From the NCBI RefSeq assembly GCF_003856975.1, contig NZ_CP033107.1:2480001-2544000 (forward strand): a DNA stretch of 64,000 bases, written 5' to 3'. Source of the stretch: Plantibacter sp. PA-3-X8 (GTDB lineage Bacteria > Actinomycetota > Actinomycetes > Actinomycetales > Microbacteriaceae). Shown piece after piece: positions 1-64,000 of the stretch. Both the position numbers and the translations under genes were made by a program. Each line of letters opens with the position of its first letter. The stretch's first letter is position 1. Under the pieces are notes generated by a model, which searched no databases, was not told the DNA's origin, and saw only the letters and a list, made by a program, of their open reading frames with translations.

Positions 1-515
1 ACGGAGCGCGACCCGGCGACGTGGTCGCGGTCGCGGGGGAGTTGGGTTCGGCTGCGGCAGGTCTGCGACTCCTCTTCTCGCGTGGGGTCGACACCGACGG
101 CGTGCCTTCGGCCGAGGCAGCGGCCGGCCTGCGACGCGATCACCGGGTCGAGGTGGAGGCACAACTCGCACCACGGCCACCGATCGCCGCCGGTGTCGTC
201 GCCGCCGTCGCCGGTGCCACGGCGATGCTCGACCTGTCGGACGGGCTCGCGCTCGACGCCGGTCGCCTCGCGCGGGCGAGTGGGGTCGCGATCGACCTCC
301 GGGCCGAGGACCTGGGTGCCGACGTGGCGCTCGCCCTCGCCGGCGGCGAGGACCACTCCCTTCTGGCGACGTTCCCGGCCGCCACCACGATCCCCGCCGG
401 CTTCCGGACCATCGGCTCGGCCCGGGCCGGTGCCGGAGTCCTCGTCGACGGTCTGGCCTACGACGGCCGCGCCGGCTGGGACCCCTACCGGGACTGGGAC
501 GATGCGTCCGGTTGA
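1..515 (+). CDS. thiL: Thiamine-monophosphate kinase, 3' part
   Basis: C-terminal part of ThiL, which phosphorylates thiamine monophosphate to thiamine diphosphate with ATP. The reading frame is open from the window's left edge, so the N-terminal half, including the first Mg-ATP-binding segment, lies outside. Visible family motifs are LDLSDGLALDA (the second-domain metal-binding loop) and the GGEDHSLL segment near the end, matching the usual GGEDYELL. It ends at TGA 513-515, facing rsmD. Family assignment is firm; only completeness is unknown. Confidence 0.9.
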   Translation, partial: GARPGDVVAVAGELGSAAAGLRLLFSRGVDTDGVPSAEAAAGLRRDHRVEVEAQLAPRPPIAAGVVAAVAGATAMLDLSDGLALDAGRLARASGVAIDLRAEDLGADVALALAGGEDHSLLATFPAATTIPAGFRTIGSARAGAGVLVDGLAYDGRAGWDPYRDWDDASG

Positions 516-550
516 GCGGTGTTCCCGGCCGTTATGGCGCGAGGACCGTG

Positions 551-574
551 CGGTGACGCGGTGACGCGGTGACG
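551..574. repeat. Three tandem copies of an 8-bp unit
   Basis: CGGTGACG is repeated three times without a break in the short space between the convergent thiL and rsmD genes. A partial fourth unit (GTGAAG) follows. No clear terminator hairpin is visible here, so this is probably a slippage-generated microrepeat. Confidence 0.7.
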
Positions 575-587
575 GTGAAGCGGTGGC

Positions 588-1160
588 TCAGACCGGCGTG
601 ATCCACCAGACGACGGTCTCGCCGTAGGTGCTCTTCCGCAGGACCTCGAGCGCTGGGGGAAGGGTCGGTTCGGGCGAGCGGGAGCTCCGCTCGACGAGCA
701 CGAGCCCGTCGTCGGTGACCAGACCGACGAGCGCGGCGAGGTTGGCCGTGAGCTCCGCCTCGGGGAGGTCGTACGGGGGATCGATGAAGACGAGGTCGGA
801 CGGGACCGTCGCCCCGGACAGGTAGGCGCCGACCGATTTGGCATGCACTGTGATGCGTGGTGCCGCGCCGCGAGGCGCTGCCGAGGTCACGATCCTCGCG
901 TTGTCCCGACACAGCTTCGCGGCCTCAGACCCGCGGTCGACGAGGGTGACCACTGCTGCACCCCGGCTGGCGCACTCGAGCCCCAGCGACCCCGACCCGG
1001 CGTACAGGTCGAGCACTTCGGCTCCGGCGAGCACGTCGCGGGCCTCCAGCGCGGAGAAGAGCGCCTCGCGGACGCGATCGCTCGTCGGTCGTGTACCGCT
1101 GCCCGGGACCCGGATCGTGCGTGATCCGGCGAAACCCGAGATGATCCTGATGCCGGCCAT
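588..1160 (-). CDS. rsmD: 16S rRNA (guanine(966)-N2)-methyltransferase
   Basis: RsmD methylates N2 of G966 in 16S rRNA during 30S assembly, using S-adenosylmethionine. The 190-aa product shows the Rossmann SAM-binding motif LDLYAGSGSLGLE near residue 50 and the catalytic DPPY motif (FIDPPYD) typical of base-N methyltransferases. I chose ATG at 1160 (MAGIRIISGFAGSR) because this is where family similarity begins; the frame stays open further upstream but that stretch is low-complexity Arg/Pro sequence. The gene is divergent from recG with a 71-bp gap, an arrangement common in Microbacteriaceae. Confidence 0.93.
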   Translation of the reverse strand: MAGIRIISGFAGSRTIRVPGSGTRPTSDRVREALFSALEARDVLAGAEVLDLYAGSGSLGLECASRGAAVVTLVDRGSEAAKLCRDNARIVTSAAPRGAAPRITVHAKSVGAYLSGATVPSDLVFIDPPYDLPEAELTANLAALVGLVTDDGLVLVERSSRSPEPTLPPALEVLRKSTYGETVVWWITPV

Positions 1161-1218
1161 AGTCCCATCCTCGCAGGCTGCGCGAAGCCGAGCGAACCGC
1201 GGTGTCCGAGGTCCGGAA

Positions 1219-1224
1219 TAGAAT
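1219..1224 (+). promoter_or_regulatory. -10 box of a leaderless recG promoter
   Basis: TAGAAT ends 7 nt before the ATG at 1232, the spacing expected when transcription starts at the start codon itself. It supports ATG 1232 over the in-frame GTG-type start 30 nt upstream. Confidence 0.6.
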
Positions 1225-1231
1225 CGACGGC

Positions 1232-3400
1232 ATGACGGGGATCGAGCTGGGCACGAAGCTCGGCGGTGTCCTCGGCGGACGGACCGCGACGGCACTCCAG
1301 AAGGCGTTCGGCGTCGAGACCGTCGGCGACCTCCTCGAGCACTACCCGCGTCGCTACGCGAAGCGCGGCGAGCTGACGGTCATCGGCCTGCTGCCGCTCG
1401 GCGAGGACGTGACGATCGTCGCCGACGTCCTCGAGGTCCGCGACCGCCAGATGAAGCAACGCAAGGGTTCCATCCTCGAGGTCGTCATCTCCGACGGTCA
1501 GGGTCGGCTCAACCTCACCTTCTTCAACCAGCCCTGGCGCGCGAACGAACTCCGGCCGGGACTCCGCGGCATCTTCGCAGGCAAGGTCGGCGACTACCGC
1601 GGCAGTTATCAGCTCGCCCACCCGCAGTACCAGATCTTCCCCGACGACGCTGAAGCCCCGGCGCTCGCCGACGCCCAGGCGAAGGCGTGGTCGGAGGCCC
1701 CCATCCCGATCTACCCGGCGACGAGCACGATCACGAGCTGGAACCTCAGACAATCCGTCGAGCTGGTTCTGGACGCCCTGCCGCCGCAGGAGGACCCCGT
1801 CCCGCGGTCGGTCCGGGCGGCGAGGGGTGAACTCTCCTTCGACGCCGCCATCCGTGCCGTCCACCGCCCGACGGTCGACCGCGACTGGCAGCGCGGTCGC
1901 CGCAGCCTGCGGTACCAGGAGGCGTACCTCCTCCAGACGGCCCTGCTCCAGCAGCGTGCGGCCACTCGTGCGCTGGCGGCCGAACCCCGCGTGCCGAAAG
2001 CCGGCGGCTACCTCGAGCGCCTCGATGCCGCGCTCCCGTTCGAGCTGACCGGCGACCAGCAGACGGTCGGCACGGAGATCGCGGCCGACCTCGCGCAGCC
2101 CAATCCGATGAACCGGCTCGTCCAGGGCGAGGTCGGCTCGGGCAAGACGCTCGTCGCCCTCCGGGCCATGGCGGCCGTTGCCGACAGCGGGGGACAGTCG
2201 GTGCTGCTGGCGCCCACCGAGGTCCTCGCGGCGCAGCATCTGCGGTCGATCGTCCGTTCGCTCGGCCCCGACCTCTCGGCCGAGCTCATGCCGACGCTGC
2301 TCACCGGCCAGCTGCCGACGTCCGATCGCAAACGGGCGCTGCTGCGGATCGTCGCCGGCCAGGCCCGGATCGTGATCGGGACGCACGCGCTGCTGGGTGA
2401 CGCCGTGACCTTCGCCGATCTGGGGATGGTCGTCGTCGACGAACAGCACCGCTTCGGCGTGGAGCAGCGCGACCAGCTCCGTCAGAAGGGACGCACACCG
2501 CCGCATGTCCTCGTGCTGACCGCGACGCCGATCCCACGGACCGTGGCCATGACCGTCTTCGGCGACCTCGACGTCAGCATCATCAAGGAGCTGCCACGCG
2601 GCCGGCAGGGGATCGAGAGCTTCGTGGTCGCCCTGGCCGATCACCCACGGTGGATCTCCCGCGTCTGGGAGCGCCTCGCCGAGGAACTCGCGCAGGGGCG
2701 GCAGGGGTTCGTGGTGTGCCCGGCGATCGACGCCAAGGAGGTCGAGCCCGGTGAGGAACTCGAGGAGGACGCCGACCCGGCGCGCCCGATCGCGTCCGTG
2801 CTCACCACGGTGGAGCAGCTGCGTACCCACCCACTGCTGGCGTCCCGACGCATCGACGTCCTCCACGGCCGGATGAGCGCGGAGGAGAAGGACCGGACGA
2901 TGCGGGCCTTCGCGGCCGGTGAGATCGACGTGCTCGTGGCGACGACGGTCATCGAGGTGGGCGTCGACGTCCCCAACGCCTCGACGATGGTCGTGCTCGA
3001 CGCGGAGCGTTTCGGGGTGTCGCAGCTCCACCAGCTCCGCGGACGCGTCGGTCGAGGCGGCGTCCCCGGGCTGTGTCTGCTCGTCACCGCGGCGGAGACG
3101 GAGAGCACCGCACGCGAGCGCGTCGACGCGGTTGCCGCGACGCTCGACGGCTTCGACCTGGCGCAGGTCGACCTCGAGCTGCGGCGCGAGGGTGACGTCC
3201 TCGGCAGCATGCAGTCGGGCGGGCGGTCCTCGCTCAAACTGCTTCGGGTCGTGCACGACAGCGAGGTCATCATCGAGGCGCGGGCGGATGCCGCCGAGCT
3301 CCTCGGCACCGACCCCGACCTCGCCGATCACCCGGTGCTGGCCGAAGCGCTCCGCCGACGCCTCGACGAATCCGACCGCGCCGCGCTCGCCAAGAACTGA
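1232..3400 (+). CDS. recG: ATP-dependent DNA helicase RecG
   Basis: RecG remodels stalled replication forks and branch-migrates Holliday-type junctions. The 722-aa protein has an N-terminal wedge/OB region (about residues 40-160) and an SF2 helicase core. Walker A GEVGSGKT lies near residue 299 and the DEQHRFG Walker B box near 402. The C-terminal motor shows GVDVPNASTMVV and the QLHQLRGRVGRG motif VI. Length is close to the usual ~700 aa. The start is set by the leaderless TAGAAT box; an in-frame start 10 codons upstream would have no separate support. It is followed after 19 nt by coaD. Confidence 0.95.
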   Translation: MTGIELGTKLGGVLGGRTATALQKAFGVETVGDLLEHYPRRYAKRGELTVIGLLPLGEDVTIVADVLEVRDRQMKQRKGSILEVVISDGQGRLNLTFFNQPWRANELRPGLRGIFAGKVGDYRGSYQLAHPQYQIFPDDAEAPALADAQAKAWSEAPIPIYPATSTITSWNLRQSVELVLDALPPQEDPVPRSVRAARGELSFDAAIRAVHRPTVDRDWQRGRRSLRYQEAYLLQTALLQQRAATRALAAEPRVPKAGGYLERLDAALPFELTGDQQTVGTEIAADLAQPNPMNRLVQGEVGSGKTLVALRAMAAVADSGGQSVLLAPTEVLAAQHLRSIVRSLGPDLSAELMPTLLTGQLPTSDRKRALLRIVAGQARIVIGTHALLGDAVTFADLGMVVVDEQHRFGVEQRDQLRQKGRTPPHVLVLTATPIPRTVAMTVFGDLDVSIIKELPRGRQGIESFVVALADHPRWISRVWERLAEELAQGRQGFVVCPAIDAKEVEPGEELEEDADPARPIASVLTTVEQLRTHPLLASRRIDVLHGRMSAEEKDRTMRAFAAGEIDVLVATTVIEVGVDVPNASTMVVLDAERFGVSQLHQLRGRVGRGGVPGLCLLVTAAETESTARERVDAVAATLDGFDLAQVDLELRREGDVLGSMQSGGRSSLKLLRVVHDSEVIIEARADAAELLGTDPDLADHPVLAEALRRRLDESDRAALAKN

Positions 3401-3407
3401 GCACCGA

Positions 3408-3413
3408 TAGGCT
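3408..3413 (+). promoter_or_regulatory. -10 box of a leaderless coaD promoter
   Basis: TAGGCT lies 6 nt before ATG 3420, right after the recG stop codon, implying that coaD has its own promoter and a leaderless mRNA. Confidence 0.55.
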
Positions 3414-3419
3414 GGCGGC

Positions 3420-3902
3420 ATGAAGCGGATCGCCGTCGTCCCCGGATCGTTCGACCCAGTCACCCTCGGTCACCTGGATGTCATCGAGCGGGCGGCGCGC
3501 ATCTTCGACGAACTGCACGTGCTGGTGGTGCACAACCCCGACAAGTCCGCGCTGCTGCCGATGCCGCAGCGGGTGTCCCTGCTCGAGCGCTCCATCGCGG
3601 ACGGCGGATTGCCTGACAACATCGTCGTCGCGCAGTGGAACGTCGGCCTGCTCGTCGACTACTGCACGGACGTCGGCGCGAGCGTGCTCGTGAAGGGCAT
3701 CCGCTCGCAGGTCGACGTCGCGTACGAGACGCCCATGGCCATCATGAACCGCAGCCTCGCCGGCGTGGAGACGGTCTTCCTCCTGCCTGATCCCGCGCAC
3801 GCGCACGTCTCCAGTTCACTCGTCCGGCAGGTGGCCGCGCTCGGTGGCGATGTCAGCCCGTACGTCCCGCAGGTGGTGGCGACCTTCCTCCAAGAGGGCT
3901 AG
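3420..3902 (+). CDS. coaD: Pantetheine-phosphate adenylyltransferase
   Basis: CoaD transfers AMP from ATP to 4'-phosphopantetheine to give dephospho-CoA, the penultimate step of CoA synthesis. The 160-aa protein opens with the nucleotidyltransferase signature [11 protein letters not shown] (T15-LG-H18, the T/HxGH motif) and carries the second signature near its C-terminus around [20 protein letters not shown]. Full family length. It sits between recG and the DUF177-rpmF pair, as in many Actinobacteria. Confidence 0.95.
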
Positions 3903-3927
3903 GGCGTCCTCCCGGTCGGGTTCGGCG

Positions 3928-3933
3928 TAGAAT
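3928..3933 (+). promoter_or_regulatory. -10 box upstream of DUF177 gene
   Basis: TAGAAT lies 8 nt before the GTG at 3942. No Shine-Dalgarno sequence precedes that GTG, so a leaderless or near-leaderless start is likely. Confidence 0.5.
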
Positions 3934-3941
3934 CGTCGATC

Positions 3942-4526
3942 GTGACTAGGAAGAGAACGAACAATTCGCCGTTCAGCGTCAATGTGCGCGATCTGGTGAA
4001 CCGTCCCGGGGAGATGCGCGAGCACGACCTCGAGGTGGTGCTCGCCGAGCGCTGGGGCGAGGGTCTGGTCGCCGTCCAGGAGGGCACGACGCTTTCCGAG
4101 CAGGTGCGTCTCGAGTCCGTGCACGAGGGGATCCTCGTGACCGTCGACGTCGACGCACTGGCGACCGGCGAGTGCGGCCGTTGCCTCCGCGACATCGAAC
4201 TGCCTGTCGAAGTCGAGATTCAGGAACTTTTCGCGTATCCTAATTCGGAAGCGTCTGACTTCGAGGTTCACGACGACCACGTGGATCTTGAACCTCTGGT
4301 CAGAGATGCGGTAGTTCTCGCATTACCGTTTCAGCCGGTGTGCCAGCCGGATTGCCCCGGACTCGACCCCGAGACCGGTGAGCGGCTGGCCGAACGTCCG
4401 GAACGACACCCTCACGACGTCGCAGATCCTCGCTGGTCTGCGCTCGCGGGCTTGTCCTCAGACTCCGTACTTGACACAGACGCCAGTAGCGCCCAGCGCG
4501 CCGCTGCAGACACAGAAGAGAGATAG
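3942..4526 (+). CDS. DUF177 (YceD-type) protein
   Basis: Member of the YceD/DUF177 family, which is nearly always next to rpmF and has been linked to 23S rRNA accumulation. The 194-aa protein has the characteristic CGRCLRD CxxC pair near residue 83 and a second pair, CQPDC, near residue 130, which could bind zinc. The C-terminal ~45 residues are polar and poorly conserved in appearance. It starts at GTG 3942 (MTRKRTNNSPFSVN) and is followed by rpmF after 3 nt, so the two should be co-transcribed. Confidence 0.85.
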   Translation: MTRKRTNNSPFSVNVRDLVNRPGEMREHDLEVVLAERWGEGLVAVQEGTTLSEQVRLESVHEGILVTVDVDALATGECGRCLRDIELPVEVEIQELFAYPNSEASDFEVHDDHVDLEPLVRDAVVLALPFQPVCQPDCPGLDPETGERLAERPERHPHDVADPRWSALAGLSSDSVLDTDASSAQRAAADTEER

Positions 4527-4529
4527 ATC

Positions 4530-4739
4530 ATGGCTGGAAACCCCCCGAAGCGGAAGGTCTCGCGCTCGAACACCCGCTCGCGTCGCTCGCAGTGGAAGGC
4601 CGCCGTGCCGACGCTCGTGAAGACGGTGGAGAACGGCCGCGTCACGTACAGCCTGCCGCACCGCGCCAAGGTCGTCGAGGACTCGCAGGGCACCGCCCTG
4701 TACCTCGAGTACAAGGGCCGCAAGGTCGCAGACGTCTGA
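4530..4739 (+). CDS. rpmF: 50S ribosomal protein L32
   Basis: L32 of the large ribosomal subunit. The 69-aa protein begins [19 protein letters not shown], the typical basic N-terminus. The usual zinc-binding cysteines are absent, so this is the C-minus form often kept as a zinc-independent paralogue. It lies 3 nt after the DUF177 gene, with a purine-rich AGAAGAGAG ribosome-binding stretch inside that gene's end. Confidence 0.93.
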
Positions 4740-4770
4740 TCCGCGCGTTGAACGTCCGCGTTCGAACAGC

Positions 4771-5508
4771 GTGAACACGAATCATTCCGACCACACCGGA
4801 ATCGGCTCCGCATCGGAGACCGATCCCGGTGTGGTCGTTTTCGCACGGCAACTGGGTGTCGACGTCTCGTACGAGCTGCTCGACTTGGCGCTGACGCACC
4901 GCTCGTACGCGTACGAGCACGGTGGACTCCCGCACAACGAGCGCCTCGAGTTCCTCGGCGACTCGATCCTCGGGCAGGCCGTCACCGTCATGCTCTACCG
5001 CGACTTCCCGCACCTTGACGAAGGGCAGCTGGCGAAGCGTCGGGCGAGCCTCGTCTCGACGATCGCGCTCGCCGAGGTCGCGCGTTCGATCGGTCTGGGC
5101 GAGCGGATCAAGCTCGGCAAGGGCGAGGACCAGACCGGAGGCCGCGACAAGGCGTCCATCCTGGCCGACACGATGGAGGCCGTCATCGGCGCGACGTACC
5201 TGTCGGCCGGACCCGACGCCGCGACGGCACTCGTCCTGCGCCTGGTGAACCCCCTCCTCGAGAACCCTGAGCGCTTCGGCGCGGCGATGGACCCGAAGAC
5301 GAGCCTCCAGGAGGCCGCCGCGGCCATCGGTGCGCCGGCGCCCGTCTACGAGATCGCCAGCTCCGGCCCCGATCACAACCGACGGTTCGTCGCGACGGTC
5401 ACCGTGGGCACCGCGGTCACGGCGACGGGCTCCGGCACGAGCAAGAAGCACGCCGAGATGGCGGCGGCCCTGGAAGCCTGGTCGAGGATCAGTGCCGGAA
5501 CTCCCTGA
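4771..5508 (+). CDS. rnc: Ribonuclease III
   Basis: RNase III cleaves double-stranded RNA in rRNA maturation and mRNA turnover. The 245-aa protein carries the signature NERLEFLGDS (about residues 56-65), the downstream acidic residues of the catalytic site, and a C-terminal double-stranded-RNA-binding domain beginning at DPKTSLQE. The GTG start at 4771 gives a slightly extended N-terminus; a later in-frame GTG near VVVFARQLGV is possible. Its end overlaps mutM by 17 nt, indicating translational coupling. Confidence 0.93.
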   Translation: MNTNHSDHTGIGSASETDPGVVVFARQLGVDVSYELLDLALTHRSYAYEHGGLPHNERLEFLGDSILGQAVTVMLYRDFPHLDEGQLAKRRASLVSTIALAEVARSIGLGERIKLGKGEDQTGGRDKASILADTMEAVIGATYLSAGPDAATALVLRLVNPLLENPERFGAAMDPKTSLQEAAAAIGAPAPVYEIASSGPDHNRRFVATVTVGTAVTATGSGTSKKHAEMAAALEAWSRISAGTP

Positions 5509-6382
5509 GGTCGAGGTCGTCCGCGCCGGCTTGGAGCCCGCCGTCAGCGGGGCGACGATCGCCGGCGTCGAGGTCTTCGACGAACGCTCCCTGCGCCGCC
5601 ACGCGAGTGGTGTCGCCGACTTCACGGCACGGCTGACGGGGCGGACCATCCGATCTGCCGTCCGACGCGGGAAGTTCCTCTGGTTCCCCCTCGACGACGA
5701 TGAGGCGATCGTCGGTCACCTGGGCATGAGCGGGCAGATGCTGCTCCGGTCACCTGGCGATGACGCCGACCGACTCCTGCGCATCCGCTTGCAGCTGGAG
5801 CATCCCGAGCACGGCGAGCTCTGGCTGCACTTCGTGGACCAGCGGATCTTCGGCTCCATGGCGGTGACCGCGCTCGTCCCGACGACGGACGGAGCCGCAG
5901 GTGGGTTTGGCGACGAGGTCGCGATGGTGCCCGACCAGGTCGCGCACATCGCCCGCGACCCGATGGACCCGGCCTTCGACGACGCCGGCTTCCTCCGACG
6001 ACTGCGCGAGAAACGCACCGGTGTGAAGCGGGCGCTCCTCGATCAGACCCTGGTCAGCGGGATCGGCAACATCTACGCGGACGAGTCGCTCTGGGCGGCG
6101 CGCATCCACCCCGAGCAGGAGACCGCCCGTCTCGGGCTCGGACGCGCCGGCCGGCTGCTCGAGGAGGTCCGTGCCGTGCTCGCCAAGGCCCTGGCCGAGG
6201 GCGGGACGAGCTTCGACGCCCAGTACGTGAACGTCAACGGTCAGGCGGGGTACTTCGCCCACAGCCTGAACGCCTACGGAAGGCAGGGCAAACCGTGCGC
6301 GCGCTGCGGCACGCTCATCGTCCGCGAGCAGTTCATGAACCGGGGCTCGCACCGCTGTCCCGTGTGCCAGCGCCGCACCTGA
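5492..6382 (+). CDS. mutM: Formamidopyrimidine-DNA glycosylase
   Basis: MutM (Fpg) removes 8-oxoguanine and formamidopyrimidines and cuts the abasic site by beta,delta-elimination. The 296-aa product starts at GTG 5492, giving PELPEVEVV after the initiator: the catalytic Pro and Glu sit at the mature N-terminus, which fixes the start. The helix-two-turn-helix (TLVSGIGNIYADESLW) and a C-terminal zinc finger with two CxxC pairs (CARC, CPVC) are intact. The start lies inside the last 17 nt of rnc. Confidence 0.95.
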   Translation: MPELPEVEVVRAGLEPAVSGATIAGVEVFDERSLRRHASGVADFTARLTGRTIRSAVRRGKFLWFPLDDDEAIVGHLGMSGQMLLRSPGDDADRLLRIRLQLEHPEHGELWLHFVDQRIFGSMAVTALVPTTDGAAGGFGDEVAMVPDQVAHIARDPMDPAFDDAGFLRRLREKRTGVKRALLDQTLVSGIGNIYADESLWAARIHPEQETARLGLGRAGRLLEEVRAVLAKALAEGGTSFDAQYVNVNGQAGYFAHSLNAYGRQGKPCARCGTLIVREQFMNRGSHRCPVCQRRT

Positions 6383-6385
6383 CGA

Positions 6386-7468
6386 TCAGTCGCTGCGGGG
6401 GAGTCGGCGCTGCCACTCTCCGGAATAGCCGACGATGCGGAACCCGAGTCGGTCGTTGATCGCGAGCATGTGCGCGTTCTCGTCGGCGTTCCAGCTGTAG
6501 ATCCGGGACCGCTCGGGTGCCTGATCGGCGAGTGCGAGGAGGTTCGCCGCTTTCATCCAGAGTCCGAGGCCGTGTCCCCGGTGGTCGGCGAGCACGAGCG
6601 TGTCCCACTGCTCCGCGTGTTCCTTGCCCTCGCCGAGGACGAGCTCGCTGTACCCGGCGACCGCGCCGCTGTCGCGGTGGACGGCGGCGACGACGATCGC
6701 GTGGTCGCCAGACGCCGCCAGCTGTGCCTCGCGGGCGCGGACCCGCTCGGGCGTCCAGACCTCGGGGTCGAGTTCCAGATCGGCGGCCGGGATGTCGGTC
6801 GCCATGTGTCCGTGGGCTGTGGCGAGCGAGCCGAGCAGCTCGTCGGGGGTGCGGTCCACCCAGTGCACGAGGCGGTATGTGTGCCCGGCTCGGGCGGTCG
6901 ACGTCGCGACGATGTCCGGCAGCTCCCCGAGCATCGAGGCGAGGTCGCAGCGGTTGGTTCGCTCGACCTGGGCGAGGGCGTATCCACGATCGAGCATGAA
7001 CCGGCTCGCCGCGGCGTTCGCAGGGATAGCCCGTTCGCCGACGCTCGCACCGAGGAGTGGCTCGTCGGCCGGGATGTCGTCGACGGCGTGCTGGGTGAAG
7101 GCGGTCACTGTCGGGCGACCGGCCGCGAGGGCCCGTCGCTCCAGCTCCAGCAGGAGCGCTGTGCCGATCCCACGACGACGCGCGTCGGGGAGGACACCGA
7201 CGTCCAGGGAGGCCGTCACCGCGTCGGCCTCGGCGCCGTACCCGAGCCAGCCGCGACCGACCACACGGCCGTCGAGGGCGGCGGCGAGCAGGACGCGTCG
7301 CTGGAACCGCTGGTCGCGGTACTCGGGCAGGGTCATGGCGGAGGTCAGAGCGAAGTCGTCGGTGGACCAGATCTCCGCTTCGAGCGTGTTCGCGACCTCC
7401 TGGACCGCTTCGAACACGGCTGAGCTCCCGGACGTTGGGATCTCGACCTCGTCGATCGTGACGCGCAT
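6386..7468 (-). CDS. Tandem GNAT-family acetyltransferase
   Basis: The 360-aa protein contains two GNAT folds. Acetyl-CoA-binding loops are visible in both: DARRRGIGTALLLELE in the first (near residue 100) and DHRGHGLGLWMKAA in the second (near 300). Duplicated GNAT proteins of this size are common in Actinobacteria; a few acetylate aminoglycosides or mycothiol precursors, but nothing here identifies the substrate. It is convergent with mutM (3 nt apart) and divergent from smc. No close operon partner. Confidence 0.75.
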   Translation of the reverse strand: MRVTIDEVEIPTSGSSAVFEAVQEVANTLEAEIWSTDDFALTSAMTLPEYRDQRFQRRVLLAAALDGRVVGRGWLGYGAEADAVTASLDVGVLPDARRRGIGTALLLELERRALAAGRPTVTAFTQHAVDDIPADEPLLGASVGERAIPANAAASRFMLDRGYALAQVERTNRCDLASMLGELPDIVATSTARAGHTYRLVHWVDRTPDELLGSLATAHGHMATDIPAADLELDPEVWTPERVRAREAQLAASGDHAIVVAAVHRDSGAVAGYSELVLGEGKEHAEQWDTLVLADHRGHGLGLWMKAANLLALADQAPERSRIYSWNADENAHMLAINDRLGFRIVGYSGEWQRRLPRSD

Positions 7469-7617
7469 CGTCGCCTCCCTCCCGCACCAGACCGTCCTGG
7501 GTGATGCGGTCCATGCTACGACCGCCCCGGCGGGCCGGCACAGCGTGGTGTCCCTCGTCCGTCCGCGGATTCGCTACCGTAGTGCACAGCATCCGCGACG
7601 CGGGAGAGGAGGTGCGC

Positions 7618-10600
7618 GTGTACCTGAAGAGCCTGACGCTCAAAGGGTTCAAGTCCTTCGCGCACCCCACCACCTTCGCGTTCGAGCAGGGCGTCACCTG
7701 CGTCGTGGGTCCCAACGGTTCCGGCAAGTCGAACGTCGTCGACGCGCTCGCCTGGGTGATGGGCGAGCAGGGGGCGAAGACCCTCCGCGGCGGCAAGATG
7801 GAGGACGTCATCTTCGCCGGCACGTCGACCAGAGGACCGCTCGGTCGAGCCGAGGTCACGCTCACCATCGACAACAGCGACGGCGCACTGCCCATCGAGT
7901 ACACCGAGGTGACGATCAGCCGCACCCTGTTCCGCAACGGCGGGAGCGAGTACGCCATCAACGGCGACACGTGCCGGTTGCTCGATGTCCAAGAGCTCCT
8001 GAGCGACTCCGGCCTCGGCCGCGAGATGCACGTCATCGTCGGGCAAGGACAGCTCGACGCGGTGCTGCGGGCGACGCCCGAGGAGCGACGCGGCTTCATC
8101 GAGGAGGCGGCCGGCATCCTGAAGCACCGTCGACGCAAGGAGAAGACGCTCCGGAAGCTCGAGGCGATGCAGACCAACCTCACGCGGCTGAGCGACCTCG
8201 CCGGGGAGATCCGTCGGCAGCTGAAGCCGCTCGGCCGTCAGGCGGAGATCGCCCGGGAGGCGCAGACGATCGCAGCGGTCGTCCGCGACGCCCGCGCTCG
8301 GATCCTCGCGGACGACGTCGTGGGCCTCCGGCGTTCCCTCGACGAGCACAACCGGTCGGAGAGCGAGCGCCACAGCGAGCGCCTCGTCCTGCAGGAGCAG
8401 CTGGAACAGGCGGAACTGCGGATCAACCGGATCGAGCAGGCGCAACTCGGCGACGCGGTCGACGACGCCCGCCGGATCACCTTTGAACTCGAGAGCGTGC
8501 AGGAACGCCTCCGGAACCTGTACACGCTGGCCAACCAGCGGCTCGCCCTGCTCGGATCATCGACGGACACGACGGCCGCCGAACCGCGGATCACGAAGCA
8601 GATGGTCGCCGACGCGACCGCCGAGATCGACGGACTGCGGGTGGCGGTCGCCGACGCGGAGCGCGCGTTGCAGGAGGCGCAGGCGGACACCCGCGCGAAG
8701 CGCGCCGCACTCGACGCGGTGGACGTCGAGATCGCGGCGCAGAGCGCGCTCGTGTCACGACACGACCTGGAGCTCTCCAAGCTCGCGGGCGCCGTCGACG
8801 CCGCCGGGTCCAAACTCGCCGCGGTCCGTGGCGAGGCGTTGCGCCAGCAGAACGCGATCGACGCCGCTGCCCTCCGTCTGGACGCCGCACGGCTGGAGTA
8901 CGAGGCGCTCGAGGACGACCCGACCCTGGCGGACGCCGCCGACTCCGGACTCGACGACGCCTACGAGGCGGCCCAACGCGGCGCAGCGGAGGCCGAGGGG
9001 GAGATCGAGGGCCTGCGCGAGCAGCTCCACACCCTCGAACGTGAACGCGATTCGCTCGGCGCCAAGACCAGTGCACTCTCGCGCGCCCTCGACCTCAAGA
9101 CCGGCTCGGCCGAACTCGCTGCGAGCGGGATCGACGGGATCGACGGGATCGTCGCGGACCGGGTGCAGGTCCGACCCGGCCACGAGTCGGCGGTGGCCGC
9201 AGCGCTCGGCACGCTCGCGGAGGCCGCCGTCGCCGTCGACCGGCACGCCGCCCGTCGGGCGCTCGATCACGCGGCCGACCAGGATCTCGGCCGGGTCGAG
9301 ATCGTCATCGCCGACGGTGCGCGACACGTCCCGGACGCGCCCGCCGGGTTCACCTCGGCTGCCGAGCTGGTGGAGGCCCCTCCTGGCGTGCTAGGGATCC
9401 TCGCCTCGGTCCTCGTCGTCGACTCGCTCGACGACGCGATCGCGGCGTACGACCGACTCGGCTCGTCACTCAGCGCGTTCACCCTCGTGACCCGTGACGG
9501 CGCGGTCGTCACGGACAGCATCGTCCGCGGGGGGAGCGGCGGAGCGCAGAGCCGCATCGAACTGCTGGCTGAACGCGATGCGGCAGCCGATCGACACGGC
9601 GAGGTCGAGTCGCTCATCGAACGGGCGCGCTTCGCTCTGGCCGAGCAGCGCACGATCCTGCAGGAGGCGAAGCAGACCGCGCAGGCGGCGCTTAGCGCCC
9701 TCCGCGAGTTCGACGCCAACCGTGCCTCACAGGCCGAGCGCGTGAACCGGGTCACGGTTCGGTACGAATCCGCGCAGGCCGAACACGACCGCCTCCTCGC
9801 AGCTGCCGGGACGGCGGAGGCGGCCGTCGCCGACGCCGCTGCCGCCGTGGAGCGGGCCAAGCTGGACCACGACACCGCTCGCGCGCGTCCACGACCGCTC
9901 CTCGACGTCTCGGCACGCGACGGGCTCTCCGCCGAACTGGACGCGGCGCGCGAGGCCGAAGTGCAGCACCGCCTCCTCCTCGAGACCGCGCGCGAACGCG
10001 TGCGGGCGGAGGAGCTCGCGGTCGCGAACCTCGAGCGGCAGCGGCAGGCCGACCAGGCGGCAGCTGAGGAAGCGGCTCGGCGTGCCGTCATCCGTGCGCG
10101 CCAGGCCGCGGCCGCCACCGCGGTGACGGAGGCGCTCCCGCCCGTCCTCGACTCGGCCGACCGGTCGGTCACCGAGGCCCGCGTCGCCCTCGCGGCAGCC
10201 GAGGCGACGCGGTCCAGCCGGAACGCCGAACTCGTGCGACTGCGCGGCGAGGAGCACACGCTCCGGCAGCGGCTGCAGGTCGTCACCGAGAGCGTACACG
10301 GCCTCGAACTCCAGATCTACGAGAAGAAGCTCCACTTGTCCGGTCTGCTCGAGCGCGCCGGGTCGGAGCTGGGACTCGTCGAGGACGTGCTCGTCGCGGA
10401 GTACGGGCCTGAGGTTCCGGTGCCCGTCGACCCGCCGACACCCCGCGCGACCGCCCGCTCGGCTGTGCGAACGGCCGACGACACCGGTCCGGAGGTCTCA
10501 CCCGAGACGACGACACCCGACTCGGACGAGGCGCCCGAGGCACTTGCCGACGGACCCGCGACGCCGGACGCCGAGCCGGAGGAGGAACCTACCGAGGAGT

Positions 10601-11289
10601 CGGACGACGTGCCGACGACGCCCTACGTCCGCGCCGAGCAGCAGAAGCGTCTCGCAGCAGCGGAGCGCACCTACGCCCAACTCGGGCGGGTCAACCCGCT
10701 CGCGCTCGAGGAGTTCGCGGCACTCGAACAGCGCCACCGCTTCCTCACCGAACAGCTCGCCGACCTCACCAGCACCCGCGCCGACCTGCTGTCGATCATC
10801 GAGGACATCGACGGGAAGATGGAGGTCATCTTCGCCTCGGCGTTCGCCGACACCGAAGCGGCCTTCACCGAGGTGTTCCCGATCCTGTTCCCGGGCGGCA
10901 CGGGCAGCATCTCGCTCACCGACCCCGAGCACATGCTCACCACGGGCATCGAGGTGTCGGTCAAGCCCGCCGGCAAGAAGATCGAGCGCCTGTCGCTCCT
11001 GTCGGGCGGGGAGCGCTCGCTCGCCGCGGTCGCCCTCCTCATCGCCATCTTCAAAGCCCGACCGAGCCCGTTCTACATCATGGACGAGGTGGAGGCGGCC
11101 CTCGACGACGCGAACCTCGGGCGGCTCCTCACCATCTTCGAGGACCTCCGTCAGACGAGCCAGCTCATCGTCATCACGCACCAGAAGCGCACCATGGAGA
11201 TCGCCGACGCCCTCTACGGCGTCTCGATGCGCCAGGACGGGGTGTCGGCCGTCGTCGGTCAGCGCGTGGCAGCAGAACGCGCGAGCTGA
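7618..11289 (+). CDS. smc: Chromosome segregation protein SMC
   Basis: SMC forms the ATP-driven DNA-organising ring with ScpA and ScpB. The 1223-aa protein starts at GTG 7618 (MYLKSLTLKGFKSFA) behind a strong GGGAGAGGAGG ribosome-binding site. Walker A is GPNGSGKS at residues 31-38. Two long coiled coils flank a hinge near residues 500-640 (GIDGIVADRVQV onward). The signature LSGGERSLAAVALL and Walker B FYIMDEVEAALDD lie near the C-terminus. An unusual acidic, Pro/Thr-rich segment of about 65 residues (around 940-1003) interrupts the region before the C-terminal head. ftsY follows after 54 nt. Confidence 0.95.
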   Translation: MYLKSLTLKGFKSFAHPTTFAFEQGVTCVVGPNGSGKSNVVDALAWVMGEQGAKTLRGGKMEDVIFAGTSTRGPLGRAEVTLTIDNSDGALPIEYTEVTISRTLFRNGGSEYAINGDTCRLLDVQELLSDSGLGREMHVIVGQGQLDAVLRATPEERRGFIEEAAGILKHRRRKEKTLRKLEAMQTNLTRLSDLAGEIRRQLKPLGRQAEIAREAQTIAAVVRDARARILADDVVGLRRSLDEHNRSESERHSERLVLQEQLEQAELRINRIEQAQLGDAVDDARRITFELESVQERLRNLYTLANQRLALLGSSTDTTAAEPRITKQMVADATAEIDGLRVAVADAERALQEAQADTRAKRAALDAVDVEIAAQSALVSRHDLELSKLAGAVDAAGSKLAAVRGEALRQQNAIDAAALRLDAARLEYEALEDDPTLADAADSGLDDAYEAAQRGAAEAEGEIEGLREQLHTLERERDSLGAKTSALSRALDLKTGSAELAASGIDGIDGIVADRVQVRPGHESAVAAALGTLAEAAVAVDRHAARRALDHAADQDLGRVEIVIADGARHVPDAPAGFTSAAELVEAPPGVLGILASVLVVDSLDDAIAAYDRLGSSLSAFTLVTRDGAVVTDSIVRGGSGGAQSRIELLAERDAAADRHGEVESLIERARFALAEQRTILQEAKQTAQAALSALREFDANRASQAERVNRVTVRYESAQAEHDRLLAAAGTAEAAVADAAAAVERAKLDHDTARARPRPLLDVSARDGLSAELDAAREAEVQHRLLLETARERVRAEELAVANLERQRQADQAAAEEAARRAVIRARQAAAATAVTEALPPVLDSADRSVTEARVALAAAEATRSSRNAELVRLRGEEHTLRQRLQVVTESVHGLELQIYEKKLHLSGLLERAGSELGLVEDVLVAEYGPEVPVPVDPPTPRATARSAVRTADDTGPEVSPETTTPDSDEAPEALADGPATPDAEPEEEPTEESDDVPTTPYVRAEQQKRLAAAERTYAQLGRVNPLALEEFAALEQRHRFLTEQLADLTSTRADLLSIIEDIDGKMEVIFASAFADTEAAFTEVFPILFPGGTGSISLTDPEHMLTTGIEVSVKPAGKKIERLSLLSGGERSLAAVALLIAIFKARPSPFYIMDEVEAALDDANLGRLLTIFEDLRQTSQLIVITHQKRTMEIADALYGVSMRQDGVSAVVGQRVAAERAS

Positions 11290-11331
11290 TCCGGTCTCGT
11301 CCCCACGCGACGGGACCGCGTCGCCGACGGC

Positions 11332-11337
11332 TACGCT
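11332..11337 (+). promoter_or_regulatory. -10 box of a leaderless ftsY promoter
   Basis: TACGCT lies 6 nt before ATG 11344, in the gap between smc and ftsY, implying an independent leaderless start for ftsY. Confidence 0.5.
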
Positions 11338-11343
11338 GAGACC

Positions 11344-12222
11344 ATGGCTGCACGCACACCCTGGTCACTCTCCGGTGCCCTCAAAGGCATGTTCCAACGT
11401 CCGACGATCGACGAGACCACCTGGGAGGACCTCGAGGACGCGCTCATCGGCGCGGACTTCGGCCCCGACGTCACCGAGTCGATCGTCACGGGCCTGCACG
11501 CCTCCGTTGACCGCTACCGCACCACCGACCCGCGCGACCTCCAGCGTATGCTGCGCGAGGAGGTCGAGGAGCGGCTGTCGAAGTTCGACACGACGCTGAA
11601 GCTCAGCGAGCGTCCGGCGGTCGTCCTCGTCGTCGGCGTCAACGGGGTCGGCAAGACGACCACCATCGGCAAGTTCGCGAAGTTCCTCCGCAACTACGAC
11701 CGCACCGTCGTCGTGGGGGCAGCGGACACCTTCCGCGCCGCTGCCGTCGAGCAGCTGGCGACCTGGGCTGAGCGCGCGGGCGCACAGATCGTCCGCCCCC
11801 AGCAGCAGGGGCAGGACCCGGCCTCCGTCGCCTTCCAGACGATCGAGTACGCCAAGCAGACCGGCACCGAGATCGTCATCATCGACACCGCTGGTCGGCT
11901 GCAGACGAAGGGCGGGCTCATGGACGAGCTGTCCAAGATCCGTCGCGTCGTCGAGAAGCAGGCGCCCATCGCCGAGGTCCTCCTCGTGCTCGACGCGACG
12001 ACCGGTCAGAACGGTCTGTCACAGGCGCAGGCGTTCATCGAGCACGCCGGGGTGACCGGGCTCGTCCTGACGAAGCTCGACGGCTCCGCGAAGGGCGGGT
12101 TCGTCCTCGCCGTGCAGGAGAAGACCGGCATCCCGATCAAGCTCGTCGGTCAGGGCGAGGGCATCGGCGACCTCACCGGCTTCACGCCGCACGTCTTCGC
12201 ACAGAACCTGGTGGGCAGCTGA
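11344..12222 (+). CDS. ftsY: Signal recognition particle receptor FtsY
   Basis: FtsY docks SRP-bound ribosomes at the membrane; the GTPase pairs with Ffh (encoded at 14538). The 292-aa protein has an N-domain (residues 1-85) and the G-domain with GVNGVGKTTTIGKFA, DTAGR and TKLDG motifs and the GQGEGIGDL closing loop. The long acidic A-domain seen in E. coli and Streptomyces is missing, so membrane binding must rely on the short N-terminal helix. Its TGA shares a nucleotide with the next start (TGATG). Confidence 0.95.
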   Translation: MAARTPWSLSGALKGMFQRPTIDETTWEDLEDALIGADFGPDVTESIVTGLHASVDRYRTTDPRDLQRMLREEVEERLSKFDTTLKLSERPAVVLVVGVNGVGKTTTIGKFAKFLRNYDRTVVVGAADTFRAAAVEQLATWAERAGAQIVRPQQQGQDPASVAFQTIEYAKQTGTEIVIIDTAGRLQTKGGLMDELSKIRRVVEKQAPIAEVLLVLDATTGQNGLSQAQAFIEHAGVTGLVLTKLDGSAKGGFVLAVQEKTGIPIKLVGQGEGIGDLTGFTPHVFAQNLVGS

Positions 12223-12722
12223 TGGCGATCGAACACGACTACTTCGGCATCATCGCGACCGAGCCTGGCGGTGGCGTCTACTGGTCCGACAACATCGACG
12301 TCGGGGAGCAGTCCGTCTCCATCTCGTTGAGCGCCCCCGACGAGGACGACATCCCGGCCGACGCACTCGACCTGGCGGCGGCGATGATCCTCGCTCTGGA
12401 GGGCTTCGACCTGCGCTCGCGTGAGGCGATGCTGAGCGAGGTCGACGACCGCACCTCCGAGGTGACGGAGTACATCATCCAGGCCGTCGAGGAGCTGGGG
12501 GAGTCCCTGCCGGACGTCCTGGTCGACGAGTCCGGAGACCGCGACGTCGACGTCATCCGGTCGATGACGCTGCTGAGCGTCGGGTTCGCGCCGCATCAGC
12601 ACAACGGCGACGAGGCGTTCGCGATCTTCGAGTACTCGCTCGACGCGGACCAGCTCGACGGCGTGCTCATGGTCGCATACACCTCCGACGGCGAGGTCAC
12701 CGGGGTCACGAGCGAGGACTGA
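12222..12722 (+). CDS. DUF2004-like cytosolic protein
   Basis: A 166-aa acidic protein, start overlapping the ftsY stop by one nucleotide, so translationally coupled. The N-terminus (HDYFGIIATEPGGGVYWSD) and the C-terminal FEYSLDADQLDGVLMV segment resemble the DUF2004 family found beside other genes in Actinobacteria and Firmicutes; function unknown. No membrane segment, metal motif or DNA-binding motif is visible. It is convergent with lipA (24 nt apart). Confidence 0.6.
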   Translation: MAIEHDYFGIIATEPGGGVYWSDNIDVGEQSVSISLSAPDEDDIPADALDLAAAMILALEGFDLRSREAMLSEVDDRTSEVTEYIIQAVEELGESLPDVLVDESGDRDVDVIRSMTLLSVGFAPHQHNGDEAFAIFEYSLDADQLDGVLMVAYTSDGEVTGVTSED

Positions 12723-12746
12723 GCCCGTCAGGTCGAGGCGCCGGCC

Positions 12747-13763
12747 TCAGACCGCCTGGGCGAAGCCGAGTGAGGCGTCTGCGAGGTGCTGCAGTCCCTC
12801 GGGGACCTCGCGGCCCTTCGCGGTCATCGACTGCGCCCAGAGGCGTCCGGCGCGATAGGACGATCTGACGAGCGGTCCCGCGAGCACACCGAGGAACCCG
12901 ATCTCCTCGGCCTCCTCCTTGATCTCGAGGAACTCCTGCGGCTTGACCCAGCGGTCGACCGGGAGGTGTCGAGGCGTCGGCCGGAGGTACTGGGTGACGG
13001 TGATGATGTCGGTGCCGGCCTCGTGCAGATCCTCGAGCGCCTGACTGATCTCACTCCGGTCCTCGCCCATCCCGAGGATGAGGTTGGACTTCGTGATGAG
13101 GCCGGCCGCACGCGCCTGGGTCAGGACGTCGAGGGAGCGCTCGTAGCGGAAGGCGGGCCTGATCCGCTTGAAGATGCGTGGGACCGTCTCAACGTTGTGT
13201 GCGAACACCTCCGGTCGGGAGGCGAACACCTCGCCGAGGAGGTCGGGGTTGCCGGAGAAGTCGGTCGCGAGGATCTCGACCCCCGTCCCCGGGTTCGTCT
13301 CGTGGATGCGCCGGACGGTCTCGGCGTGCAGCCACGCCCCCTCGTCGGGGAGGTCGTCGCGCGCCACACCGGTGACGGTCGCGTAGCGCAGCCGCATCCG
13401 CTGCACCGAGTCGGCCACCCGTCGCGGCTCGTCGCGGTCGTAGTCGGCCGGCTTGCCGGTGTCGATCTGGCAGAAGTCGCAGCGCCTCGTGCACTGCGAC
13501 CCGCCGATGAGGAAGGTCGCCTCGCGGTCCTCCCAGCACTCGAAGATGTTCGGGCAGCCGGCTTCCTGGCAGACAGTGTGGAGGCCCTCCTCCTGCACGA
13601 GCGCCTGGAGCTGTCGGTACTCGGGTCCCATCGTCGCGCGGGTCTTGATCCAGTCGGGCTTCCGCTCGATGGGGGTCTGGGCGTTCCGGACCTCGAGCCG
13701 CAGGAGCTTCCGTCCGCCGGTGTCCGCCGCGGGAGCGGGTGCCGGTGCGCCGCAGCCGCTCAC
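12747..13763 (-). CDS. lipA: Lipoyl synthase
   Basis: LipA is a radical-SAM enzyme inserting two sulfurs into protein-bound octanoate. The 338-aa protein has both iron-sulfur motifs: [12 protein letters not shown] (CX4CX5C, auxiliary cluster) and CTRRCDFC (CX3CX2C, radical-SAM cluster). I place the start at GTG 13763, whose first bases overlap the lipB stop (GTGA), giving [19 protein letters not shown]. Longer readings run into lipB in another frame. lipB precedes it, so both steps of de novo lipoylation are one operon. Confidence 0.94.
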
Positions 13764-14434
13764 GCGGCCGCTCCGATCGTGGTCACGGACGCGGCCGTCC
13801 AACCGGGCCGGAGCGCTTCGAAGATCTCGGAGACGCGCTCGGCGACGTCGCTCGGCGTGATCCCTCGACCGAGCTCGGCGCTGATCGTGGTGACCCCGGC
13901 ATCGGCGATACCGCACGCGACGATGTGGCCGAAGGGCTCGAGGGAGTTGTCGCAGTTGAGCGCGAAGCCGTGCAGCGTGACCCCCGCCTGCACCCGGACA
14001 CCGACGGCGCCGATCTTCGCGGCCGGTCCGCCGGCGACGGGGTCGACCCAGACACCCGACCGTCCGTCGATGCGGCGGCCGATGACGCCGAGCTCGGTGA
14101 TCGTCTGCAGCATGACCTCCTCGAGCAGGCGGACGTGTGCGACGACGTCGACCGGCTCCGGGAGGCGGACGATCGGATAGCCGGTGAGCTGCCCGGGGCC
14201 GTGCCAGGTGATGCGGCCGCCGCGGTCGACCTCGACGACCGGTGTGCCGTCGTCGGGACGCTCGTGGGGACGGGTCAGCTTGCCCGCCGTGTACACGGGC
14301 TCGTGCTCGCACAGGATGAGGTGCTCCGGCCCTGCTCCGCTGACGACCGCCTCATGGACCCGACGCTGCAGCGCCCAACCCTCGCGGTACGGGACGAATG
14401 CGGGCGCGAGCCCGGCGATGAGGAGCTGTGTCAT
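13760..14434 (-). CDS. lipB: Octanoyltransferase LipB
   Basis: LipB moves octanoate from acyl-carrier protein to target lipoyl domains. The 224-aa product (start ATG 14434, [16 protein letters not shown]) has the [18 protein letters not shown] signature, the KIGAVGVR loop with the conserved Lys, and the catalytic Cys in [11 protein letters not shown] further in-frame ATG lies 14 codons upstream, but a TATCGT -10-like box 8 nt before 14434 favours the shorter form. Coupled to lipA by a 4-nt overlap. Confidence 0.92.
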
Positions 14435-14537
14435 GGCCGCCACGATAGCATTGTTGGACGCCGTCCAAATACTCATCTTCCAGCCGTGGCGGCGATCGAC
14501 CGGGTCGCGTCGCGGTCTGCCCTAAACTGGAGGGATC

Positions 14538-16091
14538 ATGGCAACGTTCGGCACACTCTCTGACCGCCTCGCGGACACGTTCAAGAACCTCCGCACCAAG
14601 GGCAAGCTCTCCGCGGCCGATGTCGACGGCACCGTCCGCGAGATCCGTCGCGCCCTCCTCGACGCGGACGTCGCACTCGACGTCGTCAAGGACTTCACGG
14701 GTCGCGTGCGCGAGCGCGCCCTCGGCGACGAGGTGAGCAAGGCGCTCAACCCGGCGCAGCAGGTCGTCCAGATCGTCAACGACGAGCTCGTCACGATCCT
14801 CGGCGGACAGCAGCGGCGTCTCGAGTTCGCGAAGAAGCCGCCGACCGTCATCATGCTCGCCGGACTCCAGGGTGCCGGAAAGACGACGCTCGCCGGCAAG
14901 CTCGCCAAGTGGCTCAAGAAGGACGGCCACACGCCGCTCCTCGTCGCGTCCGACCTCCAGCGCCCCAACGCCGTCAACCAGCTCCAGGTCGTCGGAGAGC
15001 AGGCGGGCGTCCCCGTCTACGCTCCCGAGCCCGGCAACGGGGTCGGCGACCCGGTCAAGGTCGCCCGCGACGGCGTCCGGTTCGCCGAGCAGAAGCTCTA
15101 CGACACCGTCATCGTCGACACCGCAGGACGACTCGGCGTCGACGCCGAGCTCATGAAGCAGGCGTCGAACATCCGCAAGGCGGTCGATCCCGACGAGGTC
15201 CTCTTCGTCATCGACGCGATGATCGGTCAGGACGCGGTCGCGACGGCCAAGGCCTTCCTCGACGGCGTCGACTTCACCGGTGTGGTGCTCTCCAAGCTCG
15301 ACGGCGACGCCCGCGGTGGTGCGGCACTCTCGATCGCCTCGGTCACCGGACGCCCCATCATGTTCGCGTCGACCGGTGAGGGTCTCGACGACTTCGAGCC
15401 GTTCCACCCCGACCGCATGGCGAGCCGGATCCTCGACCTCGGTGACATCCTCACCCTCATCGAGCAGGCGCAGCAGAACTTCGACGAGGAGGAGGCGCGC
15501 AAGGTCGCGGAGAAGTTCGCGACCGACTCCTTCACGCTCGACGACTTCCTCAAGCAGATGCAGCAGCTGCGCGGCATGGGTTCCATCAAGAAGATGATGG
15601 GCATGCTCCCCGGCATGGGGCAGATGAAGGAGCAGCTCCAGAACTTCGACGAACGCGAGATCGTCCGCACCGAGGCCATCATCCAGTCGATGACCACGGC
15701 CGAGCGCACGAACCCGAAGATCCTCAACGGATCCCGGCGCCTGCGCATCGCCAAGGGTTCCGGCATGACCGTCACCGAGGTCAACGCCCTCGTCAACCGC
15801 TTCGAGCAGGCGGCCAAGATGATGAAGACCGTCGCCAAGGGTGGCGTGCCGAACATCCCCGGGATGGGTCCGGTCCCCGGTGCGCGGACGAACCGACCGA
15901 AGCCGCAGGCCAAGAAGAAGGGTTCCCGCTCAGGCAACCCGGCCAAGCGCGCGGCGGAGAACGCCGGCGCCGTCGAGACGCAGGCCGCCGCTACGGGCGC
16001 TGGATTCGGCCTCGGCGGCGGTTCGTCGTCGGGATCGGCAGCCCCGACCGAGGCGGAGCTCGCCGAGCTGCAGAAGTTCCTGGGTCGCTGA
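14538..16091 (+). CDS. ffh: Signal recognition particle protein Ffh
   Basis: Ffh binds signal peptides and 4.5S RNA and is the partner of FtsY. The 517-aa protein shows the NG GTPase (GLQGAGKTTLAGKLA, DTAGRLG, SKLDGDARGG) and a methionine-rich M-domain (MQQLRGMGSIKKMMGMLPGM) followed by the RNA-binding helices. A ~75-residue Ala/Gly/Ser-rich tail extends beyond the usual end. A TAAACT box and a GGAGG site precede the ATG. Confidence 0.95.
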   Translation: MATFGTLSDRLADTFKNLRTKGKLSAADVDGTVREIRRALLDADVALDVVKDFTGRVRERALGDEVSKALNPAQQVVQIVNDELVTILGGQQRRLEFAKKPPTVIMLAGLQGAGKTTLAGKLAKWLKKDGHTPLLVASDLQRPNAVNQLQVVGEQAGVPVYAPEPGNGVGDPVKVARDGVRFAEQKLYDTVIVDTAGRLGVDAELMKQASNIRKAVDPDEVLFVIDAMIGQDAVATAKAFLDGVDFTGVVLSKLDGDARGGAALSIASVTGRPIMFASTGEGLDDFEPFHPDRMASRILDLGDILTLIEQAQQNFDEEEARKVAEKFATDSFTLDDFLKQMQQLRGMGSIKKMMGMLPGMGQMKEQLQNFDEREIVRTEAIIQSMTTAERTNPKILNGSRRLRIAKGSGMTVTEVNALVNRFEQAAKMMKTVAKGGVPNIPGMGPVPGARTNRPKPQAKKKGSRSGNPAKRAAENAGAVETQAAATGAGFGLGGGSSSGSAAPTEAELAELQKFLGR

Positions 16092-16107
16092 GTCGAGCGG
16101 AGGTGGT

Positions 16108-16488
16108 ATGTGCGCGCTGAGGACAGCGGCTTCGGTCGTTGCAGTCGTCCTGGCCGCGGGCATGCTCGCCGGGTGCTCCGCTCCGCCTCCGGGCGAACGC
16201 GTCCTGGGCACCTGGGGTGAGGGGACCGGCGCCGCCGACCCGCACCTGGTGTTCACCGACGACGGTCGCGTGAGTGGTTCGGACGGCTGCAACAGCCTCT
16301 CCGGCTCCTGGCGCGCCGAGGACGACGCGGTCGTCGTCTCCGACGTCGCGAGCACCCTGATGGCGTGCCCGGGCGTCGACACCTGGCTGCGGGGGATCGC
16401 ACAGGCGACACTCTCGGACGACGGCCGCCGCCTGAACGTGACCGACGACGCCGGCACGCGGATCGGGACGCTCGACCGCGCTGAGTGA
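16108..16488 (+). CDS. META-domain lipoprotein
   Basis: A 126-aa exported lipoprotein. The N-terminus MCALRTAASVVAVVLAAG plus LAGC lipobox (Cys near residue 23) marks lipidation and anchoring on the outer face of the membrane. The rest is a META/HslJ-like domain with the typical SGSDGCNSLSGSW centre and a later Cys. Such proteins are linked to stress or antibiotic tolerance in some bacteria, but no role is shown here. Start chosen at ATG 16108 behind GAGCGGAGGTGG. Convergent with the ligase gene at 16499. Confidence 0.8.
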   Translation: MCALRTAASVVAVVLAAGMLAGCSAPPPGERVLGTWGEGTGAADPHLVFTDDGRVSGSDGCNSLSGSWRAEDDAVVVSDVASTLMACPGVDTWLRGIAQATLSDDGRRLNVTDDAGTRIGTLDRAE

Positions 16489-16498
16489 CGCCGCCTCG

Positions 16499-17641
16499 TC
16501 AGGCGGAGGGCTGAACCCCGTGTCGCAGCTCCTTCGCGAGCGAGCTCACCACCGCCTGCAGGCTGCCGCCGTTCGCGTGGGCGACGGCGAGCTGCCGCTG
16601 GTAGCTCGCGCCGTGCTCGATGATCGTGGCGATGCTCGCCAGTTCTTCTGCACAGCCGAGCCGACGGGCGACCGGCGCGAGGGTGTCGAGCAGGTCGTGC
16701 AGGTCGTCGGTCACGAGGCGCTCGTGGCCCGAGGAGTCGAGGATGATCTCGGCGTCCAGGCCGTACCGCGCAGCACGCCACTTGTTCTCGCGGACGTACC
16801 ACGGCTGCAGGGTCTGTAGGCGCTCTCCGGCGTCGAGGCGGTCGGACAGGTGCTCGGTGAGGCAGTGGATGAGCGAGGCGAGGGCCCCGAACTCCGCGAC
16901 GGTCGACGCTCCGTCGCACGCACGCATCTCCACCGTGCCCCACTGCGGCGACGGTCGCACGTCCCAGCGGACCTCGGTGTGGTCCTCGATGATGCCGGTC
17001 ACCGTCATGTCGTCGACGTAGGCCTCGAACTGCTCCCAGTCCGAGAGTTGGTAGGGGAGGCCCGCCGTCGGGAGCTGCTGGAACATGAGCGCGCGGTTCG
17101 ACGCGTACCCGGTGTCGACCCCGCCCCAGTAGGGGCTGGACGCCGATAGCGCCTGGAGGTGGGGCAGATAGGTCAGCAGCCCGTTCATGATCGGGAGGAC
17201 CTTGTCGACCGTCTCGACGCCGACGTGCGCGTGCACGCCCCAGATCATCATGTTGCGACCCCACCACTGGGTGCGGTCGATGAGCTTGTGGTAGCGGGGC
17301 TTGTCGGTGACCTGCTGGTCGTACCACTGGCCGAACGGGTGCGAACCGCTGCAGATGAGTTCGACGCCCATCGGATCCGTGATCGCCCGCACCTCGGCCA
17401 GCTGGCCTTCGAGGTCCGCGATCGCCTCGGGGACCGTGTGGTGCACACCCGAGACGAGTTCGACGGTGTTGAGCAGCAGCTCGTTGGTGATCTGCGAATG
17501 ATCGGAACCGTCGCTCTTGCGAAGTTCCGACAGGACGGTGTCCGCTGCGCCGACGAGATCGCCGGTGTCGCGGTCGACGAGGGCGACCTCCCATTCGAGG
17601 CCGACGGTCGAACGCTCGGATCTGGCGAACTCGATGGGCAT
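16499..17641 (-). CDS. ybdK: YbdK-type glutamate-cysteine ligase family protein
   Basis: A 380-aa carboxylate-amine ligase of the GCS2/YbdK family. Recognisable segments are VGLEWEVALVDRDTGDL at the N-terminus, ELICSGSHPFGQWYDQ and the HAHVGVE metal/substrate loop. E. coli YbdK has weak glutamate-cysteine ligase activity; in Actinobacteria, which use mycothiol rather than glutathione, the physiological product is unclear. Start ATG 17641 (MPIEFARSERSTVG). Single gene, convergent with the META lipoprotein and divergent from rpsP. Confidence 0.85.
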   Translation of the reverse strand: MPIEFARSERSTVGLEWEVALVDRDTGDLVGAADTVLSELRKSDGSDHSQITNELLLNTVELVSGVHHTVPEAIADLEGQLAEVRAITDPMGVELICSGSHPFGQWYDQQVTDKPRYHKLIDRTQWWGRNMMIWGVHAHVGVETVDKVLPIMNGLLTYLPHLQALSASSPYWGGVDTGYASNRALMFQQLPTAGLPYQLSDWEQFEAYVDDMTVTGIIEDHTEVRWDVRPSPQWGTVEMRACDGASTVAEFGALASLIHCLTEHLSDRLDAGERLQTLQPWYVRENKWRAARYGLDAEIILDSSGHERLVTDDLHDLLDTLAPVARRLGCAEELASIATIIEHGASYQRQLAVAHANGGSLQAVVSSLAKELRHGVQPSA

Positions 17642-17892
17642 TGGCGTCGACCTCCCGCAGGGCGCGGCCGGATGCCACGCGCCAGCCCATCTTCACACGG
17701 GGTGGAGGGGTCATCCGGTATCGGTGTCGCCGGATTACCCAGATCGCCCGATGTCTGGCAGAATAGAGAGTTGAGTCTGCGCGGAGTTCGACCCTCTATC
17801 CGACGCCCGCAGCAACCACAGTTTTCGCGTCGAGCGTGTGGCCCCACCTTTCGGCAGCGAGCACATCAAACATCACATCATTCAGGAGAATC

Positions 17893-18318
17893 GTGGCTGT
17901 CAAAATCCGTCTCAAGCGTCTCGGCAAGATCCGTGCGCCGTACTACCGCATCGTCGTCGCAGACTCGCGCACGAAGCGCGACGGTCGTGTCATCGAGGAG
18001 ATCGGCAAGTACCACCCCACCGAGGAGCCCTCGTTCATCGAGGTCGACTCCGAGCGTGCGCAGTACTGGCTCAGCGTCGGCGCCCAGCCGACCGAGCAGG
18101 TCGCAGCACTCCTCAAGCTCACCGGTGACTGGGGCAAGTTCAAGGGCGACAAGGACGCCGTGAGCACCGTCCGCGTCAAGGAGCCGAAGGCCGCCTTCGT
18201 CGCCGACGAGAAGAAGAAGCCCGTCCTCAAGCCGAAGGCTGAGGCCCCCGCGGCCAAGGCTGCTCCGGCCGAGGCCGAGGCGCCCGCTGCCGACGCCGCT
18301 GAAGCAGAGCAGGCGTAG
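17893..18318 (+). CDS. rpsP: 30S ribosomal protein S16
   Basis: S16 of the small subunit. The 141-aa protein begins [20 protein letters not shown] at GTG 17893 behind AGGAGA. The conserved part ends near residue 95; a C-terminal Lys/Ala/Pro/Glu-rich tail of about 45 residues follows, as in other high-GC Actinobacteria. It heads a run rpsP-KH-rimM (2-nt and zero-nt gaps), which together serve 30S assembly. The 251 bp upstream should hold the operon promoter; an AGAATAG segment near 17759 is a weak candidate. Confidence 0.95.
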
Positions 18319-18320
18319 TC

Positions 18321-18572
18321 TTGCTCGCTCCCGCGCTCGAACATCTCGTCAAGGGGATCGTCGATCACCCGGATGACGTTCGCGTCACGGCACAGAACTC
18401 CGCCCGTGGCGAGGTCCTCGAGGTTCGTGTGAACCCCGAGGACCTCGGCCGGGTCATCGGTCGTGCCGGCCGGACGGCCAAAGCCCTGCGCACCCTCGTG
18501 GCAGCGCTAGCAGACGGTCGGCGGGTCCGAGTCGACGTGGTCGACACGGACGCCTCCGGCGCCAGCGCGTAG
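18321..18572 (+). CDS. khpA: KH-domain RNA-binding protein
   Basis: An 83-aa single-KH protein of the KhpA/YlqC type, usually found between rpsP and rimM. It shows the GXXG RNA-binding loop as IGRAGRTAKALRTL. It starts at TTG 18321 (MLAPALEHLVKGIVDHPDDV), directly after rpsP, and its stop abuts the rimM start. In Gram-positive bacteria KhpA partners KhpB in RNA binding linked to cell-wall growth. Confidence 0.9.
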   Translation: MLAPALEHLVKGIVDHPDDVRVTAQNSARGEVLEVRVNPEDLGRVIGRAGRTAKALRTLVAALADGRRVRVDVVDTDASGASA

Positions 18573-19220
18573 GTGGCGGACGAGACGGAGCCGAAGACCC
18601 AGTTGCGGGTCGGTCGGCTCACGAAAGCCCATGGCCTGAAGGGCGCCCTGAAGGTCGAGCTCTACACGGATGAGCCGGAGCACCGGTTCACCCCGGGCGC
18701 GACGTTCACGCTCCAGGTCCCCGCAGGATCGAAGTGGCGCGGCAAGACGCTCGAGCTCATCGAACTGCGCTGGTACAACAGCCAGCCGGTCGCCTTCTTC
18801 GTCGGCATCTCCGATCGCAGTGAGGCGGAGACCCTCGTGAAGGCGATCCTCTGGGTCGAGCAGGACCCCACCGAGCTACCGGTCGACGACGACGCCTGGT
18901 ACGACCACCAGCTCGTCGGGTTGGCCGTGCACCGCGACGGCGTCGCCGTCGGTACCGTCGCTCGCGTCGACCACTTCCCGGCTCAGGACCTCCTGATCGT
19001 GAAGACCGGCGACGGCGAGGTCATGGTCCCGTTCGTGAAGGCGATCGTCCCCACGGTCGACATCGCTGCCGGGATCGTCACGGTCACGCCGCCCACCGGT
19101 TTGTTCGAGGAACTCCCGGAGGCCGACGACGCCCCCGAGACGACGACGGCCGGCCCAGTCGAATCCGAGGCCTCCGACGAGGCTCAGGACGACACCGGAG
19201 CGTCGCAGCCGGAGCAGTAG
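18573..19220 (+). CDS. rimM: Ribosome maturation factor RimM
   Basis: RimM binds S19 during maturation of the 30S head. The 215-aa protein has the N-terminal beta-barrel (LRVGRLTKAHGLKGALKVEL) and the C-terminal PRC-barrel domain (WYDHQLVGLAVHRDG onward). A ~40-residue acidic tail follows. It starts at GTG 18573, immediately after the KH gene's stop. In many bacteria trmD would follow directly; here an 11-kb nitrate-assimilation block separates them. Confidence 0.93.
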   Translation: MADETEPKTQLRVGRLTKAHGLKGALKVELYTDEPEHRFTPGATFTLQVPAGSKWRGKTLELIELRWYNSQPVAFFVGISDRSEAETLVKAILWVEQDPTELPVDDDAWYDHQLVGLAVHRDGVAVGTVARVDHFPAQDLLIVKTGDGEVMVPFVKAIVPTVDIAAGIVTVTPPTGLFEELPEADDAPETTTAGPVESEASDEAQDDTGASQPEQ

Positions 19221-19258
19221 ATCGCGTTCCGAGTCGGTTCTCCCGGCTCGGAACACCC

Positions 19259-19300
19259 ACGACGGAGGCGTCGGTTGCGTGCAACCGGCGCCTCCGTCGT
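19259..19300. terminator. Hairpin between convergent rimM and nitrate-reductase partner gene
   Basis: A 20-bp nearly perfect stem (ACGACGGAGGCG then CGGTTGC, with one T-G wobble) with a minimal loop sits between two genes that end facing each other. It should act as a bidirectional terminator, although the flanking T-tract is weak, as is common at high GC. Confidence 0.7.
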
Positions 19301-19313
19301 CGTCTCCGGCAGA

Positions 19314-20975
19314 TCACGCCGGCACTGGCTCGCTCTGACGATCACCGTCCGCGACCCGCTCGAGGACCGCGGCGATCCGGCCGGTGCACCCACCGCAGCC
19401 GGTACCGGCGCGGGTTGCCTTGCCAATGCAGGCGACCGTGGTACTGCCCGATTGCGCGGCATCCATGATCCTGCCGACCGTCACGCCGTTGCATGTGCAG
19501 ACCGTCGTCGAGGGGGCGAACGCATCGGCGGAGGCACCACCGATCGCGTCCGGCCCGTCGAGCCGGAGGAGGACCGAGCGATCCGCCGGCAGTTCGCCGC
19601 CCCCGTCGTACAGGAGCGTCAGCTCGGCCGCAGTTCGCGGCATACCGACGGAGACGAAGGCGGTCAGGACCCCGGCGCGGGTGATCATCTTGACGTAGCG
19701 GCCGTGGTCGGGGTCCGCCCACACCGAGACGCTGCGCGGAGCGGCCGGATGCACGCTGCACCCGTCAGCGGTCGTCGACTCGACGTCCCAGGGCTCTGCC
19801 TGGACGTCGCCGACCGCGACGACGTCGACCCGCTCGGCCTTGAGTGCGACGGTGCTCGCCCGCTCGACCGGTGGTGGACCCAGCTCGAGCGGTGGTCCGC
19901 CGGCCGCGGCCTCGATCAGGAATCGAGCGGCGAGCCACTCGGCCTGCCGCCATCCTGGGCCGATGAGCCCCGACGGGCCGCCGGGGACGATGCGCTCGCT
20001 GCGCAGCTCCGGTGTCGGCGCCAGCACGTGCGCGCAGTCGCCGATGGCGAAGATCCGTTCGTCCGACCAGCTGCTGAGGTCTTCGCCGACGAGCACGCCG
20101 GAGCCGACACGGACCCCGGCGAGGATCGCCAGATCGGCGCGTGCGCTCACCCCGCACGACAGGACGAGCAGATCGCCGGTGATCCGTTTCCCGTCAGCGG
20201 TGATCAGCGCATCGAAGTGCCTCCCGCCCGCGGGGTCGTCCCGATGACCGATCGCCTCGGCGCGGCTGTGTGCGATGACCTCCACGCCTGCTGCCCGCAG
20301 CGCCGCGGCGAGCACGGAGCCGCCGCCGCGGTCGAGGTTCCGCGGCATCGGGGTGGGGCCGTGGTGGACGACGACCACGTCGGCGCCGGCGCGCGCGGCG
20401 GAGAGCGCGAGCTCCAGTCCCAGGACACCGGCACCCAGGACGACGATCCGGCCGCCGGATCGGACGACCCCGGCGACGGTGTCGGCGTCCGCGAGGTCAC
20501 GCAGGGTGCAGACGCCGCGGGGGAGGTCGTGGTCGGACAGCAGCAACGACCGTCCATACTTCTCGAGCGCCGGGAGGTCCCGCTTCCGTCGATCGACGCC
20601 GTCGAGTGTCGGAACGTTCGCGCGCGCACCCGTCGCCAAGACGAGGCGGTCGTAGGGGAGCGTCTCCCCGGTGTCGAGTTCGACGGTCCGCGTCTCGCGA
20701 TCGATCTGCATCGCGGTCGTGCCGCGCAGGACACGGATACCGTCCAGGGCGAGGTCCTCGGCACTGACGAGCGTCATGTCGGCGAGTCCGGTCGAGCCGA
20801 CCGCGTGATCGGCGACCAACACCCGGTTGTACGCGTCGACCGGTTCCTGCCCGACCACGGTCACGTCGATCGAGCCGTTCCGCACGGCAGGGGCGACCTC
20901 CTCGGCGAATCGCGCACCGACCGGGCCGAATCCGACCACGACGATGCGGAGTGCGCGACCTGGTCGCGGACTCAT
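19314..20975 (-). CDS. nasB: Assimilatory nitrate reductase electron-transfer subunit
   Basis: A 553-aa FAD-dependent pyridine-nucleotide oxidoreductase that likely passes electrons from NAD(P)H to NasA. FAD and NAD(P) Rossmann motifs are visible (VVVGFGPVGARFAEE at the N-terminus, VLGAGVLGLELALSAARAG near residue 175). The C-terminus has a BFD-type [2Fe-2S] domain with cysteines in CTCNGVTVG and GTGCGGCTG. The start ATG 20975 overlaps the nasA stop by 4 nt (ATGA), so it is co-translated with nasA. Related to, but distinct from, the N-terminal half of NirB encoded further along. Confidence 0.85.
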   Translation of the reverse strand: MSPRPGRALRIVVVGFGPVGARFAEEVAPAVRNGSIDVTVVGQEPVDAYNRVLVADHAVGSTGLADMTLVSAEDLALDGIRVLRGTTAMQIDRETRTVELDTGETLPYDRLVLATGARANVPTLDGVDRRKRDLPALEKYGRSLLLSDHDLPRGVCTLRDLADADTVAGVVRSGGRIVVLGAGVLGLELALSAARAGADVVVVHHGPTPMPRNLDRGGGSVLAAALRAAGVEVIAHSRAEAIGHRDDPAGGRHFDALITADGKRITGDLLVLSCGVSARADLAILAGVRVGSGVLVGEDLSSWSDERIFAIGDCAHVLAPTPELRSERIVPGGPSGLIGPGWRQAEWLAARFLIEAAAGGPPLELGPPPVERASTVALKAERVDVVAVGDVQAEPWDVESTTADGCSVHPAAPRSVSVWADPDHGRYVKMITRAGVLTAFVSVGMPRTAAELTLLYDGGGELPADRSVLLRLDGPDAIGGASADAFAPSTTVCTCNGVTVGRIMDAAQSGSTTVACIGKATRAGTGCGGCTGRIAAVLERVADGDRQSEPVPA

Positions 20976-23125
20976 CGGAGGGCTCCGGTCGCTGTGGCTT
21001 CCGGCAGCGGTGTGCCAGCGGCCGGGCGCAGCCGCACCGCCGCGCGCTTGAAGTCCGGCATCCCCGAGATCGGATCGACCGCGTCCTGCGTCAGGAGGTT
21101 CGCCGACGCGTCGCCCGGGTAGTGGAACGGCAGGAAGACGGTGTCGTGACGGATGTCGCCGTCGACACTGGCTCGAGCCGTCAGCGTGCCCCGACGGTTC
21201 GAGACCTCGACGAGTCCGCCCTCGACGATCCCGAGTCGTGCCGCCGTCGCGGGGTGGACCTGGACGAAGACTTCGGGACGGGCGTCGTCGAGCTCGGGGA
21301 CGCGGCGGGTCTGGGTGCCCGACTGGTAGTGCTCGAGGAGGCGTCCGGTCGTCAGGGTGAGTTCCTCCCCGGTCTCCGGTGACTCCGAGACCGTCGCGGG
21401 GCGGACCGCGATGATGCGGGCGAGACCGTCGTCGTGTGCGAACCGTTCCGTGAACAGCCGGGGCGTGCCGCCGCTGCCGACGGGGAACGGCCAGTACGCG
21501 GCGAGCCCGGTGTCGAGGAGGGCGTGGCTCAGTCCCGAGTAGTCGGCGAGGCCTCCGGCGGATGCGGCCGCCAACTCGTCGAACACGATCGACGGGTCCA
21601 GCTCGAATCGGCCCGGAGCATCGAGACGACGGGCGAGTTCGTGCATGATCCAGAGCTCGCTGCGGACGCCGACCGGAGCATCGAACGCCCGCCGGCGGCG
21701 GATCACGCGCCCCTCCAGCGAGGTCATGGTGCCCTCCTCCTCCGCCCACTGCGTCGTCGGGAGGACGATGTCTGCGAGCGCGGCGGTCTCCGACAGGAAG
21801 AAGTCGCAGACGACGAGCAGCTCGAGGCGGCCGAGTCCGTCCCGGACCGTCTGCACGTTCGGAGCGGATACGACGACGTTCGAGCCGTGGACCAGGAGGG
21901 CGTGCACACCGTCTGGTTCACCGAGGCGGTTGAGGAGGGCGACGGCCGGCAGCCCGGGACCCGGGATCGACTCGACCGGTACACCCCATACCTCGGCGAC
22001 GTGACGGCGGGCTTCCGGATCGGTGATCTTGCGGTACCCGGGCAGTTGGTCGCACTTCTGACCGTGTTCGCGACCGCCCTGGCCGTTGCCCTGGCCGGTG
22101 AGCGTGCCGTAGCCCGATCCCGGCCGGCCCGGTAGTCCGAGCACGAGTGCGAGGTTGATGGCGGCGGTGGCCGTGTCGGTGCCGTCGACATGCTGCTCGA
22201 CGCCGCGACCGGTGAGGATGTAGGTGCCGTCCGAGGCGGCGAGCCGACGAGCCACGTCTCGGAGGACCGGCGCCGGCACGCCGGTCACGGATTGGACGCG
22301 TTCCGGCCACCACGCGCTCACGCTGCGGCGCAGGCCGTCCAGCCCGGTCGTGCGCTCGGCCAGGTAGGCCTCGTCTGCGAGCCCTTCGGCGAGGACGATG
22401 TGTGTGAGCCCCAGGAGCAGGACCAGATCCGTCCCGGGCGCGGGCTGCACGTGGAGTCCACGACCGGTCTCGGTGAGTCGCGCGGTGGCCGAGCGGCGCG
22501 GATCGACCACGATGAGGCCACCGGAGGCCTGAGCACCGACGAGATGACCGATGAACGGGGGCATCGTCTCCGCGACGTTGGATCCGAGGAGGAGGACGGT
22601 CGACGCACCGTCGAGGTCCTCCAGTGGGAACGGCAGCCCCCGGTCGATCCCGAACGCACGGTTGCCCGCTGCCGCGGCGGAGGACATGCAGAACCGGCCG
22701 TTGTAGTCGATCCGGCTCGTCCCGATCGCGATCCTGGCGAACTTGCCCAGCTGGTAGGCCTTCTCGTTCGTGAGGCCACCGCCTCCGAAGACTCCGATCG
22801 CGTCCGCCCCGCGCTCACCACGGATGCGGAGGATGGTCGATGCGACGAGGTCGAGGGCCGCATCCCAGCTCGTCTCGACCAGCTCACCGGTGGCGTCGCG
22901 CACCAAGGGGGTCGTGAGGCGATCGCCCCGCGCGAGGAGCTCGGCCGACGTCCACCCCTTCTTGCAGAGGCCGCCCCGGTTCGTCGGGAAGTCCCGCCCG
23001 GCGACGTCGACCGGGAGCCTCGGAGCGACCCCGTCCACCGCCGTCGTTCGGGTGAGGGACATCGCGCACTGCAACGCGCAGTACGGGCAGTGGGTGTCGG
23101 TCACCGGGGCGGTGGGACGAGGCAT
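20972..23125 (-). CDS. nasA: Assimilatory nitrate reductase catalytic subunit
   Basis: A 717-aa molybdopterin oxidoreductase reducing nitrate to nitrite in the cytoplasm. The N-terminal [4Fe-4S] ligands are HCPYCALQC plus the later Cys in GGLCKKGW, and the probable molybdenum-ligand Cys is in NGRFCMSSAAA. Molybdopterin-guanine-dinucleotide-binding segments follow, with the C-terminal cofactor-binding domain. The absence of a twin-arginine signal supports a cytoplasmic assimilatory enzyme. Start ATG 23125 (MPRPTAPVTDTHCPYC) with GAAGGA upstream; longer frames give Arg/Ser-rich nonsense. narK lies 37 bp upstream in the same direction. Confidence 0.93.
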   Translation of the reverse strand: MPRPTAPVTDTHCPYCALQCAMSLTRTTAVDGVAPRLPVDVAGRDFPTNRGGLCKKGWTSAELLARGDRLTTPLVRDATGELVETSWDAALDLVASTILRIRGERGADAIGVFGGGGLTNEKAYQLGKFARIAIGTSRIDYNGRFCMSSAAAAGNRAFGIDRGLPFPLEDLDGASTVLLLGSNVAETMPPFIGHLVGAQASGGLIVVDPRRSATARLTETGRGLHVQPAPGTDLVLLLGLTHIVLAEGLADEAYLAERTTGLDGLRRSVSAWWPERVQSVTGVPAPVLRDVARRLAASDGTYILTGRGVEQHVDGTDTATAAINLALVLGLPGRPGSGYGTLTGQGNGQGGREHGQKCDQLPGYRKITDPEARRHVAEVWGVPVESIPGPGLPAVALLNRLGEPDGVHALLVHGSNVVVSAPNVQTVRDGLGRLELLVVCDFFLSETAALADIVLPTTQWAEEEGTMTSLEGRVIRRRRAFDAPVGVRSELWIMHELARRLDAPGRFELDPSIVFDELAAASAGGLADYSGLSHALLDTGLAAYWPFPVGSGGTPRLFTERFAHDDGLARIIAVRPATVSESPETGEELTLTTGRLLEHYQSGTQTRRVPELDDARPEVFVQVHPATAARLGIVEGGLVEVSNRRGTLTARASVDGDIRHDTVFLPFHYPGDASANLLTQDAVDPISGMPDFKRAAVRLRPAAGTPLPEATATGALR

Positions 23126-23162
23126 GCGTGGTCCTTCGGTCAGGAGCGGGTGGAGCGACGGC

Positions 23163-24581
23163 TCACAGTCGTTGGCCGGCGAGTGACGCGTTCTTGCGGA
23201 AGTAGACGAGGAAGGTGACCGCGAACAGGACGACATACGCGCCGATGAAGCCGATGAACGCGGCCGAGTAGCTACCGGTCGCGCCGTGCGAGAGCCCGAG
23301 GATCTGTGGGATGACGAAGCCGCCGTAGGCACCGATCGCGGAGATGAGCCCGAGCGCGGCGGCGGCCTTGCGCTGCGTCCCGACGTCGCCGCTGCGGTGG
23401 TGGGCGTCGCGCAGGCCGGATCGCGCCGCGAAGACGCTCGGGATCATGCGGTACGTCGAGCCGTTCCCGACACCGGCGGCGACGAACAGGAGCAGGAAGC
23501 AGCCGAGGAACAGCCAGAAGTTCGCCAGCGGCAGGGTCCACAGCACCGCGAGCGCTCCCAGGGCCATGACGGCGAACGCACTCATCGTGACGACGGCCCC
23601 ACCGAAGCGGTCGGCGAGACGCCCACCGAAGGGTCGTGCCAGCGAGCCGATCAGGGCTCCGAGGAACGCGAGCGAGATCGACGCGGAACCGACGGCGAAG
23701 GAGGAGAAGTCGGGGAACTGGTCCGCGATGAGTTTGGGGAACACACTCGCGAAGCCGATGAACGAGCCGAAGGTGCCGATGTACAGGAGTGCGAGGAGCC
23801 AGAGGTGCGGTTCCCGCAGCGCGGCGGCGGATCCGCGGAGGTCCGCCTTCGCTGACGACAGGTTGTCCATGTAGCGGTAGGCACCGAACATCGCGAGGAG
23901 GATGAAGGGGACCCAGATCCATCCGGCGAGACTCAGGTTGAGGGTGGCGGCGGCTCCGACGGTGACCGCGATGGGGACGACGAACTGTGCGACCGCTGCT
24001 CCGAGGTTGCCGCCCGCCGCGTTCAGCCCGAGCGCCCAGCCCTTCTCCCGCTGCGGGTAGAAGTAGGTGATGTTCGACATGGAGCTGGCGAAGTTGCCAC
24101 CGCCGAACCCGGCGAGTCCGGCGACGACGAGCATGACGCCGAACGGGGTGTCCGGATTGCCCACACACAGCGCGAGCGCGATGGACGGGATGAGGAGCAG
24201 CCCCGCCGAGATGATCGTCCAGTTCCGCCCGCCGAAGCGCGGGACCATGAACGAGTACGGGAACCTGAGGGTCGCACCGACGAGGCTCGGCATCGAGATG
24301 AGCCAGAAGGTCTCGGCCGTGGAGAACGAGAACCCGGCCGTCGGGAGCATGACGACGACGATGCTCCAGAGCTGCCAGACCACGAAGCCGAGGAACTCCG
24401 CGAAGATCGACCACCGGAGGTTCCGCCCGGCGATGCCGCGGCCCTCCCGGTCCCAGAACGCGCTGTCCTCGGGGTTCCACCCGTCGATCCAACGACCGGG
24501 GCGGTGGGTCAGTGCGACCGGGGTGACGGTCGGTGTCGCCGTGGTCGGTGGGGCGTCGACTGCTTCGAGGTTCGTGGTCAT
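23163..24581 (-). CDS. narK: Nitrate/nitrite MFS transporter
   Basis: A 472-aa major-facilitator protein with about 12 hydrophobic segments, importing nitrate (or exchanging nitrite). Both nitrate-signature segments are present: GFGGGNFASSMSNITYFYP and GVGNGSTYRMIPSVF, with conserved Arg in the membrane helices. It is the first gene of narK-nasA-nasB, all close-packed on the minus strand. A 49-bp GlnR-like operator and a TAGCTT -10 box lie upstream. Start ATG 24581 (MTTNLEAVDAPP). Confidence 0.92.
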   Translation of the reverse strand: MTTNLEAVDAPPTTATPTVTPVALTHRPGRWIDGWNPEDSAFWDREGRGIAGRNLRWSIFAEFLGFVVWQLWSIVVVMLPTAGFSFSTAETFWLISMPSLVGATLRFPYSFMVPRFGGRNWTIISAGLLLIPSIALALCVGNPDTPFGVMLVVAGLAGFGGGNFASSMSNITYFYPQREKGWALGLNAAGGNLGAAVAQFVVPIAVTVGAAATLNLSLAGWIWVPFILLAMFGAYRYMDNLSSAKADLRGSAAALREPHLWLLALLYIGTFGSFIGFASVFPKLIADQFPDFSSFAVGSASISLAFLGALIGSLARPFGGRLADRFGGAVVTMSAFAVMALGALAVLWTLPLANFWLFLGCFLLLFVAAGVGNGSTYRMIPSVFAARSGLRDAHHRSGDVGTQRKAAAALGLISAIGAYGGFVIPQILGLSHGATGSYSAAFIGFIGAYVVLFAVTFLVYFRKNASLAGQRL

Positions 24582-24630
24582 GGCTGCTCCGAGCGTTCGG
24601 TGAAGCGGGACGGGACGTGTGCTGTCTCCG

Positions 24631-24636
24631 AAGCTA
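24631..24636 (-). promoter_or_regulatory. -10 box of the narK promoter
   Basis: On the minus strand TAGCTT begins exactly 10 nt after the last GAAAC pentamer of the adjoining operator, the same geometry as at nirD. The operator therefore overlies the -35 region, as expected for an activator. Confidence 0.5.
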
Positions 24637-24646
24637 CCGACGCCGT

Positions 24647-24695
24647 GTTTCGGGGCCCCACCCGCGAGGTAACACCTGGATCACCGCCTGCTCAC
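24647..24695 (-). promoter_or_regulatory. Candidate GlnR-type operator upstream of narK
   Basis: Minus strand reads GTGAG-n6-GTGAT-n6-GTTAC-n6-GGTGG-n6-GAAAC, pentamers at strict 11-bp spacing. The published actinobacterial GlnR box is gTnAC-n6-GaAAC repeated. The last four pentamers align with that layout with some mismatches. An equivalent element lies before nirD. Confidence 0.55.
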
Positions 24696-24758
24696 AGGCA
24701 CTCATCACCCCGGTGAGGCGGATGACCGCCCGCGGTCCAGGAGCCGGACCGGCCGCCG

Positions 24759-25922
24759 TCAGACGTCGAGGCGGTAGCCGCGCTTGACGATCGTGTTGAT
24801 GAGTCCGGGGACGCCGAGCGTCTGGCGGAGGCGGCTCATCTGTACTTCGAGCGCGTGGTGGTCCGCGGCTGCGGGCAGCGCGTCGGCCAGCGCGGAGCGC
24901 GAGAGGACGGCTCCGTTCGCACGGACGAGGGCGCGGAGGAGCGCGAGGGAGTTCGGGGGGAGCCGGACCCGCGAGCCGGGCAGCTCCACGATGGCGCCAC
25001 GGATGGCGATCGGGCCGTGCAGCGTCTCGGCTCGGAGGATCGCGTGCTGTTCGAGATGCTCGCACAGCAGCCGGATGAGTGCCCCCATGCGGAACCGCTC
25101 GGGGACGATGGGCTCGATGTCCTGGGCGAGCAGTGGCGCCGCCGTGACCGGGCCGACGGCCGCGCACAGCACGTCGCGACGGAAGGCGTCGACGACGGCG
25201 TCCTCCTGACCGAGTGCCTCCGCGGCCGTGAACAGGGCGACGACCGACGGGGCGCTCGTGAAGGTGACCGCGTCGAGCGAGCCACTGACGATCGCCTCGA
25301 CGAGTCGCCGCACGCGCTCGTCGGTCGCATCGGGGTCCGTCCACCGGTAGGGGGCGACCGTGTGCACCTCCTGGTGGACGGCACGGAGCCGTTCGAGCTG
25401 GCGCTCGTCGGTGTACCCGTGGAGCTGGACGGCGACGCGGAGACCGGCCGGGTAGTCGGCGACGACCTTGTCGACGAGGGAAGCGGTGGTCTCGCGGTCG
25501 CTCATGCCCACGTCGTTCAGACCGGCTGCTCGGATGGCACCGCGTGCCTTGGGACCACGGACGAGGATGGCCGTCTCGGCGAGCGCCTCGAGGAGTTCGT
25601 CGCCGAGTCCAGCGGCGTCGGCGACCTCGAACCACCGTCGGATGCCGTACGAGGTCGTGGCGAGCAGGACGTCGGGGCGTGCGGCGATGATGTCGCGCGT
25701 GTCGTCGATGAGCGGTTCGTCGTGCTGTGCGTGTGCGATCCGCAGCGTCGGTGCGTGCACGACGGTGGCGCCGCGCCGCTCGAAGGCGTCGATGAGGTCC
25801 TGCGATCGACGGTCGCTCGTCACGCCGATCCGGAAGCCCTCGAGCTGGTCCGCCCGGAATCCCGGGACCGGGGTCGTGACGTCCGGGCCGGCGTCAGCGG
25901 CCGGCGGGGTGGTGTCGGTCAC
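24759..25922 (-). CDS. Uroporphyrinogen-III synthase-like protein with C-terminal winged helix
   Basis: A 387-aa fusion. Residues ~25-265 resemble uroporphyrinogen-III synthase (HemD), the ring-closing enzyme of tetrapyrrole synthesis. Residues ~285-387 form an OmpR-type winged helix (LPPNSLALLRALVRANGAVLSRSALADAL through NTIVKRGYRLDV) with no receiver domain. Similar HemD-wHTH proteins occur beside nitrate-assimilation or siroheme genes in other Actinobacteria (e.g. Mycobacterium) and are suspected regulators. It overlaps the cobA stop by 4 nt, so it is co-translated with a siroheme enzyme. Whether it still makes uroporphyrinogen III is unknown. Confidence 0.82.
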   Translation of the reverse strand: MTDTTPPAADAGPDVTTPVPGFRADQLEGFRIGVTSDRRSQDLIDAFERRGATVVHAPTLRIAHAQHDEPLIDDTRDIIAARPDVLLATTSYGIRRWFEVADAAGLGDELLEALAETAILVRGPKARGAIRAAGLNDVGMSDRETTASLVDKVVADYPAGLRVAVQLHGYTDERQLERLRAVHQEVHTVAPYRWTDPDATDERVRRLVEAIVSGSLDAVTFTSAPSVVALFTAAEALGQEDAVVDAFRRDVLCAAVGPVTAAPLLAQDIEPIVPERFRMGALIRLLCEHLEQHAILRAETLHGPIAIRGAIVELPGSRVRLPPNSLALLRALVRANGAVLSRSALADALPAAADHHALEVQMSRLRQTLGVPGLINTIVKRGYRLDV

Positions 25923-26698
25923 GCCGATGCCCCCAGACGTTCGGCCCGCGCCAGCAGTTCCGAGGCCTCGGCGTCACCGTCGAAGGCGAAGGCGACGACG
26001 TGGCCGATCACGATGACGGCCGGTGACCGCACGCCGGCGGCCGCGGCGACGTGGAGGATCGTCCCGAGGTCGGCCACGGTGGTGCGCTGGGTCTCGCTGT
26101 AGCCGCGCTCGATGATCGCGACGGGTGTGTCGGCGGCGAGCCCCGAGGTGAGGAGCCCGTGGGAGATGGAGGGCAGCGTGCCGACACCCATGAGGACGAC
26201 GATCGTCCCACCGAGGCCGGCGAGGTGACGATGTTCCTCGTCGGAGAGCGGCGCATGACCGCTGACCACGGTGAAGAGATGACTCAGGTTCCGGTGCGTG
26301 AGGGGGATGCCTGCCGCCGCGGGCACGGCGACGGAACTCGAGACGCCCGGGATCACGCGGACGGGGACGCCCGCGCGGTGGCAGGCCAGGACTTCCTCGC
26401 TGCCGCGCCCGAAGACGTACGGGTCGCCTCCTTTGAGACGGACGACCGCCGCGCCGTCGAGCGCGTGTTGCACCATGACGGTCTCGATGCCGTCCTGGCC
26501 GATCGGGTGATGGCCGGGGCGCTTGCCGACGTCGACGAGGAGCGCGTTCGGGGCGAGCTCGGGGAGGGTGTCGTGGGGTGCGAGCCGGTCGTAGAGGACC
26601 ACGTCCGCGTCGCGGAGGGCCTCGACGGCAGCGACGGTCAGCAGCGCGGGATCGCCCGGTCCGCCGCCGACGAGCGTGACCCTGCCTGGACCCGACAT
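25919..26698 (-). CDS. cobA: Uroporphyrinogen-III C-methyltransferase
   Basis: SUMT: two SAM-dependent methylations turn uroporphyrinogen III into precorrin-2, the siroheme precursor. The 259-aa protein has the family segments VGGGPGDPALLTVAAVEAL at the N-terminus and LKGGDPYVFGRGSEE near residue 90. It is the stand-alone methyltransferase without the CysG dehydrogenase/chelatase domain; the chelatase here is the separate cbiX-like gene at 29879. It lies directly downstream of nirB, which needs siroheme. Confidence 0.93.
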   Translation of the reverse strand: MSGPGRVTLVGGGPGDPALLTVAAVEALRDADVVLYDRLAPHDTLPELAPNALLVDVGKRPGHHPIGQDGIETVMVQHALDGAAVVRLKGGDPYVFGRGSEEVLACHRAGVPVRVIPGVSSSVAVPAAAGIPLTHRNLSHLFTVVSGHAPLSDEEHRHLAGLGGTIVVLMGVGTLPSISHGLLTSGLAADTPVAIIERGYSETQRTTVADLGTILHVAAAAGVRSPAVIVIGHVVAFAFDGDAEASELLARAERLGASA

Positions 26699-29302
26699 CT
26701 ACGCCCCTTCCCTCACTGGAATGGTAGGCCCTGCGAGATAGACGGCCTCGCCGCGCTCGATCTCCTCCGTCGTCGCGGGCCGGTACTGGCCTCGCTCCGC
26801 GACCCGCGCGAGTCGCGGTTCGGCGTCGCCCGGCTCGTTGACGAAGGAACGGAACCGGCGGAGGCGCTCCGGGTCGGCGAGGGTCGCCGCCCACTCGTCC
26901 TCGTACCCGTCCACATGGGCGGCCATGGCCTGTTCGAGTTCGGCGGCGAGTCCGAGCGAGTCCTCGACGACGACCTCCCGCACGTGGTCGAGTCCGCCGT
27001 CGAGGTCCTCCATCCACCTGGCGGTGCGCTGCAGTCGATCCGCCGTCCGGATGTAGTACATGAGGTACCGGTCGATGTACCGGATGAGCGTCTCGTCGTC
27101 GAGGTCTCCGGCGAGGAGCTGCGCGTGGGTCGGCTGGAACCCGCCGTTGCCGCCCACATACAGGTTCCAGCCCTGCTCGGTGGCGATGATCCCCACGTCC
27201 TTGCCACGTGCTTCAGCGCACTCGCGCGCGCACCCCGACACCCCGAACTTGAACTTGTGCGGTGCCCGGAGGCCGCGGTACCGGAGTTCGAGGTGGACCG
27301 CCATGCCCACGGAGTCCTGCACACCGAAGCGGCACCAGCTGGACCCGACACAGCTCTTCACGTTGCGGAGCGACTTCCCGTACGCCTGTCCGGACTCGAA
27401 GCCGGCGTCGACGAGGATGCGCCAGATGTCGGGCAGCTGTTCGAGGCGGGCGCCGAACAGGTCGATGCGTTGACCGCCCGTGATCTTCGTGTAGAGCCCG
27501 TAGTCGGTGGCGACCTGCGCGATCACCGCGAGCTTCTGCGGTGTGATCTCGCCACCGGGGATCCGCGGGACCACGGAGTAGGTGCCGTCCTTCTGCATGT
27601 TCGCGAGCGCCCGGTCGTTCGTGTCCTGCAGCGTCCCCCGGCCGCTGTCGAGGATGTACCCACCCTGCTGGCTGGCCAGGATGGAACCGATCACCGGCTT
27701 GCACACGTCGCAGCCGCGTCCGGTGCCGTAGCGAGCGAGGATCTCGTCGAAGGAGGTGAGACCGAGCACCCGGATGGTCTCGAAGAGCTCCTGCCGGGAC
27801 AGTTCGAAGTGTTCGCAGAGTGCGCGCGAGACGGCGATGCCGGACTTGGTCAGCTCCGTCTCGAGGATCTTCTTCACGAGCGGGACGCAGGAGCCGCACT
27901 GGGTACCGGCGCGGGAGCAGGTCTTGAGCGCCCCCAACTCGGTGCGCGCCTCGCCGTACACGCCCGCGATCGCGTCGCGGACGGTCCCCGCGGTGACGGC
28001 GTTGCATGCGCAGACGAGCGCTGCGTCGGGGAGTTCGTCCCCGGCCGGTGCCTCGATCCCTGACGCCGACAGGTAGGCGGCCGGCTCACTCGACAGCTCG
28101 GCGCCGAGGAGCGGGCGCAGCGAGGCGTAGGGCGAGGCGTCGCCGACGAAGACCCCGCCCAGGAGGGTCTTTGCGTCGTCCGTCATGACGAGCTTCTGGT
28201 ACAGCCCGCGTGCCGGGTCCGCGTACACGATCTCGAGACTGTGCTCGGTGCGCGCGAGCGCATCGCCGAAACTCGCGACGTCGACACCGGACAGCTTGAG
28301 TTTCGTGGCGTCGTCGACGGTCGTGAACTCCGCCTCGCCACCGAGCAGCCGATCCGCGACGACCTCGGCCATCGCGTTCGCCGGTGCGACGAGACCGGTG
28401 CATCGACCGTCGAAGCAGGCGACCTCGCCGATGGCCCAGACACCCGGCGCAGACGTCCTGCAGTCCGTCCCGATCACGACACCGCCGCGGTCACCGAGCT
28501 CGATCCCGGCATCGCGGGCCAGCTCGTCCCTGGCGCGGATGCCGATCGCGAACACCACGATGTCGACGTCGACCTGCTGGCCGCTCGAGAACTTCACGCC
28601 CGAGACACCGCCCTGCTCGTCCACGAGGATCGACCGTGGCCTCGTCCCCAGGTGCAGACCGATGCCCTGGCCGCCGATGATGCGCCCGAGGGCTCGACCG
28701 GCTCCCTCGTCCAGCTGGGCGGACATGAGCCACGACCCGGAGTGCACGACGCTCGCCTCGGCACCGAGCCGTGCCGCGCCACCGGCAGCCTCGAGCCCGA
28801 GCAACCCGCCGCCGGCGACGATCACCCGGGCGGGACGACCTCGCAGGGAGCCGATGCGCTCGATCTCCGACACCAGCAGGTCCACGTCGTCGATCGTCCG
28901 GTAGACGAGGGCGTGTTCCGAACCGTCGATCTCGGGCACCGGGGCCGAGGAGCCGGTCGCCAGGACCAGCTCGTCGTATGTGACGACCCTCCCCAGGGAG
29001 GTGTGCACCGTCCGGGCCTCGCGGTCGATCCGTTCGGCGCGTTCGCCCAGCAGGAGCGACACGTGCTGCTCGTCCCAGACACCCGTCGGCGCGAGCGTGA
29101 GGTCGATCGCCGCATCGTCGAGACGCTTGCTCAGTGCCACACGATCGTAGGGACGGTGGAGCTCCTCACAGACGACCGTGATGTGCATGGTGCGCCCGGC
29201 GTCGCGACTGTGCAGGGCATCGACCAGACGGTGTGCGGCCGGGCCGCCGCCGACCACGACGACGCGACGCGGCAGATCTCCTGCGGTGGGATCGATCATC
29301 AT
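26699..29302 (-). CDS. nirB: Nitrite reductase (NAD(P)H) large subunit
   Basis: NirB reduces nitrite to ammonium with NAD(P)H. The 867-aa protein has N-terminal FAD and NAD Rossmann domains (VVVVGGGPAAHRLV), a BFD-type [2Fe-2S] domain (CACNAVTAG, CSRAGTQCGSC), and the ferredoxin-like plus siroheme/[4Fe-4S] reductase halves with cluster cysteines in SCVGSSWCRFG and SGCARECAEARG. Start taken as ATG 29302 behind GAGGGGG; an alternative ATG follows immediately. Divergent from nirD, which is unusual since nirB and nirD are more often adjacent in one direction. Confidence 0.94.
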   Translation of the reverse strand: MMIDPTAGDLPRRVVVVGGGPAAHRLVDALHSRDAGRTMHITVVCEELHRPYDRVALSKRLDDAAIDLTLAPTGVWDEQHVSLLLGERAERIDREARTVHTSLGRVVTYDELVLATGSSAPVPEIDGSEHALVYRTIDDVDLLVSEIERIGSLRGRPARVIVAGGGLLGLEAAGGAARLGAEASVVHSGSWLMSAQLDEGAGRALGRIIGGQGIGLHLGTRPRSILVDEQGGVSGVKFSSGQQVDVDIVVFAIGIRARDELARDAGIELGDRGGVVIGTDCRTSAPGVWAIGEVACFDGRCTGLVAPANAMAEVVADRLLGGEAEFTTVDDATKLKLSGVDVASFGDALARTEHSLEIVYADPARGLYQKLVMTDDAKTLLGGVFVGDASPYASLRPLLGAELSSEPAAYLSASGIEAPAGDELPDAALVCACNAVTAGTVRDAIAGVYGEARTELGALKTCSRAGTQCGSCVPLVKKILETELTKSGIAVSRALCEHFELSRQELFETIRVLGLTSFDEILARYGTGRGCDVCKPVIGSILASQQGGYILDSGRGTLQDTNDRALANMQKDGTYSVVPRIPGGEITPQKLAVIAQVATDYGLYTKITGGQRIDLFGARLEQLPDIWRILVDAGFESGQAYGKSLRNVKSCVGSSWCRFGVQDSVGMAVHLELRYRGLRAPHKFKFGVSGCARECAEARGKDVGIIATEQGWNLYVGGNGGFQPTHAQLLAGDLDDETLIRYIDRYLMYYIRTADRLQRTARWMEDLDGGLDHVREVVVEDSLGLAAELEQAMAAHVDGYEDEWAATLADPERLRRFRSFVNEPGDAEPRLARVAERGQYRPATTEEIERGEAVYLAGPTIPVREGA

Positions 29303-29410
29303 GGGCCCCCTCGGCTCGTGTTCCAGCGAGCGTACTGACGCGGCGTTTCCGGACCGTTGCCCGCATGTGTCCCGAACGCGTCCAGGACCGCACACGACGC
29401 CCGGGCGGAT

Positions 29411-29459
29411 GTGAGGTCGGTTTCACCTCACCGAAACGTCACGGGTGATCCGACGAAAC
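29411..29459 (+). promoter_or_regulatory. Candidate GlnR-type operator between nirB and nirD
   Basis: Plus strand reads GTGAG-n6-TTCAC-n6-GAAAC-n6-GGTGA-n6-GAAAC, pentamers at strict 11-bp spacing, matching the general layout of the actinobacterial GlnR box. It lies in the 205-bp region between divergent nirB and nirD and could serve both. Confidence 0.6.
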
Positions 29460-29469
29460 ACCCCGCCCG

Positions 29470-29475
29470 TAGCGT
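29470..29475 (+). promoter_or_regulatory. -10 box of the nirD promoter
   Basis: TAGCGT begins 10 nt after the final GAAAC of the operator, 33 nt before the nirD ATG. The leader carries a CAGGAGGCC ribosome-binding site. Confidence 0.5.
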
Positions 29476-29507
29476 CGGTGCTCCGACGCACGATCAGGAG
29501 GCCGACG

Positions 29508-29882
29508 ATGAGCATCACGATGCAGGAGCACACCGGGCGGACGGCGCTCGCCGAGTGGCGACGCGTCTGCGCCATCGACGACCTCGAACTCTCCTGGGGC
29601 GAGGTGGCGTTGCTCCGCGCCCGGCAGATCGCGGTGTTCCGCATCGGCGCAGATGAGGTCTACGCCGTCGACCATCGGGACCCGCACACCGCCGCGCCGG
29701 TGATGGCTCGCGGCATCGTCGGTTCTCGAGGGGAGCGACCGACGATCGCGTCACCGTTGCACAAGCAGGTGTACGACCTCGGCACGGGTGAGTGCTTCAC
29801 CGACCCGAGCCTCTTCCTCCAGACGTTCCGCACCCGCATCGTGGGCGGGTTCGTGGAGATCGAGCTGGGGGAGGACGCATGA
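29508..29882 (+). CDS. nirD: Nitrite reductase (NAD(P)H) small subunit
   Basis: NirD is the Rieske-fold partner of NirB. The 124-aa protein keeps the fold (AVDHRDPHTAAPVMARGIVG, ASPLHKQVYDLGTG) but both cluster-binding cysteines are replaced (DHR and SPLH instead of CxH and CPxH). That is normal for NirD, which does not carry a cluster. Start ATG 29508 behind CAGGAGG. Its stop overlaps the cbiX start by 4 nt (ATGA). Confidence 0.9.
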   Translation: MSITMQEHTGRTALAEWRRVCAIDDLELSWGEVALLRARQIAVFRIGADEVYAVDHRDPHTAAPVMARGIVGSRGERPTIASPLHKQVYDLGTGECFTDPSLFLQTFRTRIVGGFVEIELGEDA

Positions 29883-30637
29883 CCTTGCTCGAGACCGCGG
29901 TGCGCCGTCCGCAGACGCGTACGCGGACGAGTCCGGCGCTCCTGGCCGTGTCCCACGGGACGAGTTGCCCGATCGGACAGGCCTCCGTCGCCGCGCTCGT
30001 CGACGCCGTCGGACGATCGCGTGCCGACCTCCACGTTGCCGGTGGCTTCGTCGACGTCCAGCAGCCCGACGTCCCGGCCACCCTCGGTTCGATCGAGCCC
30101 GAGCGGCCCGCGGTGGTCGTGCCGTTGCTCCTGTCCGCGGGGTTTCACGTCCACGTCGACCTCGTCGAGGACCTCGAGGCGACGGATCGGCCGACGGCAC
30201 TCGGACGGGCGATGGGACCGGACGACCGCCTCGTAGCGGTCCTCGCCAGGCGACTGGAGGCGCTGCACGTGACGCCCGACGATCGGATCGTGCTCGGAGC
30301 GGCCGGGTCCACCGACGCCAGGGCCGTCGCCGACTGCGTCGACATGGGACGTCGACTGGAGTCGCGACTGCGGGTGCCGGTCGAGACGGCGTTCGTCTCC
30401 GCGGCTCAGCCGTCGGTGCCCGATGCGGTGGTCGCGGCTCGAACGAGTCGACCGCGAGGGCGGGTCATCATCGCCACCTACCTGCTGGCGCCCGGCTACT
30501 TCGCGCGGCTGCTCGAGGAGGCGGGAGCGGACCTCGTGACGCCGCCGCTCCTCCACCTCGGCGAGGTTCCCGATCCGGGCATCGTCGACCTCGTGGTCGA
30601 CCGCTACGAGGAGGTCTCGGCCGGACTGTCGGGCTGA
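29879..30637 (+). CDS. Sirohydrochlorin ferrochelatase-like protein
   Basis: A 252-aa CbiX/SirB-family chelatase, expected to insert iron into sirohydrochlorin to complete siroheme for NirB. The first half has the catalytic [14 protein letters not shown] segment; the second half has the [20 protein letters not shown] segment that carries the usual product-binding motif. Co-translated with nirD. With cobA present and no separate precorrin-2 dehydrogenase in the window, the dehydrogenase step must be supplied elsewhere. Cobalt rather than iron as metal cannot be excluded. Confidence 0.85.
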
Positions 30638-30670
30638 CCGGCGCGACCGGGACGACGACCGTCGCGCGAA

Positions 30671-30676
30671 TAGACT
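30671..30676 (+). promoter_or_regulatory. -10 box of a leaderless trmD promoter
   Basis: TAGACT ends 7 nt before ATG 30684. trmD therefore has its own promoter here rather than relying on the rpsP-rimM operon from which it has been separated. Confidence 0.55.
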
Positions 30677-30683
30677 GCTCCTC

Positions 30684-31391
30684 ATGCGCATCGACATCGT
30701 CACGATCTTCCCGACCTTCTTCGATGCCCTGGACCTCTCACTGCTCGGCAAGGCGAAGCAGAGCGGGCTCATCGAGTTGGACGTCCACGACCTGCGGGAT
30801 TCGACGCACGACCGTCACCGCACCGTCGACGACACCCCGTACGGCGGGGGAGCCGGCATGGTCATGAAGCCGGAGCCTTGGGGTGAGGCGCTCGACGGCA
30901 TCCTGGGTGACGACACCGAGGAGGAGCCGCTGGTCATCTTCCCGTCTCCTGCGGGTGAGGTGTTCACTCAGGCCATGGCCCGCGAGCTCGCGGCCGAGCC
31001 GCACCTCGTCTTCGGCTGCGGCCGGTACGAGGGCATTGACCACCGCGTCTTCGACCACACCGCCAGCCGAGCACGGGTCCGCCTGGTGAGCCTCGGCGAC
31101 TACGTCCTCAACGGGGGAGAGGTGGCCGTGATGGCGATGATCGAGGCGATCGGTCGGCTCGTCCCGGGCGTCGTCGGCAACCCCGAGAGTCTCGTCGAGG
31201 AGTCGCACGAAGACGGGCTCCTCGAGTACCCGAGCTACACGAAGCCCGCCGAGTGGCGAGGACTCCCGGTACCGCCGGTGCTGCTGAGCGGCAACCACGG
31301 TGCGATCGCCACCTGGCGTCGTCAGCAGCAGATCGAGCGGACCCGCGAGGTCCGCCCGGATCTGCTGCCCGCCGACGAGCCGGACGCCTGA
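30684..31391 (+). CDS. trmD: tRNA (guanine(37)-N1)-methyltransferase
   Basis: TrmD makes m1G37 in tRNA, preventing +1 frameshifts. The 235-aa protein has the SPOUT trefoil-knot sequence: [14 protein letters not shown] and [20 protein letters not shown]. Full length. Normally part of rpsP-rimM-trmD-rplS; here it is separated from rimM by the nitrate block and from rplS by the PspC/two-component genes. It is convergent with the small membrane-protein gene at 31421. Confidence 0.95.
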
Positions 31392-31420
31392 GCGCGCCGG
31401 GGTCCTGTGCGTGACGGCTG

Positions 31421-31789
31421 TCAGGGCCGACGTCGCACGGCGGCGGCGATGCCGGCGATGACGAGGACGGCCCCGGTCGCGATGATCGCCCCGGTGATCC
31501 ACCCCAGGGGGTCGATGCGCACCTCGGTGAGGTTGGTGACGAGCATGGCGCCGGCGAAGACGAGCAGGAGCACGCCCCAGAGGATCGTGCCGAAGCGCGG
31601 TGGTCGACCGCCTCGATCCTTCGGGCCAGCATCGGTCCTCGGCTCATCCGCCGTCTGCGCTGTGGCCGGCTGCGCTTTGGTCGACTCCGTGGTGGCCGTC
31701 TGATCGGTCTCCGACGGAGCCGATCCCGTCGCCGCGTCGGTTGGGGACGACATGTCCGCCGCTCCGGTCCAGTCGTCCTGCTCGCTCAT
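31421..31789 (-). CDS. Small two-helix membrane protein
   Basis: A 122-aa protein: an acidic, Ser/Thr-rich hydrophilic N-terminal half followed by two membrane helices (FGTILWGVLLLVFAGAMLV and WITGAIIATGAVLVIAGIAA). Its start ATG 31789 overlaps the stop of the PspC-LiaF-like gene by ATGA, so the two are co-translated and probably act together in the membrane. No family recognised. Confidence 0.7.
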   Translation of the reverse strand: MSEQDDWTGAADMSSPTDAATGSAPSETDQTATTESTKAQPATAQTADEPRTDAGPKDRGGRPPRFGTILWGVLLLVFAGAMLVTNLTEVRIDPLGWITGAIIATGAVLVIAGIAAAVRRRP

Positions 31790-33297
31790 CGTCCCGCCTC
31801 CGCTTCCTCGGTCACGACAGCGCTGCCGGCGACCGTCCACACCCGTACCCGTGTCGTGTCTCCTGACGCCGTTCGTCCGTACCGTGCCTCATCCTGGAAC
31901 AGGGCTCCGCCGCGTCGGTCCGTCCGGTCCCGACCATCGCGTCCCGTCTCCAGGGTGCCCGCGATCGCTGAGAACTCGACGATCACCGGCACGTCCTCGG
32001 GGACGAGCACGTCGACCTCGCCTGCGAGGATCCACACGTCGATCGTCCCACCGCGCAACGCGTCGTCGTCGGCGAGCTCCCCGAGGTCGAGCGTGGGTTG
32101 GCCGGCGATCATCACGTAGCCACGTCGGTCGTCCGCATCCGTCGACGTCACGGTCCAGGTCGTGCGTCCGACCGGCAGGAAGGAGGAGCCGAGTGGGAAC
32201 ACCCCGGTGGCGAGCAAGGAGATCACGGCGGCCCAGGTGAACAGTCCGAGCCAGCCGCTCTCCCGTCCGCTGATGCCCGCGACGATCGTCGCGACGGCGA
32301 GCGCACCGAGCGCTGCGGCGAGCCCGATGACCACGACGACCGGGATCGAGAACCCGGCGCTCGCCGCGATGACGGCCGCGCCGGCACCGGCGAGCAGCGC
32401 CAGTCCGAGGGTGATCGCCACGAAGGCCGCTCCAGGGTGCTGGGCACGACGCTCACGAGCCTTCGTCTCACGCTCGGCCTGCTGCTCGGCTCGCTGGCGG
32501 CTCATCTCGTCCCGGAACTCCTGACTCGTCCAGCCGCGCTGCTGGCTCGGAGCCCCGTCCCACGCGGTGGCGGTGGCGGTGGTGGTTCCAGGGAGCGGGA
32601 CGGTTGTGCCCGCATCATCAGGCCAACCATCGGCCTTCGCGAGCGACACCGGGTTCGCGGCACCGGGGGAGGCCGGGGCCGAGCCGGCAGCGCCCGAGGG
32701 GGAGGCTGTGGGCGATGGTGCCGTCGGCTTCGGGATCGAGGCGTCGCTGGTCCACGGGTCGCGCTGCGGCGGTGTCTCAGGCGGAGTCTCCCGCCCAGGG
32801 TCGCGGCGGGAGAACATCACGATCAGCCAGACCGCCGCGGCGACTAAGGCGATCACCCAACCGGCGGTCATGGTCGACTCCAGCCACCCCGGCAGGTTCC
32901 ACGCATGCGGCACGCCGTCCCACCAGAGGCCGCGCATGAACGGCACGGCGGTGAGGACCGCGAGGATGCCGATCGCGACGATCGCCGGGTCGAAGACGCC
33001 CCGGATCGCACGCTCGAGGTGGATCCGACCCTGCTGGTCGGGGATGAGCGCCCAGCCCGCGGCGTAGACGAAGAGGACCGGCCCGCCCAGGATCGCGATG
33101 ACGATGAGTGCTCCGCGCACGATCATCGGATCGAGGCCGAGCCGGGCCGCGACACCCCCGGCGACACCGCCGAGCCACGAGTCGCTCGAGCGACGGAGAC
33201 CGGTGGACCGCCACCAGTCGAAGAAGCGTGTCGTCGGATCCTGCGGGGCGGGTGCCCCCGGTTCTGCTCCGGTGGGCGGCGTGCTGTGGTTCGTCAT
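31786..33297 (-). CDS. PspC-domain membrane protein with LiaF-like C-terminus
   Basis: A 503-aa envelope-stress protein. It has an N-terminal PspC domain (LGGVAGGVAARLGLDPMIVRGALIV), further membrane helices, a ~100-residue Pro/Ala/Thr-rich linker, four or so more helices, and a C-terminal beta domain (GGTIDVWILAGEVDVLVPEDVP) resembling the LiaF/DUF2154 cell-wall-antibiotic response domain. It is divergent from a histidine kinase that also starts with a PspC domain, so the two probably share a regulon, with this protein as sensor modulator or target. Start ATG 33297. Confidence 0.8.
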   Translation of the reverse strand: MTNHSTPPTGAEPGAPAPQDPTTRFFDWWRSTGLRRSSDSWLGGVAGGVAARLGLDPMIVRGALIVIAILGGPVLFVYAAGWALIPDQQGRIHLERAIRGVFDPAIVAIGILAVLTAVPFMRGLWWDGVPHAWNLPGWLESTMTAGWVIALVAAAVWLIVMFSRRDPGRETPPETPPQRDPWTSDASIPKPTAPSPTASPSGAAGSAPASPGAANPVSLAKADGWPDDAGTTVPLPGTTTATATAWDGAPSQQRGWTSQEFRDEMSRQRAEQQAERETKARERRAQHPGAAFVAITLGLALLAGAGAAVIAASAGFSIPVVVVIGLAAALGALAVATIVAGISGRESGWLGLFTWAAVISLLATGVFPLGSSFLPVGRTTWTVTSTDADDRRGYVMIAGQPTLDLGELADDDALRGGTIDVWILAGEVDVLVPEDVPVIVEFSAIAGTLETGRDGRDRTDRRGGALFQDEARYGRTASGDTTRVRVWTVAGSAVVTEEAEAGR

Positions 33298-33409
33298 GGT
33301 CCGATTCTGGCGAAGCGTCCGGGTCGGGCCCATCCGGCATGACCCTGAGTGCACCCTGATCCTGCCGTCCCAGGGTGCCGACCGCACCCCGAACTGCTTG
33401 GATGGCTCC

Positions 33410-34663
33410 ATGGGAACCGAGGTGATGATCCGTCCGAGGCGCCGCCTGCTCGGCGGTGTCTGCGCCGGCTTCGCCGAGCACACCGGTCTCCCCGTCGCTG
33501 CGGTGCGGACGGCGACGGTCATCCTCGCGTGCTGCGGCGGAGCGGGCCTGCTCCTCTACGTGTGGCTGTGGGTCATGACGCCGACGCAGGGCGCGGACGC
33601 ACCGCTCGATCCTCGGGAGCACCTGCTCCGGCCGGCCTCGACCGATGAGGGAGTCGACCTCGACGGCCCCCGTCGCGCGCCGATCACGGAGGTGCTGCTC
33701 GGGATCGCCCTGCTCGCGGCCGGGACCGCGCTGATCGCGACCCGGACCGGGCTGGACATCCCACTCGAGGCCGTCATCCCTGTCATCGTCGTCCTCGCGG
33801 GAGCCGCACTCGCCTGGCGGCAGTTCGGCGAGCGTGGTCGCGGTGAGGGCTCACGTGCCCTCTTGATCCGCGTACTCGGAGCGCTCGTCCTCGTCGTCCT
33901 CGGCATCCTCCTGTTCTTCGTCACCGGTGACCGCCCGAACATGTGGACGGTCATCGTCGCCGCGATCGCCGTGCTCCTCGGGGTCGCCGTGGTCATCGCC
34001 CCCTGGGCGCTCCAGCTCAATCGCGACCTCGCCGACGAGCGCGCCGCGCGGATGCGCGAGGCCGACCGCGCCGAGATCGCCGCGCATCTGCACGACTCCG
34101 TGCTCCAGACGCTCGCGCTCATCCAGCAGCAGGCCGGTCCGGGGAGCGAGGCGTCCCGTCTCGCCAGGGCGCAGGAGCGCGAGCTGCGGAATTGGCTCTT
34201 CTCCGGCGGGACCGCTCCGACGGGCGACCTCGCGACCGAGCTGCGGACCATCGCGGCGGCGGTGGAGGCCGACCACGCGGTGCGCGTCGACGTCGTCGCG
34301 GTCGGGCGTGCGATCGACGACGCTCCGGAGCCGCTCCTCGCCGCCGTACGTGAGGCCGTGCTCAACGCGGCACGTCACGCCGGCGGCGACGTCTCCGTCT
34401 ATCTGGAGACGGCACCGCAGCGGATCGAGGTGTCGATCTCCGACCGCGGCCCCGGCTTCGACCTGGAACAGGTCCCGCGGGACCGCCTCGGGGTCAGGGA
34501 GTCGATCATCGGCCGGATGCAGCGCATCGGTGGCGAGGCGACCATCCGTCCGGGGCCCGGCGGACGAGGTACCGAGGTCCGTCTCGTCCTGCCCGTGCAC
34601 GACGCCGCGCCGACTGCGCCGCAGCCCGACACCGTCCCGACCGTTCCGAGGAGCCGACCATGA
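33410..34663 (+). CDS. PspC-domain sensor histidine kinase
   Basis: A 417-aa kinase. Its N-terminal PspC domain (RPRRRLLGGVCAGFAEHTGL) is followed by about five membrane helices. A HisKA_3 dimerisation segment with the phospho-accepting His is seen in AHLHDSVLQTLALIQQQ, then an HATPase domain ending with the G boxes ISDRGPGFDL and GRGTEVRLVLP. The next gene, overlapping by 4 nt, is its LuxR-type response regulator. Kinases with built-in PspC domains next to PspC/LiaF proteins are known in Actinobacteria and respond to envelope stress. Confidence 0.88.
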   Translation: MGTEVMIRPRRRLLGGVCAGFAEHTGLPVAAVRTATVILACCGGAGLLLYVWLWVMTPTQGADAPLDPREHLLRPASTDEGVDLDGPRRAPITEVLLGIALLAAGTALIATRTGLDIPLEAVIPVIVVLAGAALAWRQFGERGRGEGSRALLIRVLGALVLVVLGILLFFVTGDRPNMWTVIVAAIAVLLGVAVVIAPWALQLNRDLADERAARMREADRAEIAAHLHDSVLQTLALIQQQAGPGSEASRLARAQERELRNWLFSGGTAPTGDLATELRTIAAAVEADHAVRVDVVAVGRAIDDAPEPLLAAVREAVLNAARHAGGDVSVYLETAPQRIEVSISDRGPGFDLEQVPRDRLGVRESIIGRMQRIGGEATIRPGPGGRGTEVRLVLPVHDAAPTAPQPDTVPTVPRSRP

Positions 34664-35319
34664 GCGACCGACCACTGACCGTCGTGATCGTCGACGACCA
34701 CTCGATCTTCCGTTCCGGACTGCGCAGCGAACTCGATCCCGGCATCGAGGTGCTGGGGGAGGCCGGTGATGTTGAGGAGGCGATCCGGGTGATCGGGGAG
34801 ACGCGCCCGCAAGTCGTGCTGCTCGACGTCCACCTGCCGGGTGGCGCCGGCGGCGGTGGCGCGGACGTGATCGCCGGCTCGGTGTCGATCGCGCCCGCCA
34901 CCCGGTTCCTCGCGCTGAGCGTCTCGGACGCCGCCGAGGACGTCGTCCGGGTGATCAGGGCCGGTGCACGCGGCTACATCACGAAGAGCTCCTCGGGTGC
35001 CGAGGTCGCGGAGGCCGCACGGCGGGTCGACGACGGCGACGCGGTCTTCTCACCCCGGCTCGCGGGATTCGTCCTGGACGCCTTCGGTGCCGTGACGGGG
35101 GAGACGGCGGAGTCCGTCGACGAGCTCGACCGGCTGTCCGCCCGTGAGCAGGAGGTCATGCGCCTCATCGCCCGCGGCTACGCCTACAAGGAGGTCGCGA
35201 CGGAGCTGTTCATCTCCGTGAAGACCGTGGAGACCCATGTGTCGAGCGTGCTGCGCAAGCTGCAGCTGTCCTCGCGCCACGAGCTCGCCGCCTGGGCGCT
35301 GCAGCGCAAGCTCCTCTGA
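34660..35319 (+). CDS. LuxR-family response regulator
   Basis: A 219-aa NarL/LuxR-type regulator. The receiver domain has acidic VDDHS, phospho-acceptor Asp in VVLLDVHLP, and a conserved Lys in YITKSSSG. The C-terminal LuxR HTH is LSAREQEVMRLIARGYAYKEVATEL through VKTVETHVSSVLRKL. The start overlaps the kinase stop (ATGA). Likely target is the divergent PspC gene 1.4 kb upstream. Confidence 0.92.
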   Translation: MSDRPLTVVIVDDHSIFRSGLRSELDPGIEVLGEAGDVEEAIRVIGETRPQVVLLDVHLPGGAGGGGADVIAGSVSIAPATRFLALSVSDAAEDVVRVIRAGARGYITKSSSGAEVAEAARRVDDGDAVFSPRLAGFVLDAFGAVTGETAESVDELDRLSAREQEVMRLIARGYAYKEVATELFISVKTVETHVSSVLRKLQLSSRHELAAWALQRKLL

Positions 35320-35384
35320 CCCCTCGGGCCCGGACCGACATCGGCCGACAGCGAACGACCAGTGCGCGCTCAGGAGCCCGGCGG

Positions 35385-35390
35385 TAGCCT
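35385..35390 (+). promoter_or_regulatory. -10 box of a leaderless promoter
   Basis: TAGCCT ends 7 nt before ATG 35398 and decides that start over an in-frame GTG 36 nt upstream. Confidence 0.5.
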
Positions 35391-35397
35391 GAGAGGC

Positions 35398-35928
35398 ATG
35401 ATCATCCGTCGGGCGTTCTACTACTGGCGATTCGCCGCGATCTTCGTGCTGCCCGCCTGGCCGTTCGTCGGATGGGGACTCTTCGGCGAAAGCGGGTGGA
35501 GCCTGTTCGGGCTCTTCATCGCCATGCCGATCCTCGCCATCGCGCTCGCGGCCACCGCGTTCCTCATCTCCGCGAGGGCGAGCGTCAGGACGACGAAGCT
35601 CGTGTCGTGGACGGATGTCGGACTCCTCGCCCTCTGGCACGTCACGATCATCTGCTTCGGTTCGTTCAGCTCAGGTGTCGCCCTCTGGGCGGTGCTCGGC
35701 GTCGTGGCGGGGCTCGCGACCTTCTGGGGCGTCATCGCGCAGCTCATCTCCGAGACGGCGCGCCGTGCCCGCGAGACGATGGCCGAGTTCGAGCGCATGG
35801 CCGCTGCAGCCGGGCCAGGCACGGCCCCCGGATCGGCGATCCCGCCGCAGCCACGGTTCGATCCCGGTCCGATCGACGGTGGGGAGTTCATCGTGATCGA
35901 GGAGTCCAAGCCCGACGAGCGTCGCTGA
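35398..35928 (+). CDS. Four-helix membrane protein, function unknown
   Basis: A 176-aa protein with four hydrophobic helices (about residues 10-30, 35-55, 70-90, 95-120), followed by a basic/acidic amphipathic stretch and a Pro-rich tail. No family motif recognised. It stands alone between the response regulator and rplS, with its own leaderless promoter. Confidence 0.7.
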
Positions 35929-36115
35929 GCGGCCGTATCCGCCGCTGTCGCCTGCGCCGTACCGGGGCCCGGTTTCCCATCCGAGGCCCTTTCATGACAC
36001 AATTGCTGTTTGTGCCTCCGCAGTTCTGCCACAGGGGAACGCCGGCATCGGGCACACCCTTCCTTCCGAACGTATTCAGCGGTCGACCTGTGGCGGTCGC
36101 AGAGATGGAATCATC

Positions 36116-36463
36116 ATGCACATTCTCGACTCAGTCGATGCAGCATCCCTCAAGTCGGACATCCCCGACTTCCGCGCCGGCGACAACGTCAAGGTGCACG
36201 TGAACATCATCGAGGGCAACAAGTCCCGTATCCAGGTCTTCCACGGTGTCGTCATCGGCCGCTCCAACGAGGGTGTCCGCGAGACCTTCACGGTCCGCAA
36301 GGTGAGCTACCAGGTCGGCGTCGAGCGCACCTTCCCGGTCCACTCCCCGAACATCGACCACATCGAGGTCGTCACCCGCGGTGACGTCCGTCGCGCGAAG
36401 CTGTACTACCTCCGCGAGCTCCGTGGCAAGAAGGCGAAGATCAAGGAGAAGCGCGACAACTAG
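36116..36463 (+). CDS. rplS: 50S ribosomal protein L19
   Basis: L19 sits at the 30S-50S interface. The 115-aa protein has the typical [20 protein letters not shown] and the C-terminal [21 protein letters not shown] helix. Only a weak purine stretch (GAGATGGAA) precedes the ATG. It is followed by a strong hairpin and then lepB. Confidence 0.95.
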
Positions 36464-36493
36464 TCGTCCTCCCGGTCGCCCTCCGCGATCGTT

Positions 36494-36532
36494 CCTGAGC
36501 TCCCCACCGGATAAGCTGGTGGGGAGCTCAGG
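36494..36532 (+). terminator. Perfect 15-bp hairpin between rplS and lepB
   Basis: CCTGAGCTCCCCACC pairs exactly with GGTGGGGAGCTCAGG across a 9-nt loop. It ends 7 nt before the lepB start and has no T-run after it, so it may act as a partial terminator, an mRNA 3'-end stabiliser for rplS, or a structure masking lepB translation. Confidence 0.6.
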
Positions 36533-36539
36533 CGGTTAA

Positions 36540-37289
36540 ATGACAGACAATTCCCTGGCGGCAGACGCGTCGCCCGACCACCAGCAGCGCCCCCGCGGCA
36601 AACGCGGAGCGCTGCTCTTCCTTCGCGACCTCCTCATCATCTTCGTGGTCGCGCTGCTGGTCTCCTTCCTCATCAAGACCTTCCTCGTGCGGTCGTTCTA
36701 CATCCCGTCCGGGTCGATGGAGAACACGCTGCAGATCCAGGACCGCATCCTGGTGAACGAGCTCGTCCCCGACGTGGTCTCGCTGAATCGAGGCGACGTG
36801 GTCGTCTTCCAGGATCCGGGCGGCTGGCTCCCGCAGACGGTCGAGGCTCCGCAGCCTCCCGTCACCGCAGCCGTCGAATGGGTGCTGTCGATCTTCGGCC
36901 TCGTCGCTCCCGACAGCGACGACCACCTCATCAAACGCGTCATCGGGTTACCGGGCGACCACGTGTCGTGCTGCAACCCGCTCGGGCAGATGACGGTCAA
37001 TGGGGTTCCGCTGAACGAACCGTACGTGAAGCTCCCGGCCGGCACCGAGAAGGTGTCCGGAGACCCGTTCGACATCGTCGTCCCCGAGGGCTCGCTCTGG
37101 GTCATGGGCGACAACCGGTACAACTCGAAGGACTCCCGGTACAACGGCGACACCCCCGGTGGGGGCTTCGTCCCGATCGACAACGTCGTGGGGCGCGCGT
37201 TCGTCATCACCTGGCCGTCCAGCAACTGGGCCTGGCTCGACAACTACCCGACCGTCTTCCAGGGCATCCCTGCCCCAGAAGAGGAGTGA
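36540..37289 (+). CDS. lepB: Signal peptidase I
   Basis: LepB removes signal peptides from exported proteins. The 249-aa protein has a cytoplasmic N-terminus, one membrane helix (DLLIIFVVALLVSFLIKTFL), the catalytic Ser in IPSGSMENTL, the general-base Lys in LIKRVIGLPGDHV and the box-E MGDNRYNSKDSR. ATG 36540 is next to the rplS hairpin and has no evident Shine-Dalgarno site. Its stop overlaps the rnhB start (TGATG). Confidence 0.94.
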   Translation: MTDNSLAADASPDHQQRPRGKRGALLFLRDLLIIFVVALLVSFLIKTFLVRSFYIPSGSMENTLQIQDRILVNELVPDVVSLNRGDVVVFQDPGGWLPQTVEAPQPPVTAAVEWVLSIFGLVAPDSDDHLIKRVIGLPGDHVSCCNPLGQMTVNGVPLNEPYVKLPAGTEKVSGDPFDIVVPEGSLWVMGDNRYNSKDSRYNGDTPGGGFVPIDNVVGRAFVITWPSSNWAWLDNYPTVFQGIPAPEEE

Positions 37290-37933
37290 TGGCCGTCAGC
37301 GAACCGACCCTCGAGGTCGAGCACGAACTGTTCGCTGCGGGTGTCCCGTCGGTCATCGGCATGGACGAGGTGGGTCGCGGAGCCATCGCCGGCCCGGTGG
37401 CCGTCGGCGCCGCGGTCGTCGCCCCGGCGTGCGGGCCGTTCCCTGAGGGACTCCGCGACTCGAAGCTGTTGAGCGAGCGAGCGAGGACCCGCCTGGAACC
37501 GCTGGCCCGCGAGTGGGTGTTGTACGGGGCCGTCGGACTCGCGAGTCCGGCGGAGGTCGACGAGCTGGGCATCACCGCGTGCCTCGGACTCGCCGGCCGT
37601 CGGGCGCTGCTCGAACTGCACGCCGTCGGCGCGGACGTCACGGGATCGACCGTCCTGCTCGACGGCAACAGCGACTGGCTGAGCCGGGCGCTCCAACGAC
37701 CGCTCACCATCACCACGAGGGTCAAAGCGGATCGGGACTGCGCGTCGGTCGCCGCAGCGTCTGTACTCGCCAAGGTGCACCGCGACCGACTGATGATCGA
37801 CTTGCACGAGGCGCTGCCGGAGTACGGGTGGGAGGGCAACAAGGGATACGGCTCGGCGCAGCATCTGTCGGCTCTGTCCGAGCACGGCTTGACCCTCCAC
37901 CACCGGAGCAGCTGGCTGCCCGCCTACACGTAG
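37289..37933 (+). CDS. rnhB: Ribonuclease HII
   Basis: RNase HII cuts at ribonucleotides embedded in DNA. The 214-aa protein has catalytic acids in GMDEVGRGAIAGP, in LLDGNSDW and in VKADRDCASVAAASVLAKVHRD. ATG 37289 shares a base with the lepB stop and lies behind GAGGAG. DUF2469 follows, the standard actinobacterial order. Confidence 0.94.
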   Translation: MAVSEPTLEVEHELFAAGVPSVIGMDEVGRGAIAGPVAVGAAVVAPACGPFPEGLRDSKLLSERARTRLEPLAREWVLYGAVGLASPAEVDELGITACLGLAGRRALLELHAVGADVTGSTVLLDGNSDWLSRALQRPLTITTRVKADRDCASVAAASVLAKVHRDRLMIDLHEALPEYGWEGNKGYGSAQHLSALSEHGLTLHHRSSWLPAYT

Positions 37934-37945
37934 ACTGGAGAGACC

Positions 37946-38269
37946 ATGGACGAAGACGAGTTCGAAGACTACGACCGCGAGGTCGAACTGGCCCTCTACC
38001 GCGAGTATCGCGATGTCGTGGGTCAGTTCAAGTACGTGATCGAGACCGAGCGCCGGTTCTACCTCGCCAACGAGGTCGACCTCGTGCGACGCGACACGGC
38101 GAACGACTTCTACTTCGAGCTCTCCATGACCGACGTGTGGGTGTGGGACGTCTACCGGTCCGACCGATTCGTTAAGAGCGTCCGAGTGCTCACGTTCAAG
38201 GACGTCAACGTCGAGCAGTTGTCCTCGCGTGACTTCGAGCTCCCGAAGGAACTCACGCTCGACGAGTAG
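37946..38269 (+). CDS. DUF2469 protein
   Basis: A 107-aa acidic protein conserved across Actinobacteria next to rnhB; no biochemical function is established. The sequence (EDYDREVELALYREYRDVV, YFELSMTDVWVWDVYRS) is typical and full length. A TAGACT box overlapping the rnhB stop and a GGAGAG site precede the ATG. Confidence 0.88.
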   Translation: MDEDEFEDYDREVELALYREYRDVVGQFKYVIETERRFYLANEVDLVRRDTANDFYFELSMTDVWVWDVYRSDRFVKSVRVLTFKDVNVEQLSSRDFELPKELTLDE

Positions 38270-38390
38270 GCACGGTTCCCGCTACCGACAGCGCTCCACA
38301 GGCACGCCTCGCCGCGCGCTCGTCGACGACAGACCCACCCCCGGGTAACGAGCCTCGTCTGCACGCTTGGCTGGATGCCAGGAGGTGCAC

Positions 38391-38747
38391 ATGGCACGGA
38401 AGGACGAGCTCGGCCGACGCGGCGAGCAGGTGGCGGCGGATCATCTCGAGGCGTGCGGATACCGCATCCTCGACCGCAATTGGCGATGCCCGCAGGGCGA
38501 ACTCGATCTCGTCGCGGACGACGACGGCACGCTGGTGTTCGTCGAGGTGAAGACCCGTTCCGGCGTCGGCTTCGGCGATCCCGCGGAGGCGGTCACGCCG
38601 AGCAAGCTGGCCCGGATCGGTCGTCTCGCCGGGGCCTGGTGTGCTGAGCACCGACCGCGCTCGCGGCGGATGCGCGTCGACGTCGTCGGCATCGTGCTGC
38701 CGTCCGAAGGGGACATGCGACTCCAGCACCTGCGGGGAGTCTCCTGA
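38391..38747 (+). CDS. UPF0102 / YraN family nuclease-fold protein
   Basis: A 118-aa protein of the YraN family with the PD-(D/E)XK fold: E/D residues in GELDLVADD and the VFVEVKTRS strand. The family sits next to comM and dprA and may take part in DNA processing. ATG 38391 lies just behind AGGAGGTG; an in-frame start 24 nt upstream is possible. Its stop overlaps the comM start (TGATGG). Confidence 0.85.
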   Translation: MARKDELGRRGEQVAADHLEACGYRILDRNWRCPQGELDLVADDDGTLVFVEVKTRSGVGFGDPAEAVTPSKLARIGRLAGAWCAEHRPRSRRMRVDVVGIVLPSEGDMRLQHLRGVS

Positions 38748-40276
38748 TGGCCGTCGCACGCACCTGGTCGGTCGCACTCGCCGGCCTCACTGGCGCGATC
38801 GTGGAGGTCGAGGCGTCGGCCGCCGCGACCGTACCGGGCATGGCGATCGTCGGGCTTCCCGACAAGTCGCTCGGTGAGGCCGCGCACCGCATCAAGAGTG
38901 CGACGGCGAACTCCGGCTGCGAGCTGCCCGGTGGCAAGCTCACGATCAACCTGTCTCCCGCGTCGCTGCCCAAGCAGGGGAGCGCATTCGACCTCTCCAT
39001 GGCGATCGCCTGTCTCGCCGTCGGCGGCCTCGTCCGCCGGGAGTCCGCCGAGCGGGTCGTCCACCTCGGTGAGCTCGGGCTCGACGGTCGACTCCGTCCG
39101 CTCGTCGGCGTGCTGCCGGCCGTCCTCGCCGTCGCCCGTGCCGGATACGACGCGGTGATGGTGCCGACCGCAAACGTCGAGGAGGCGCAGCTCGTGCCCG
39201 GCGTCACGGTGATCGGGGCGACCTCGCTGCGTGATGCGGCCATCTGGCACGGTGCAGAACTCTCTGCGATCGACCTCGAACCCGTCCGACAGCGGGTCGA
39301 TCGGCTGCCCATGCCCGACCCACTCGATCTCGCGGACGTGGTCGGACAGCCGGACGCGGTCGACGCGATGGTCGCTGCGGCGGCCGGCGGGCACCACGTC
39401 ATGATGGTCGGACCTCCCGGTGCCGGCAAGACCATGCTGGCCGCCCGGCTCCCCGAGATCCTCCCCGACCTCGAGCCCGAGGCCGCGGTCGAGGTCAGCT
39501 GCCTCCGCTCGCTCATCGGTCTACCGCCGGACGGAGCGCTCGCCCGACGACCACCGTGGGAGAGCCCGCACCATTCGTCATCGGCAGCGGCGATCATCGG
39601 TGGCGGTTCGCGCCAGATCCGGCCCGGAGCAGCCGCGCGCGCGGCGCACGGCGTGCTCTTCCTCGACGAAGCACCGGAGTTCCGCGCCGACGTCCTCGAC
39701 TCGCTGCGTCAGCCACTCGAAGCCGGCGTGATCACCGTGCATCGTGCGCACGGCAGCGCGACGTTCCCGGCCGCCTTCCAACTCGTCCTCGCCGCGAACC
39801 CCTGCCCCTGCGGTCAGTACGGCACGGCGGACGGCGTCTGCACCTGTCCACCGCAGGCCCGTCGACGCTATCTCGGGCGGATCTCGGGGCCGCTCCTCGA
39901 CCGGATCGACATCCGCGTGCGGGTGCACCGGATCACCTCGGCACTGACGAGTCTCTCGCAGGAGGGCGGGGTCTCCACCGCTGAGGCCCGTTCCCGCGTC
40001 GAAGCGGTGCGGGCCGCGAGTGCCGAGCGGTTGGCCGGCACCGGCTGGACCACGAACGCACAGGCGAGCGGCACCTGGCTCAGGAGCCCGCGGATGCGGC
40101 TGCCCAGATCCGTCACCAGCGCGTTGGACCGCTCCCTCGAGCGGGGAGGCATCACCATGCGTGGCTACGACCGCATCCTCCGACTGAGCTGGACGCTCGC
40201 CGACCTCGACGGGGCCGGCAGCCCCACAGCCGAGCACTTGGGGCGCGCCCTCTTCCTGCGGAAGGGCATCTCATGA
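38747..40276 (+). CDS. comM: YifB/ComM family Mg-chelatase-like ATPase
   Basis: ComM is a hexameric helicase that promotes branch migration during natural transformation. The 509-aa protein has an N-terminal Lon-like domain (GLPDKSLGEAAHRIKSA), Walker A GPPGAGKTMLAARLPEILP, Walker B FLDEAPEF, and the C-terminal Mg_chelatase domain with an inserted CPCGQYG/CTC cysteine cluster. It is coupled to dprA by a 4-nt overlap, so the cassette served DNA uptake or recombination together. Confidence 0.93.
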   Translation: MAVARTWSVALAGLTGAIVEVEASAAATVPGMAIVGLPDKSLGEAAHRIKSATANSGCELPGGKLTINLSPASLPKQGSAFDLSMAIACLAVGGLVRRESAERVVHLGELGLDGRLRPLVGVLPAVLAVARAGYDAVMVPTANVEEAQLVPGVTVIGATSLRDAAIWHGAELSAIDLEPVRQRVDRLPMPDPLDLADVVGQPDAVDAMVAAAAGGHHVMMVGPPGAGKTMLAARLPEILPDLEPEAAVEVSCLRSLIGLPPDGALARRPPWESPHHSSSAAAIIGGGSRQIRPGAAARAAHGVLFLDEAPEFRADVLDSLRQPLEAGVITVHRAHGSATFPAAFQLVLAANPCPCGQYGTADGVCTCPPQARRRYLGRISGPLLDRIDIRVRVHRITSALTSLSQEGGVSTAEARSRVEAVRAASAERLAGTGWTTNAQASGTWLRSPRMRLPRSVTSALDRSLERGGITMRGYDRILRLSWTLADLDGAGSPTAEHLGRALFLRKGIS

Positions 40277-41331
40277 GCGCGTGGTTCGGCTTGGACCGCG
40301 AGTTGGTCGAACGCCTCGTCCGCGGACTCGGCGGCCTGGAGTCGGTCGAGGCCGCGGGTAGTCCTCGCGCGGATGGAGGTGCCGAGCACGTCTCGGTGGC
40401 CGACGACGACGTCGGCAACACCGGGATCCGGGCGGCCTTCGCTCGGGCGGCCTGGACAATGATCGCCGAACCGGGCGATGGCGTGGCCGGGCTCGTGGTC
40501 GGTGCGCTCGGCCCTGCGGGCGCACTCTCAGCGGTCCTGGAACGGGTGGGGCCGACCGAACTGCAGCGCCGCATCCTCGGCAGCGAGTGGTCCAGTGGCT
40601 CGGGCTCGACGTCGGCCGATGCCGATGCCGAGTCCGAGGATCCCGCCGCGATTCCCGCCTCCCGCGTGCTCGGAAGTGCGCTGGAACGCTGGCGCCCCCG
40701 TCTCGTCTCGGCTGACCTCGTCGCCGCGTGCGAGACCGCGATCGAGGTCGGCGTACGACTACTCCTGCCAGGCGATCCGGGCTGGCATGCGGGGTTCGAC
40801 CACCTCGGTGTGCACGCGCCGCACGCCCTCTGGCTACGCGGTTCTCCCGACGTGCCTGCGGGGGAACGCGCCATCGCGTTGGTCGGGGCCCGGGCCGCGT
40901 CCGGGTACGGCGAGCACGTCACCCTCGAGGCGGCGGCCGGGCTCGTCGATCGGGGCTTCGCGATCGTGTCGGGTGCCGCGTACGGCATCGACGGCGCGGC
41001 GCACCGAGCCGCCCTCGGGAGCGGAGGCCCGACCGTGGCCTACCTCGCAGGCGGGGTCGATCGGCCGTACCCAGCCGGTCACGATGCGCTCATCCGTCGG
41101 ATCCGCGAGGCCGGTGGAGCCGTCATCAGCGAATCACCGTGCGGGTCGACACCATCCAAATGGCGATTCCTGCAGCGGAACCGACTCATCGCCGCAGCCT
41201 CGGCTGCGACGGTGGTCGTGGAGGCCGGAGACCGCTCCGGGTCGATCAACACGGCGGGTCAACCGAAGGGGCTATCGTTTGGGTGTCTGTCCCGTAGGCA
41301 AAAGCTGGACAGCTGCGACCGCCGCGTCTGA
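40273..41331 (+). pseudogene. dprA: dprA, 3'-truncated by accessory DNA
   Basis: DprA loads RecA on incoming single-stranded DNA. The N-terminal part and most of the Rossmann-like DprA fold are intact (ALVGARAASGYGEHVTLEAA, SGAAYGIDGAAHRAAL, RNRLIAAASAATVVVEAG). The conserved RSGSxNTA motif is reached (RSGSINTAGQ, ending about 41265) and then similarity stops. About 20 unrelated residues (PKGLSFGCLSRRQKLDSCDR...) precede a stop. The missing end should include the last fold strands and the C-terminal winged helix. The break marks the left end of the accessory region. The remaining 352 aa might still be expressed, but activity is doubtful. Confidence 0.85.
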
Positions 41332-41457
41332 CGACTGGCTGGCGTCTGCCCAATCGCCCGGTCTATCTCACCGGGGCCAGGCTCTCTGGATGATCTCAGT
41401 GCGAAAGAAGGTTGTCGTGCCATTCGGGCTTGCGTGCCGCGTCCAGGTGTCCGTCCA

Positions 41458-41700
41458 CTAGGAGGCTGGGGCGTTCGCCGACAGGCGTGTCGGGACCGTC
41501 CCGTTCGGGAACACGACAGTGCGCGTGAGGGTGCCACCGGCGATCAGGTCGAGCTGCAGATCGAACCACTCCCAGTGAGCAGATGAGTAGGATCGGTGGG
41601 TGTGGTCCAAGACCGCGTCTCGCGTGCGCCGAGATGGCTGAACGTTCCGGCGCAGCGCATCGATCGCACCGACCGGGCGTGTCCCCGGCAGATTGCTTGG
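41458..41700 (-). pseudogene. C-terminal remnant of an unidentified protein
   Basis: The minus strand is open for about 80 codons without ATG or GTG near its upstream end, and stops at TAG 41458-41460. Third positions are GC-rich and the residues look protein-like (HWEWFDLQLDLIAGGTLTRT, VVFPNGTVPTRLSANAPAS). It looks like the 3' end of a gene whose start was removed when the neighbouring cassette or island arrived. Family not recognised; could be chance. Confidence 0.3.
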
Positions 41701-41717
41701 GGCCGACCGCTGCCCTG

Positions 41718-41723
41718 TAACCT
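41718..41723 (+). promoter_or_regulatory. -10 box of the four-gene cassette
   Basis: TAACCT ends 6 nt before GTG 41730 and 12 nt before ATG 41736. The first spacing fits a leaderless GTG start. Confidence 0.45.
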
Positions 41724-41729
41724 ACGAGG

Positions 41730-42335
41730 GTGCACATGAGCGTAGAAGAAGGTCAACCAACTGGAAGGCACGAAACGGAGCTCGCGAATGCGGTTCTGGC
41801 CTGTCGTGAGGAGTTCGCGGCCAAGTTCGCGACTTACGGGTACTCCTGGGCAATTCTTCGAGTGCCGTCGCTAGTTGATCGAGTGTGGACCAAAGCTGCG
41901 CGTATCCGGCGCCTCGAGGAGCTCGAGTCCCGTGCCGTAGAGCCGCGCATCCCGGAGGATGTGGAAGCAGAGTACCGCGGGGTAGTCAACTACTCGGTGA
42001 TGCTATTGGATAGGCTCGACCACGAAGGTTTGACCGCCCCCCGCCTTGGATCCCCTCCCGCAGACCGGTGGGCAACGCCTCAGCGAGCAATGGCAACCTA
42101 CGGGTCCATCACATCGGCGACTCGCGAACTGCTTGAACGTAAAGACCACGACTACGACGGCGCATGGAAGTCAATGCGTGTCACGACGATCACAGACGAA
42201 GTCTTAGTGCGAGTATCGCGAGTGAACTCGATTCTTGACGGTAGTGAACCTGATTCAGCAGTTCTCCGTGACCAGTTTCAGGACATCTTGAACTACGCGT
42301 TGTTCGCGATCGCGTTGCTATCGGTGAAGGAGTAA
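41730..42335 (+). CDS. Duplicated DUF1599-like protein
   Basis: A 201-aa all-helical protein made of two similar halves. Half one has YGYSWAILRVPSLVDRVWTK then NYSVMLLDRL; half two has YDGAWKSMRVTTITDEVLVR then NYALFAIALL. This Y-G-x-x-W-x-x-x-R ... D ... R ... NYxxxxxxxL pattern resembles DUF1599, a family also discussed as a nucleotide-modification-associated domain in phage and bacterial loci. Base composition is below that of the core genome. It opens a cassette whose genes overlap or lie 3 nt apart. Start could be GTG 41730 (leaderless) or ATG 41736. Function unknown; binding of a nucleotide is a hypothesis from family context. Confidence 0.65.
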   Translation: MHMSVEEGQPTGRHETELANAVLACREEFAAKFATYGYSWAILRVPSLVDRVWTKAARIRRLEELESRAVEPRIPEDVEAEYRGVVNYSVMLLDRLDHEGLTAPRLGSPPADRWATPQRAMATYGSITSATRELLERKDHDYDGAWKSMRVTTITDEVLVRVSRVNSILDGSEPDSAVLRDQFQDILNYALFAIALLSVKE

Positions 42336-42338
42336 CCC

Positions 42339-42980
42339 ATGGCCCGTGGTCCAGTAGAGGACGGCTGTCGATTCTGTGAGCTGCCGGACCAGGATCGGGT
42401 ATTGCAGTTGGATGATTCGTTCGCGATCATGTTTTCGCTCGGGCCACTCATCCCTGGGCATTTTATGCTTGTCGCGCGTGACCACTATCCAAGTTCAGCG
42501 GAACTACCGCCATCTCAGATCCCGAAAACTAGCCGAGTCATTCGTCGGATATTGGACGAATTATCGGACCGATTCGGCGAGTTTACTGCATTCGAGCATG
42601 GTCGAGCTGGTGCCTGCGTGCCGCCAGGGCACGGCGAGGACCACTGTTATCACGCACACGTTCACTTTCTTCCCAAAAATGTTGACCTAGCGGCGAGCGT
42701 TCGGGACGACTACGAGCTGATCAGTTTCGATAGCTGGGCATCGTTTCAAGCACAACATTCTGAGCACCCCGTACCTTACATAGCGGTCTGGGAAGGCGCC
42801 GCCGTGCATGCAGTTTTTGATCCTTCAAACCTACCGCACCACTATCTTCGAACAAAGGTTGCGACAACTCTAGGAGAGCCCTTGCTCGGAGACTGGGTCG
42901 CCTTTCCCCGATCGTGGGATATCGATACCGCGAAGGCAAGCCACGTTTTTGAATTCCTGCGGAAGGTAGACCTGACATGA
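42339..42980 (+). CDS. Histidine-triad (HIT) superfamily protein
   Basis: A 213-aa HIT-fold protein. The triad is H105-A-H107-V-H109 (CYHAHVHFLP), the nucleotide-alpha-phosphate-binding and catalytic motif of HIT hydrolases and transferases. The N-terminal CRFC (C10, C13) fits the zinc pair of many HIT proteins, and PGHFMLVARDHYPSS fits the family's central strand-loop. About 80 residues follow the triad, longer than in Hint proteins. Expected chemistry is cleavage or transfer at a nucleotide phosphate; substrate unknown. Many A/T third positions set it apart from core genes. It overlaps the next gene by 4 nt. Confidence 0.8.
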   Translation: MARGPVEDGCRFCELPDQDRVLQLDDSFAIMFSLGPLIPGHFMLVARDHYPSSAELPPSQIPKTSRVIRRILDELSDRFGEFTAFEHGRAGACVPPGHGEDHCYHAHVHFLPKNVDLAASVRDDYELISFDSWASFQAQHSEHPVPYIAVWEGAAVHAVFDPSNLPHHYLRTKVATTLGEPLLGDWVAFPRSWDIDTAKASHVFEFLRKVDLT

Positions 42981-44278
42981 AGAATTGGCTGCTACACGCC
43001 TTGGTCGGACAGAAGATCACCCGGGAGTCCTTCGATTCGTCTATGCAGGCGCTGGTTTCGCTCCGAGCGAGCACGTTCCACCTTGACCGAGTATCTGGAC
43101 AGGGCGGGTGGTACCGCAGACTGGGCGATCCGGGTCGATTGGGGCACGTCGCGACCGCTCAGATGACGATCTTCGCGTTGGCTGCTCCTGACAGCGAGAT
43201 TCAGTTCCAGGCATGCCTAAAGTTTCTCCTGGGTAGTCAGGCGTCCGATGGAGGCTGGCCCTTTGTGACCAATTCGGCCGGCCAGTCAGTAGTGGACGCC
43301 ACTGGTTGGGTATTGCTGGCTGTGTCCGAGATGTACGACCGGCCGTCCCTTAATGCGCACCGGGCGAGTATGCGTGCGGCGATGGAACGAGGACGTAAGT
43401 TCATCGAGGCTTCGGAGCTGCCTGCCGGTGGCTGGGGCATTACGCCGGGTGCCGATTGGCGAGCGCTGAGCACAGCCATTGCCCTTCGGGCCCTGATCTC
43501 GCTGGGTGACGATCTGTCAAACCCGACCATCGATTCGGCTGCGCGAAGCCTGGTGAGCAAAATGGATCCAAACACGGGCGCTTGGTGTGATTCGCGCGGC
43601 AACCTTTCTATCGCGGCATCTGCAACGTCGGCGATCGCTTTGCAGCAAGTAAATACAAACGGCGCATTCGAGGCACCCATCAAGCGCGCTGAAAGATGGC
43701 TTGCTGACGTGCGAGAGCGTGATGTCTGGGGCGAGAAATCGAAGTACGTGTCCCACGAAGAGGTAGACTTTCTCGATGCCGCAGGTAATCGGTCAAGGGT
43801 CGAATACCACTTCTCCAGACGCCCTCACGCGATTGCTGCGTTGTGCAGAGAAGGTGTTGGGCCAGAGGTTTGCGATGGTCTGACGCACCTCCTATCAGCG
43901 CCTGCGGACAAGCCGCAGCAGTGGGGTGGTTGTAGCCAGCATGCCTGGACGAGTTGGTTAGTTTTTGACTGTTGGAATGCTCTCAGCTCCGCGCAGGCTA
44001 AACTCGGGCCAGATTGGCGAGAAGTCTGGTGGTCGCCCGGTAGGGTAGTTGTCTCATTGCGAACCGAGCGCTTCCCGAAAACGCTCGGGCGACGCTACTG
44101 GCCACATCTTATCGTTCTGGCCCTCGCCGCTTTTGTGGTCTGGGGCGCTGCGTCCAGTGGACTCGTTGACGGCATTGGCCCCCAGACGGTGACATTCGTT
44201 GTTACGACGATTCTCCTCGCTGTGCTAGCTAACCTGATCTCGACGGCAATACTTGACTGGCAGAGGAAGAAAACATGA
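42977..44278 (+). CDS. Alpha/alpha-toroid (terpene-cyclase-like fold) membrane protein
   Basis: A 433-aa protein with prenyltransferase/squalene-cyclase-type repeats: LLGSQASDGGWPFVT, ELPAGGWGITPG and KMDPNTGAWCDSRGN, each followed by long helices. No DxDD protonation motif of squalene-hopene cyclases is visible, so terpene cyclisation is not supported. Two membrane helices close the protein (HLIVLALAAFVVWGAA and VTFVVTTILLAVLANLIS), with a short basic cytoplasmic tail. It overlaps both neighbours by 4 nt and so is made in step with the HIT protein and the small last protein. Could be an anchored sensor or effector; catalytic role unproven. Confidence 0.65.
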   Translation: MKNWLLHALVGQKITRESFDSSMQALVSLRASTFHLDRVSGQGGWYRRLGDPGRLGHVATAQMTIFALAAPDSEIQFQACLKFLLGSQASDGGWPFVTNSAGQSVVDATGWVLLAVSEMYDRPSLNAHRASMRAAMERGRKFIEASELPAGGWGITPGADWRALSTAIALRALISLGDDLSNPTIDSAARSLVSKMDPNTGAWCDSRGNLSIAASATSAIALQQVNTNGAFEAPIKRAERWLADVRERDVWGEKSKYVSHEEVDFLDAAGNRSRVEYHFSRRPHAIAALCREGVGPEVCDGLTHLLSAPADKPQQWGGCSQHAWTSWLVFDCWNALSSAQAKLGPDWREVWWSPGRVVVSLRTERFPKTLGRRYWPHLIVLALAAFVVWGAASSGLVDGIGPQTVTFVVTTILLAVLANLISTAILDWQRKKT

Positions 44279-44769
44279 CGAAACCGATCTACGGACATGC
44301 ATGGGGACTCATCGAGGCCGGGTTCTCCGGGGAACTTGCGGCCCAGTCGCCGGAAGACCTGCATCAGGTGATCGTTCAATCGCCTGACCGACTGGCAAAA
44401 GCGTTCGATTCGCTGCCGACCTGCGACCAGAGTGCCCTGCTCTCGGAAGTGTCAAATCTGTCGACCAGCTTCATCGAATCAAGCCGGTCCACCTCACCGG
44501 CGGCTTCCGTTCTCCACGAGGAGTTGGCCGAGCCGGCACCTCTAGGGGAAAGCAGGCCTAGAGCTTCGATGTCGAAGGACGATGCTGTGCGGGCAACAAT
44601 GCATCTCGTCATCGGGTCGATTCTGCTTAGACGTGCCCTCACCATCATGCAGGATCCTGCTACCGGCGACGCTATTAGCTCCGCCGTTCAACTGAAGGGT
44701 GTGGATGAGAGAGTCGCGGCTCGCTTCTACCACTTCGCGGCATCAAAAGGGCTTGTCCCATCCGAATAG
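44275..44769 (+). CDS. Last gene of the four-gene cassette, unknown
   Basis: A 164-aa soluble protein with no recognised domain. The N-terminal third is helical (GHAWGLIEAGFSGELAAQSP); a Ser/Pro-rich linker follows (residues ~68-95); the C-terminal part is predicted helical (AVRATMHLVIGSILLRRAL, VDERVAARFYHFAASKG). The start overlaps the toroid gene stop (ATGA). No cysteine cluster or HTH pattern is evident. Position suggests a partner or regulator of the membrane protein. Confidence 0.6.
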   Translation: MTKPIYGHAWGLIEAGFSGELAAQSPEDLHQVIVQSPDRLAKAFDSLPTCDQSALLSEVSNLSTSFIESSRSTSPAASVLHEELAEPAPLGESRPRASMSKDDAVRATMHLVIGSILLRRALTIMQDPATGDAISSAVQLKGVDERVAARFYHFAASKGLVPSE

Positions 44770-44831
44770 CGCCAACGTGTGATGCATAGTTCGTCTATCG
44801 GATCGACGTTCGCTCCTCGAGTGCCTGCTCG

Positions 44832-45053
44832 ATGCATCCCCCTGAGCCGCTCAGTGGCGTGTGGCAGTTCATCGCCTGCATAGTCGCTGTGTCGTGCCAG
44901 GCATACGGCGTGCCGAAGGTTGAGCCGTTGGGTCCGACCTCCACTGGAGCGATGCACTCGCGTGACGAGGTCGATCTGGAAGCTGCCCATGCCGATTCTC
45001 GCCAGATAGCTCTGATAACTGAATTTATCGCGAGTAGCCTGTCGTCTGATTGA
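44832..45053 (+). CDS. Possible small protein, unknown
   Basis: A 73-codon frame starting at ATG 44832 or, with a more convincing coding look, GTG 44871 (MWQFIACIVAVSCQAYGVP). Codon choice in the second half resembles the island genes, but there is no clear ribosome-binding site or promoter and no family match. Listed as tentative. Confidence 0.3.
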   Translation: MHPPEPLSGVWQFIACIVAVSCQAYGVPKVEPLGPTSTGAMHSRDEVDLEAAHADSRQIALITEFIASSLSSD

Positions 45054-45359
45054 TAGGACAAGGTCCCCGCTCCCTTGCTCGGCTCACCACGAACTCGGAG
45101 CGCGACGACTAGGCGCCGAGCGCAGTCTTCAGTCCGCTTGGAGACATCCGGACCGGGCATCTCGCGCGGGCAGGTAGTTCGGCAAGGAAGCGCCCCGGAG
45201 TCCGTAGGCGCGACTCTAGTCCAACCGGACAATCCGAGGTCTCCCGGTGATTGCTGAGCATCTAGACGATGTGGCGGTGGCGGCCACCGTCCGTGCGGGA
45301 CCGGGAATCATCCCTAGGTACCTTGGGTCTCTGGCACGCGGAAGAGCTATGCTCACCAG
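45054..45359. other. Non-coding gap
   Basis: No convincing gene, hairpin or repeat seen. The right end carries the TATGCT promoter box of the next gene. Confidence 0.4.
45348..45353 (+). promoter_or_regulatory. -10 box of a leaderless promoter
   Basis: TATGCT ends 6 nt before ATG 45360, close to the host's own leaderless layout; supports the 84-aa gene being real. Confidence 0.6.
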
Positions 45360-45614
45360 ATGATGGATCATCTCTCGCTAGTGAGGCAGTTTACTGGCGC
45401 CGAAGAAGCGTGGGAGGCGCGGCGTCATCTGGCCTACCGTAACGTTTGCGCTCTTCGTAAGATCCCGTCCGACCAGGGCGCCAGCGCCGGGCAACATCGA
45501 TACTCTGTGTCGGTTGCGGGCGTCAACGCTGGATACACTGAGCGCACAGACACTAACGCTGTTCCGCCGGTCGAAGATGCGCTACGCGCAGTGTATTGGG
45601 GTGCGTTCGAATGA
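45360..45614 (+). CDS. Small unknown protein coupled to the next gene
   Basis: An 84-aa protein (MMDHLSLVRQFTGAEEAWE at the N-terminus, EDALRAVYWGAFE at the C-terminus). No family recognised, no membrane segment. It has its own leaderless promoter and its stop overlaps the following ATG (ATGA), so the two form a transcriptional and translational unit. Confidence 0.6.
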   Translation: MMDHLSLVRQFTGAEEAWEARRHLAYRNVCALRKIPSDQGASAGQHRYSVSVAGVNAGYTERTDTNAVPPVEDALRAVYWGAFE

Positions 45615-46651
45615 CCGTTTCTGAAGAGGTGCCAGCGTCGGACGAGTCGAGGGCACGCCAGTACTCACCTGTCGTGTCGATCTACCAGAACCCGGAGCAT
45701 GTTGCCGGCCTAGTTCAGCAGATCTTCAATGCGCCCCTTGTCACAAACGTGGTCATCGACACGGACCGCACGGACGAAGATAAGAAGAACCTTGATCTGG
45801 CAGCCTCCGCTGAGGCCGCAGGCGGCTTCAAGGTCCCGCTCGCCGGGGGTGTAGACGCGAAATTGGGGGCGAACGCGTCTCGGTCGAGCGGTACAGCGAT
45901 TACAACGAGTTCACGCTCCTCGCAGTCCTTCGTGTATTCCCAGGCCTACTACCTTGACCTTGTTAGGCAGTCGCTCCGCGACCGGGCACTCCTGGTAGAC
46001 CTTTCGGACGCAGACAGCGTTGACACCATGGCTATCGGAGACTTCGTTGAGTTCCAAGCCACTTTCACGGCGCCGGCGTTCCCGTCCATCATGGACGTTC
46101 TGACGCCAGATCTAGTTGGCGCGATCGTCGAATTCACGACTCGACGCTCCGGTCGCGACGGTATCGACTTCACGAACGTTGCAGGTCTCGCAGCAGCGGC
46201 GCAGGAGCTTGAGATGAAGGCATCTGCTCGAAGAGATCTTGCAGCTAGCGTGACGAGGGCGTTGCAGGCAGACTTCCGGCAAGAGCACACCCGAGAGTAC
46301 TACGGTGCGATCACTGGCGTTCCTGGCATCACGGCAGTCACGATTTGTGACGCAGACAGGTTCCTCGTCGAGGACGAAGACCGTGTTCTGGATGGTTCCT
46401 ACAGGGTGCTCGGTAAGGTGACGTCATTGCCTCGAGAAGACATGCCTGTCTTTGAGAGGAACAAGATGCTCAGTCAGATAGCGCCAGAGGCGGTAGACAC
46501 AATGCTCGGTCAGGTGAAGGGCCAACTCGAGTCCCAGACGCGAGGTCTGCCGATCGGGCAGGAGCAGATCGACGAGCTTATGCAGGTCAGTCTTGACTCC
46601 AGGGTTCCCGGAAGAGCCTTCCAGGTCATCCCCATCGCCATCTTCGTCTGA
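45611..46651 (+). CDS. Unknown 346-aa protein, possibly DUF6414-like
   Basis: The N-terminal part has SIYQNPEHVAGLVQQIFNAP followed by a Gly/Ala-rich region (AASAEAAGGFKVPLAGGVDA) and a Ser/Thr-rich segment. The C-terminal part has VLDGSYRVLGKVTSLPRED and a hydrophobic QVIPIAIFV end. The layout (tyrosine-containing start, glycine-rich hydrophobic middle, VxGKVT strand) is loosely like proteins labelled DUF6414, but I am not certain. No enzyme motif visible. Coupled to the 84-aa gene. Confidence 0.5.
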   Translation: MTVSEEVPASDESRARQYSPVVSIYQNPEHVAGLVQQIFNAPLVTNVVIDTDRTDEDKKNLDLAASAEAAGGFKVPLAGGVDAKLGANASRSSGTAITTSSRSSQSFVYSQAYYLDLVRQSLRDRALLVDLSDADSVDTMAIGDFVEFQATFTAPAFPSIMDVLTPDLVGAIVEFTTRRSGRDGIDFTNVAGLAAAAQELEMKASARRDLAASVTRALQADFRQEHTREYYGAITGVPGITAVTICDADRFLVEDEDRVLDGSYRVLGKVTSLPREDMPVFERNKMLSQIAPEAVDTMLGQVKGQLESQTRGLPIGQEQIDELMQVSLDSRVPGRAFQVIPIAIFV

Positions 46652-46903
46652 GGGGCCCTCACCGCAGGTACAAGACTTGCGGGACGGCCGGTACCCACCG
46701 GCCCTCCCGAGCAACTCAGCGAAGCCCGCAAGGATGATTTCCGTCCGGCGTGGACCATGAGGGAGAGTCGCCGGTCTGCAGGCGTTGGTGCTGCGGCGCC
46801 TTCACCCTCGCTAGTCTTGCGGTTCGACGGGGCGCCTACTCGATTCAGCTGTGCCGGGTAGCGGAGTAGATGCCGTTGGGTGTAGCCGTGCTTGTTGAAG
46901 TTG

Positions 46904-47605
46904 CTACTCGGTGTTGTCTTCTCTAGCATCATCGCCCATGACCGTCGCGTCGCCCGTTCGGGAGGCGTGGATCGCCGAGTCGAGTCGGGTTATGCTGCCA
47001 CCTCCGCCGCCGAGCACACGCTTGCCCACTGCGGCCACGGCATCCATGGCGTTCGGGGAATCGGGATCGAGAAGTCGCGCGTGACCCGTGACGACGTCGC
47101 CACCGCGCGCCGCTCGGTTATTGGCGGGTCGGTTGCTCAGGCGCGCGACAACACGCGCGTCGAAGTAGATCCCATGCGCGCTGTTGCGTTCCTTCACTCC
47201 GAGGATGTCAAGCCATCCAACGACAACGCCTCCGCAGGCGACCATTAGCGCGCCGGCCTGAAGCGGGTAGTCAGTGCCTGACTTCCACCACCGTGCAGCG
47301 GCGTCGAGGAACTCCTTATCGCTCAGGTGAGCTGCGTAGCCTGTGTACGCCCGCATCGGCAGAGTGCTCCGGTCGGCCGTTTCAGCGCTGGGTAGGCGGA
47401 GGACCGGTACGGTCACACCGGCGTCGTTGGTGACCTCGATGAGGACTTCGACCAGGCTGATCGCCCCGACGCTCGCCAGCGTGAGATCGGGGATAACGCC
47501 GGCGGCGAGTCCCTTCTTAAGCGGTGTCGGGCTCATTCCGAGAAACCGTGCGGCGGCACGGATCGGGAGAGCCTCACCGGTGTAGGTGGTGTCCAGTTCG
47601 AGCAT
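46904..47605 (-). CDS. Unknown protein with N-terminal HTH-like segment
   Basis: A 233-aa protein. The N-terminus (PIRAAARFLGMSPTPLKKGLAAG) resembles a MerR/excisionase-type helix-turn-helix, suggesting DNA binding. The middle has a hydrophobic stretch (QAGALMVACGGVVVGWLDIL), and the C-terminus is Gly-rich and polar. No family recognised. It is convergent with the DUF6414-like gene and stands alone. The 252 bp between them hold a GGCCGG...CCGGCC palindrome near 46684 that may terminate. Confidence 0.45.
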   Translation of the reverse strand: MLELDTTYTGEALPIRAAARFLGMSPTPLKKGLAAGVIPDLTLASVGAISLVEVLIEVTNDAGVTVPVLRLPSAETADRSTLPMRAYTGYAAHLSDKEFLDAAARWWKSGTDYPLQAGALMVACGGVVVGWLDILGVKERNSAHGIYFDARVVARLSNRPANNRAARGGDVVTGHARLLDPDSPNAMDAVAAVGKRVLGGGGGSITRLDSAIHASRTGDATVMGDDAREDNTE

Positions 47606-47894
47606 GATTGTTGTCCGTTTCGAGTGCGGGTTCCGGCACCCAACCCGAGTCCTTGCGTGGCGGGTGCCGCGTTCGTCCGGGTCGTTTCTCGCCGACGTCT
47701 AGTCGCGTCCGAGGTGAGAGAACCGGGGTTAGCTTGGCAGACCCAGATGCAATATGCAACTGTTACTTGGCTAGTGACTGCGCTGGCAACCTTCCTCCAG
47801 AGGCGATGTTCTCATCCACGAGCCAGCGGCAGGAGCGGCCGCTACAGCACTTCGTCCGACTCTGACGAAGGCGTCTTCCGTCCGCAGTCCGCAC
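47606..47894. other. Non-coding gap
   Basis: 289 bp between two minus-strand genes; frames here look non-coding and I see no repeat or clear hairpin. Confidence 0.4.
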
Positions 47895-50800
47895 CTACAG
47901 CGAATCAGCGATGAATCCGCCATCCCTTGCGGCGTCGATGAGCGGTCGAGCAGCCTCTTCACCAGCTGCCGCCCGAATTGCGTCCACGAGTCTCGCGATC
48001 CTATAGCTTGTCGTGTGGCCTCGCGCGCTCGTGTTGCTGACCCGTTCGGCGAGGAACGCCAGGAGCGCAGTGCCGTGTGTATCGAGCGCATTCTGCGGCA
48101 GGTCGGGATGGAAGGACCGCTCGCTTAGTCCGATGTTGTGACCACTGAACAGTGTCGCCGCCGCGGACGTGAACCTACCAACAGCGGGGACAGCGTCGGC
48201 CCAACGGGCAAGTTCTTCCGGGGTCGCGACCCGCGGTTGACCGGTGAGGCGGCGTTCTGCATGCTTGCCAAGCCAGCTACGCCACACCTCGGCTCCATCG
48301 ACGCCATCTGACCGGATGAACCGCACTACGGTTTCCGCAAATGCGACGGCGTGTGCCCCGTCCGATGCGAGGACGATTTGATCAAGTAGTCGCCGTCTGT
48401 TTGCGGATGAGATGCCCGCGTAGGACACAATCGATGCAACTAGTCCAAGAAAGTTCTGTTGCAGCCTTGCGTCGTGTATCGCTTCGAGCCGCTCCATCTC
48501 GGCGAGGATGCAGTCCAGCAAGCCGGCCTGTAGAAGGTGGTCATTCCACCTGACGTGAAAGAGAAACGGGTACCAGCCAAACGCATGTCTCTCGTCATCG
48601 CGAAAGATTGGCAGCAGATGCGTGATCGCGAAGTCTTCATCAGCGGAGAAAAAGAAGAAGAGCTCTCCTGCGACAGCCGGTTGGGTGGCATCGAGAGAAT
48701 GCCGGTTGCCGCTGAGTAGCGCAACAAGGGCCTCAGATTCCTCGTCGCTGAGCCCTGCCCAGTCATCGCGATGGTGCCGCCAGCGTCGGTCAACTTCTGC
48801 ACCCCAGAACTGCGCAAGAAATCCAGGCCATGAGTTCATGTAGAGCGGCGCGAATGATAGCGGCGTCAAATCATCACTATGCGTGTAGGTCGCTCCCTGA
48901 GCCTCCCACAGGGCGCGCGCCAATATTCTCAGGGCCACAATTGAGGATGACTCCTCGAAGTCGATCCCTTGTCGGATCTGCTTCAGCAGGAACTGGCCGA
49001 TCGCGTGTGCAGAGTCACGATCATCGACCATTGAACGGACTCGATCGGCGGGACCGGTACCTAGAGCGGCGAGCTCGGCCTCGGCCCAGCCGTTCACGAT
49101 TGATCGGTGGAGATCGCCTTGTTGTGCGGCGAGGTCGCCACGACTGGCCACTACGTCCCATAGGTCCATTCCAAGATCGGGGCGGCGCTGAGTGGCGAGC
49201 GCGACGAGCTCGAGCGCATCAGACCAGTCGGGCTGTTCGAAGATTCGCTCAGAGTAGTCTTGAGAGAGCAACGCGTCGAGGGCGCCGGAGAGGTCCTCGT
49301 CGAGCCCGCGTATGAAGTCGTCGATGGGCATCGGTGGCGTACCGCCCCTAGTGCCGCTGGACATCCAGGTGTCGAAGTCAGGGTGTTCACCTGCACTGAG
49401 GTCAGGATTCTGCGCCTGGACAGAGTCCAATGCGGTTTGCGCCTCACTCCAATCTGGAGCGACCTGCGTTAACCATGCGAGTAGGTTCAACCTGGCAGAC
49501 GTGTGATGCCGGCCATGGTCCGGGAGATCCTCCGGGTAGCCGGGGCCGGCCTCGACAACGGTCAAGACACGCGCCTTGCAGCTTGGTGTTGCATTGGGAA
49601 CTGCAGCTTTGAGCACTTGATAAATCTCGTGCTTCAGGTTGTCCGCGTACAGGCCAGTTCGAGCGAGAACCCATTCAAGCTTCTCGTCATCGCTACGCAC
49701 GGGATCTGAAGCGACAAGATGCAGCGCGAGGCGCCGCATCAGTGCGCGGCCGACTTCCCACCACTCATCGGGTAGTGCGGGCCGAACTAGCAGCGCCTTC
49801 AGCCCGTAGTCGCGAAGGCCGTCCACAATCGCGTCGAGTGGTTCACGCATCCCATCTTGCGCGTGCGGTTCGATCGCCGAACGACTGAATGTCAAGGGAT
49901 CCCAACGACGCTCACCTCGGTAAGCCTCTAGGAGGTCGTATGCGCTCGTAAGTGCTTCTTGAAGAGCGCCTCCGAGCGACCGATCGCCCGCCGGAGCTGC
50001 CTCAACGCTGAGGCGAATCTGCTGCGAAAGTCCATGTTCGTCCGAGTTCCACGCGATACTGGCATCAGGCGGAACGGCGCGATTGTCGGACTCGCCGAGG
50101 TACCATCGTCGCTCCAAGCGGAGCTGGGGCCGCAGCGCCGTTCGCAGCACGGCCGTGCTGGGTGCCGCACCCTCGGACAAAAGGGGCGTCAGGAGGTCCG
50201 AAGTCAAAGGGGAGGAATGGCCCTGAATAGATGAGGATAGTACCACTCGCCAACGCCCTCCGGCAGTCGCATCTTCTCGCTCGAGCTCATCCATAACCCA
50301 CGTTGCGCTTTGATATAGCGAGCCCGCCATTGACTGTCCGAGGCGTTGCAACGTTTGCAGGGCTGCTCCGTTGAGGTCGGGCGACTGGATGAACGTTCGC
50401 GCGAACCAGTGCCCAAGGACGGAGGGCGCCTCTGTAACATCCTGGAGATTGAAGAGCGCCTTGAACTCGGGAAGATCTTCCAGCCAGAGCAACCAGTCGA
50501 GCTTGGCGTCGTCTGGCAGCGTGCTAATGGCATTAGCGAAGTCTAAGGCGCCTTCCTCGGTGCTTAGGCGTACCTGTAGGTAGTCGCGGTCGGGCAGCGG
50601 GAGCTTAGTACCGCCAGTGACGATAGCCTGCATCAGGGCCCTGTGCTCGGTTTGCTTCATCCGTGCGCGCTCGCCCCAAGCATCGAGTGCCGCTACCAGC
50701 GCGCCATGGTTGCGCCCGACAGCCGGATAAGCGATGGGTTGAATTCCGAGGTACTTCCACTTCGCGTCCGACGGGTCATTCGTAAAAGCGAAGCGCTGAG

Positions 50801-51464
50801 TGGCTTCGTGCTCGCCTTCTGATGGCAGTCCTAGAGCGAGGTAGCGCATGATCACGTCATCGTGGCTGTATCCGACGAATACCACGGTGAATCGTGCGAA
50901 CATAGACAGCAAGAATCGAGCTGCCCAGGCGTCGGTAATGTACGCGTGGCCGAAGTCGCGGTCCGTGAGGATCATCTCCTCCTTCGGGCGCAGCACCGAG
51001 CCGTGCAGATGGACAAGACCGGCGAAGTCTCGCCCAAGTGGCAATGCCGGCGAATGCCAGGTGTCAGGGATTGCCACGAGCGCTTCAGCAGCGGCCGATG
51101 CCAGGTGGTCGTCGTAGTTGGTAGTCACGACCCGGAAGGTGCTGCCCAGGCCGGCGAGAGAGATGATGGCGCGATGCAGTGAGTTGAACTTCGACTTAGG
51201 GTTGGCGATCAGCTCACGTGCGTGATGATGCACGTCGAAGTGCTGGGGCAGGGACTCCAGCTGCCCTACGAAGAAGTCCAACCCGCCGCGCTTGGAGAAG
51301 GGGTGAGCCGCACGGCGAGCGAGTTTTCTAGCGAGGCCTTCAAAAAGGGGGAGATTAGAAGGGCTCGCTAGTGATGCCCCTGCGCCGACAAAGAACACGA
51401 GTTTCCCCCGCTCATGAGCGTCAAGAATTTCGTCGGGCAGCTCTACATCACCGGTTATCCACAT
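47895..51464 (-). CDS. Large SIR2-domain protein, probable defence effector
   Basis: A 1189-aa protein with an N-terminal SIR2 fold: GAGAS (27-31), TTNYD (114-118), catalytic-type HLHG with His154, and FVGYSHDD. The remaining ~900 residues are helical and repeat-like, resembling the long C-terminal regions (e.g. DUF4020) of anti-phage SIR2 proteins, which deplete NAD+ on infection. Start ATG 51464 (MWITGDVELPDEIL) behind GGGGACC; the frame stays open further upstream but loses sense. Divergent from a membrane-associated gene at 51742 across 277 bp. NAD+ cleavage is inferred from the family and is not shown here. Confidence 0.8.
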   Translation of the reverse strand: MWITGDVELPDEILDAHERGKLVFFVGAGASLASPSNLPLFEGLARKLARRAAHPFSKRGGLDFFVGQLESLPQHFDVHHHARELIANPKSKFNSLHRAIISLAGLGSTFRVVTTNYDDHLASAAAEALVAIPDTWHSPALPLGRDFAGLVHLHGSVLRPKEEMILTDRDFGHAYITDAWAARFLLSMFARFTVVFVGYSHDDVIMRYLALGLPSEGEHEATQRFAFTNDPSDAKWKYLGIQPIAYPAVGRNHGALVAALDAWGERARMKQTEHRALMQAIVTGGTKLPLPDRDYLQVRLSTEEGALDFANAISTLPDDAKLDWLLWLEDLPEFKALFNLQDVTEAPSVLGHWFARTFIQSPDLNGAALQTLQRLGQSMAGSLYQSATWVMDELEREDATAGGRWRVVLSSSIQGHSSPLTSDLLTPLLSEGAAPSTAVLRTALRPQLRLERRWYLGESDNRAVPPDASIAWNSDEHGLSQQIRLSVEAAPAGDRSLGGALQEALTSAYDLLEAYRGERRWDPLTFSRSAIEPHAQDGMREPLDAIVDGLRDYGLKALLVRPALPDEWWEVGRALMRRLALHLVASDPVRSDDEKLEWVLARTGLYADNLKHEIYQVLKAAVPNATPSCKARVLTVVEAGPGYPEDLPDHGRHHTSARLNLLAWLTQVAPDWSEAQTALDSVQAQNPDLSAGEHPDFDTWMSSGTRGGTPPMPIDDFIRGLDEDLSGALDALLSQDYSERIFEQPDWSDALELVALATQRRPDLGMDLWDVVASRGDLAAQQGDLHRSIVNGWAEAELAALGTGPADRVRSMVDDRDSAHAIGQFLLKQIRQGIDFEESSSIVALRILARALWEAQGATYTHSDDLTPLSFAPLYMNSWPGFLAQFWGAEVDRRWRHHRDDWAGLSDEESEALVALLSGNRHSLDATQPAVAGELFFFFSADEDFAITHLLPIFRDDERHAFGWYPFLFHVRWNDHLLQAGLLDCILAEMERLEAIHDARLQQNFLGLVASIVSYAGISSANRRRLLDQIVLASDGAHAVAFAETVVRFIRSDGVDGAEVWRSWLGKHAERRLTGQPRVATPEELARWADAVPAVGRFTSAAATLFSGHNIGLSERSFHPDLPQNALDTHGTALLAFLAERVSNTSARGHTTSYRIARLVDAIRAAAGEEAARPLIDAARDGGFIADSL

Positions 51465-51741
51465 TGATCCTGGTCCCCTCCCGGGCCCGTGCCGGGGCCG
51501 CGGACTGCATCGCCCCGCTTGGTCGGAGATCGCTGTCGACCCAACTGTTTCCGGCGAGTAAAGTGTACTCGCCGGGAATCGGCAAGAGTCACCTGTGACT
51601 CCAGTGGCTTCGTGTCCGCGTGCCACAACAGCAATTCGGCATGGCTCCGTTCGTGTCGTGCGCGGTGCGCAAACACGATGTGTAAAGCGCACCTGCCGGC
51701 CTCTCTCGACGTCGCGGATCGGAATCTGCTTGAGTATCATC

Positions 51742-52455
51742 ATGCCGTTCTCTGAAGTTCCCGAATCATCGCCCGTCAAGGGAGTAGTAACCGGAGCTGC
51801 TCTTGGTCTACTTGGCAATGTCCCTGTTGTCGGAGGCCTCGCCAGCGGAGCCCTCGCTGCAGCTGTCGCTGCAAAACAGCGCACTCGCGATGAGGAGTAT
51901 TGGGCTTGGACTGCCGCCAGAGTTACCCTCCTGGAAGCACGACATGGCCAGTTCTTCGATCCGGCGGACGATGAATTCCTCGCCGCTGTTCATCGAACAC
52001 TCCGAGCCGCGAGGGAGACGGCCGACCGGCAGAAGCGCCAGATGCTTGCTGAGGCTGTCGCCAACGCCGGAAGCTGGTCGACCACCGACCTCAACAGGAG
52101 AGAACGGTATTTGGACCTCATTTCGACCCTCACGCCAGGCCACATTCGAATTCTCCGATACCTGAGTTCGCCACAGGGGTGGTTTGCGAAGCATCGGCCG
52201 GAAGCGATCAGCGAGATCAGCAACTCGTACATGCAGTCCGTCGGGCAGGTGCTGAGCAGGTACTTTTTTGAGGGCGACGAGGAGTTGGCTCGGCGTGGTT
52301 TTGATGCCGTCAGCGACCTAGTGGCGGAAAGGCTCGTCCAGGTTGACCTCTCGACGATCGGGACAGGGCCTGGGGCGCTCGAGTCGCGGACAACGGCGGA
52401 TGGAGAAAGCCTCCTCAGCTTTCTAGGCGACATTGGAGAGGACCCCACCGCGTAG
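51742..52455 (+). CDS. Unknown protein with glycine-rich hydrophobic N-terminus
   Basis: A 237-aa protein. After a short polar start it has VVTGAALGLLGNVPVVGGLASGALAAAVAA, enough for one or two membrane-inserting helices. The rest is charged and helical (RTLRAARETADRQKRQMLAEAVANAG, RYLDLISTLTPGHIRILRYL). No family assigned with confidence. ATG 51742 chosen because upstream codons look non-coding. Being divergent from the SIR2 gene, it may be part of the same unit. Confidence 0.55.
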   Translation: MPFSEVPESSPVKGVVTGAALGLLGNVPVVGGLASGALAAAVAAKQRTRDEEYWAWTAARVTLLEARHGQFFDPADDEFLAAVHRTLRAARETADRQKRQMLAEAVANAGSWSTTDLNRRERYLDLISTLTPGHIRILRYLSSPQGWFAKHRPEAISEISNSYMQSVGQVLSRYFFEGDEELARRGFDAVSDLVAERLVQVDLSTIGTGPGALESRTTADGESLLSFLGDIGEDPTA

Positions 52456-52629
52456 GCGATGGCTGCGAGCCTCTGTTAAGAGGAGGCCGTCTTCCATCCT
52501 CGGAGGCGGCCCTATTGGGGACTGCGAAGAGCAAGGATCTTGGTCGCGACGCCGTTTCCGGTGCCGGCCAGCGTGTTGGTGAGTCAGCGTGCACCGCTAG
52601 TCTGAGAGCCCTCGAGCGATTGGGAGAAG

Positions 52630-54210
52630 ATGGACGAGCGCCTTCCCAGTGCATGGGTCCAGCGGCGCGACATCGTCGCACGACTCGCGAGCGGCGGCCA
52701 CACGGCTGCCATCGCAAAACTACTGGAGCTCTCGAGCGACGCCGATCAGGCCTTGATCGACGGCGAACTCGGAGACCTGCAGTGGTCTTCCCTGAAGTTC
52801 AGCTGTTCATCGCTACTCACGAATCTCGGTACTGATCGTCGCGACAGAGCCGTCATCACAGCCGGAATCGAATGTGCGCAGCAGATTCTCGACGACGAAT
52901 CTGTCCCTGAGTTCCGAGGAAACGTTGAGTACAACATCGCCAACGGGCTCGCCGCTTTGAACATGGTCGATCGGGAAGAGTGGCATACCGCTGAGCCAGA
53001 TGTCCCGCGCTCGGTCCTGGAGCTTCGCGACCGAGACCGGCTAAGGCGCGTGCGCTCGCTCTTCGCCAGGGTCGGGTACTCCGCCGAGCATGGCGACCTA
53101 CGCGCTAGGGCTCTTTGCAATCTTGGAAACGCTCTAGATCATTCGGGTCGATGGCTTGAGGCCTACCAGGCCTACGTTGACGCCCTAGCGGCCGATCCGA
53201 CGAACGGGAACGCGGCCGGAAACGCGGCCGAACTTCTGCGCATCAGAGCCGCCCGTGGGCGCGGTCTTAGCGGTCACTACGCCGCCGTATACGACAAGTA
53301 TCGCAAGCAAGCTCAGCAGCACCGTGCCCGGACTGTTGAGGTTGCGGGCGAAGAAGTAGCATGCCGATGGGACGCTCTCCCTCCATCCGGAAGTCAGGGA
53401 CACCTTTCTCATGACGGCAACGCGCTCGATGAGTATCAGCAGTGGATAAAGCGCCACCGTCTGGCCCTCACTGTTGCCGTCGAGGGACTCGGCTCCGACG
53501 ATCTGCGGTGGGACAGCGCGATGATCGAAGCCGTAAGTGTCGGCCAGGACACACCTGATCCGCCCTTGATCTTCACCTCCATGAACGTGCTCAAAGCTGA
53601 GTATCTCGTGGCCCGACGCCTTGCTTACGATGGTGAAACCCGGCTGACGGATTCGATGTTCGAGCAGGATCCTGCCGACCCGGGCACCTACGCGGATACC
53701 CTGGACCTTTCGATCTATGGTGAGCCGACGGCACAGCTCGTTCTCGCCCAGCGCGCAACTTTGGACCTCCTAGACAAGATTGCCGTCGCTGCGAACGACC
53801 ACTTTCAGTCCGGTGTTGAGCCTACCAAAGTGAACTTCTTCAACTATTGGCGCTTACGCGACGATGATCGACCTCGCGCGGAACTCCCAGTGCCCGACCA
53901 GATGGTGAGCGCCGCCGCAGCCCTCGCTGAATTGGCTTACGACATCGACGATGACGGAATGTACCCCGAGGCCAAGGTGCTGCGTAACGCCGGCACCCAT
54001 CGCCTCGTGCACGTGACACACCTTGCACCGACGGGCGTCACGAAAAAAGCTCACAGTAGTGTCGACGCGGAGGCGCTCATCCGAGCGACCCACCAGTCGC
54101 TTCGTGTTGCTAGGTCCGCCTATATCTATCTCATCGACCTTATCCAGGATCAGCAGGAGAGCATCGATGATGAGCTCCGCGTCTCGCTTCCGCTTCCACT
54201 TCAGTACTGA
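52630..54210 (+). CDS. TPR protein with C-terminal HEPN domain (LA2681-like)
   Basis: A 526-aa protein. The N-terminal half has tetratricopeptide-like helices (LRARALCNLGNALDHSGRW, AYVDALAADPTNGNAAGNAA). The C-terminal part carries the HEPN RNase motif Rx4H as R452-NAGT-H457. Architecture matches the LA2681-like HEPN family, predicted RNase toxins in phage-defence loci. ATG 52630 lies behind GGGAGAAG. Nothing downstream looks like its antitoxin. RNase activity is inferred from family. Confidence 0.75.
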   Translation: MDERLPSAWVQRRDIVARLASGGHTAAIAKLLELSSDADQALIDGELGDLQWSSLKFSCSSLLTNLGTDRRDRAVITAGIECAQQILDDESVPEFRGNVEYNIANGLAALNMVDREEWHTAEPDVPRSVLELRDRDRLRRVRSLFARVGYSAEHGDLRARALCNLGNALDHSGRWLEAYQAYVDALAADPTNGNAAGNAAELLRIRAARGRGLSGHYAAVYDKYRKQAQQHRARTVEVAGEEVACRWDALPPSGSQGHLSHDGNALDEYQQWIKRHRLALTVAVEGLGSDDLRWDSAMIEAVSVGQDTPDPPLIFTSMNVLKAEYLVARRLAYDGETRLTDSMFEQDPADPGTYADTLDLSIYGEPTAQLVLAQRATLDLLDKIAVAANDHFQSGVEPTKVNFFNYWRLRDDDRPRAELPVPDQMVSAAAALAELAYDIDDDGMYPEAKVLRNAGTHRLVHVTHLAPTGVTKKAHSSVDAEALIRATHQSLRVARSAYIYLIDLIQDQQESIDDELRVSLPLPLQY

Positions 54211-54524
54211 GCATCATTGGGAGCGTTCAGCGGACTTCCGTGCGGGACAGCGACTGAATCGTGCCTGTCTGGCGAGCAGCGTCGACGCAGCCTAAGCGAC
54301 TCGACGGTGCGTTCGGCGGTGCGACGTTCATTGAGCAACGTCCATGCAGGGGCAGCCCGTCCGTGCATCCGTTTGGGCGCGCGACGCGATCACCTGGGCA
54401 GGAATCGACGTCCGATGGGCAAAGCGTCCCGCGGCGGATGTCGTTCTTCGCCTGCAGGTCGGGATCGTCGGTCACTTGACTTCTTCTCGTGTCTGGATCG
54501 GCTCACGATACGACACCTTGACCT
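54211..54524. other. Non-coding gap
   Basis: 314 bp between the HEPN gene and the small minus-strand gene. Several short frames exist on both strands, none with convincing start signals or family resemblance. Confidence 0.4.
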
Positions 54525-54698
54525 CTAGCCGCCGCCGACTCCACCCCGGTCAGCTAAGCGCGTCTCGCGCCCGGCGATGATGTCGTCGAGGACGTCGAGT
54601 GAACCCTCAAGGAGACCGTCGGGATCCTCGATCCCACCCGTGATCTGTCGTGCAACGAACTCGGCGTATCTGTCCCTGATGGACTGCGGCGTCATCAT
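54525..54698 (-). CDS. 57-aa protein, unknown
   Basis: A short minus-strand gene: MMTPQSIRDRYAEFVARQIT at the N-terminus, then DGLLEGSLDVLDDIIAGRE, ending in a Gly-rich tail. Regular helix-forming composition, GC-rich third positions and an ATG pair at its start make it more convincing than the plus-strand frame across it. No family recognised. Confidence 0.5.
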   Translation of the reverse strand: MMTPQSIRDRYAEFVARQITGGIEDPDGLLEGSLDVLDDIIAGRETRLADRGGVGGG

Positions 54699-54772
54699 GG
54701 GTCGAGTCTCACGGATCAGGGCTGCCCGGGCTCTGAGTTATCCACAAGGGCTCGGCGTGCCCGGTACTGGGT

Positions 54773-55198
54773 TCAGCCTTCGAGGCAGGCCTTCGCCTCG
54801 TCGACGCCGTCCTCGGCCACCGAGAACTCCTCGCCGTTCATCTGGTGCGGCCACACGGTGAACTCGGCCGCGAAGCTGTCGATGGCGACCAAGGGACCGG
54901 AACCGGGAGTGAGCGAGCTGCCGATGCCCCAGACGCCGACCTCGGGCTCGTCTTCGAAGCCCGGTGTCGTGAAGCTCATCGCGACGATGTAGACGTCGCC
55001 GCGCTCGATGGACTTCACGGCGCCGGCGGCGATCGGGGTGATCGCGGGACCATCGTTGGCGCCGTCCGCGATCGCGCTCAGCAGCTCAGGTGGAACGGCC
55101 TCGCACGGGCGGCCGTCGCCGACGTTACCGCCGGAGCAGCCAGAGAGCAGGAGGACCGCTGCAGCGAGCACAGCGACGGGCGTGACGAACTTGGGCAT
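54773..55198 (-). CDS. Lipoprotein, unknown
   Basis: A 141-aa lipoprotein: MPKFVTPVAVLAAAVLLL then LSGC lipobox, followed by a soluble domain with paired cysteines (PCEAVPPE and EAKACLEG). ATG 55198 is chosen because a CATAAT -10 box lies 7 nt upstream (55206-55211, minus strand); an ATG three codons earlier also exists. Divergent from another lipoprotein across 39 bp. Codon use is like the core genome. Confidence 0.7.
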   Translation of the reverse strand: MPKFVTPVAVLAAAVLLLSGCSGGNVGDGRPCEAVPPELLSAIADGANDGPAITPIAAGAVKSIERGDVYIVAMSFTTPGFEDEPEVGVWGIGSSLTPGSGPLVAIDSFAAEFTVWPHQMNGEEFSVAEDGVDEAKACLEG

Positions 55199-55225
55199 GA
55201 GCCCCATTATGCCGAGCGGCGTCGA

Positions 55226-55231
55226 TACGCT
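55226..55231 (+). promoter_or_regulatory. -10 box of a leaderless promoter
   Basis: TACGCT ends 6 nt before GTG 55238. It lies back to back with the CATAAT box of the divergent lipoprotein gene. Confidence 0.5.
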
Positions 55232-55237
55232 GAGGTC

Positions 55238-55723
55238 GTGAAACTCCGCTCCCTCTCGGCCGCTGCCGTCCTCCTCTTGTCCGCCCCGCTCCTCGCCGGG
55301 TGCATCACGATCAACGTGCCTGCAGCCGAGACCACTTCATCTTCCTCGGGCGAGACGGCCTCTCCTGACGGAGCTAGTGGTGACGCTGGGATCGACGATT
55401 CGGCAGCGCAGGCAGCCTTGGGCATCGCTGCTGGAGCGCTGTTCTCCTACGTCGAGACATACGCTCCGGCTGATTGCGACTTCGTCGGGATCACGGGGCT
55501 GCAGCTGGAACAGGCGACACCGTTGCCGAGCTACCGGGGTACCTACGAGATGATCACGACCAACATGGGACTCGTCTCCCAATTGTGTGCCAACGACCCG
55601 GCGGACAGTACCGCGCTCGATCTCGCATTCACTACCCGCGCTCTGGCGAGCGAGCTGCTGCTCGATCTGAAGAACCCGCTCGGCGGCGGCAAGGATCCGA
55701 TCCCGGGAAGCCAGGCCGGCTGA
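55238..55723 (+). CDS. Lipoprotein, unknown
   Basis: A 161-aa lipoprotein starting at GTG 55238: MKLRSLSAAAVLLLSAP then LLAGC lipobox. A Ser/Thr-rich linker is followed by a helical domain with two cysteines (ADCDFVG, SQLCANDP). No family recognised. The next gene starts 2 nt after its stop. Confidence 0.7.
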   Translation: MKLRSLSAAAVLLLSAPLLAGCITINVPAAETTSSSSGETASPDGASGDAGIDDSAAQAALGIAAGALFSYVETYAPADCDFVGITGLQLEQATPLPSYRGTYEMITTNMGLVSQLCANDPADSTALDLAFTTRALASELLLDLKNPLGGGKDPIPGSQAG

Positions 55724-55725
55724 CC

Positions 55726-56286
55726 GTGGCCGCCGAAGACCCCTGGTACCAGCAGCTTCGCGTGCAGTGGAAGCCGCACCACGTGAAGCTCCTTCTGGTC
55801 GCCGAGTCGGCGCCCGACTCGGGTGCTGCCGCGGCGACGGAGCGCCGCTTCTTCTACGCACCGACCGTCTCCCGTGCCGACAACCTGTTCCGCGGCGTCG
55901 TCCTCGCGCTCTACGGTGCGAAGGTCACTACCGGTGACGACCGCACGCCGTGGCTCACGCGACTGCGCGATGACGGGGTCTGGCTGATCGACCTCGCGCC
56001 CTACCCGGTGAACAAGCTCTCCTCCGGCGATCGCCGACGGGCTCTCCTCGAGCACGCGCCGGCGCGCACCCGCGAGATCCTCGACCTCGCCCCTGACGGA
56101 ATCGTGATCTGTCACGCACCCACGTTCCGGGCGCTAGCGCTGGCCCTCGTCGCCGCGGGAGCCCCACTGCTGCACGACGAGGCGATCCCGTTCCCGCTGG
56201 GGAACTTCCGGGCGCGCTTCGCCGCGGAGGTGCGTGAGGCGGTTGCGTCGCTGGGGCTCGGCGTACCGAGCATCGTCGCACCCTGA
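55726..56286 (+). CDS. Unknown cytosolic protein, possible uracil-DNA-glycosylase-like fold
   Basis: A 186-aa protein starting at GTG 55726. The pattern VKLLLVAESAP ... RRFFYAP ... VWLIDLAPYPVNKL ... DGIVICHAPTFRAL resembles a family with strand-loop order like uracil-DNA glycosylases, but the catalytic residues of known families are not clearly present. Coupled to the lipoprotein upstream. Confidence 0.5.
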   Translation: MAAEDPWYQQLRVQWKPHHVKLLLVAESAPDSGAAAATERRFFYAPTVSRADNLFRGVVLALYGAKVTTGDDRTPWLTRLRDDGVWLIDLAPYPVNKLSSGDRRRALLEHAPARTREILDLAPDGIVICHAPTFRALALALVAAGAPLLHDEAIPFPLGNFRARFAAEVREAVASLGLGVPSIVAP

Positions 56287-56327
56287 AGCGAGCCCTCATC
56301 GGCGGCCAAGGAGCCGATGAGGTGTTC

Positions 56328-57401
56328 TCACTCCGGACCTGGTGCCGTCGGCTCAGCTGCGACGTCCGGGTTCGGCACGTCATGCTCGATCGAGTCCTCG
56401 TCTCGAGCCGCCACCGATGCCTGTGCCGCTCGCGCATCACGAGCCCTGCGCAGGTCAAACGAGACCAGCCCGAACGTCCAGTCCGTGAGGTGGCCTTCCA
56501 TCCGATCGAGGGCAGCGTATGCGTCGTACGCGTTGAAGCGGGCGAACAAGTTCTGGTCCTCGAACCGCTGGGCCTCAGCGCCGAGCGCATCCGCGAACGC
56601 ATCGACGTCGGGCCTCACAGCGAACTGCCCCATGGCTGCTTCAAGCGGGTATCGCAGCATTCCTCGTGTGAGCGCGCGTCCAGAGTCGGGTTGGTGCCGG
56701 GGCTCGTCGGCCCGCTCCGGGAGTCGTCCGTAGATGGCTCGCCAGATCACAGCGAACGGCGTGAATGCGGGCGACCCCGGAATGGCTGTGTACATCCCCT
56801 CCCGGATGCGCCATCGCAGGCGACGACTTGACCGCTGCGGCCTGCGCATCCGACCGGCAACCTGCACGCATCCGCGGACGTCGACCCAACCCTTTGGGGC
56901 ATCCTCGAGAATGGACGGCATGATGCTCCAGTAGTCCATGAGGAAGGTCACGCGACCGTAGGGTTCGAGACGCACCACGTCCTCGACCACGGCCCGTTTC
57001 GCTCCGAAAGATTCGGTGGCGAACATCCGAGGAGTGACAGTGTGCCGTTTCTTCCCGTGACCGCTGAAGCTGAGGCTCGGGGTGTGTACCGTCACCGCGA
57101 CTTTGCCGCGATTCTCCACGACGACCTGAGCAAGTTCGAGTGCCCGCCCCTTCAGAACGGCTTCTACCGCCTCGTCGTTCCGGATCTCGAACTTGCCATT
57201 GTCCACAGTGGCGAGCATGTAGTCGGGCTCGAGGACCGCGGCGTTGAGGTAGACGCTGACCCGTCCTCCATCGAGAAAGTGCTTCACGATCTGCCAGCCG
57301 AGCGATGCGATCGCCATCAAGAACCCGAGCACAGAGATCACGAGAGCCCAGATGGCAACCGGCGCGCCAAGCAGCTCAGGTGTCACAGGTGGGATGCTCA
57401 T
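56328..57401 (-). CDS. Membrane-anchored protein, unknown
   Basis: A 357-aa protein with one N-terminal membrane helix (VAIWALVISVLGFLMAIASL) and a long cytoplasmic part. A beta-rich region follows the helix (ELAQVVVENRGKVAVTVHTP), then a basic segment, then an acidic Ala/Pro tail. Start ATG 57401 (MSIPPVTPELLG). No family recognised; GC-rich, host-like codons. Confidence 0.6.
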   Translation of the reverse strand: MSIPPVTPELLGAPVAIWALVISVLGFLMAIASLGWQIVKHFLDGGRVSVYLNAAVLEPDYMLATVDNGKFEIRNDEAVEAVLKGRALELAQVVVENRGKVAVTVHTPSLSFSGHGKKRHTVTPRMFATESFGAKRAVVEDVVRLEPYGRVTFLMDYWSIMPSILEDAPKGWVDVRGCVQVAGRMRRPQRSSRRLRWRIREGMYTAIPGSPAFTPFAVIWRAIYGRLPERADEPRHQPDSGRALTRGMLRYPLEAAMGQFAVRPDVDAFADALGAEAQRFEDQNLFARFNAYDAYAALDRMEGHLTDWTFGLVSFDLRRARDARAAQASVAARDEDSIEHDVPNPDVAAEPTAPGPE

Positions 57402-57508
57402 GGTCCGATCGTGCCATCGAACCGACGTTCGGGGGCGAGCTCCGGCCCCGACACGCTGGGCTCCGTACTGACCCGCAGGCGCCGTCCTCTCCGAACTCAG
57501 GCGATCAC

Positions 57509-57514
57509 TATGCT
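57509..57514 (+). promoter_or_regulatory. -10 box of a leaderless promoter
   Basis: TATGCT ends 7 nt before ATG 57522, choosing that start over an in-frame ATG that overlaps the box. Confidence 0.55.
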
Positions 57515-57521
57515 GAGCGAC

Positions 57522-57986
57522 ATGCACAGCACCATCATCAAGCGCGTCGCCGCGCTCACACTCCTCACCGCCGTCGCCTTCGGCTCGACCGCCTGCTCCT
57601 CCGGAGCCAGCACCAACGAACCCGGGAGCTCTGCGGCGCAGGCAACCTCCGAGGCTCCGAAGCCGGTCGACCTGACCGGCGAGTGGAAGCAGACGAACTC
57701 CAAGAGCGCCGACAGCTTCCAGACCGCGACCATCACCGGTGACACCATCGAGGTCTACTGGGTCGCGACCGACACGAAGTCGCTCTACTGGGCCGGAACC
57801 GTTGGTGCGCCGGCGGATGCGTCGCAGTCGTTCACGTGGGACTCGGCCAACGACACCTCGAAGACCGAGAGCGCCATCATGGCCTCCGGTGACGCAGCGA
57901 AGACGTTCACCTACGAGAACGGCGAGCTGTCCTACGAGGTCACTGCGCTCGGCACGACCATGACCGTCCGCCTCGAGCGGGAGTAG
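57522..57986 (+). CDS. Lipoprotein, unknown
   Basis: A 154-aa lipoprotein: MHSTIIKRVAALTLLTAVAF then a STAC lipobox, an Ala/Ser-rich linker and a beta-rich C-terminal domain (DLTGEWKQTNSKSADSFQTA onward) that looks like a small lipocalin-like or META-like barrel. Strong bidirectional hairpin follows the stop. Confidence 0.7.
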   Translation: MHSTIIKRVAALTLLTAVAFGSTACSSGASTNEPGSSAAQATSEAPKPVDLTGEWKQTNSKSADSFQTATITGDTIEVYWVATDTKSLYWAGTVGAPADASQSFTWDSANDTSKTESAIMASGDAAKTFTYENGELSYEVTALGTTMTVRLERE

Positions 57987-58011
57987 CCGGCTACTCGATC
58001 GCTACGCCACT

Positions 58012-58045
58012 GCGCCCCATCAGACGTCACCGTCTGATGGGGTGC
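58012..58045. terminator. Bidirectional terminator
   Basis: A 15-bp stem (GCGCCCCATCAGACG with one G-T wobble) with a TCAC loop, followed on the plus strand by a T-rich tail (TTCTTCTTTC). It separates the convergent genes at 57522 and 58066. Confidence 0.8.
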
Positions 58046-58065
58046 TTCTTCTTTCGGACGCGCGA

Positions 58066-58743
58066 TCAGCCGCGCGGGACCTGCAGCTCGACGAGGCGCG
58101 GATCATCGAGCTCGTAGGTCAGGTGCCCCTGCGCCGCGGCGTCGATGCAGACGACGGCGTCCGTGTGTCGGATGCAAGCGAGGTCGAGGAAGTCAATCGC
58201 CTCCGCCCTCGAGTAGGACGTGAACGAGCCGGCCGTCGGGTGTTCCTGGATACCGAGGATCCACTGCTCCGACGTGCCGCATTGGTCGAGGGTCGCCAGG
58301 AGCGCGACTTCGCTCTCGGACGGTTCGTTCTCTGCGGCGACCATGGCGTTGCTGCACTCGTCCGAGAGAAGAGGCTCGGCTGCGTTTCCCGCGGAGGATG
58401 GCGCACGATTGTGGGCGGCGATCGACTGCACGGTGATGATGTGGGCAATGAGGCCTAGAGCCGCAAGGCCTGCACCGATCTTCACACGCCGCCTCTGGAG
58501 AGCGGCGATTGCCTGGGGCGAGGCGGCAGCTGCTGCATCTTCAGCTTCCAGCTCCCGCTCAATCGCGACTTGCATGCGCCGCTCGGACGCCGAAGGTAAG
58601 TCGGCGTTACGGCGACCGGTCTCGAGTCGAGGCGTGTACTTACGAGGCCCCCAAGCGGCACCGTCCCACCAACGCTCGGAGCCAACCTCGTCTGGATCGG
58701 GGTACCAGCCAGCAGGCGGCGGCGGAGGAGGAGCGTCAGACAT
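58066..58743 (-). CDS. DUF2510-domain membrane protein
   Basis: A 225-aa protein with an N-terminal DUF2510 motif (PAGWYPDPDEVGSERWWDG), common at the start of actinobacterial membrane proteins. A charged helix, one membrane segment near residues 90-108 (GAGLAALGLIAHIITV) and an outer domain with paired cysteines (DECSNAM, LDQCGTS, LACIRHT, VVCIDAA) follow. Function unknown. Confidence 0.75.
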   Translation of the reverse strand: MSDAPPPPPPAGWYPDPDEVGSERWWDGAAWGPRKYTPRLETGRRNADLPSASERRMQVAIERELEAEDAAAAASPQAIAALQRRRVKIGAGLAALGLIAHIITVQSIAAHNRAPSSAGNAAEPLLSDECSNAMVAAENEPSESEVALLATLDQCGTSEQWILGIQEHPTAGSFTSYSRAEAIDFLDLACIRHTDAVVCIDAAAQGHLTYELDDPRLVELQVPRG

Positions 58744-58781
58744 AGCCGGAAGCCTAGCGAACGGGCGCGAAGCAGGATCTC

Positions 58782-59138
58782 CTACGCAGCGCTTCGACCA
58801 GTCCGGCGAGGCAGCTTCGCCTTGACCCAGTACCCGGCAAGGAGCAGGAGAGCCGTGGCGATACCCGGCGCAGCCGCTGCAAGGACCAGGAACGTCACGA
58901 CGATGCCGCCACTGAAGGACGGCTCCGTCAGCTCGGCAGACGCACGGTCGGTCTGCGTCAGCAACGGGACCCCGAACAGCACCCCGCAGAGACCCAATGC
59001 GCCCAACGCGTAGGCGACGACAAGAGTGAGGAGGACGCCGATGCTGACTCGCTTGCTCCCTACGAGGAACTGCATCGCTGCCCAGATCGCGAGAACGATG
59101 CCGATCGGGATCAGGATGAGGAGCCAGGAGTCAGTCAT
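58782..59138 (-). CDS. Small three-helix membrane protein
   Basis: A 118-aa protein with membrane helices near residues 5-25, 33-58 and 80-105 and a basic C-terminal tail. No family recognised. It lies 38 bp upstream of the DUF2510 gene in the same direction and may be co-transcribed. Confidence 0.65.
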   Translation of the reverse strand: MTDSWLLILIPIGIVLAIWAAMQFLVGSKRVSIGVLLTLVVAYALGALGLCGVLFGVPLLTQTDRASAELTEPSFSGGIVVTFLVLAAAAPGIATALLLLAGYWVKAKLPRRTGRSAA

Positions 59139-59175
59139 TGGTCCTCAGGGTACCGGGCGAGCTAGATTTGGCGAC

Positions 59176-59196
59176 GGTGGGTGAGGGGATTTGAAC
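59176..59196 (-). other. tRNA 3'-end-like fragment, possible attachment site
   Basis: Read on the minus strand, GTTCAAATCCCCTCACCCACC has the T-loop sequence and acceptor-arm-like end of a tRNA gene. The preceding bases do not form the matching T-stem and no D-arm or anticodon arm is seen. It could be the remnant of a tRNA-targeted integration event. It falls at the change from host-like genes to the mobilization segment. Confidence 0.35.
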
Positions 59197-59280
59197 GCTC
59201 CCCAAGATCCGGGCCGTATGCCGCTCAGTACAAGCGGTAGATAAGGTGGTCGTTAGTCAGGAACTCATTGGAGACGACTC

Positions 59281-59505
59281 ATGGCAATACGACGCACCGT
59301 CACAATGGTTGACGACCTCAACGGTGAACCCCTTGATGACGGTGGAGAGTCGCTGTCGTTCCTCGTTGATGGTCGGGCTTACGAGATCGATCTCACGTCA
59401 GCGAACGCTGCGGCGTTCCGCGAGGCCCTCGCTCCGTATGTGGAGGCTGCGCGGCAGCTTCAGGGACCGCCGCGCACACGGAAGGCTCGCGCGAAGAGGT
59501 CGTGA
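59281..59505 (+). CDS. Truncated Lsr2-like protein (dimerisation half only)
   Basis: A 74-aa protein matching the N-terminal oligomerisation domain of Lsr2, the actinobacterial xenogeneic silencer: RRTVTMVDDLNGEP, VDGRAYEIDLTSANAAAFREALAPYVEAAR. Full Lsr2 is ~110 aa and ends with a DNA-binding domain containing an RGR motif; here the protein stops after a short basic tail (TRKARAKRS). The stop is not followed by a frameshifted remainder in the next 23 bp before the following gene's end. GGAGACGAC precedes the ATG. It may modulate host Lsr2. Confidence 0.75.
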   Translation: MAIRRTVTMVDDLNGEPLDDGGESLSFLVDGRAYEIDLTSANAAAFREALAPYVEAARQLQGPPRTRKARAKRS

Positions 59506-59528
59506 CGGAGCGGGTAATCCTTGTCTGT

Positions 59529-60476
59529 CTAGTCGACCAGTCGTCTGTACGCGGAGATCCTGTGGCCATCTGTAACGCGGTAGCTGAACGAAGGCGCCGA
59601 CCTGAGTGGCGCAAGCGGGCGGACGATCGCGCCGACCCGCATGTATCCGTGTTCCCAGCCGCCATGTTCGTACACTTGCGATGCCAGCTGGCGGCCGAAT
59701 AGCCCATTTTGAATGGGGCTGCTCTGTAGCGGATGACGTCTCGTCTCATGAGATGTGGACGCTCGTTGACGCCAGGCCAGATAGTCCGCGTATAGGCCGA
59801 GGACTGTGAAGCTCTCCGAAGCAAACTTCGGCTGCGCGTCAGCCCAGAACTCTTCGAATTCGTGGCTGCGATTGTAGGGAAGAGAATGGACGGGAACCGG
59901 GCGTGGAGCTCGCGTCTTGGAGGCCGCGTGGTGTGCTGGCCCCCGGCCTGAGCTCGTCCAAGGAAAGAAGGTCACTTGCATGTCGTCGACGACGTGCACG
60001 ACGAGCTTGACAGATCGTGTTTCCGACTCGAGGGCGAGAAGTGAGTCAGTGAGCTTCGGGCCGAAGGAGGGTGCGATGACCATGAGCATTTGTCGCGCAT
60101 TCATGTCGGCTGGAAGATCGCGACCGAAGCGCCTTCGGAAGGAGGCCTCGAGGTCTATGCGCGCGCGGTCTGCGGCCATCCTGATCAGGTCAGCTCTGCT
60201 CAGCGTCACGCACTGCCCCCAGTACCGCAGGATCTGCCCGACCACTTCGTTTGATGGGCTCGTCTTGCCCCACTTCAGTTCGATGAGGTAGATAGTTCCT
60301 TCGCGGTTGATCGCGAGCATGTCGATGCGCGAGAGATCTCGGAAGGGTATTTCGCACCCTATGAGGAGTAGCTCTTCGCCGAGTGGGGCGCCGACACGGG
60401 TGAGCAACTCGGCAACCGTGAGCTGCAGCTGAGCTTCTGTGGTGATCCTTTTGTTGGCGAACATGGGGCGGGTCAC
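59529..60476 (-). CDS. PD-(D/E)XK nuclease-like protein
   Basis: A 315-aa protein. The N-terminal ~130 residues look like the nuclease domain of NucS/EndoMS (DUF91) and related PD-(D/E)XK enzymes: SRIDMLAINREGTIYLIELKWGK with D52, E66 and K68, then VGQILRYWG. The C-terminal ~180 residues are not recognised and include many aromatic and basic residues. It starts at GTG 60476, overlapping the stop of the upstream DNA-binding gene by 4 nt. DNA cleavage is inferred from the motif. Confidence 0.65.
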   Translation of the reverse strand: MTRPMFANKRITTEAQLQLTVAELLTRVGAPLGEELLLIGCEIPFRDLSRIDMLAINREGTIYLIELKWGKTSPSNEVVGQILRYWGQCVTLSRADLIRMAADRARIDLEASFRRRFGRDLPADMNARQMLMVIAPSFGPKLTDSLLALESETRSVKLVVHVVDDMQVTFFPWTSSGRGPAHHAASKTRAPRPVPVHSLPYNRSHEFEEFWADAQPKFASESFTVLGLYADYLAWRQRASTSHETRRHPLQSSPIQNGLFGRQLASQVYEHGGWEHGYMRVGAIVRPLAPLRSAPSFSYRVTDGHRISAYRRLVD

Positions 60477-61171
60477 GTTCCTGTGGTTTGAGTGCTAGCT
60501 GCCAATAGCTTGACGACCCGTTCTGGGTCGCCGTGATTCAGTAGCCAGATCGCCGGGGAGACACGTCTGGTTTCGACGCGTGGACCCTGCTTGATGGTCA
60601 TGAATCGCTCTAGTCGCTCGGGTGACCAGGATTGCGGAATGGCTTCGATGGTCTCACGAAGTCCCGGTAGGACGTGGAATCGGTCTCCGAACTGCCACAT
60701 CGGGTACCTTCTCTTGCCTCCGACGGTGAAGGTGTACAAGTTACCTGTCGAGACGCGGCGCCGGATCTGGCGTAGGCCAACGCCCAGGTACCAGGCCGCT
60801 TCATCGTCGCTCAGGGAGTTGATGACGGCCAGCAGGTGGTCCTTTCGTTGCTTCGACAAGAACGTCCGTCGACGTCTTCGACGTGGGCCCCCTACGCTTT
60901 CCGGATCTGGCGCGCTGTCGATCGACTTCGGCGGCGCATCGTCGGCGAACTCATCCTCGGGGGCGTTCTCGAGAAATGTCGTCAGCGTATTGAGAATGGC
61001 GACCACGAGTTTCGCGTCGCGGCCACTGGACCCAACCTGCTCGAGGAGACGGTCGATTGCGGACGCGACTGAGGGGGATGACGCCCTCACGTTCGGAGTC
61101 TCGCGCCGGCGCGTGGCAGCCGCAGCGGAGTTTTCCCGTATCTGGGTCGGGCGGTCACTAGCTTCCATCAT
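60473..61171 (-). CDS. Probable DNA-binding protein paired with nuclease
   Basis: A 232-aa protein. The N-terminal ~90 residues are polar; RRRRRRTFLSKQRKDHLL is very basic; then an HTH-like block (LSDDEAAWYLGVGLRQIRRRVSTG followed by the wing-like YTFTVGGKRRYPMWQF). The C-terminus (SPAIWLLNHGDPERVVKLLA) resembles the end of Xre/MbcA/ParS-type proteins. It is translationally coupled to the nuclease, so it could act as specificity factor, regulator or antitoxin. ATG pair at 61171/61168. Confidence 0.55.
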   Translation of the reverse strand: MMEASDRPTQIRENSAAAATRRRETPNVRASSPSVASAIDRLLEQVGSSGRDAKLVVAILNTLTTFLENAPEDEFADDAPPKSIDSAPDPESVGGPRRRRRRTFLSKQRKDHLLAVINSLSDDEAAWYLGVGLRQIRRRVSTGNLYTFTVGGKRRYPMWQFGDRFHVLPGLRETIEAIPQSWSPERLERFMTIKQGPRVETRRVSPAIWLLNHGDPERVVKLLAASTQTTGT

Positions 61172-61645
61172 GAGGTGAAGAATCGCACTCGATCACGGCC
61201 CAGTCAAGCGCTCGTTCGGGAACGCCGTATCCACACAAAATACCTGATGAACCGCAATTTACTCCGGAACATTCATTCGTGCTGGTTCACGAGCAAGAAT
61301 GACATCCGGGCTTGGGTGACGGTGGGCAGATTGTGGGCTGATATGGTCCAAAAGTAGACCGTGGGGTGGTCAGGAATGTCTGTGACCGCGGTTGGGCCAG
61401 TTGGTGGTCAGGTCGCGGGCCGGACGCACCCAGGATTCGCCCCCTGCGTTCGCCGAATCCGATGCCCGAACTTTGCGTGGCCAGATATCGGTCAGGTCTT
61501 GGGCCGAATGGGCCAGAGTGTGACCAGATGTGGGCACCAGCTGTGAGCTGTTATCGGGCCAGGCCGTCTTCGGACCAGTTGCCCGAGATGTCGGAGATGC
61601 TGCCGCAGCCCGATGGGCCGACGGATGTTCGCAAAGATGCGAGCG
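61172..61645. other. Repeat-rich non-coding region
   Basis: 474 bp with no convincing gene. From 61368 on it has short direct repeats: GGTCAGG at 61368, 61406 and 61490 (the last two extended to GGTCAGGTC) and GGGCCAG at 61394, 61510 and 61556. It lies downstream of the relaxase gene. Possible roles are iteron-like protein-binding sites, a replication or transfer region, or relics of duplication. Confidence 0.5.
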
Positions 61646-63133
61646 TTAGTCGCCGAATGAGCGGCCGCGATGCTTGTTCTCACCCTGCGGGTCTTCGAAG
61701 AGCTCAGGGAACCGCATTTTGCGCTTGCGCATGATCGACTCTGACGATTCCTTCGCACTTGCTGGCGCCGTCGGTTCCGTGGTCGTCAGCAAGTCCTGGG
61801 GGTCTTCGTTGACTGTCTCTGTGTGGGTGGTGGCTGGCCCTAGGAGCGGAGTGATGACGGGCGGCAACGACTCGGTCGCGAGCTCGCGTGTCGGCTCAGT
61901 GGATATGTGGGTGAACGTCTGCTGGAGTGCGAGGGATTCAGGGGCAGGCTCCTCGATCTTCGGCGGCTTATGCGTCCCGTGTAGTCGTGCTTCCTCGGCC
62001 TTCGCTGCGATGAACTCGGCGACTCGGCGATCGGTATCGGGGTCGAGCCGCGCACGGACCTCATCCATGGTCGCTCGGACACGATCGTCCATTGCGGCTC
62101 TGCGTGCCTTCGCGTCAGTAAGTGTCGCCGGCCGGGCTGGTTGGGCGTGAGGGTTGCTGACAGATGTGGCGTGCAGTCGTGCAAGGTGTGCGTCGTGGTT
62201 CTGCTGCAGACCTTGTTCGATGGCACCCATCTCGAACGGTGTGCCGAGCGTTGTGCACCGTCGGCGGTCGCTGGGGGAGGGGTCGGCGAGCGTGCCATCA
62301 GGGTTCTCCCGCATCATGCCGTAAGAGATTCCTCGGCCGTTCTTGCCGCGTTGTGTGATCTGCACCGCGCGGGCGCGGCCGGCCTCGACGAAACCGGCCC
62401 AGTCGGTCGCTGCCGGGTCTTTGAGTGCTCTTTCGATGCTGGATCTCAGCACGGCGACGCTGAATGGCTCCTTCGTACGCGGTTCTCCGAATTCGTCTGA
62501 GATGTCGCAGTCCACTTCCCAGAGCAGGTGACGTTCGGCTTCGTAGAGCTCGGCTTCTTCGGTGGATGCGGATCGGCGGAGCCCGCTCCGTTCGCCGCGT
62601 TCTCGGCGTTCGGTGGCGTCTGAGAATGCCTGTTTGAGGTCGGCTCGTTGCTCGAAGCCGTTGGCGTCGAGGACGCGCTCGTGGACTTCGACGAGGCGTG
62701 AGTGCATGACGACGCTGCTGTTGAGGCTCTTCCCTGTCGATTTCTCGATGCTGTTCACGACGATGTGGTTGTGGACGCAGCCGGTCTTGCCGTCGCGTTG
62801 GGTTACAACGAGTGCTTGGCGTCCAGGGAAGGTTTCCTCGGCGAGGGCTCGGCCGAGTTTCTGGGCGGTCATCCACGCGTCTGGTTCGTTGGGGTCGAGC
62901 TCGTTCTTCGCGAAGCTCTCGATGACGTGATATGCGTGGACGAACGCGCCTGGCCGGTCTTTGCCCCATTTCTTGCGGACGTCGCGCATCTGTTGCTTGG
63001 CGAGCGAGACGAGAAGCCCGCCGACGCCTGATGCCATGACGTAGCGCTCGCCTTGCTGCCCTGGCTTGTCGTTTAGCGCGTAATTGATGAGTGCGTCCGC
63101 TGAGCGTGTGGCGCTTGCCACGACGACGGGCAT
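61646..63133 (-). CDS. MOB relaxase
   Basis: A 495-aa relaxase/mobilization nuclease of the MobA/VirD2 type. Motifs: VHAYHVIESF (H66, H69) and the metal-binding VHNHIVVN (H121, H123); the nicking tyrosine is probably Y18 or Y31. The C-terminal 250 residues are hydrophilic with acidic and Pro/Thr-rich stretches. ATG 63133 shares its first base with the mobC stop (TAATG). With MobC it would nick the transfer origin and lead one strand into a conjugation channel; no channel genes are in the window, so the element looks mobilizable rather than self-transmissible. Confidence 0.85.
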   Translation of the reverse strand: MPVVVASATRSADALINYALNDKPGQQGERYVMASGVGGLLVSLAKQQMRDVRKKWGKDRPGAFVHAYHVIESFAKNELDPNEPDAWMTAQKLGRALAEETFPGRQALVVTQRDGKTGCVHNHIVVNSIEKSTGKSLNSSVVMHSRLVEVHERVLDANGFEQRADLKQAFSDATERRERGERSGLRRSASTEEAELYEAERHLLWEVDCDISDEFGEPRTKEPFSVAVLRSSIERALKDPAATDWAGFVEAGRARAVQITQRGKNGRGISYGMMRENPDGTLADPSPSDRRRCTTLGTPFEMGAIEQGLQQNHDAHLARLHATSVSNPHAQPARPATLTDAKARRAAMDDRVRATMDEVRARLDPDTDRRVAEFIAAKAEEARLHGTHKPPKIEEPAPESLALQQTFTHISTEPTRELATESLPPVITPLLGPATTHTETVNEDPQDLLTTTEPTAPASAKESSESIMRKRKMRFPELFEDPQGENKHRGRSFGD

Positions 63134-63654
63134 TAGCTTGCATCCGAGCGTGGCGGGAAGCCTCGGCTTACGAGGATCGCGATGCGTCGTTCGATGTCGT
63201 CAGGGACAGCGCGCATGTCCGCGACGCCCTCGAGGGCTTCCGCGATCTGCGTGGCATTGACCGGATCGCCCATGTTGAGTCGCTTCGCGATTTGGTTCAG
63301 ATTGCCGCCGATGTGAGCGACGTGATTGCGGATCGGTGAGAGCTCGTAGCCGAGCCGATCCGAGACCCAATCCAGGGTCCAGCGCGACGTGTCTGGGCCG
63401 GCGCGCTCGATCGCTAGGGCTCGTGCTTCGACTTCGGCGGTTGCTTCCTTGTCGGTGATCAGTAACCGAAGCGCTTCGCTGAAGGAGACCTCTTCGAGGT
63501 CGCGCCCGGAGGATGTAGCCAAAGCTCGCCGCACGTCGTCGACTGCTCGTTCCTCGCTGTCCGTGAACCGGAGTGTGCGGCGCTTCGTGAAGTTGACGGC
63601 CTTCTTCCTTGAACGCTTCGGCGTCGCTTCGCTCGCCTCATCGTTCGTCGTCAT
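63133..63654 (-). CDS. mobC: MobC-family relaxosome protein
   Basis: A 173-aa accessory mobilization protein. It has a basic N-terminus (KRSRKKAVNFTKRRTLRF), an RHH-like region, and the MobC signature VAHIGGNLNQIAKRLN. It helps open DNA at the transfer origin for the relaxase. Start taken as ATG 63654 (MTTNDEASEATP); an in-frame ATG four codons upstream exists. Coupled to the relaxase gene. An inverted repeat starts 20 bp upstream. Confidence 0.85.
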   Translation of the reverse strand: MTTNDEASEATPKRSRKKAVNFTKRRTLRFTDSEERAVDDVRRALATSSGRDLEEVSFSEALRLLITDKEATAEVEARALAIERAGPDTSRWTLDWVSDRLGYELSPIRNHVAHIGGNLNQIAKRLNMGDPVNATQIAEALEGVADMRAVPDDIERRIAILVSRGFPPRSDAS

Positions 63655-63674
63655 CAGTCCGTCCACTTCACTCG

Positions 63675-63740
63675 GTATCTCTTGTAGTCCGGCCCTGTGT
63701 TCCCTCGCTCCGCGGGGTGGATCCAGCCTACAAGAGATAC
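63675..63740. other. Inverted repeat upstream of mobC, candidate oriT
   Basis: GTATCTCTTGTAG (63675-63687) and CTACAAGAGATAC (63728-63740) are a perfect 13-bp inverted repeat 40 bp apart, directly upstream of mobC and the relaxase. A second one, CAGACAT...ATGTCTG (63759-63784), follows. Transfer origins commonly lie upstream of mob genes and contain such repeats; the nick site is not identified. Confidence 0.45.
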
Positions 63741-63876
63741 GGCAAGCAGTTTATCCGTCAGACATATCGCTTCGCTCATGTCTGCGTCTAACGGCTTGGT
63801 CATGCCACCGGCCCGACACCCGGGGGAGCGCGACCGCATCCCCCCACCTGCGGTGGGTCCCCCCTCGGTAACGCAG

Positions 63877-63913
63877 AAACCCCGTCGACACCTGTTCGGT
63901 GTGGACGGGGTTT
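63877..63913. terminator. Strong bidirectional hairpin
   Basis: AAACCCCGTC and GACGGGGTTT pair outside an inner ACACC/GGTGT stem with a TGTTC loop. T-runs flank it on both strands, so it should terminate transcription both ways and insulate the mob genes from the region beyond. Confidence 0.75.
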
Positions 63914-64000
63914 CTCCGTGCATCGCACCACGGATTTACCGTGTTGCTCTATCGGTCATCCGGTGAGGGGCAGCCCCATCGGATGCCCGTGAGGAATGGC

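Follow-up and report, generated by a model that had tools for sequence, protein, structure and literature searches.

An operon-like pair of genes encoding a HIT protein and an alpha-toroid protein was found to recur in two distant bacteria, Plantibacter sp. PA-3-X8 and a Pararcticibacter (Bacteroidota), with alternative C-terminal modules on the toroid, hydrophobic helices in the former and a purine-phosphorylase domain in the latter. In Plantibacter the pair forms part of a cassette of four genes within the window, i.e. the whole stretch of 64,000 nucleotides that was analysed (contig NZ_CP033107.1). The reading favoured here, tentatively and at somewhat less than even probability, is that the cassette is an accessory conflict operon, probably of the anti-phage abortive-infection type, in which a nucleotide signal under the control of the HIT protein, and perhaps of the DUF1599 protein as well, would gate a membrane-damaging toroid.

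The cassette consists of four tightly joined genes on the + strand between 41730 and 44769, with intergenic gaps of 3, -4 and -4 in the list of open reading frames, as the first-pass annotation had it. P1 (41730..42335, +) encodes a tandem DUF1599 protein (Pfam PF07659, 1.7e-30, in two stretches) and probably starts at the ATG at 41736, which is preceded by GAGG, rather than at the GTG at 41730. P2 (42339..42980, +) encodes a divergent HIT protein (PF01230, 1.7e-4, above cut-off), P3 (42977..44278, +) a SQHop_cyclase_C-like alpha-toroid with two C-terminal hydrophobic helices (PF13243, 1.1e-8) and P4 (44275..44769, +) an orphan of 164 aa without a significant family. The lower GC content remarked on earlier was confirmed at 0.547-0.588 for P1-P4 versus 0.718-0.725 for yifB and the 5' part of dprA. 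A promoter scan revealed no sigma-70-like site between the P1-P4 genes and says little, because none was found upstream of P1 either. At E<=1 none of the four proteins matched any PADLOC model.

The island boundary that had been placed ahead of the cassette is real, as dprA is split by a serine-recombinase element of ~31.8 kb and BLASTN of the flanks found the uninterrupted dprA site in a sister species. Comparison of the dprA flanks with sister genome G510 put the left end of the element inside dprA at 41261, this being the last base that matches the empty site and thus an approximate position rather than the exact crossover. The cassette lies ~470 bp inside this end, and the 3' part of dprA is found at genome position 2553022, the equivalent of window position 73022. 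The P2 HIT protein is absent from all 6 sister genomes. The element also encodes two SIR2 proteins with Dsr1-like N-termini and a PDC-S11-like candidate; the SIR2 protein 3.1 kb downstream of the cassette, on the opposite strand, is mainly Dsr1-like and its ThsA match reached only 0.0024 (PADLOC).

In the Pararcticibacter contig (locus L010) the HIT and toroid genes occur in the same order and with the same 4-bp overlap as in the window. Pairwise BLASTP gave 34% identity over 189 aa for the HIT proteins (E 5e-40) and 26% over 321 aa for the toroids (E 4e-16). The L010 toroid continues into a PNP_UDP_1 purine-phosphorylase domain (9.7e-9) in place of the membrane helices. Residues 336-608, the fused domain, match the CBASS 'Effector PN-superfamily' of PADLOC at 4.5e-33, a match that belongs to this relative, nothing inside the window having one. 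The phosphorylase adjoins a CBASS cyclase in both of the plasmid records opened (2 of 22 records), and L010 itself also carries ORC-CDC6-like and HD-CE genes. The swapping of C-terminal modules, helices against phosphorylase, suggests that the toroid may be a sensor/effector protein. L010 is the one independent HIT-toroid locus that was read; P0003 and P0008, whose linkage we infer from the identical length and source of their contigs, are a probable third case.

P2 is a member of the HIT superfamily, its domain scoring 22.6 bits against a Pfam cut-off of 21.5, and the histidines first read as its triad (H105, H107 and H109) are invariant in 13/13 aligned sequences, P2 among them. The protein also has a CxxC at the N-terminus and an EHG motif. 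Searches with the P2 HIT protein found nothing in viral contigs and a single locus, L010, in genome contigs. At 1e-15 it was found in G097 only among the 366 genomes of genus set g3, where the HIT protein of Microbacterium xanthum (P0010) was not located, and among 396 phylum genomes in its own genome together with one partial match containing an internal stop. Two phage records matched the HIT protein weakly (5e-5 and 8e-3). The HIT tree contains several very long branches, and no conclusion is based on it.

P1 is indeed the duplicated DUF1599-like protein that had been proposed, since besides the two PF07659 stretches the two halves of six members of the family align with each other in an hhalign profile comparison (E 1.2e-18). 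Its structure model is all-helical (pLDDT 72.2). An identity of DUF1599 as an all-alpha NTP pyrophosphohydrolase of the MazG/PRA-PH type was unsupported when profiles of eight DUF1599 and six PRA-PH-like sequences were compared (hhalign E 0.29). The domain is listed in Pfam as 'Nucleotide modification associated domain 1', occurs together with RNR beta and dUTPase (dut) genes on the two Blattabacterium plasmids opened and, in a single Bacteroides record, at a distance of one gene from ndk; on the strength of this name and gene context it may be a nucleotide enzyme. With P1 alone as query no relatives were found in viral contigs, and an alignment led by Bacteroidota sequences gave one viral contig match (L045).

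Loose relatives of P2 occur together with PRA-PH, dCTP-deaminase-like or Thy1 genes in other cassettes, and DUF1599, PRA-PH or DCD is present at 7 of the 12 loci counted. The count becomes 7/14 if two further loci are kept, L020, left out as a HIT gene beside what was judged from its sequence to be an asparagine-synthase-like gene, and L021, left out as a match inside a doubtful long frame. Together with the RNR beta, dut and ndk neighbours of DUF1599, this count is in line with a nucleotide sanitation or antimetabolite unit, in which DUF1599 and HIT proteins would remove abnormal or phage-modified nucleotides, or shield the host from them, with the toroid as a membrane platform only. Such a unit is unlikely, though it is the strongest of the alternatives; it leaves the CBASS-type effector domain on the L010 toroid unexplained.

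The two C-terminal helices of P3 noted at the outset correspond to hydrophobic stretches at residues 379-397 and 400-418 and to AlphaFold2 helices at 366-393 and 402-432 (mean pLDDT 74.8, lower, at 43-69, over the C-terminal part). Close relatives of this toroid (P0002-P0004) are rare. At E<=1e-12 it was found only in the window's own genome, both among 297 order genomes and among 396 phylum genomes, and the toroid query returned nothing from plasmids, viral contigs or genome contigs. The DxDD acid motif defines squalene/terpene cyclases. P3 shares the alpha-toroid family with the squalene/oxidosqualene cyclases and is weakly similar to lanosterol synthase and squalene-hopene cyclase (best PDB E 7.2e-9), but P3 and the L010 toroid differ from them in having a single short toroid, an incomplete DxDD and added C-terminal helices or phosphorylase. 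When P3 is aligned with the L010 protein and with the three toroids closest to it, the motif columns keep one of the three Asp, so that none of the five toroids has the full motif. A HMMER alignment shows the retained residue to be the middle Asp (D107); since D107 is kept, enzymatic activity of the toroid is possible.

These features have a bearing on an isoprenoid or sugar-lipid small-molecule pathway, in which the HIT protein would hydrolyse or transfer nucleotidyl groups and the toroid would be a membrane-bound cyclase-like enzyme. The cyclase resemblance with its D107 is consistent with this, as are a weak similarity of P3 to the SCO2321 membrane family, which at 5.1e-7 stays well under the cut-off of that family, and the class V aminotransferase genes that accompany loose HIT relatives in clusters of biosynthetic appearance (L004, L005, L006 and L017). 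The pathway is nevertheless improbable, given that two of the three DxDD Asp are replaced, that no prenyl-synthesis family was found among the scanned neighbours and that the L010 phosphorylase matches defence effectors, though it also matches the hopanoid-associated HpnG model weakly (0.0093).

P4 had no significant match in the family libraries, and a protein search recovered only P4 itself (1/114 candidates); that it is a regulator or inhibitor is a guess. The first-pass annotation had proposed recurrence of all four genes as a test, and this held for HIT and toroid at the one locus read but not for DUF1599 and P4, neither of which was found with the pair elsewhere. That the unit is the HIT-toroid pair only, with DUF1599 and P4 as chance neighbours and no four-gene system, fits this absence and the lack of either gene downstream of the pair among the ORFs listed for L010, but is the least probable of the alternatives given the tight spacing across all four genes and an L010 contig that starts 1.9 kb upstream of HIT, so that an upstream gene could be missing from view.

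In the conflict operon favoured here sensing would fall to the alpha-toroid and killing to its C-terminal module. Infection would change a nucleotide-type ligand, and the toroid would then allow its module to damage the membrane in the window form or to deplete purine nucleosides in the L010 form. The HIT protein would make or, more likely, remove the ligand, acting as an off-switch, as passages of PMC8565338 hypothesise for ThsC in Thoeris type II, and, upstream of this, nucleotides of the dNTP type would be sensed or acted on by the tandem DUF1599 protein. The single independent HIT-toroid locus read, the retained D107 and the HIT relatives in biosynthetic clusters count against this reading. 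The original suggestion of a defence or stress unit with a nucleotide link and action at the membrane has become more likely, because the L010 pair bears a CBASS-type effector domain and the element carries two SIR2/Dsr1-like proteins, even though recurrence of all four genes, a PRA-PH profile match for DUF1599 and a PADLOC match for any of P1-P4 did not materialise. No nucleotide-signal synthase was present among the proteins scanned.

Likenesses to known systems are partial. The L010 toroid bears the same kind of effector domain as CBASS with a PNP-type effector (Cap17, type III CBASS), and Cap17, an MTA/SAH-type phosphorylase, is described in passages of PMC9122588 as required for protection by one CBASS. 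However, CD-NTase, HORMA and TRIP13 are absent among the window proteins scanned with Pfam and PADLOC (the four cassette proteins and three neighbours), the partner part here is a toroid and the PNP domain gives way to hydrophobic helices in the window form. Thoeris type II (ThsA/ThsB plus the HIT protein ThsC), as far as the passages on it go, likewise has a HIT protein as plausible off-switch beside a presumed effector, but the TIR protein ThsB is absent among the proteins scanned. P2, which matches no PADLOC family at E<=1, may or may not be of the ThsC type. The same broad domain classes occur in the nucleotide-modifying systems predicted by DefensePredictor, NMAD, MazG, dUTPase and purine phosphorylase domains being given in passages of PMC13092281 as predicted defensive and unvalidated; of these L010 has the purine phosphorylase, and DUF1599 bears an NMAD name in Pfam. 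The text available from that source contains neither toroid, squalene nor DUF1599, its passages do not mention a HIT domain and the type of NMAD is unspecified. No HIT-toroid system appeared among the literature matches listed (titles and abstract openings) or in passages of PMC8195603 and PMC10853773, and an earlier description is still possible.

As the L010 pair carries a phage-defence domain rather than a membrane anchor, the cassette may represent a novel type of immune system in bacteria. That HIT-toroid is a separate nucleotide-signalled immune architecture is a more doubtful proposition; in it the toroid would be a ligand-sensing scaffold with interchangeable killing ends (membrane helices or purine phosphorylase), the HIT protein would set the ligand level and DUF1599 would be an infection-responsive nucleotide enzyme. 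If true, evolution would have adapted a terpene-cyclising fold to immune sensing with exchangeable effectors, the scattered HIT group near nucleotide-cleaning enzymes would be a marker with which more defence operons could be searched for, and DUF1599, a domain of unknown function seen in several Bacteroidota records, would gain a testable context.

The tight arrangement described in the first-pass annotation was confirmed, with open reading frames for a tandem DUF1599 protein (P1, 41730-42335), a HIT protein (P2, 42339-42980), an alpha-toroid with two C-terminal helices (P3, 42977-44278) and an orphan (P4, 44275-44769), all on the forward strand and separated by intergenic gaps of 3, -4 and -4 nt. 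Translation of P1 is likely to start at the ATG at 41736, which has GAGG upstream. A promoter scan of 41200-45600 found no sigma-70-like sites against 1.0 expected in shuffles, and thus places no promoter anywhere in that interval. The lower-GC look ascribed to the cassette is borne out by a GC of 0.547-0.588 and a GC3 of 0.547-0.648, compared with 0.718-0.725 and 0.809-0.853 for yifB and the 5' part of dprA. Downstream on the same strand is a gene for a DUF6414 protein (45596-46651, 4.5e-17). As for recurrence of the four proteins as a unit, also raised in that annotation, the full set was not found in any other place; the HIT-toroid pair occurs again in a locus of Pararcticibacter amylolyticus (L010), a member of the Bacteroidota.

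The proposed island boundary proved to be real, with dprA interrupted at 41261 and its remaining part found at genome position 2553022, equivalent to window position 73022 (13022 of L038, the stretch of the same genome that extends beyond the window). The two parts are contiguous at the intact site of a sister species, the dprA part was matched in 7/7 genomes of the genus, own included, and the HIT gene is missing from all six sister genomes at E<=1e-6. The split dprA, together with a serine recombinase adjoining the right end outside the window (71495-72994; Resolvase 2.2e-16, Recombinase 4.6e-7), a MobA-type relaxase (61646-63133) and a MobC-like gene (63133-63666), makes this an integrative, probably mobilisable element of ~31.8 kb. 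Also on the element, on opposite strands, are genes for two long SIR2 proteins whose N-termini give Dsr1-like matches (47895-51884, and 67662-71357 or L038 7662-11357), and a gene matching the PADLOC candidate PDC-S11 (59529-60476, 4.1e-22) and no Pfam family. A TPR and LA2681-like HEPN protein (52630-54210, 2.7e-35), without a PADLOC match, is a possible further defence gene.

P2 is a divergent HIT protein; a profile comparison with solved structures places it nearest to HIT proteins (best E 2.7e-5). The three histidines of the claimed triad are invariant across 13 aligned sequences, as are an N-terminal CxxC and an EHG motif. Of 398 genomes of the family, six have a match at 1e-6, the window's own genome among them, and a protein search gave five further relatives, including one in Microbacterium xanthum. 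This last relative and the GC of the host would fit a Microbacteriaceae-like actinobacterium. A similar search with P3, scoring the best 8000 candidates by shared words, found three other close relatives (50-58% identity), in all of which the C-terminal hydrophobic region aligns. The toroid retains one of the three aspartates of DxDD, so that cyclase activity is unlikely.

The one distant toroid relative, in L010, was reached via HIT. There the HIT gene (1870-2511) overlaps by 4 bp with the next gene, which encodes a 622-aa protein. The first part of this protein is a toroid (pairwise alignment with P3: 26% identity, 321 aa, E 4e-16) and the C-terminal part PNP_UDP_1 (9.7e-9). The latter matches a PADLOC PN-superfamily effector (4.5e-33) and also, below cut-off, ordinary MTA/SAH nucleosidase models (1.1e-12). 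The 622-aa protein is matched in 22 plasmid records, by its C-terminal part only among the matches listed, and in both of the two records examined the phosphorylase adjoins a CBASS oligonucleotide cyclase. Farther on in L010, on the opposite strand, are one gene without an assigned family, ORC-CDC6-like and HD-CE genes, and a gene that reads, judged from its sequence, as a DNA cytosine methylase. A third HIT-toroid pairing is likely, since a toroid and a HIT match from the protein search (P0003 and P0008) share a source and a longest contig of 6638 bases.

The wider HIT group reaches down to ~18-25% identity to P2, and 12 loci were counted (the window, L004, L005, L006, L010, L017, L018, L019, L022, L023, L043 and L044), leaving out L020 and L021 as ordinary or doubtful. 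These are not all independent, as the L004 locus probably has a damaged relative in L005, and L023 and L043 are close to each other. The toroid is found at two, the window and L010. A DUF1599, PRA-PH or dCTP-deaminase-like gene lies in an apparent operon at seven (the window, L018, L019, L022, L044, L023 and L043), L019 being included solely because its large protein is 45% identical to the one in L018; the Pfam scan of L019 itself was empty. At six there is a class V aminotransferase or cysteine desulfurase, by annotation in L004, L005, L023 and L043 (the last also by Pfam) and judged from sequence in L006 and L017. A trio of HIT, membrane protein and ~811-847-aa protein is common to L018 (6467-10185) and L019 (9528-13261), which come from different genera within the window's family, and L044 (5932-9588), a Caulobacter plasmid. 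Identities between L018 and L019 are 55% for the membrane protein and 45% for the large protein, and between L018 and L044 31% and 27%; a PRA-PH match was found in 2/3. The trio may be a second, separate system centred on a HIT protein of this type. In a Parabacteroides locus (L022, 2346-7051) the run is Thy1, AAA ATPase with an IetA-like match, HIT and PRA-PH.

P1 has two DUF1599 stretches (Pfam, 1.7e-30), and the DUF1599 halves of six family members match one another (hhalign, E 1.2e-18). Its AlphaFold2 model, from an input of only two sequences, is all-helical with pLDDT 72.2. Profile comparison found no similarity between P1-type DUF1599 and PRA-PH-type enzymes (E 0.29). Relatives occur in 14 records of the plasmid collection, five of which were examined. 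On two tiny Blattabacterium plasmids (L007 and L029) DUF1599 is accompanied by RNR beta and dUTPase, which points to the family having a dNTP role. In the Parabacteroides and Bacteroides records it is close to tpiA and folE, and in the latter ndk is one gene away; the Prevotella record is without annotation. Relatives are also found in two Chryseobacterium phages and one viral contig, and the plasmid and phage contexts together support a role with deoxynucleotides.

Alternative effector modules on a sensor scaffold are the general pattern in CBASS. A single toroid scaffold that ends in either a hydrophobic or a nucleoside-cleaving C-terminal module fits the layout of sensor-effector proteins in immune systems signalled by nucleotides. 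PMC9122588 gives Cap17 as an example of the nucleoside-cleaving effector type in CBASS, and PMC8565338 hypothesises that ThsC, the HIT protein of Thoeris type II, is a signal off-switch. No HIT-toroid system was among the literature matches listed, coverage of the relevant literature being incomplete. In the proposed scheme P3 would sense a nucleotide-type ligand controlled by P2, P1 would work upstream, and the two helices of P3 would damage the membrane. One locus in another phylum, the PADLOC effector match there, and the mobile and defence-like setting in the window are the basis for the proposed defence role of the cassette.
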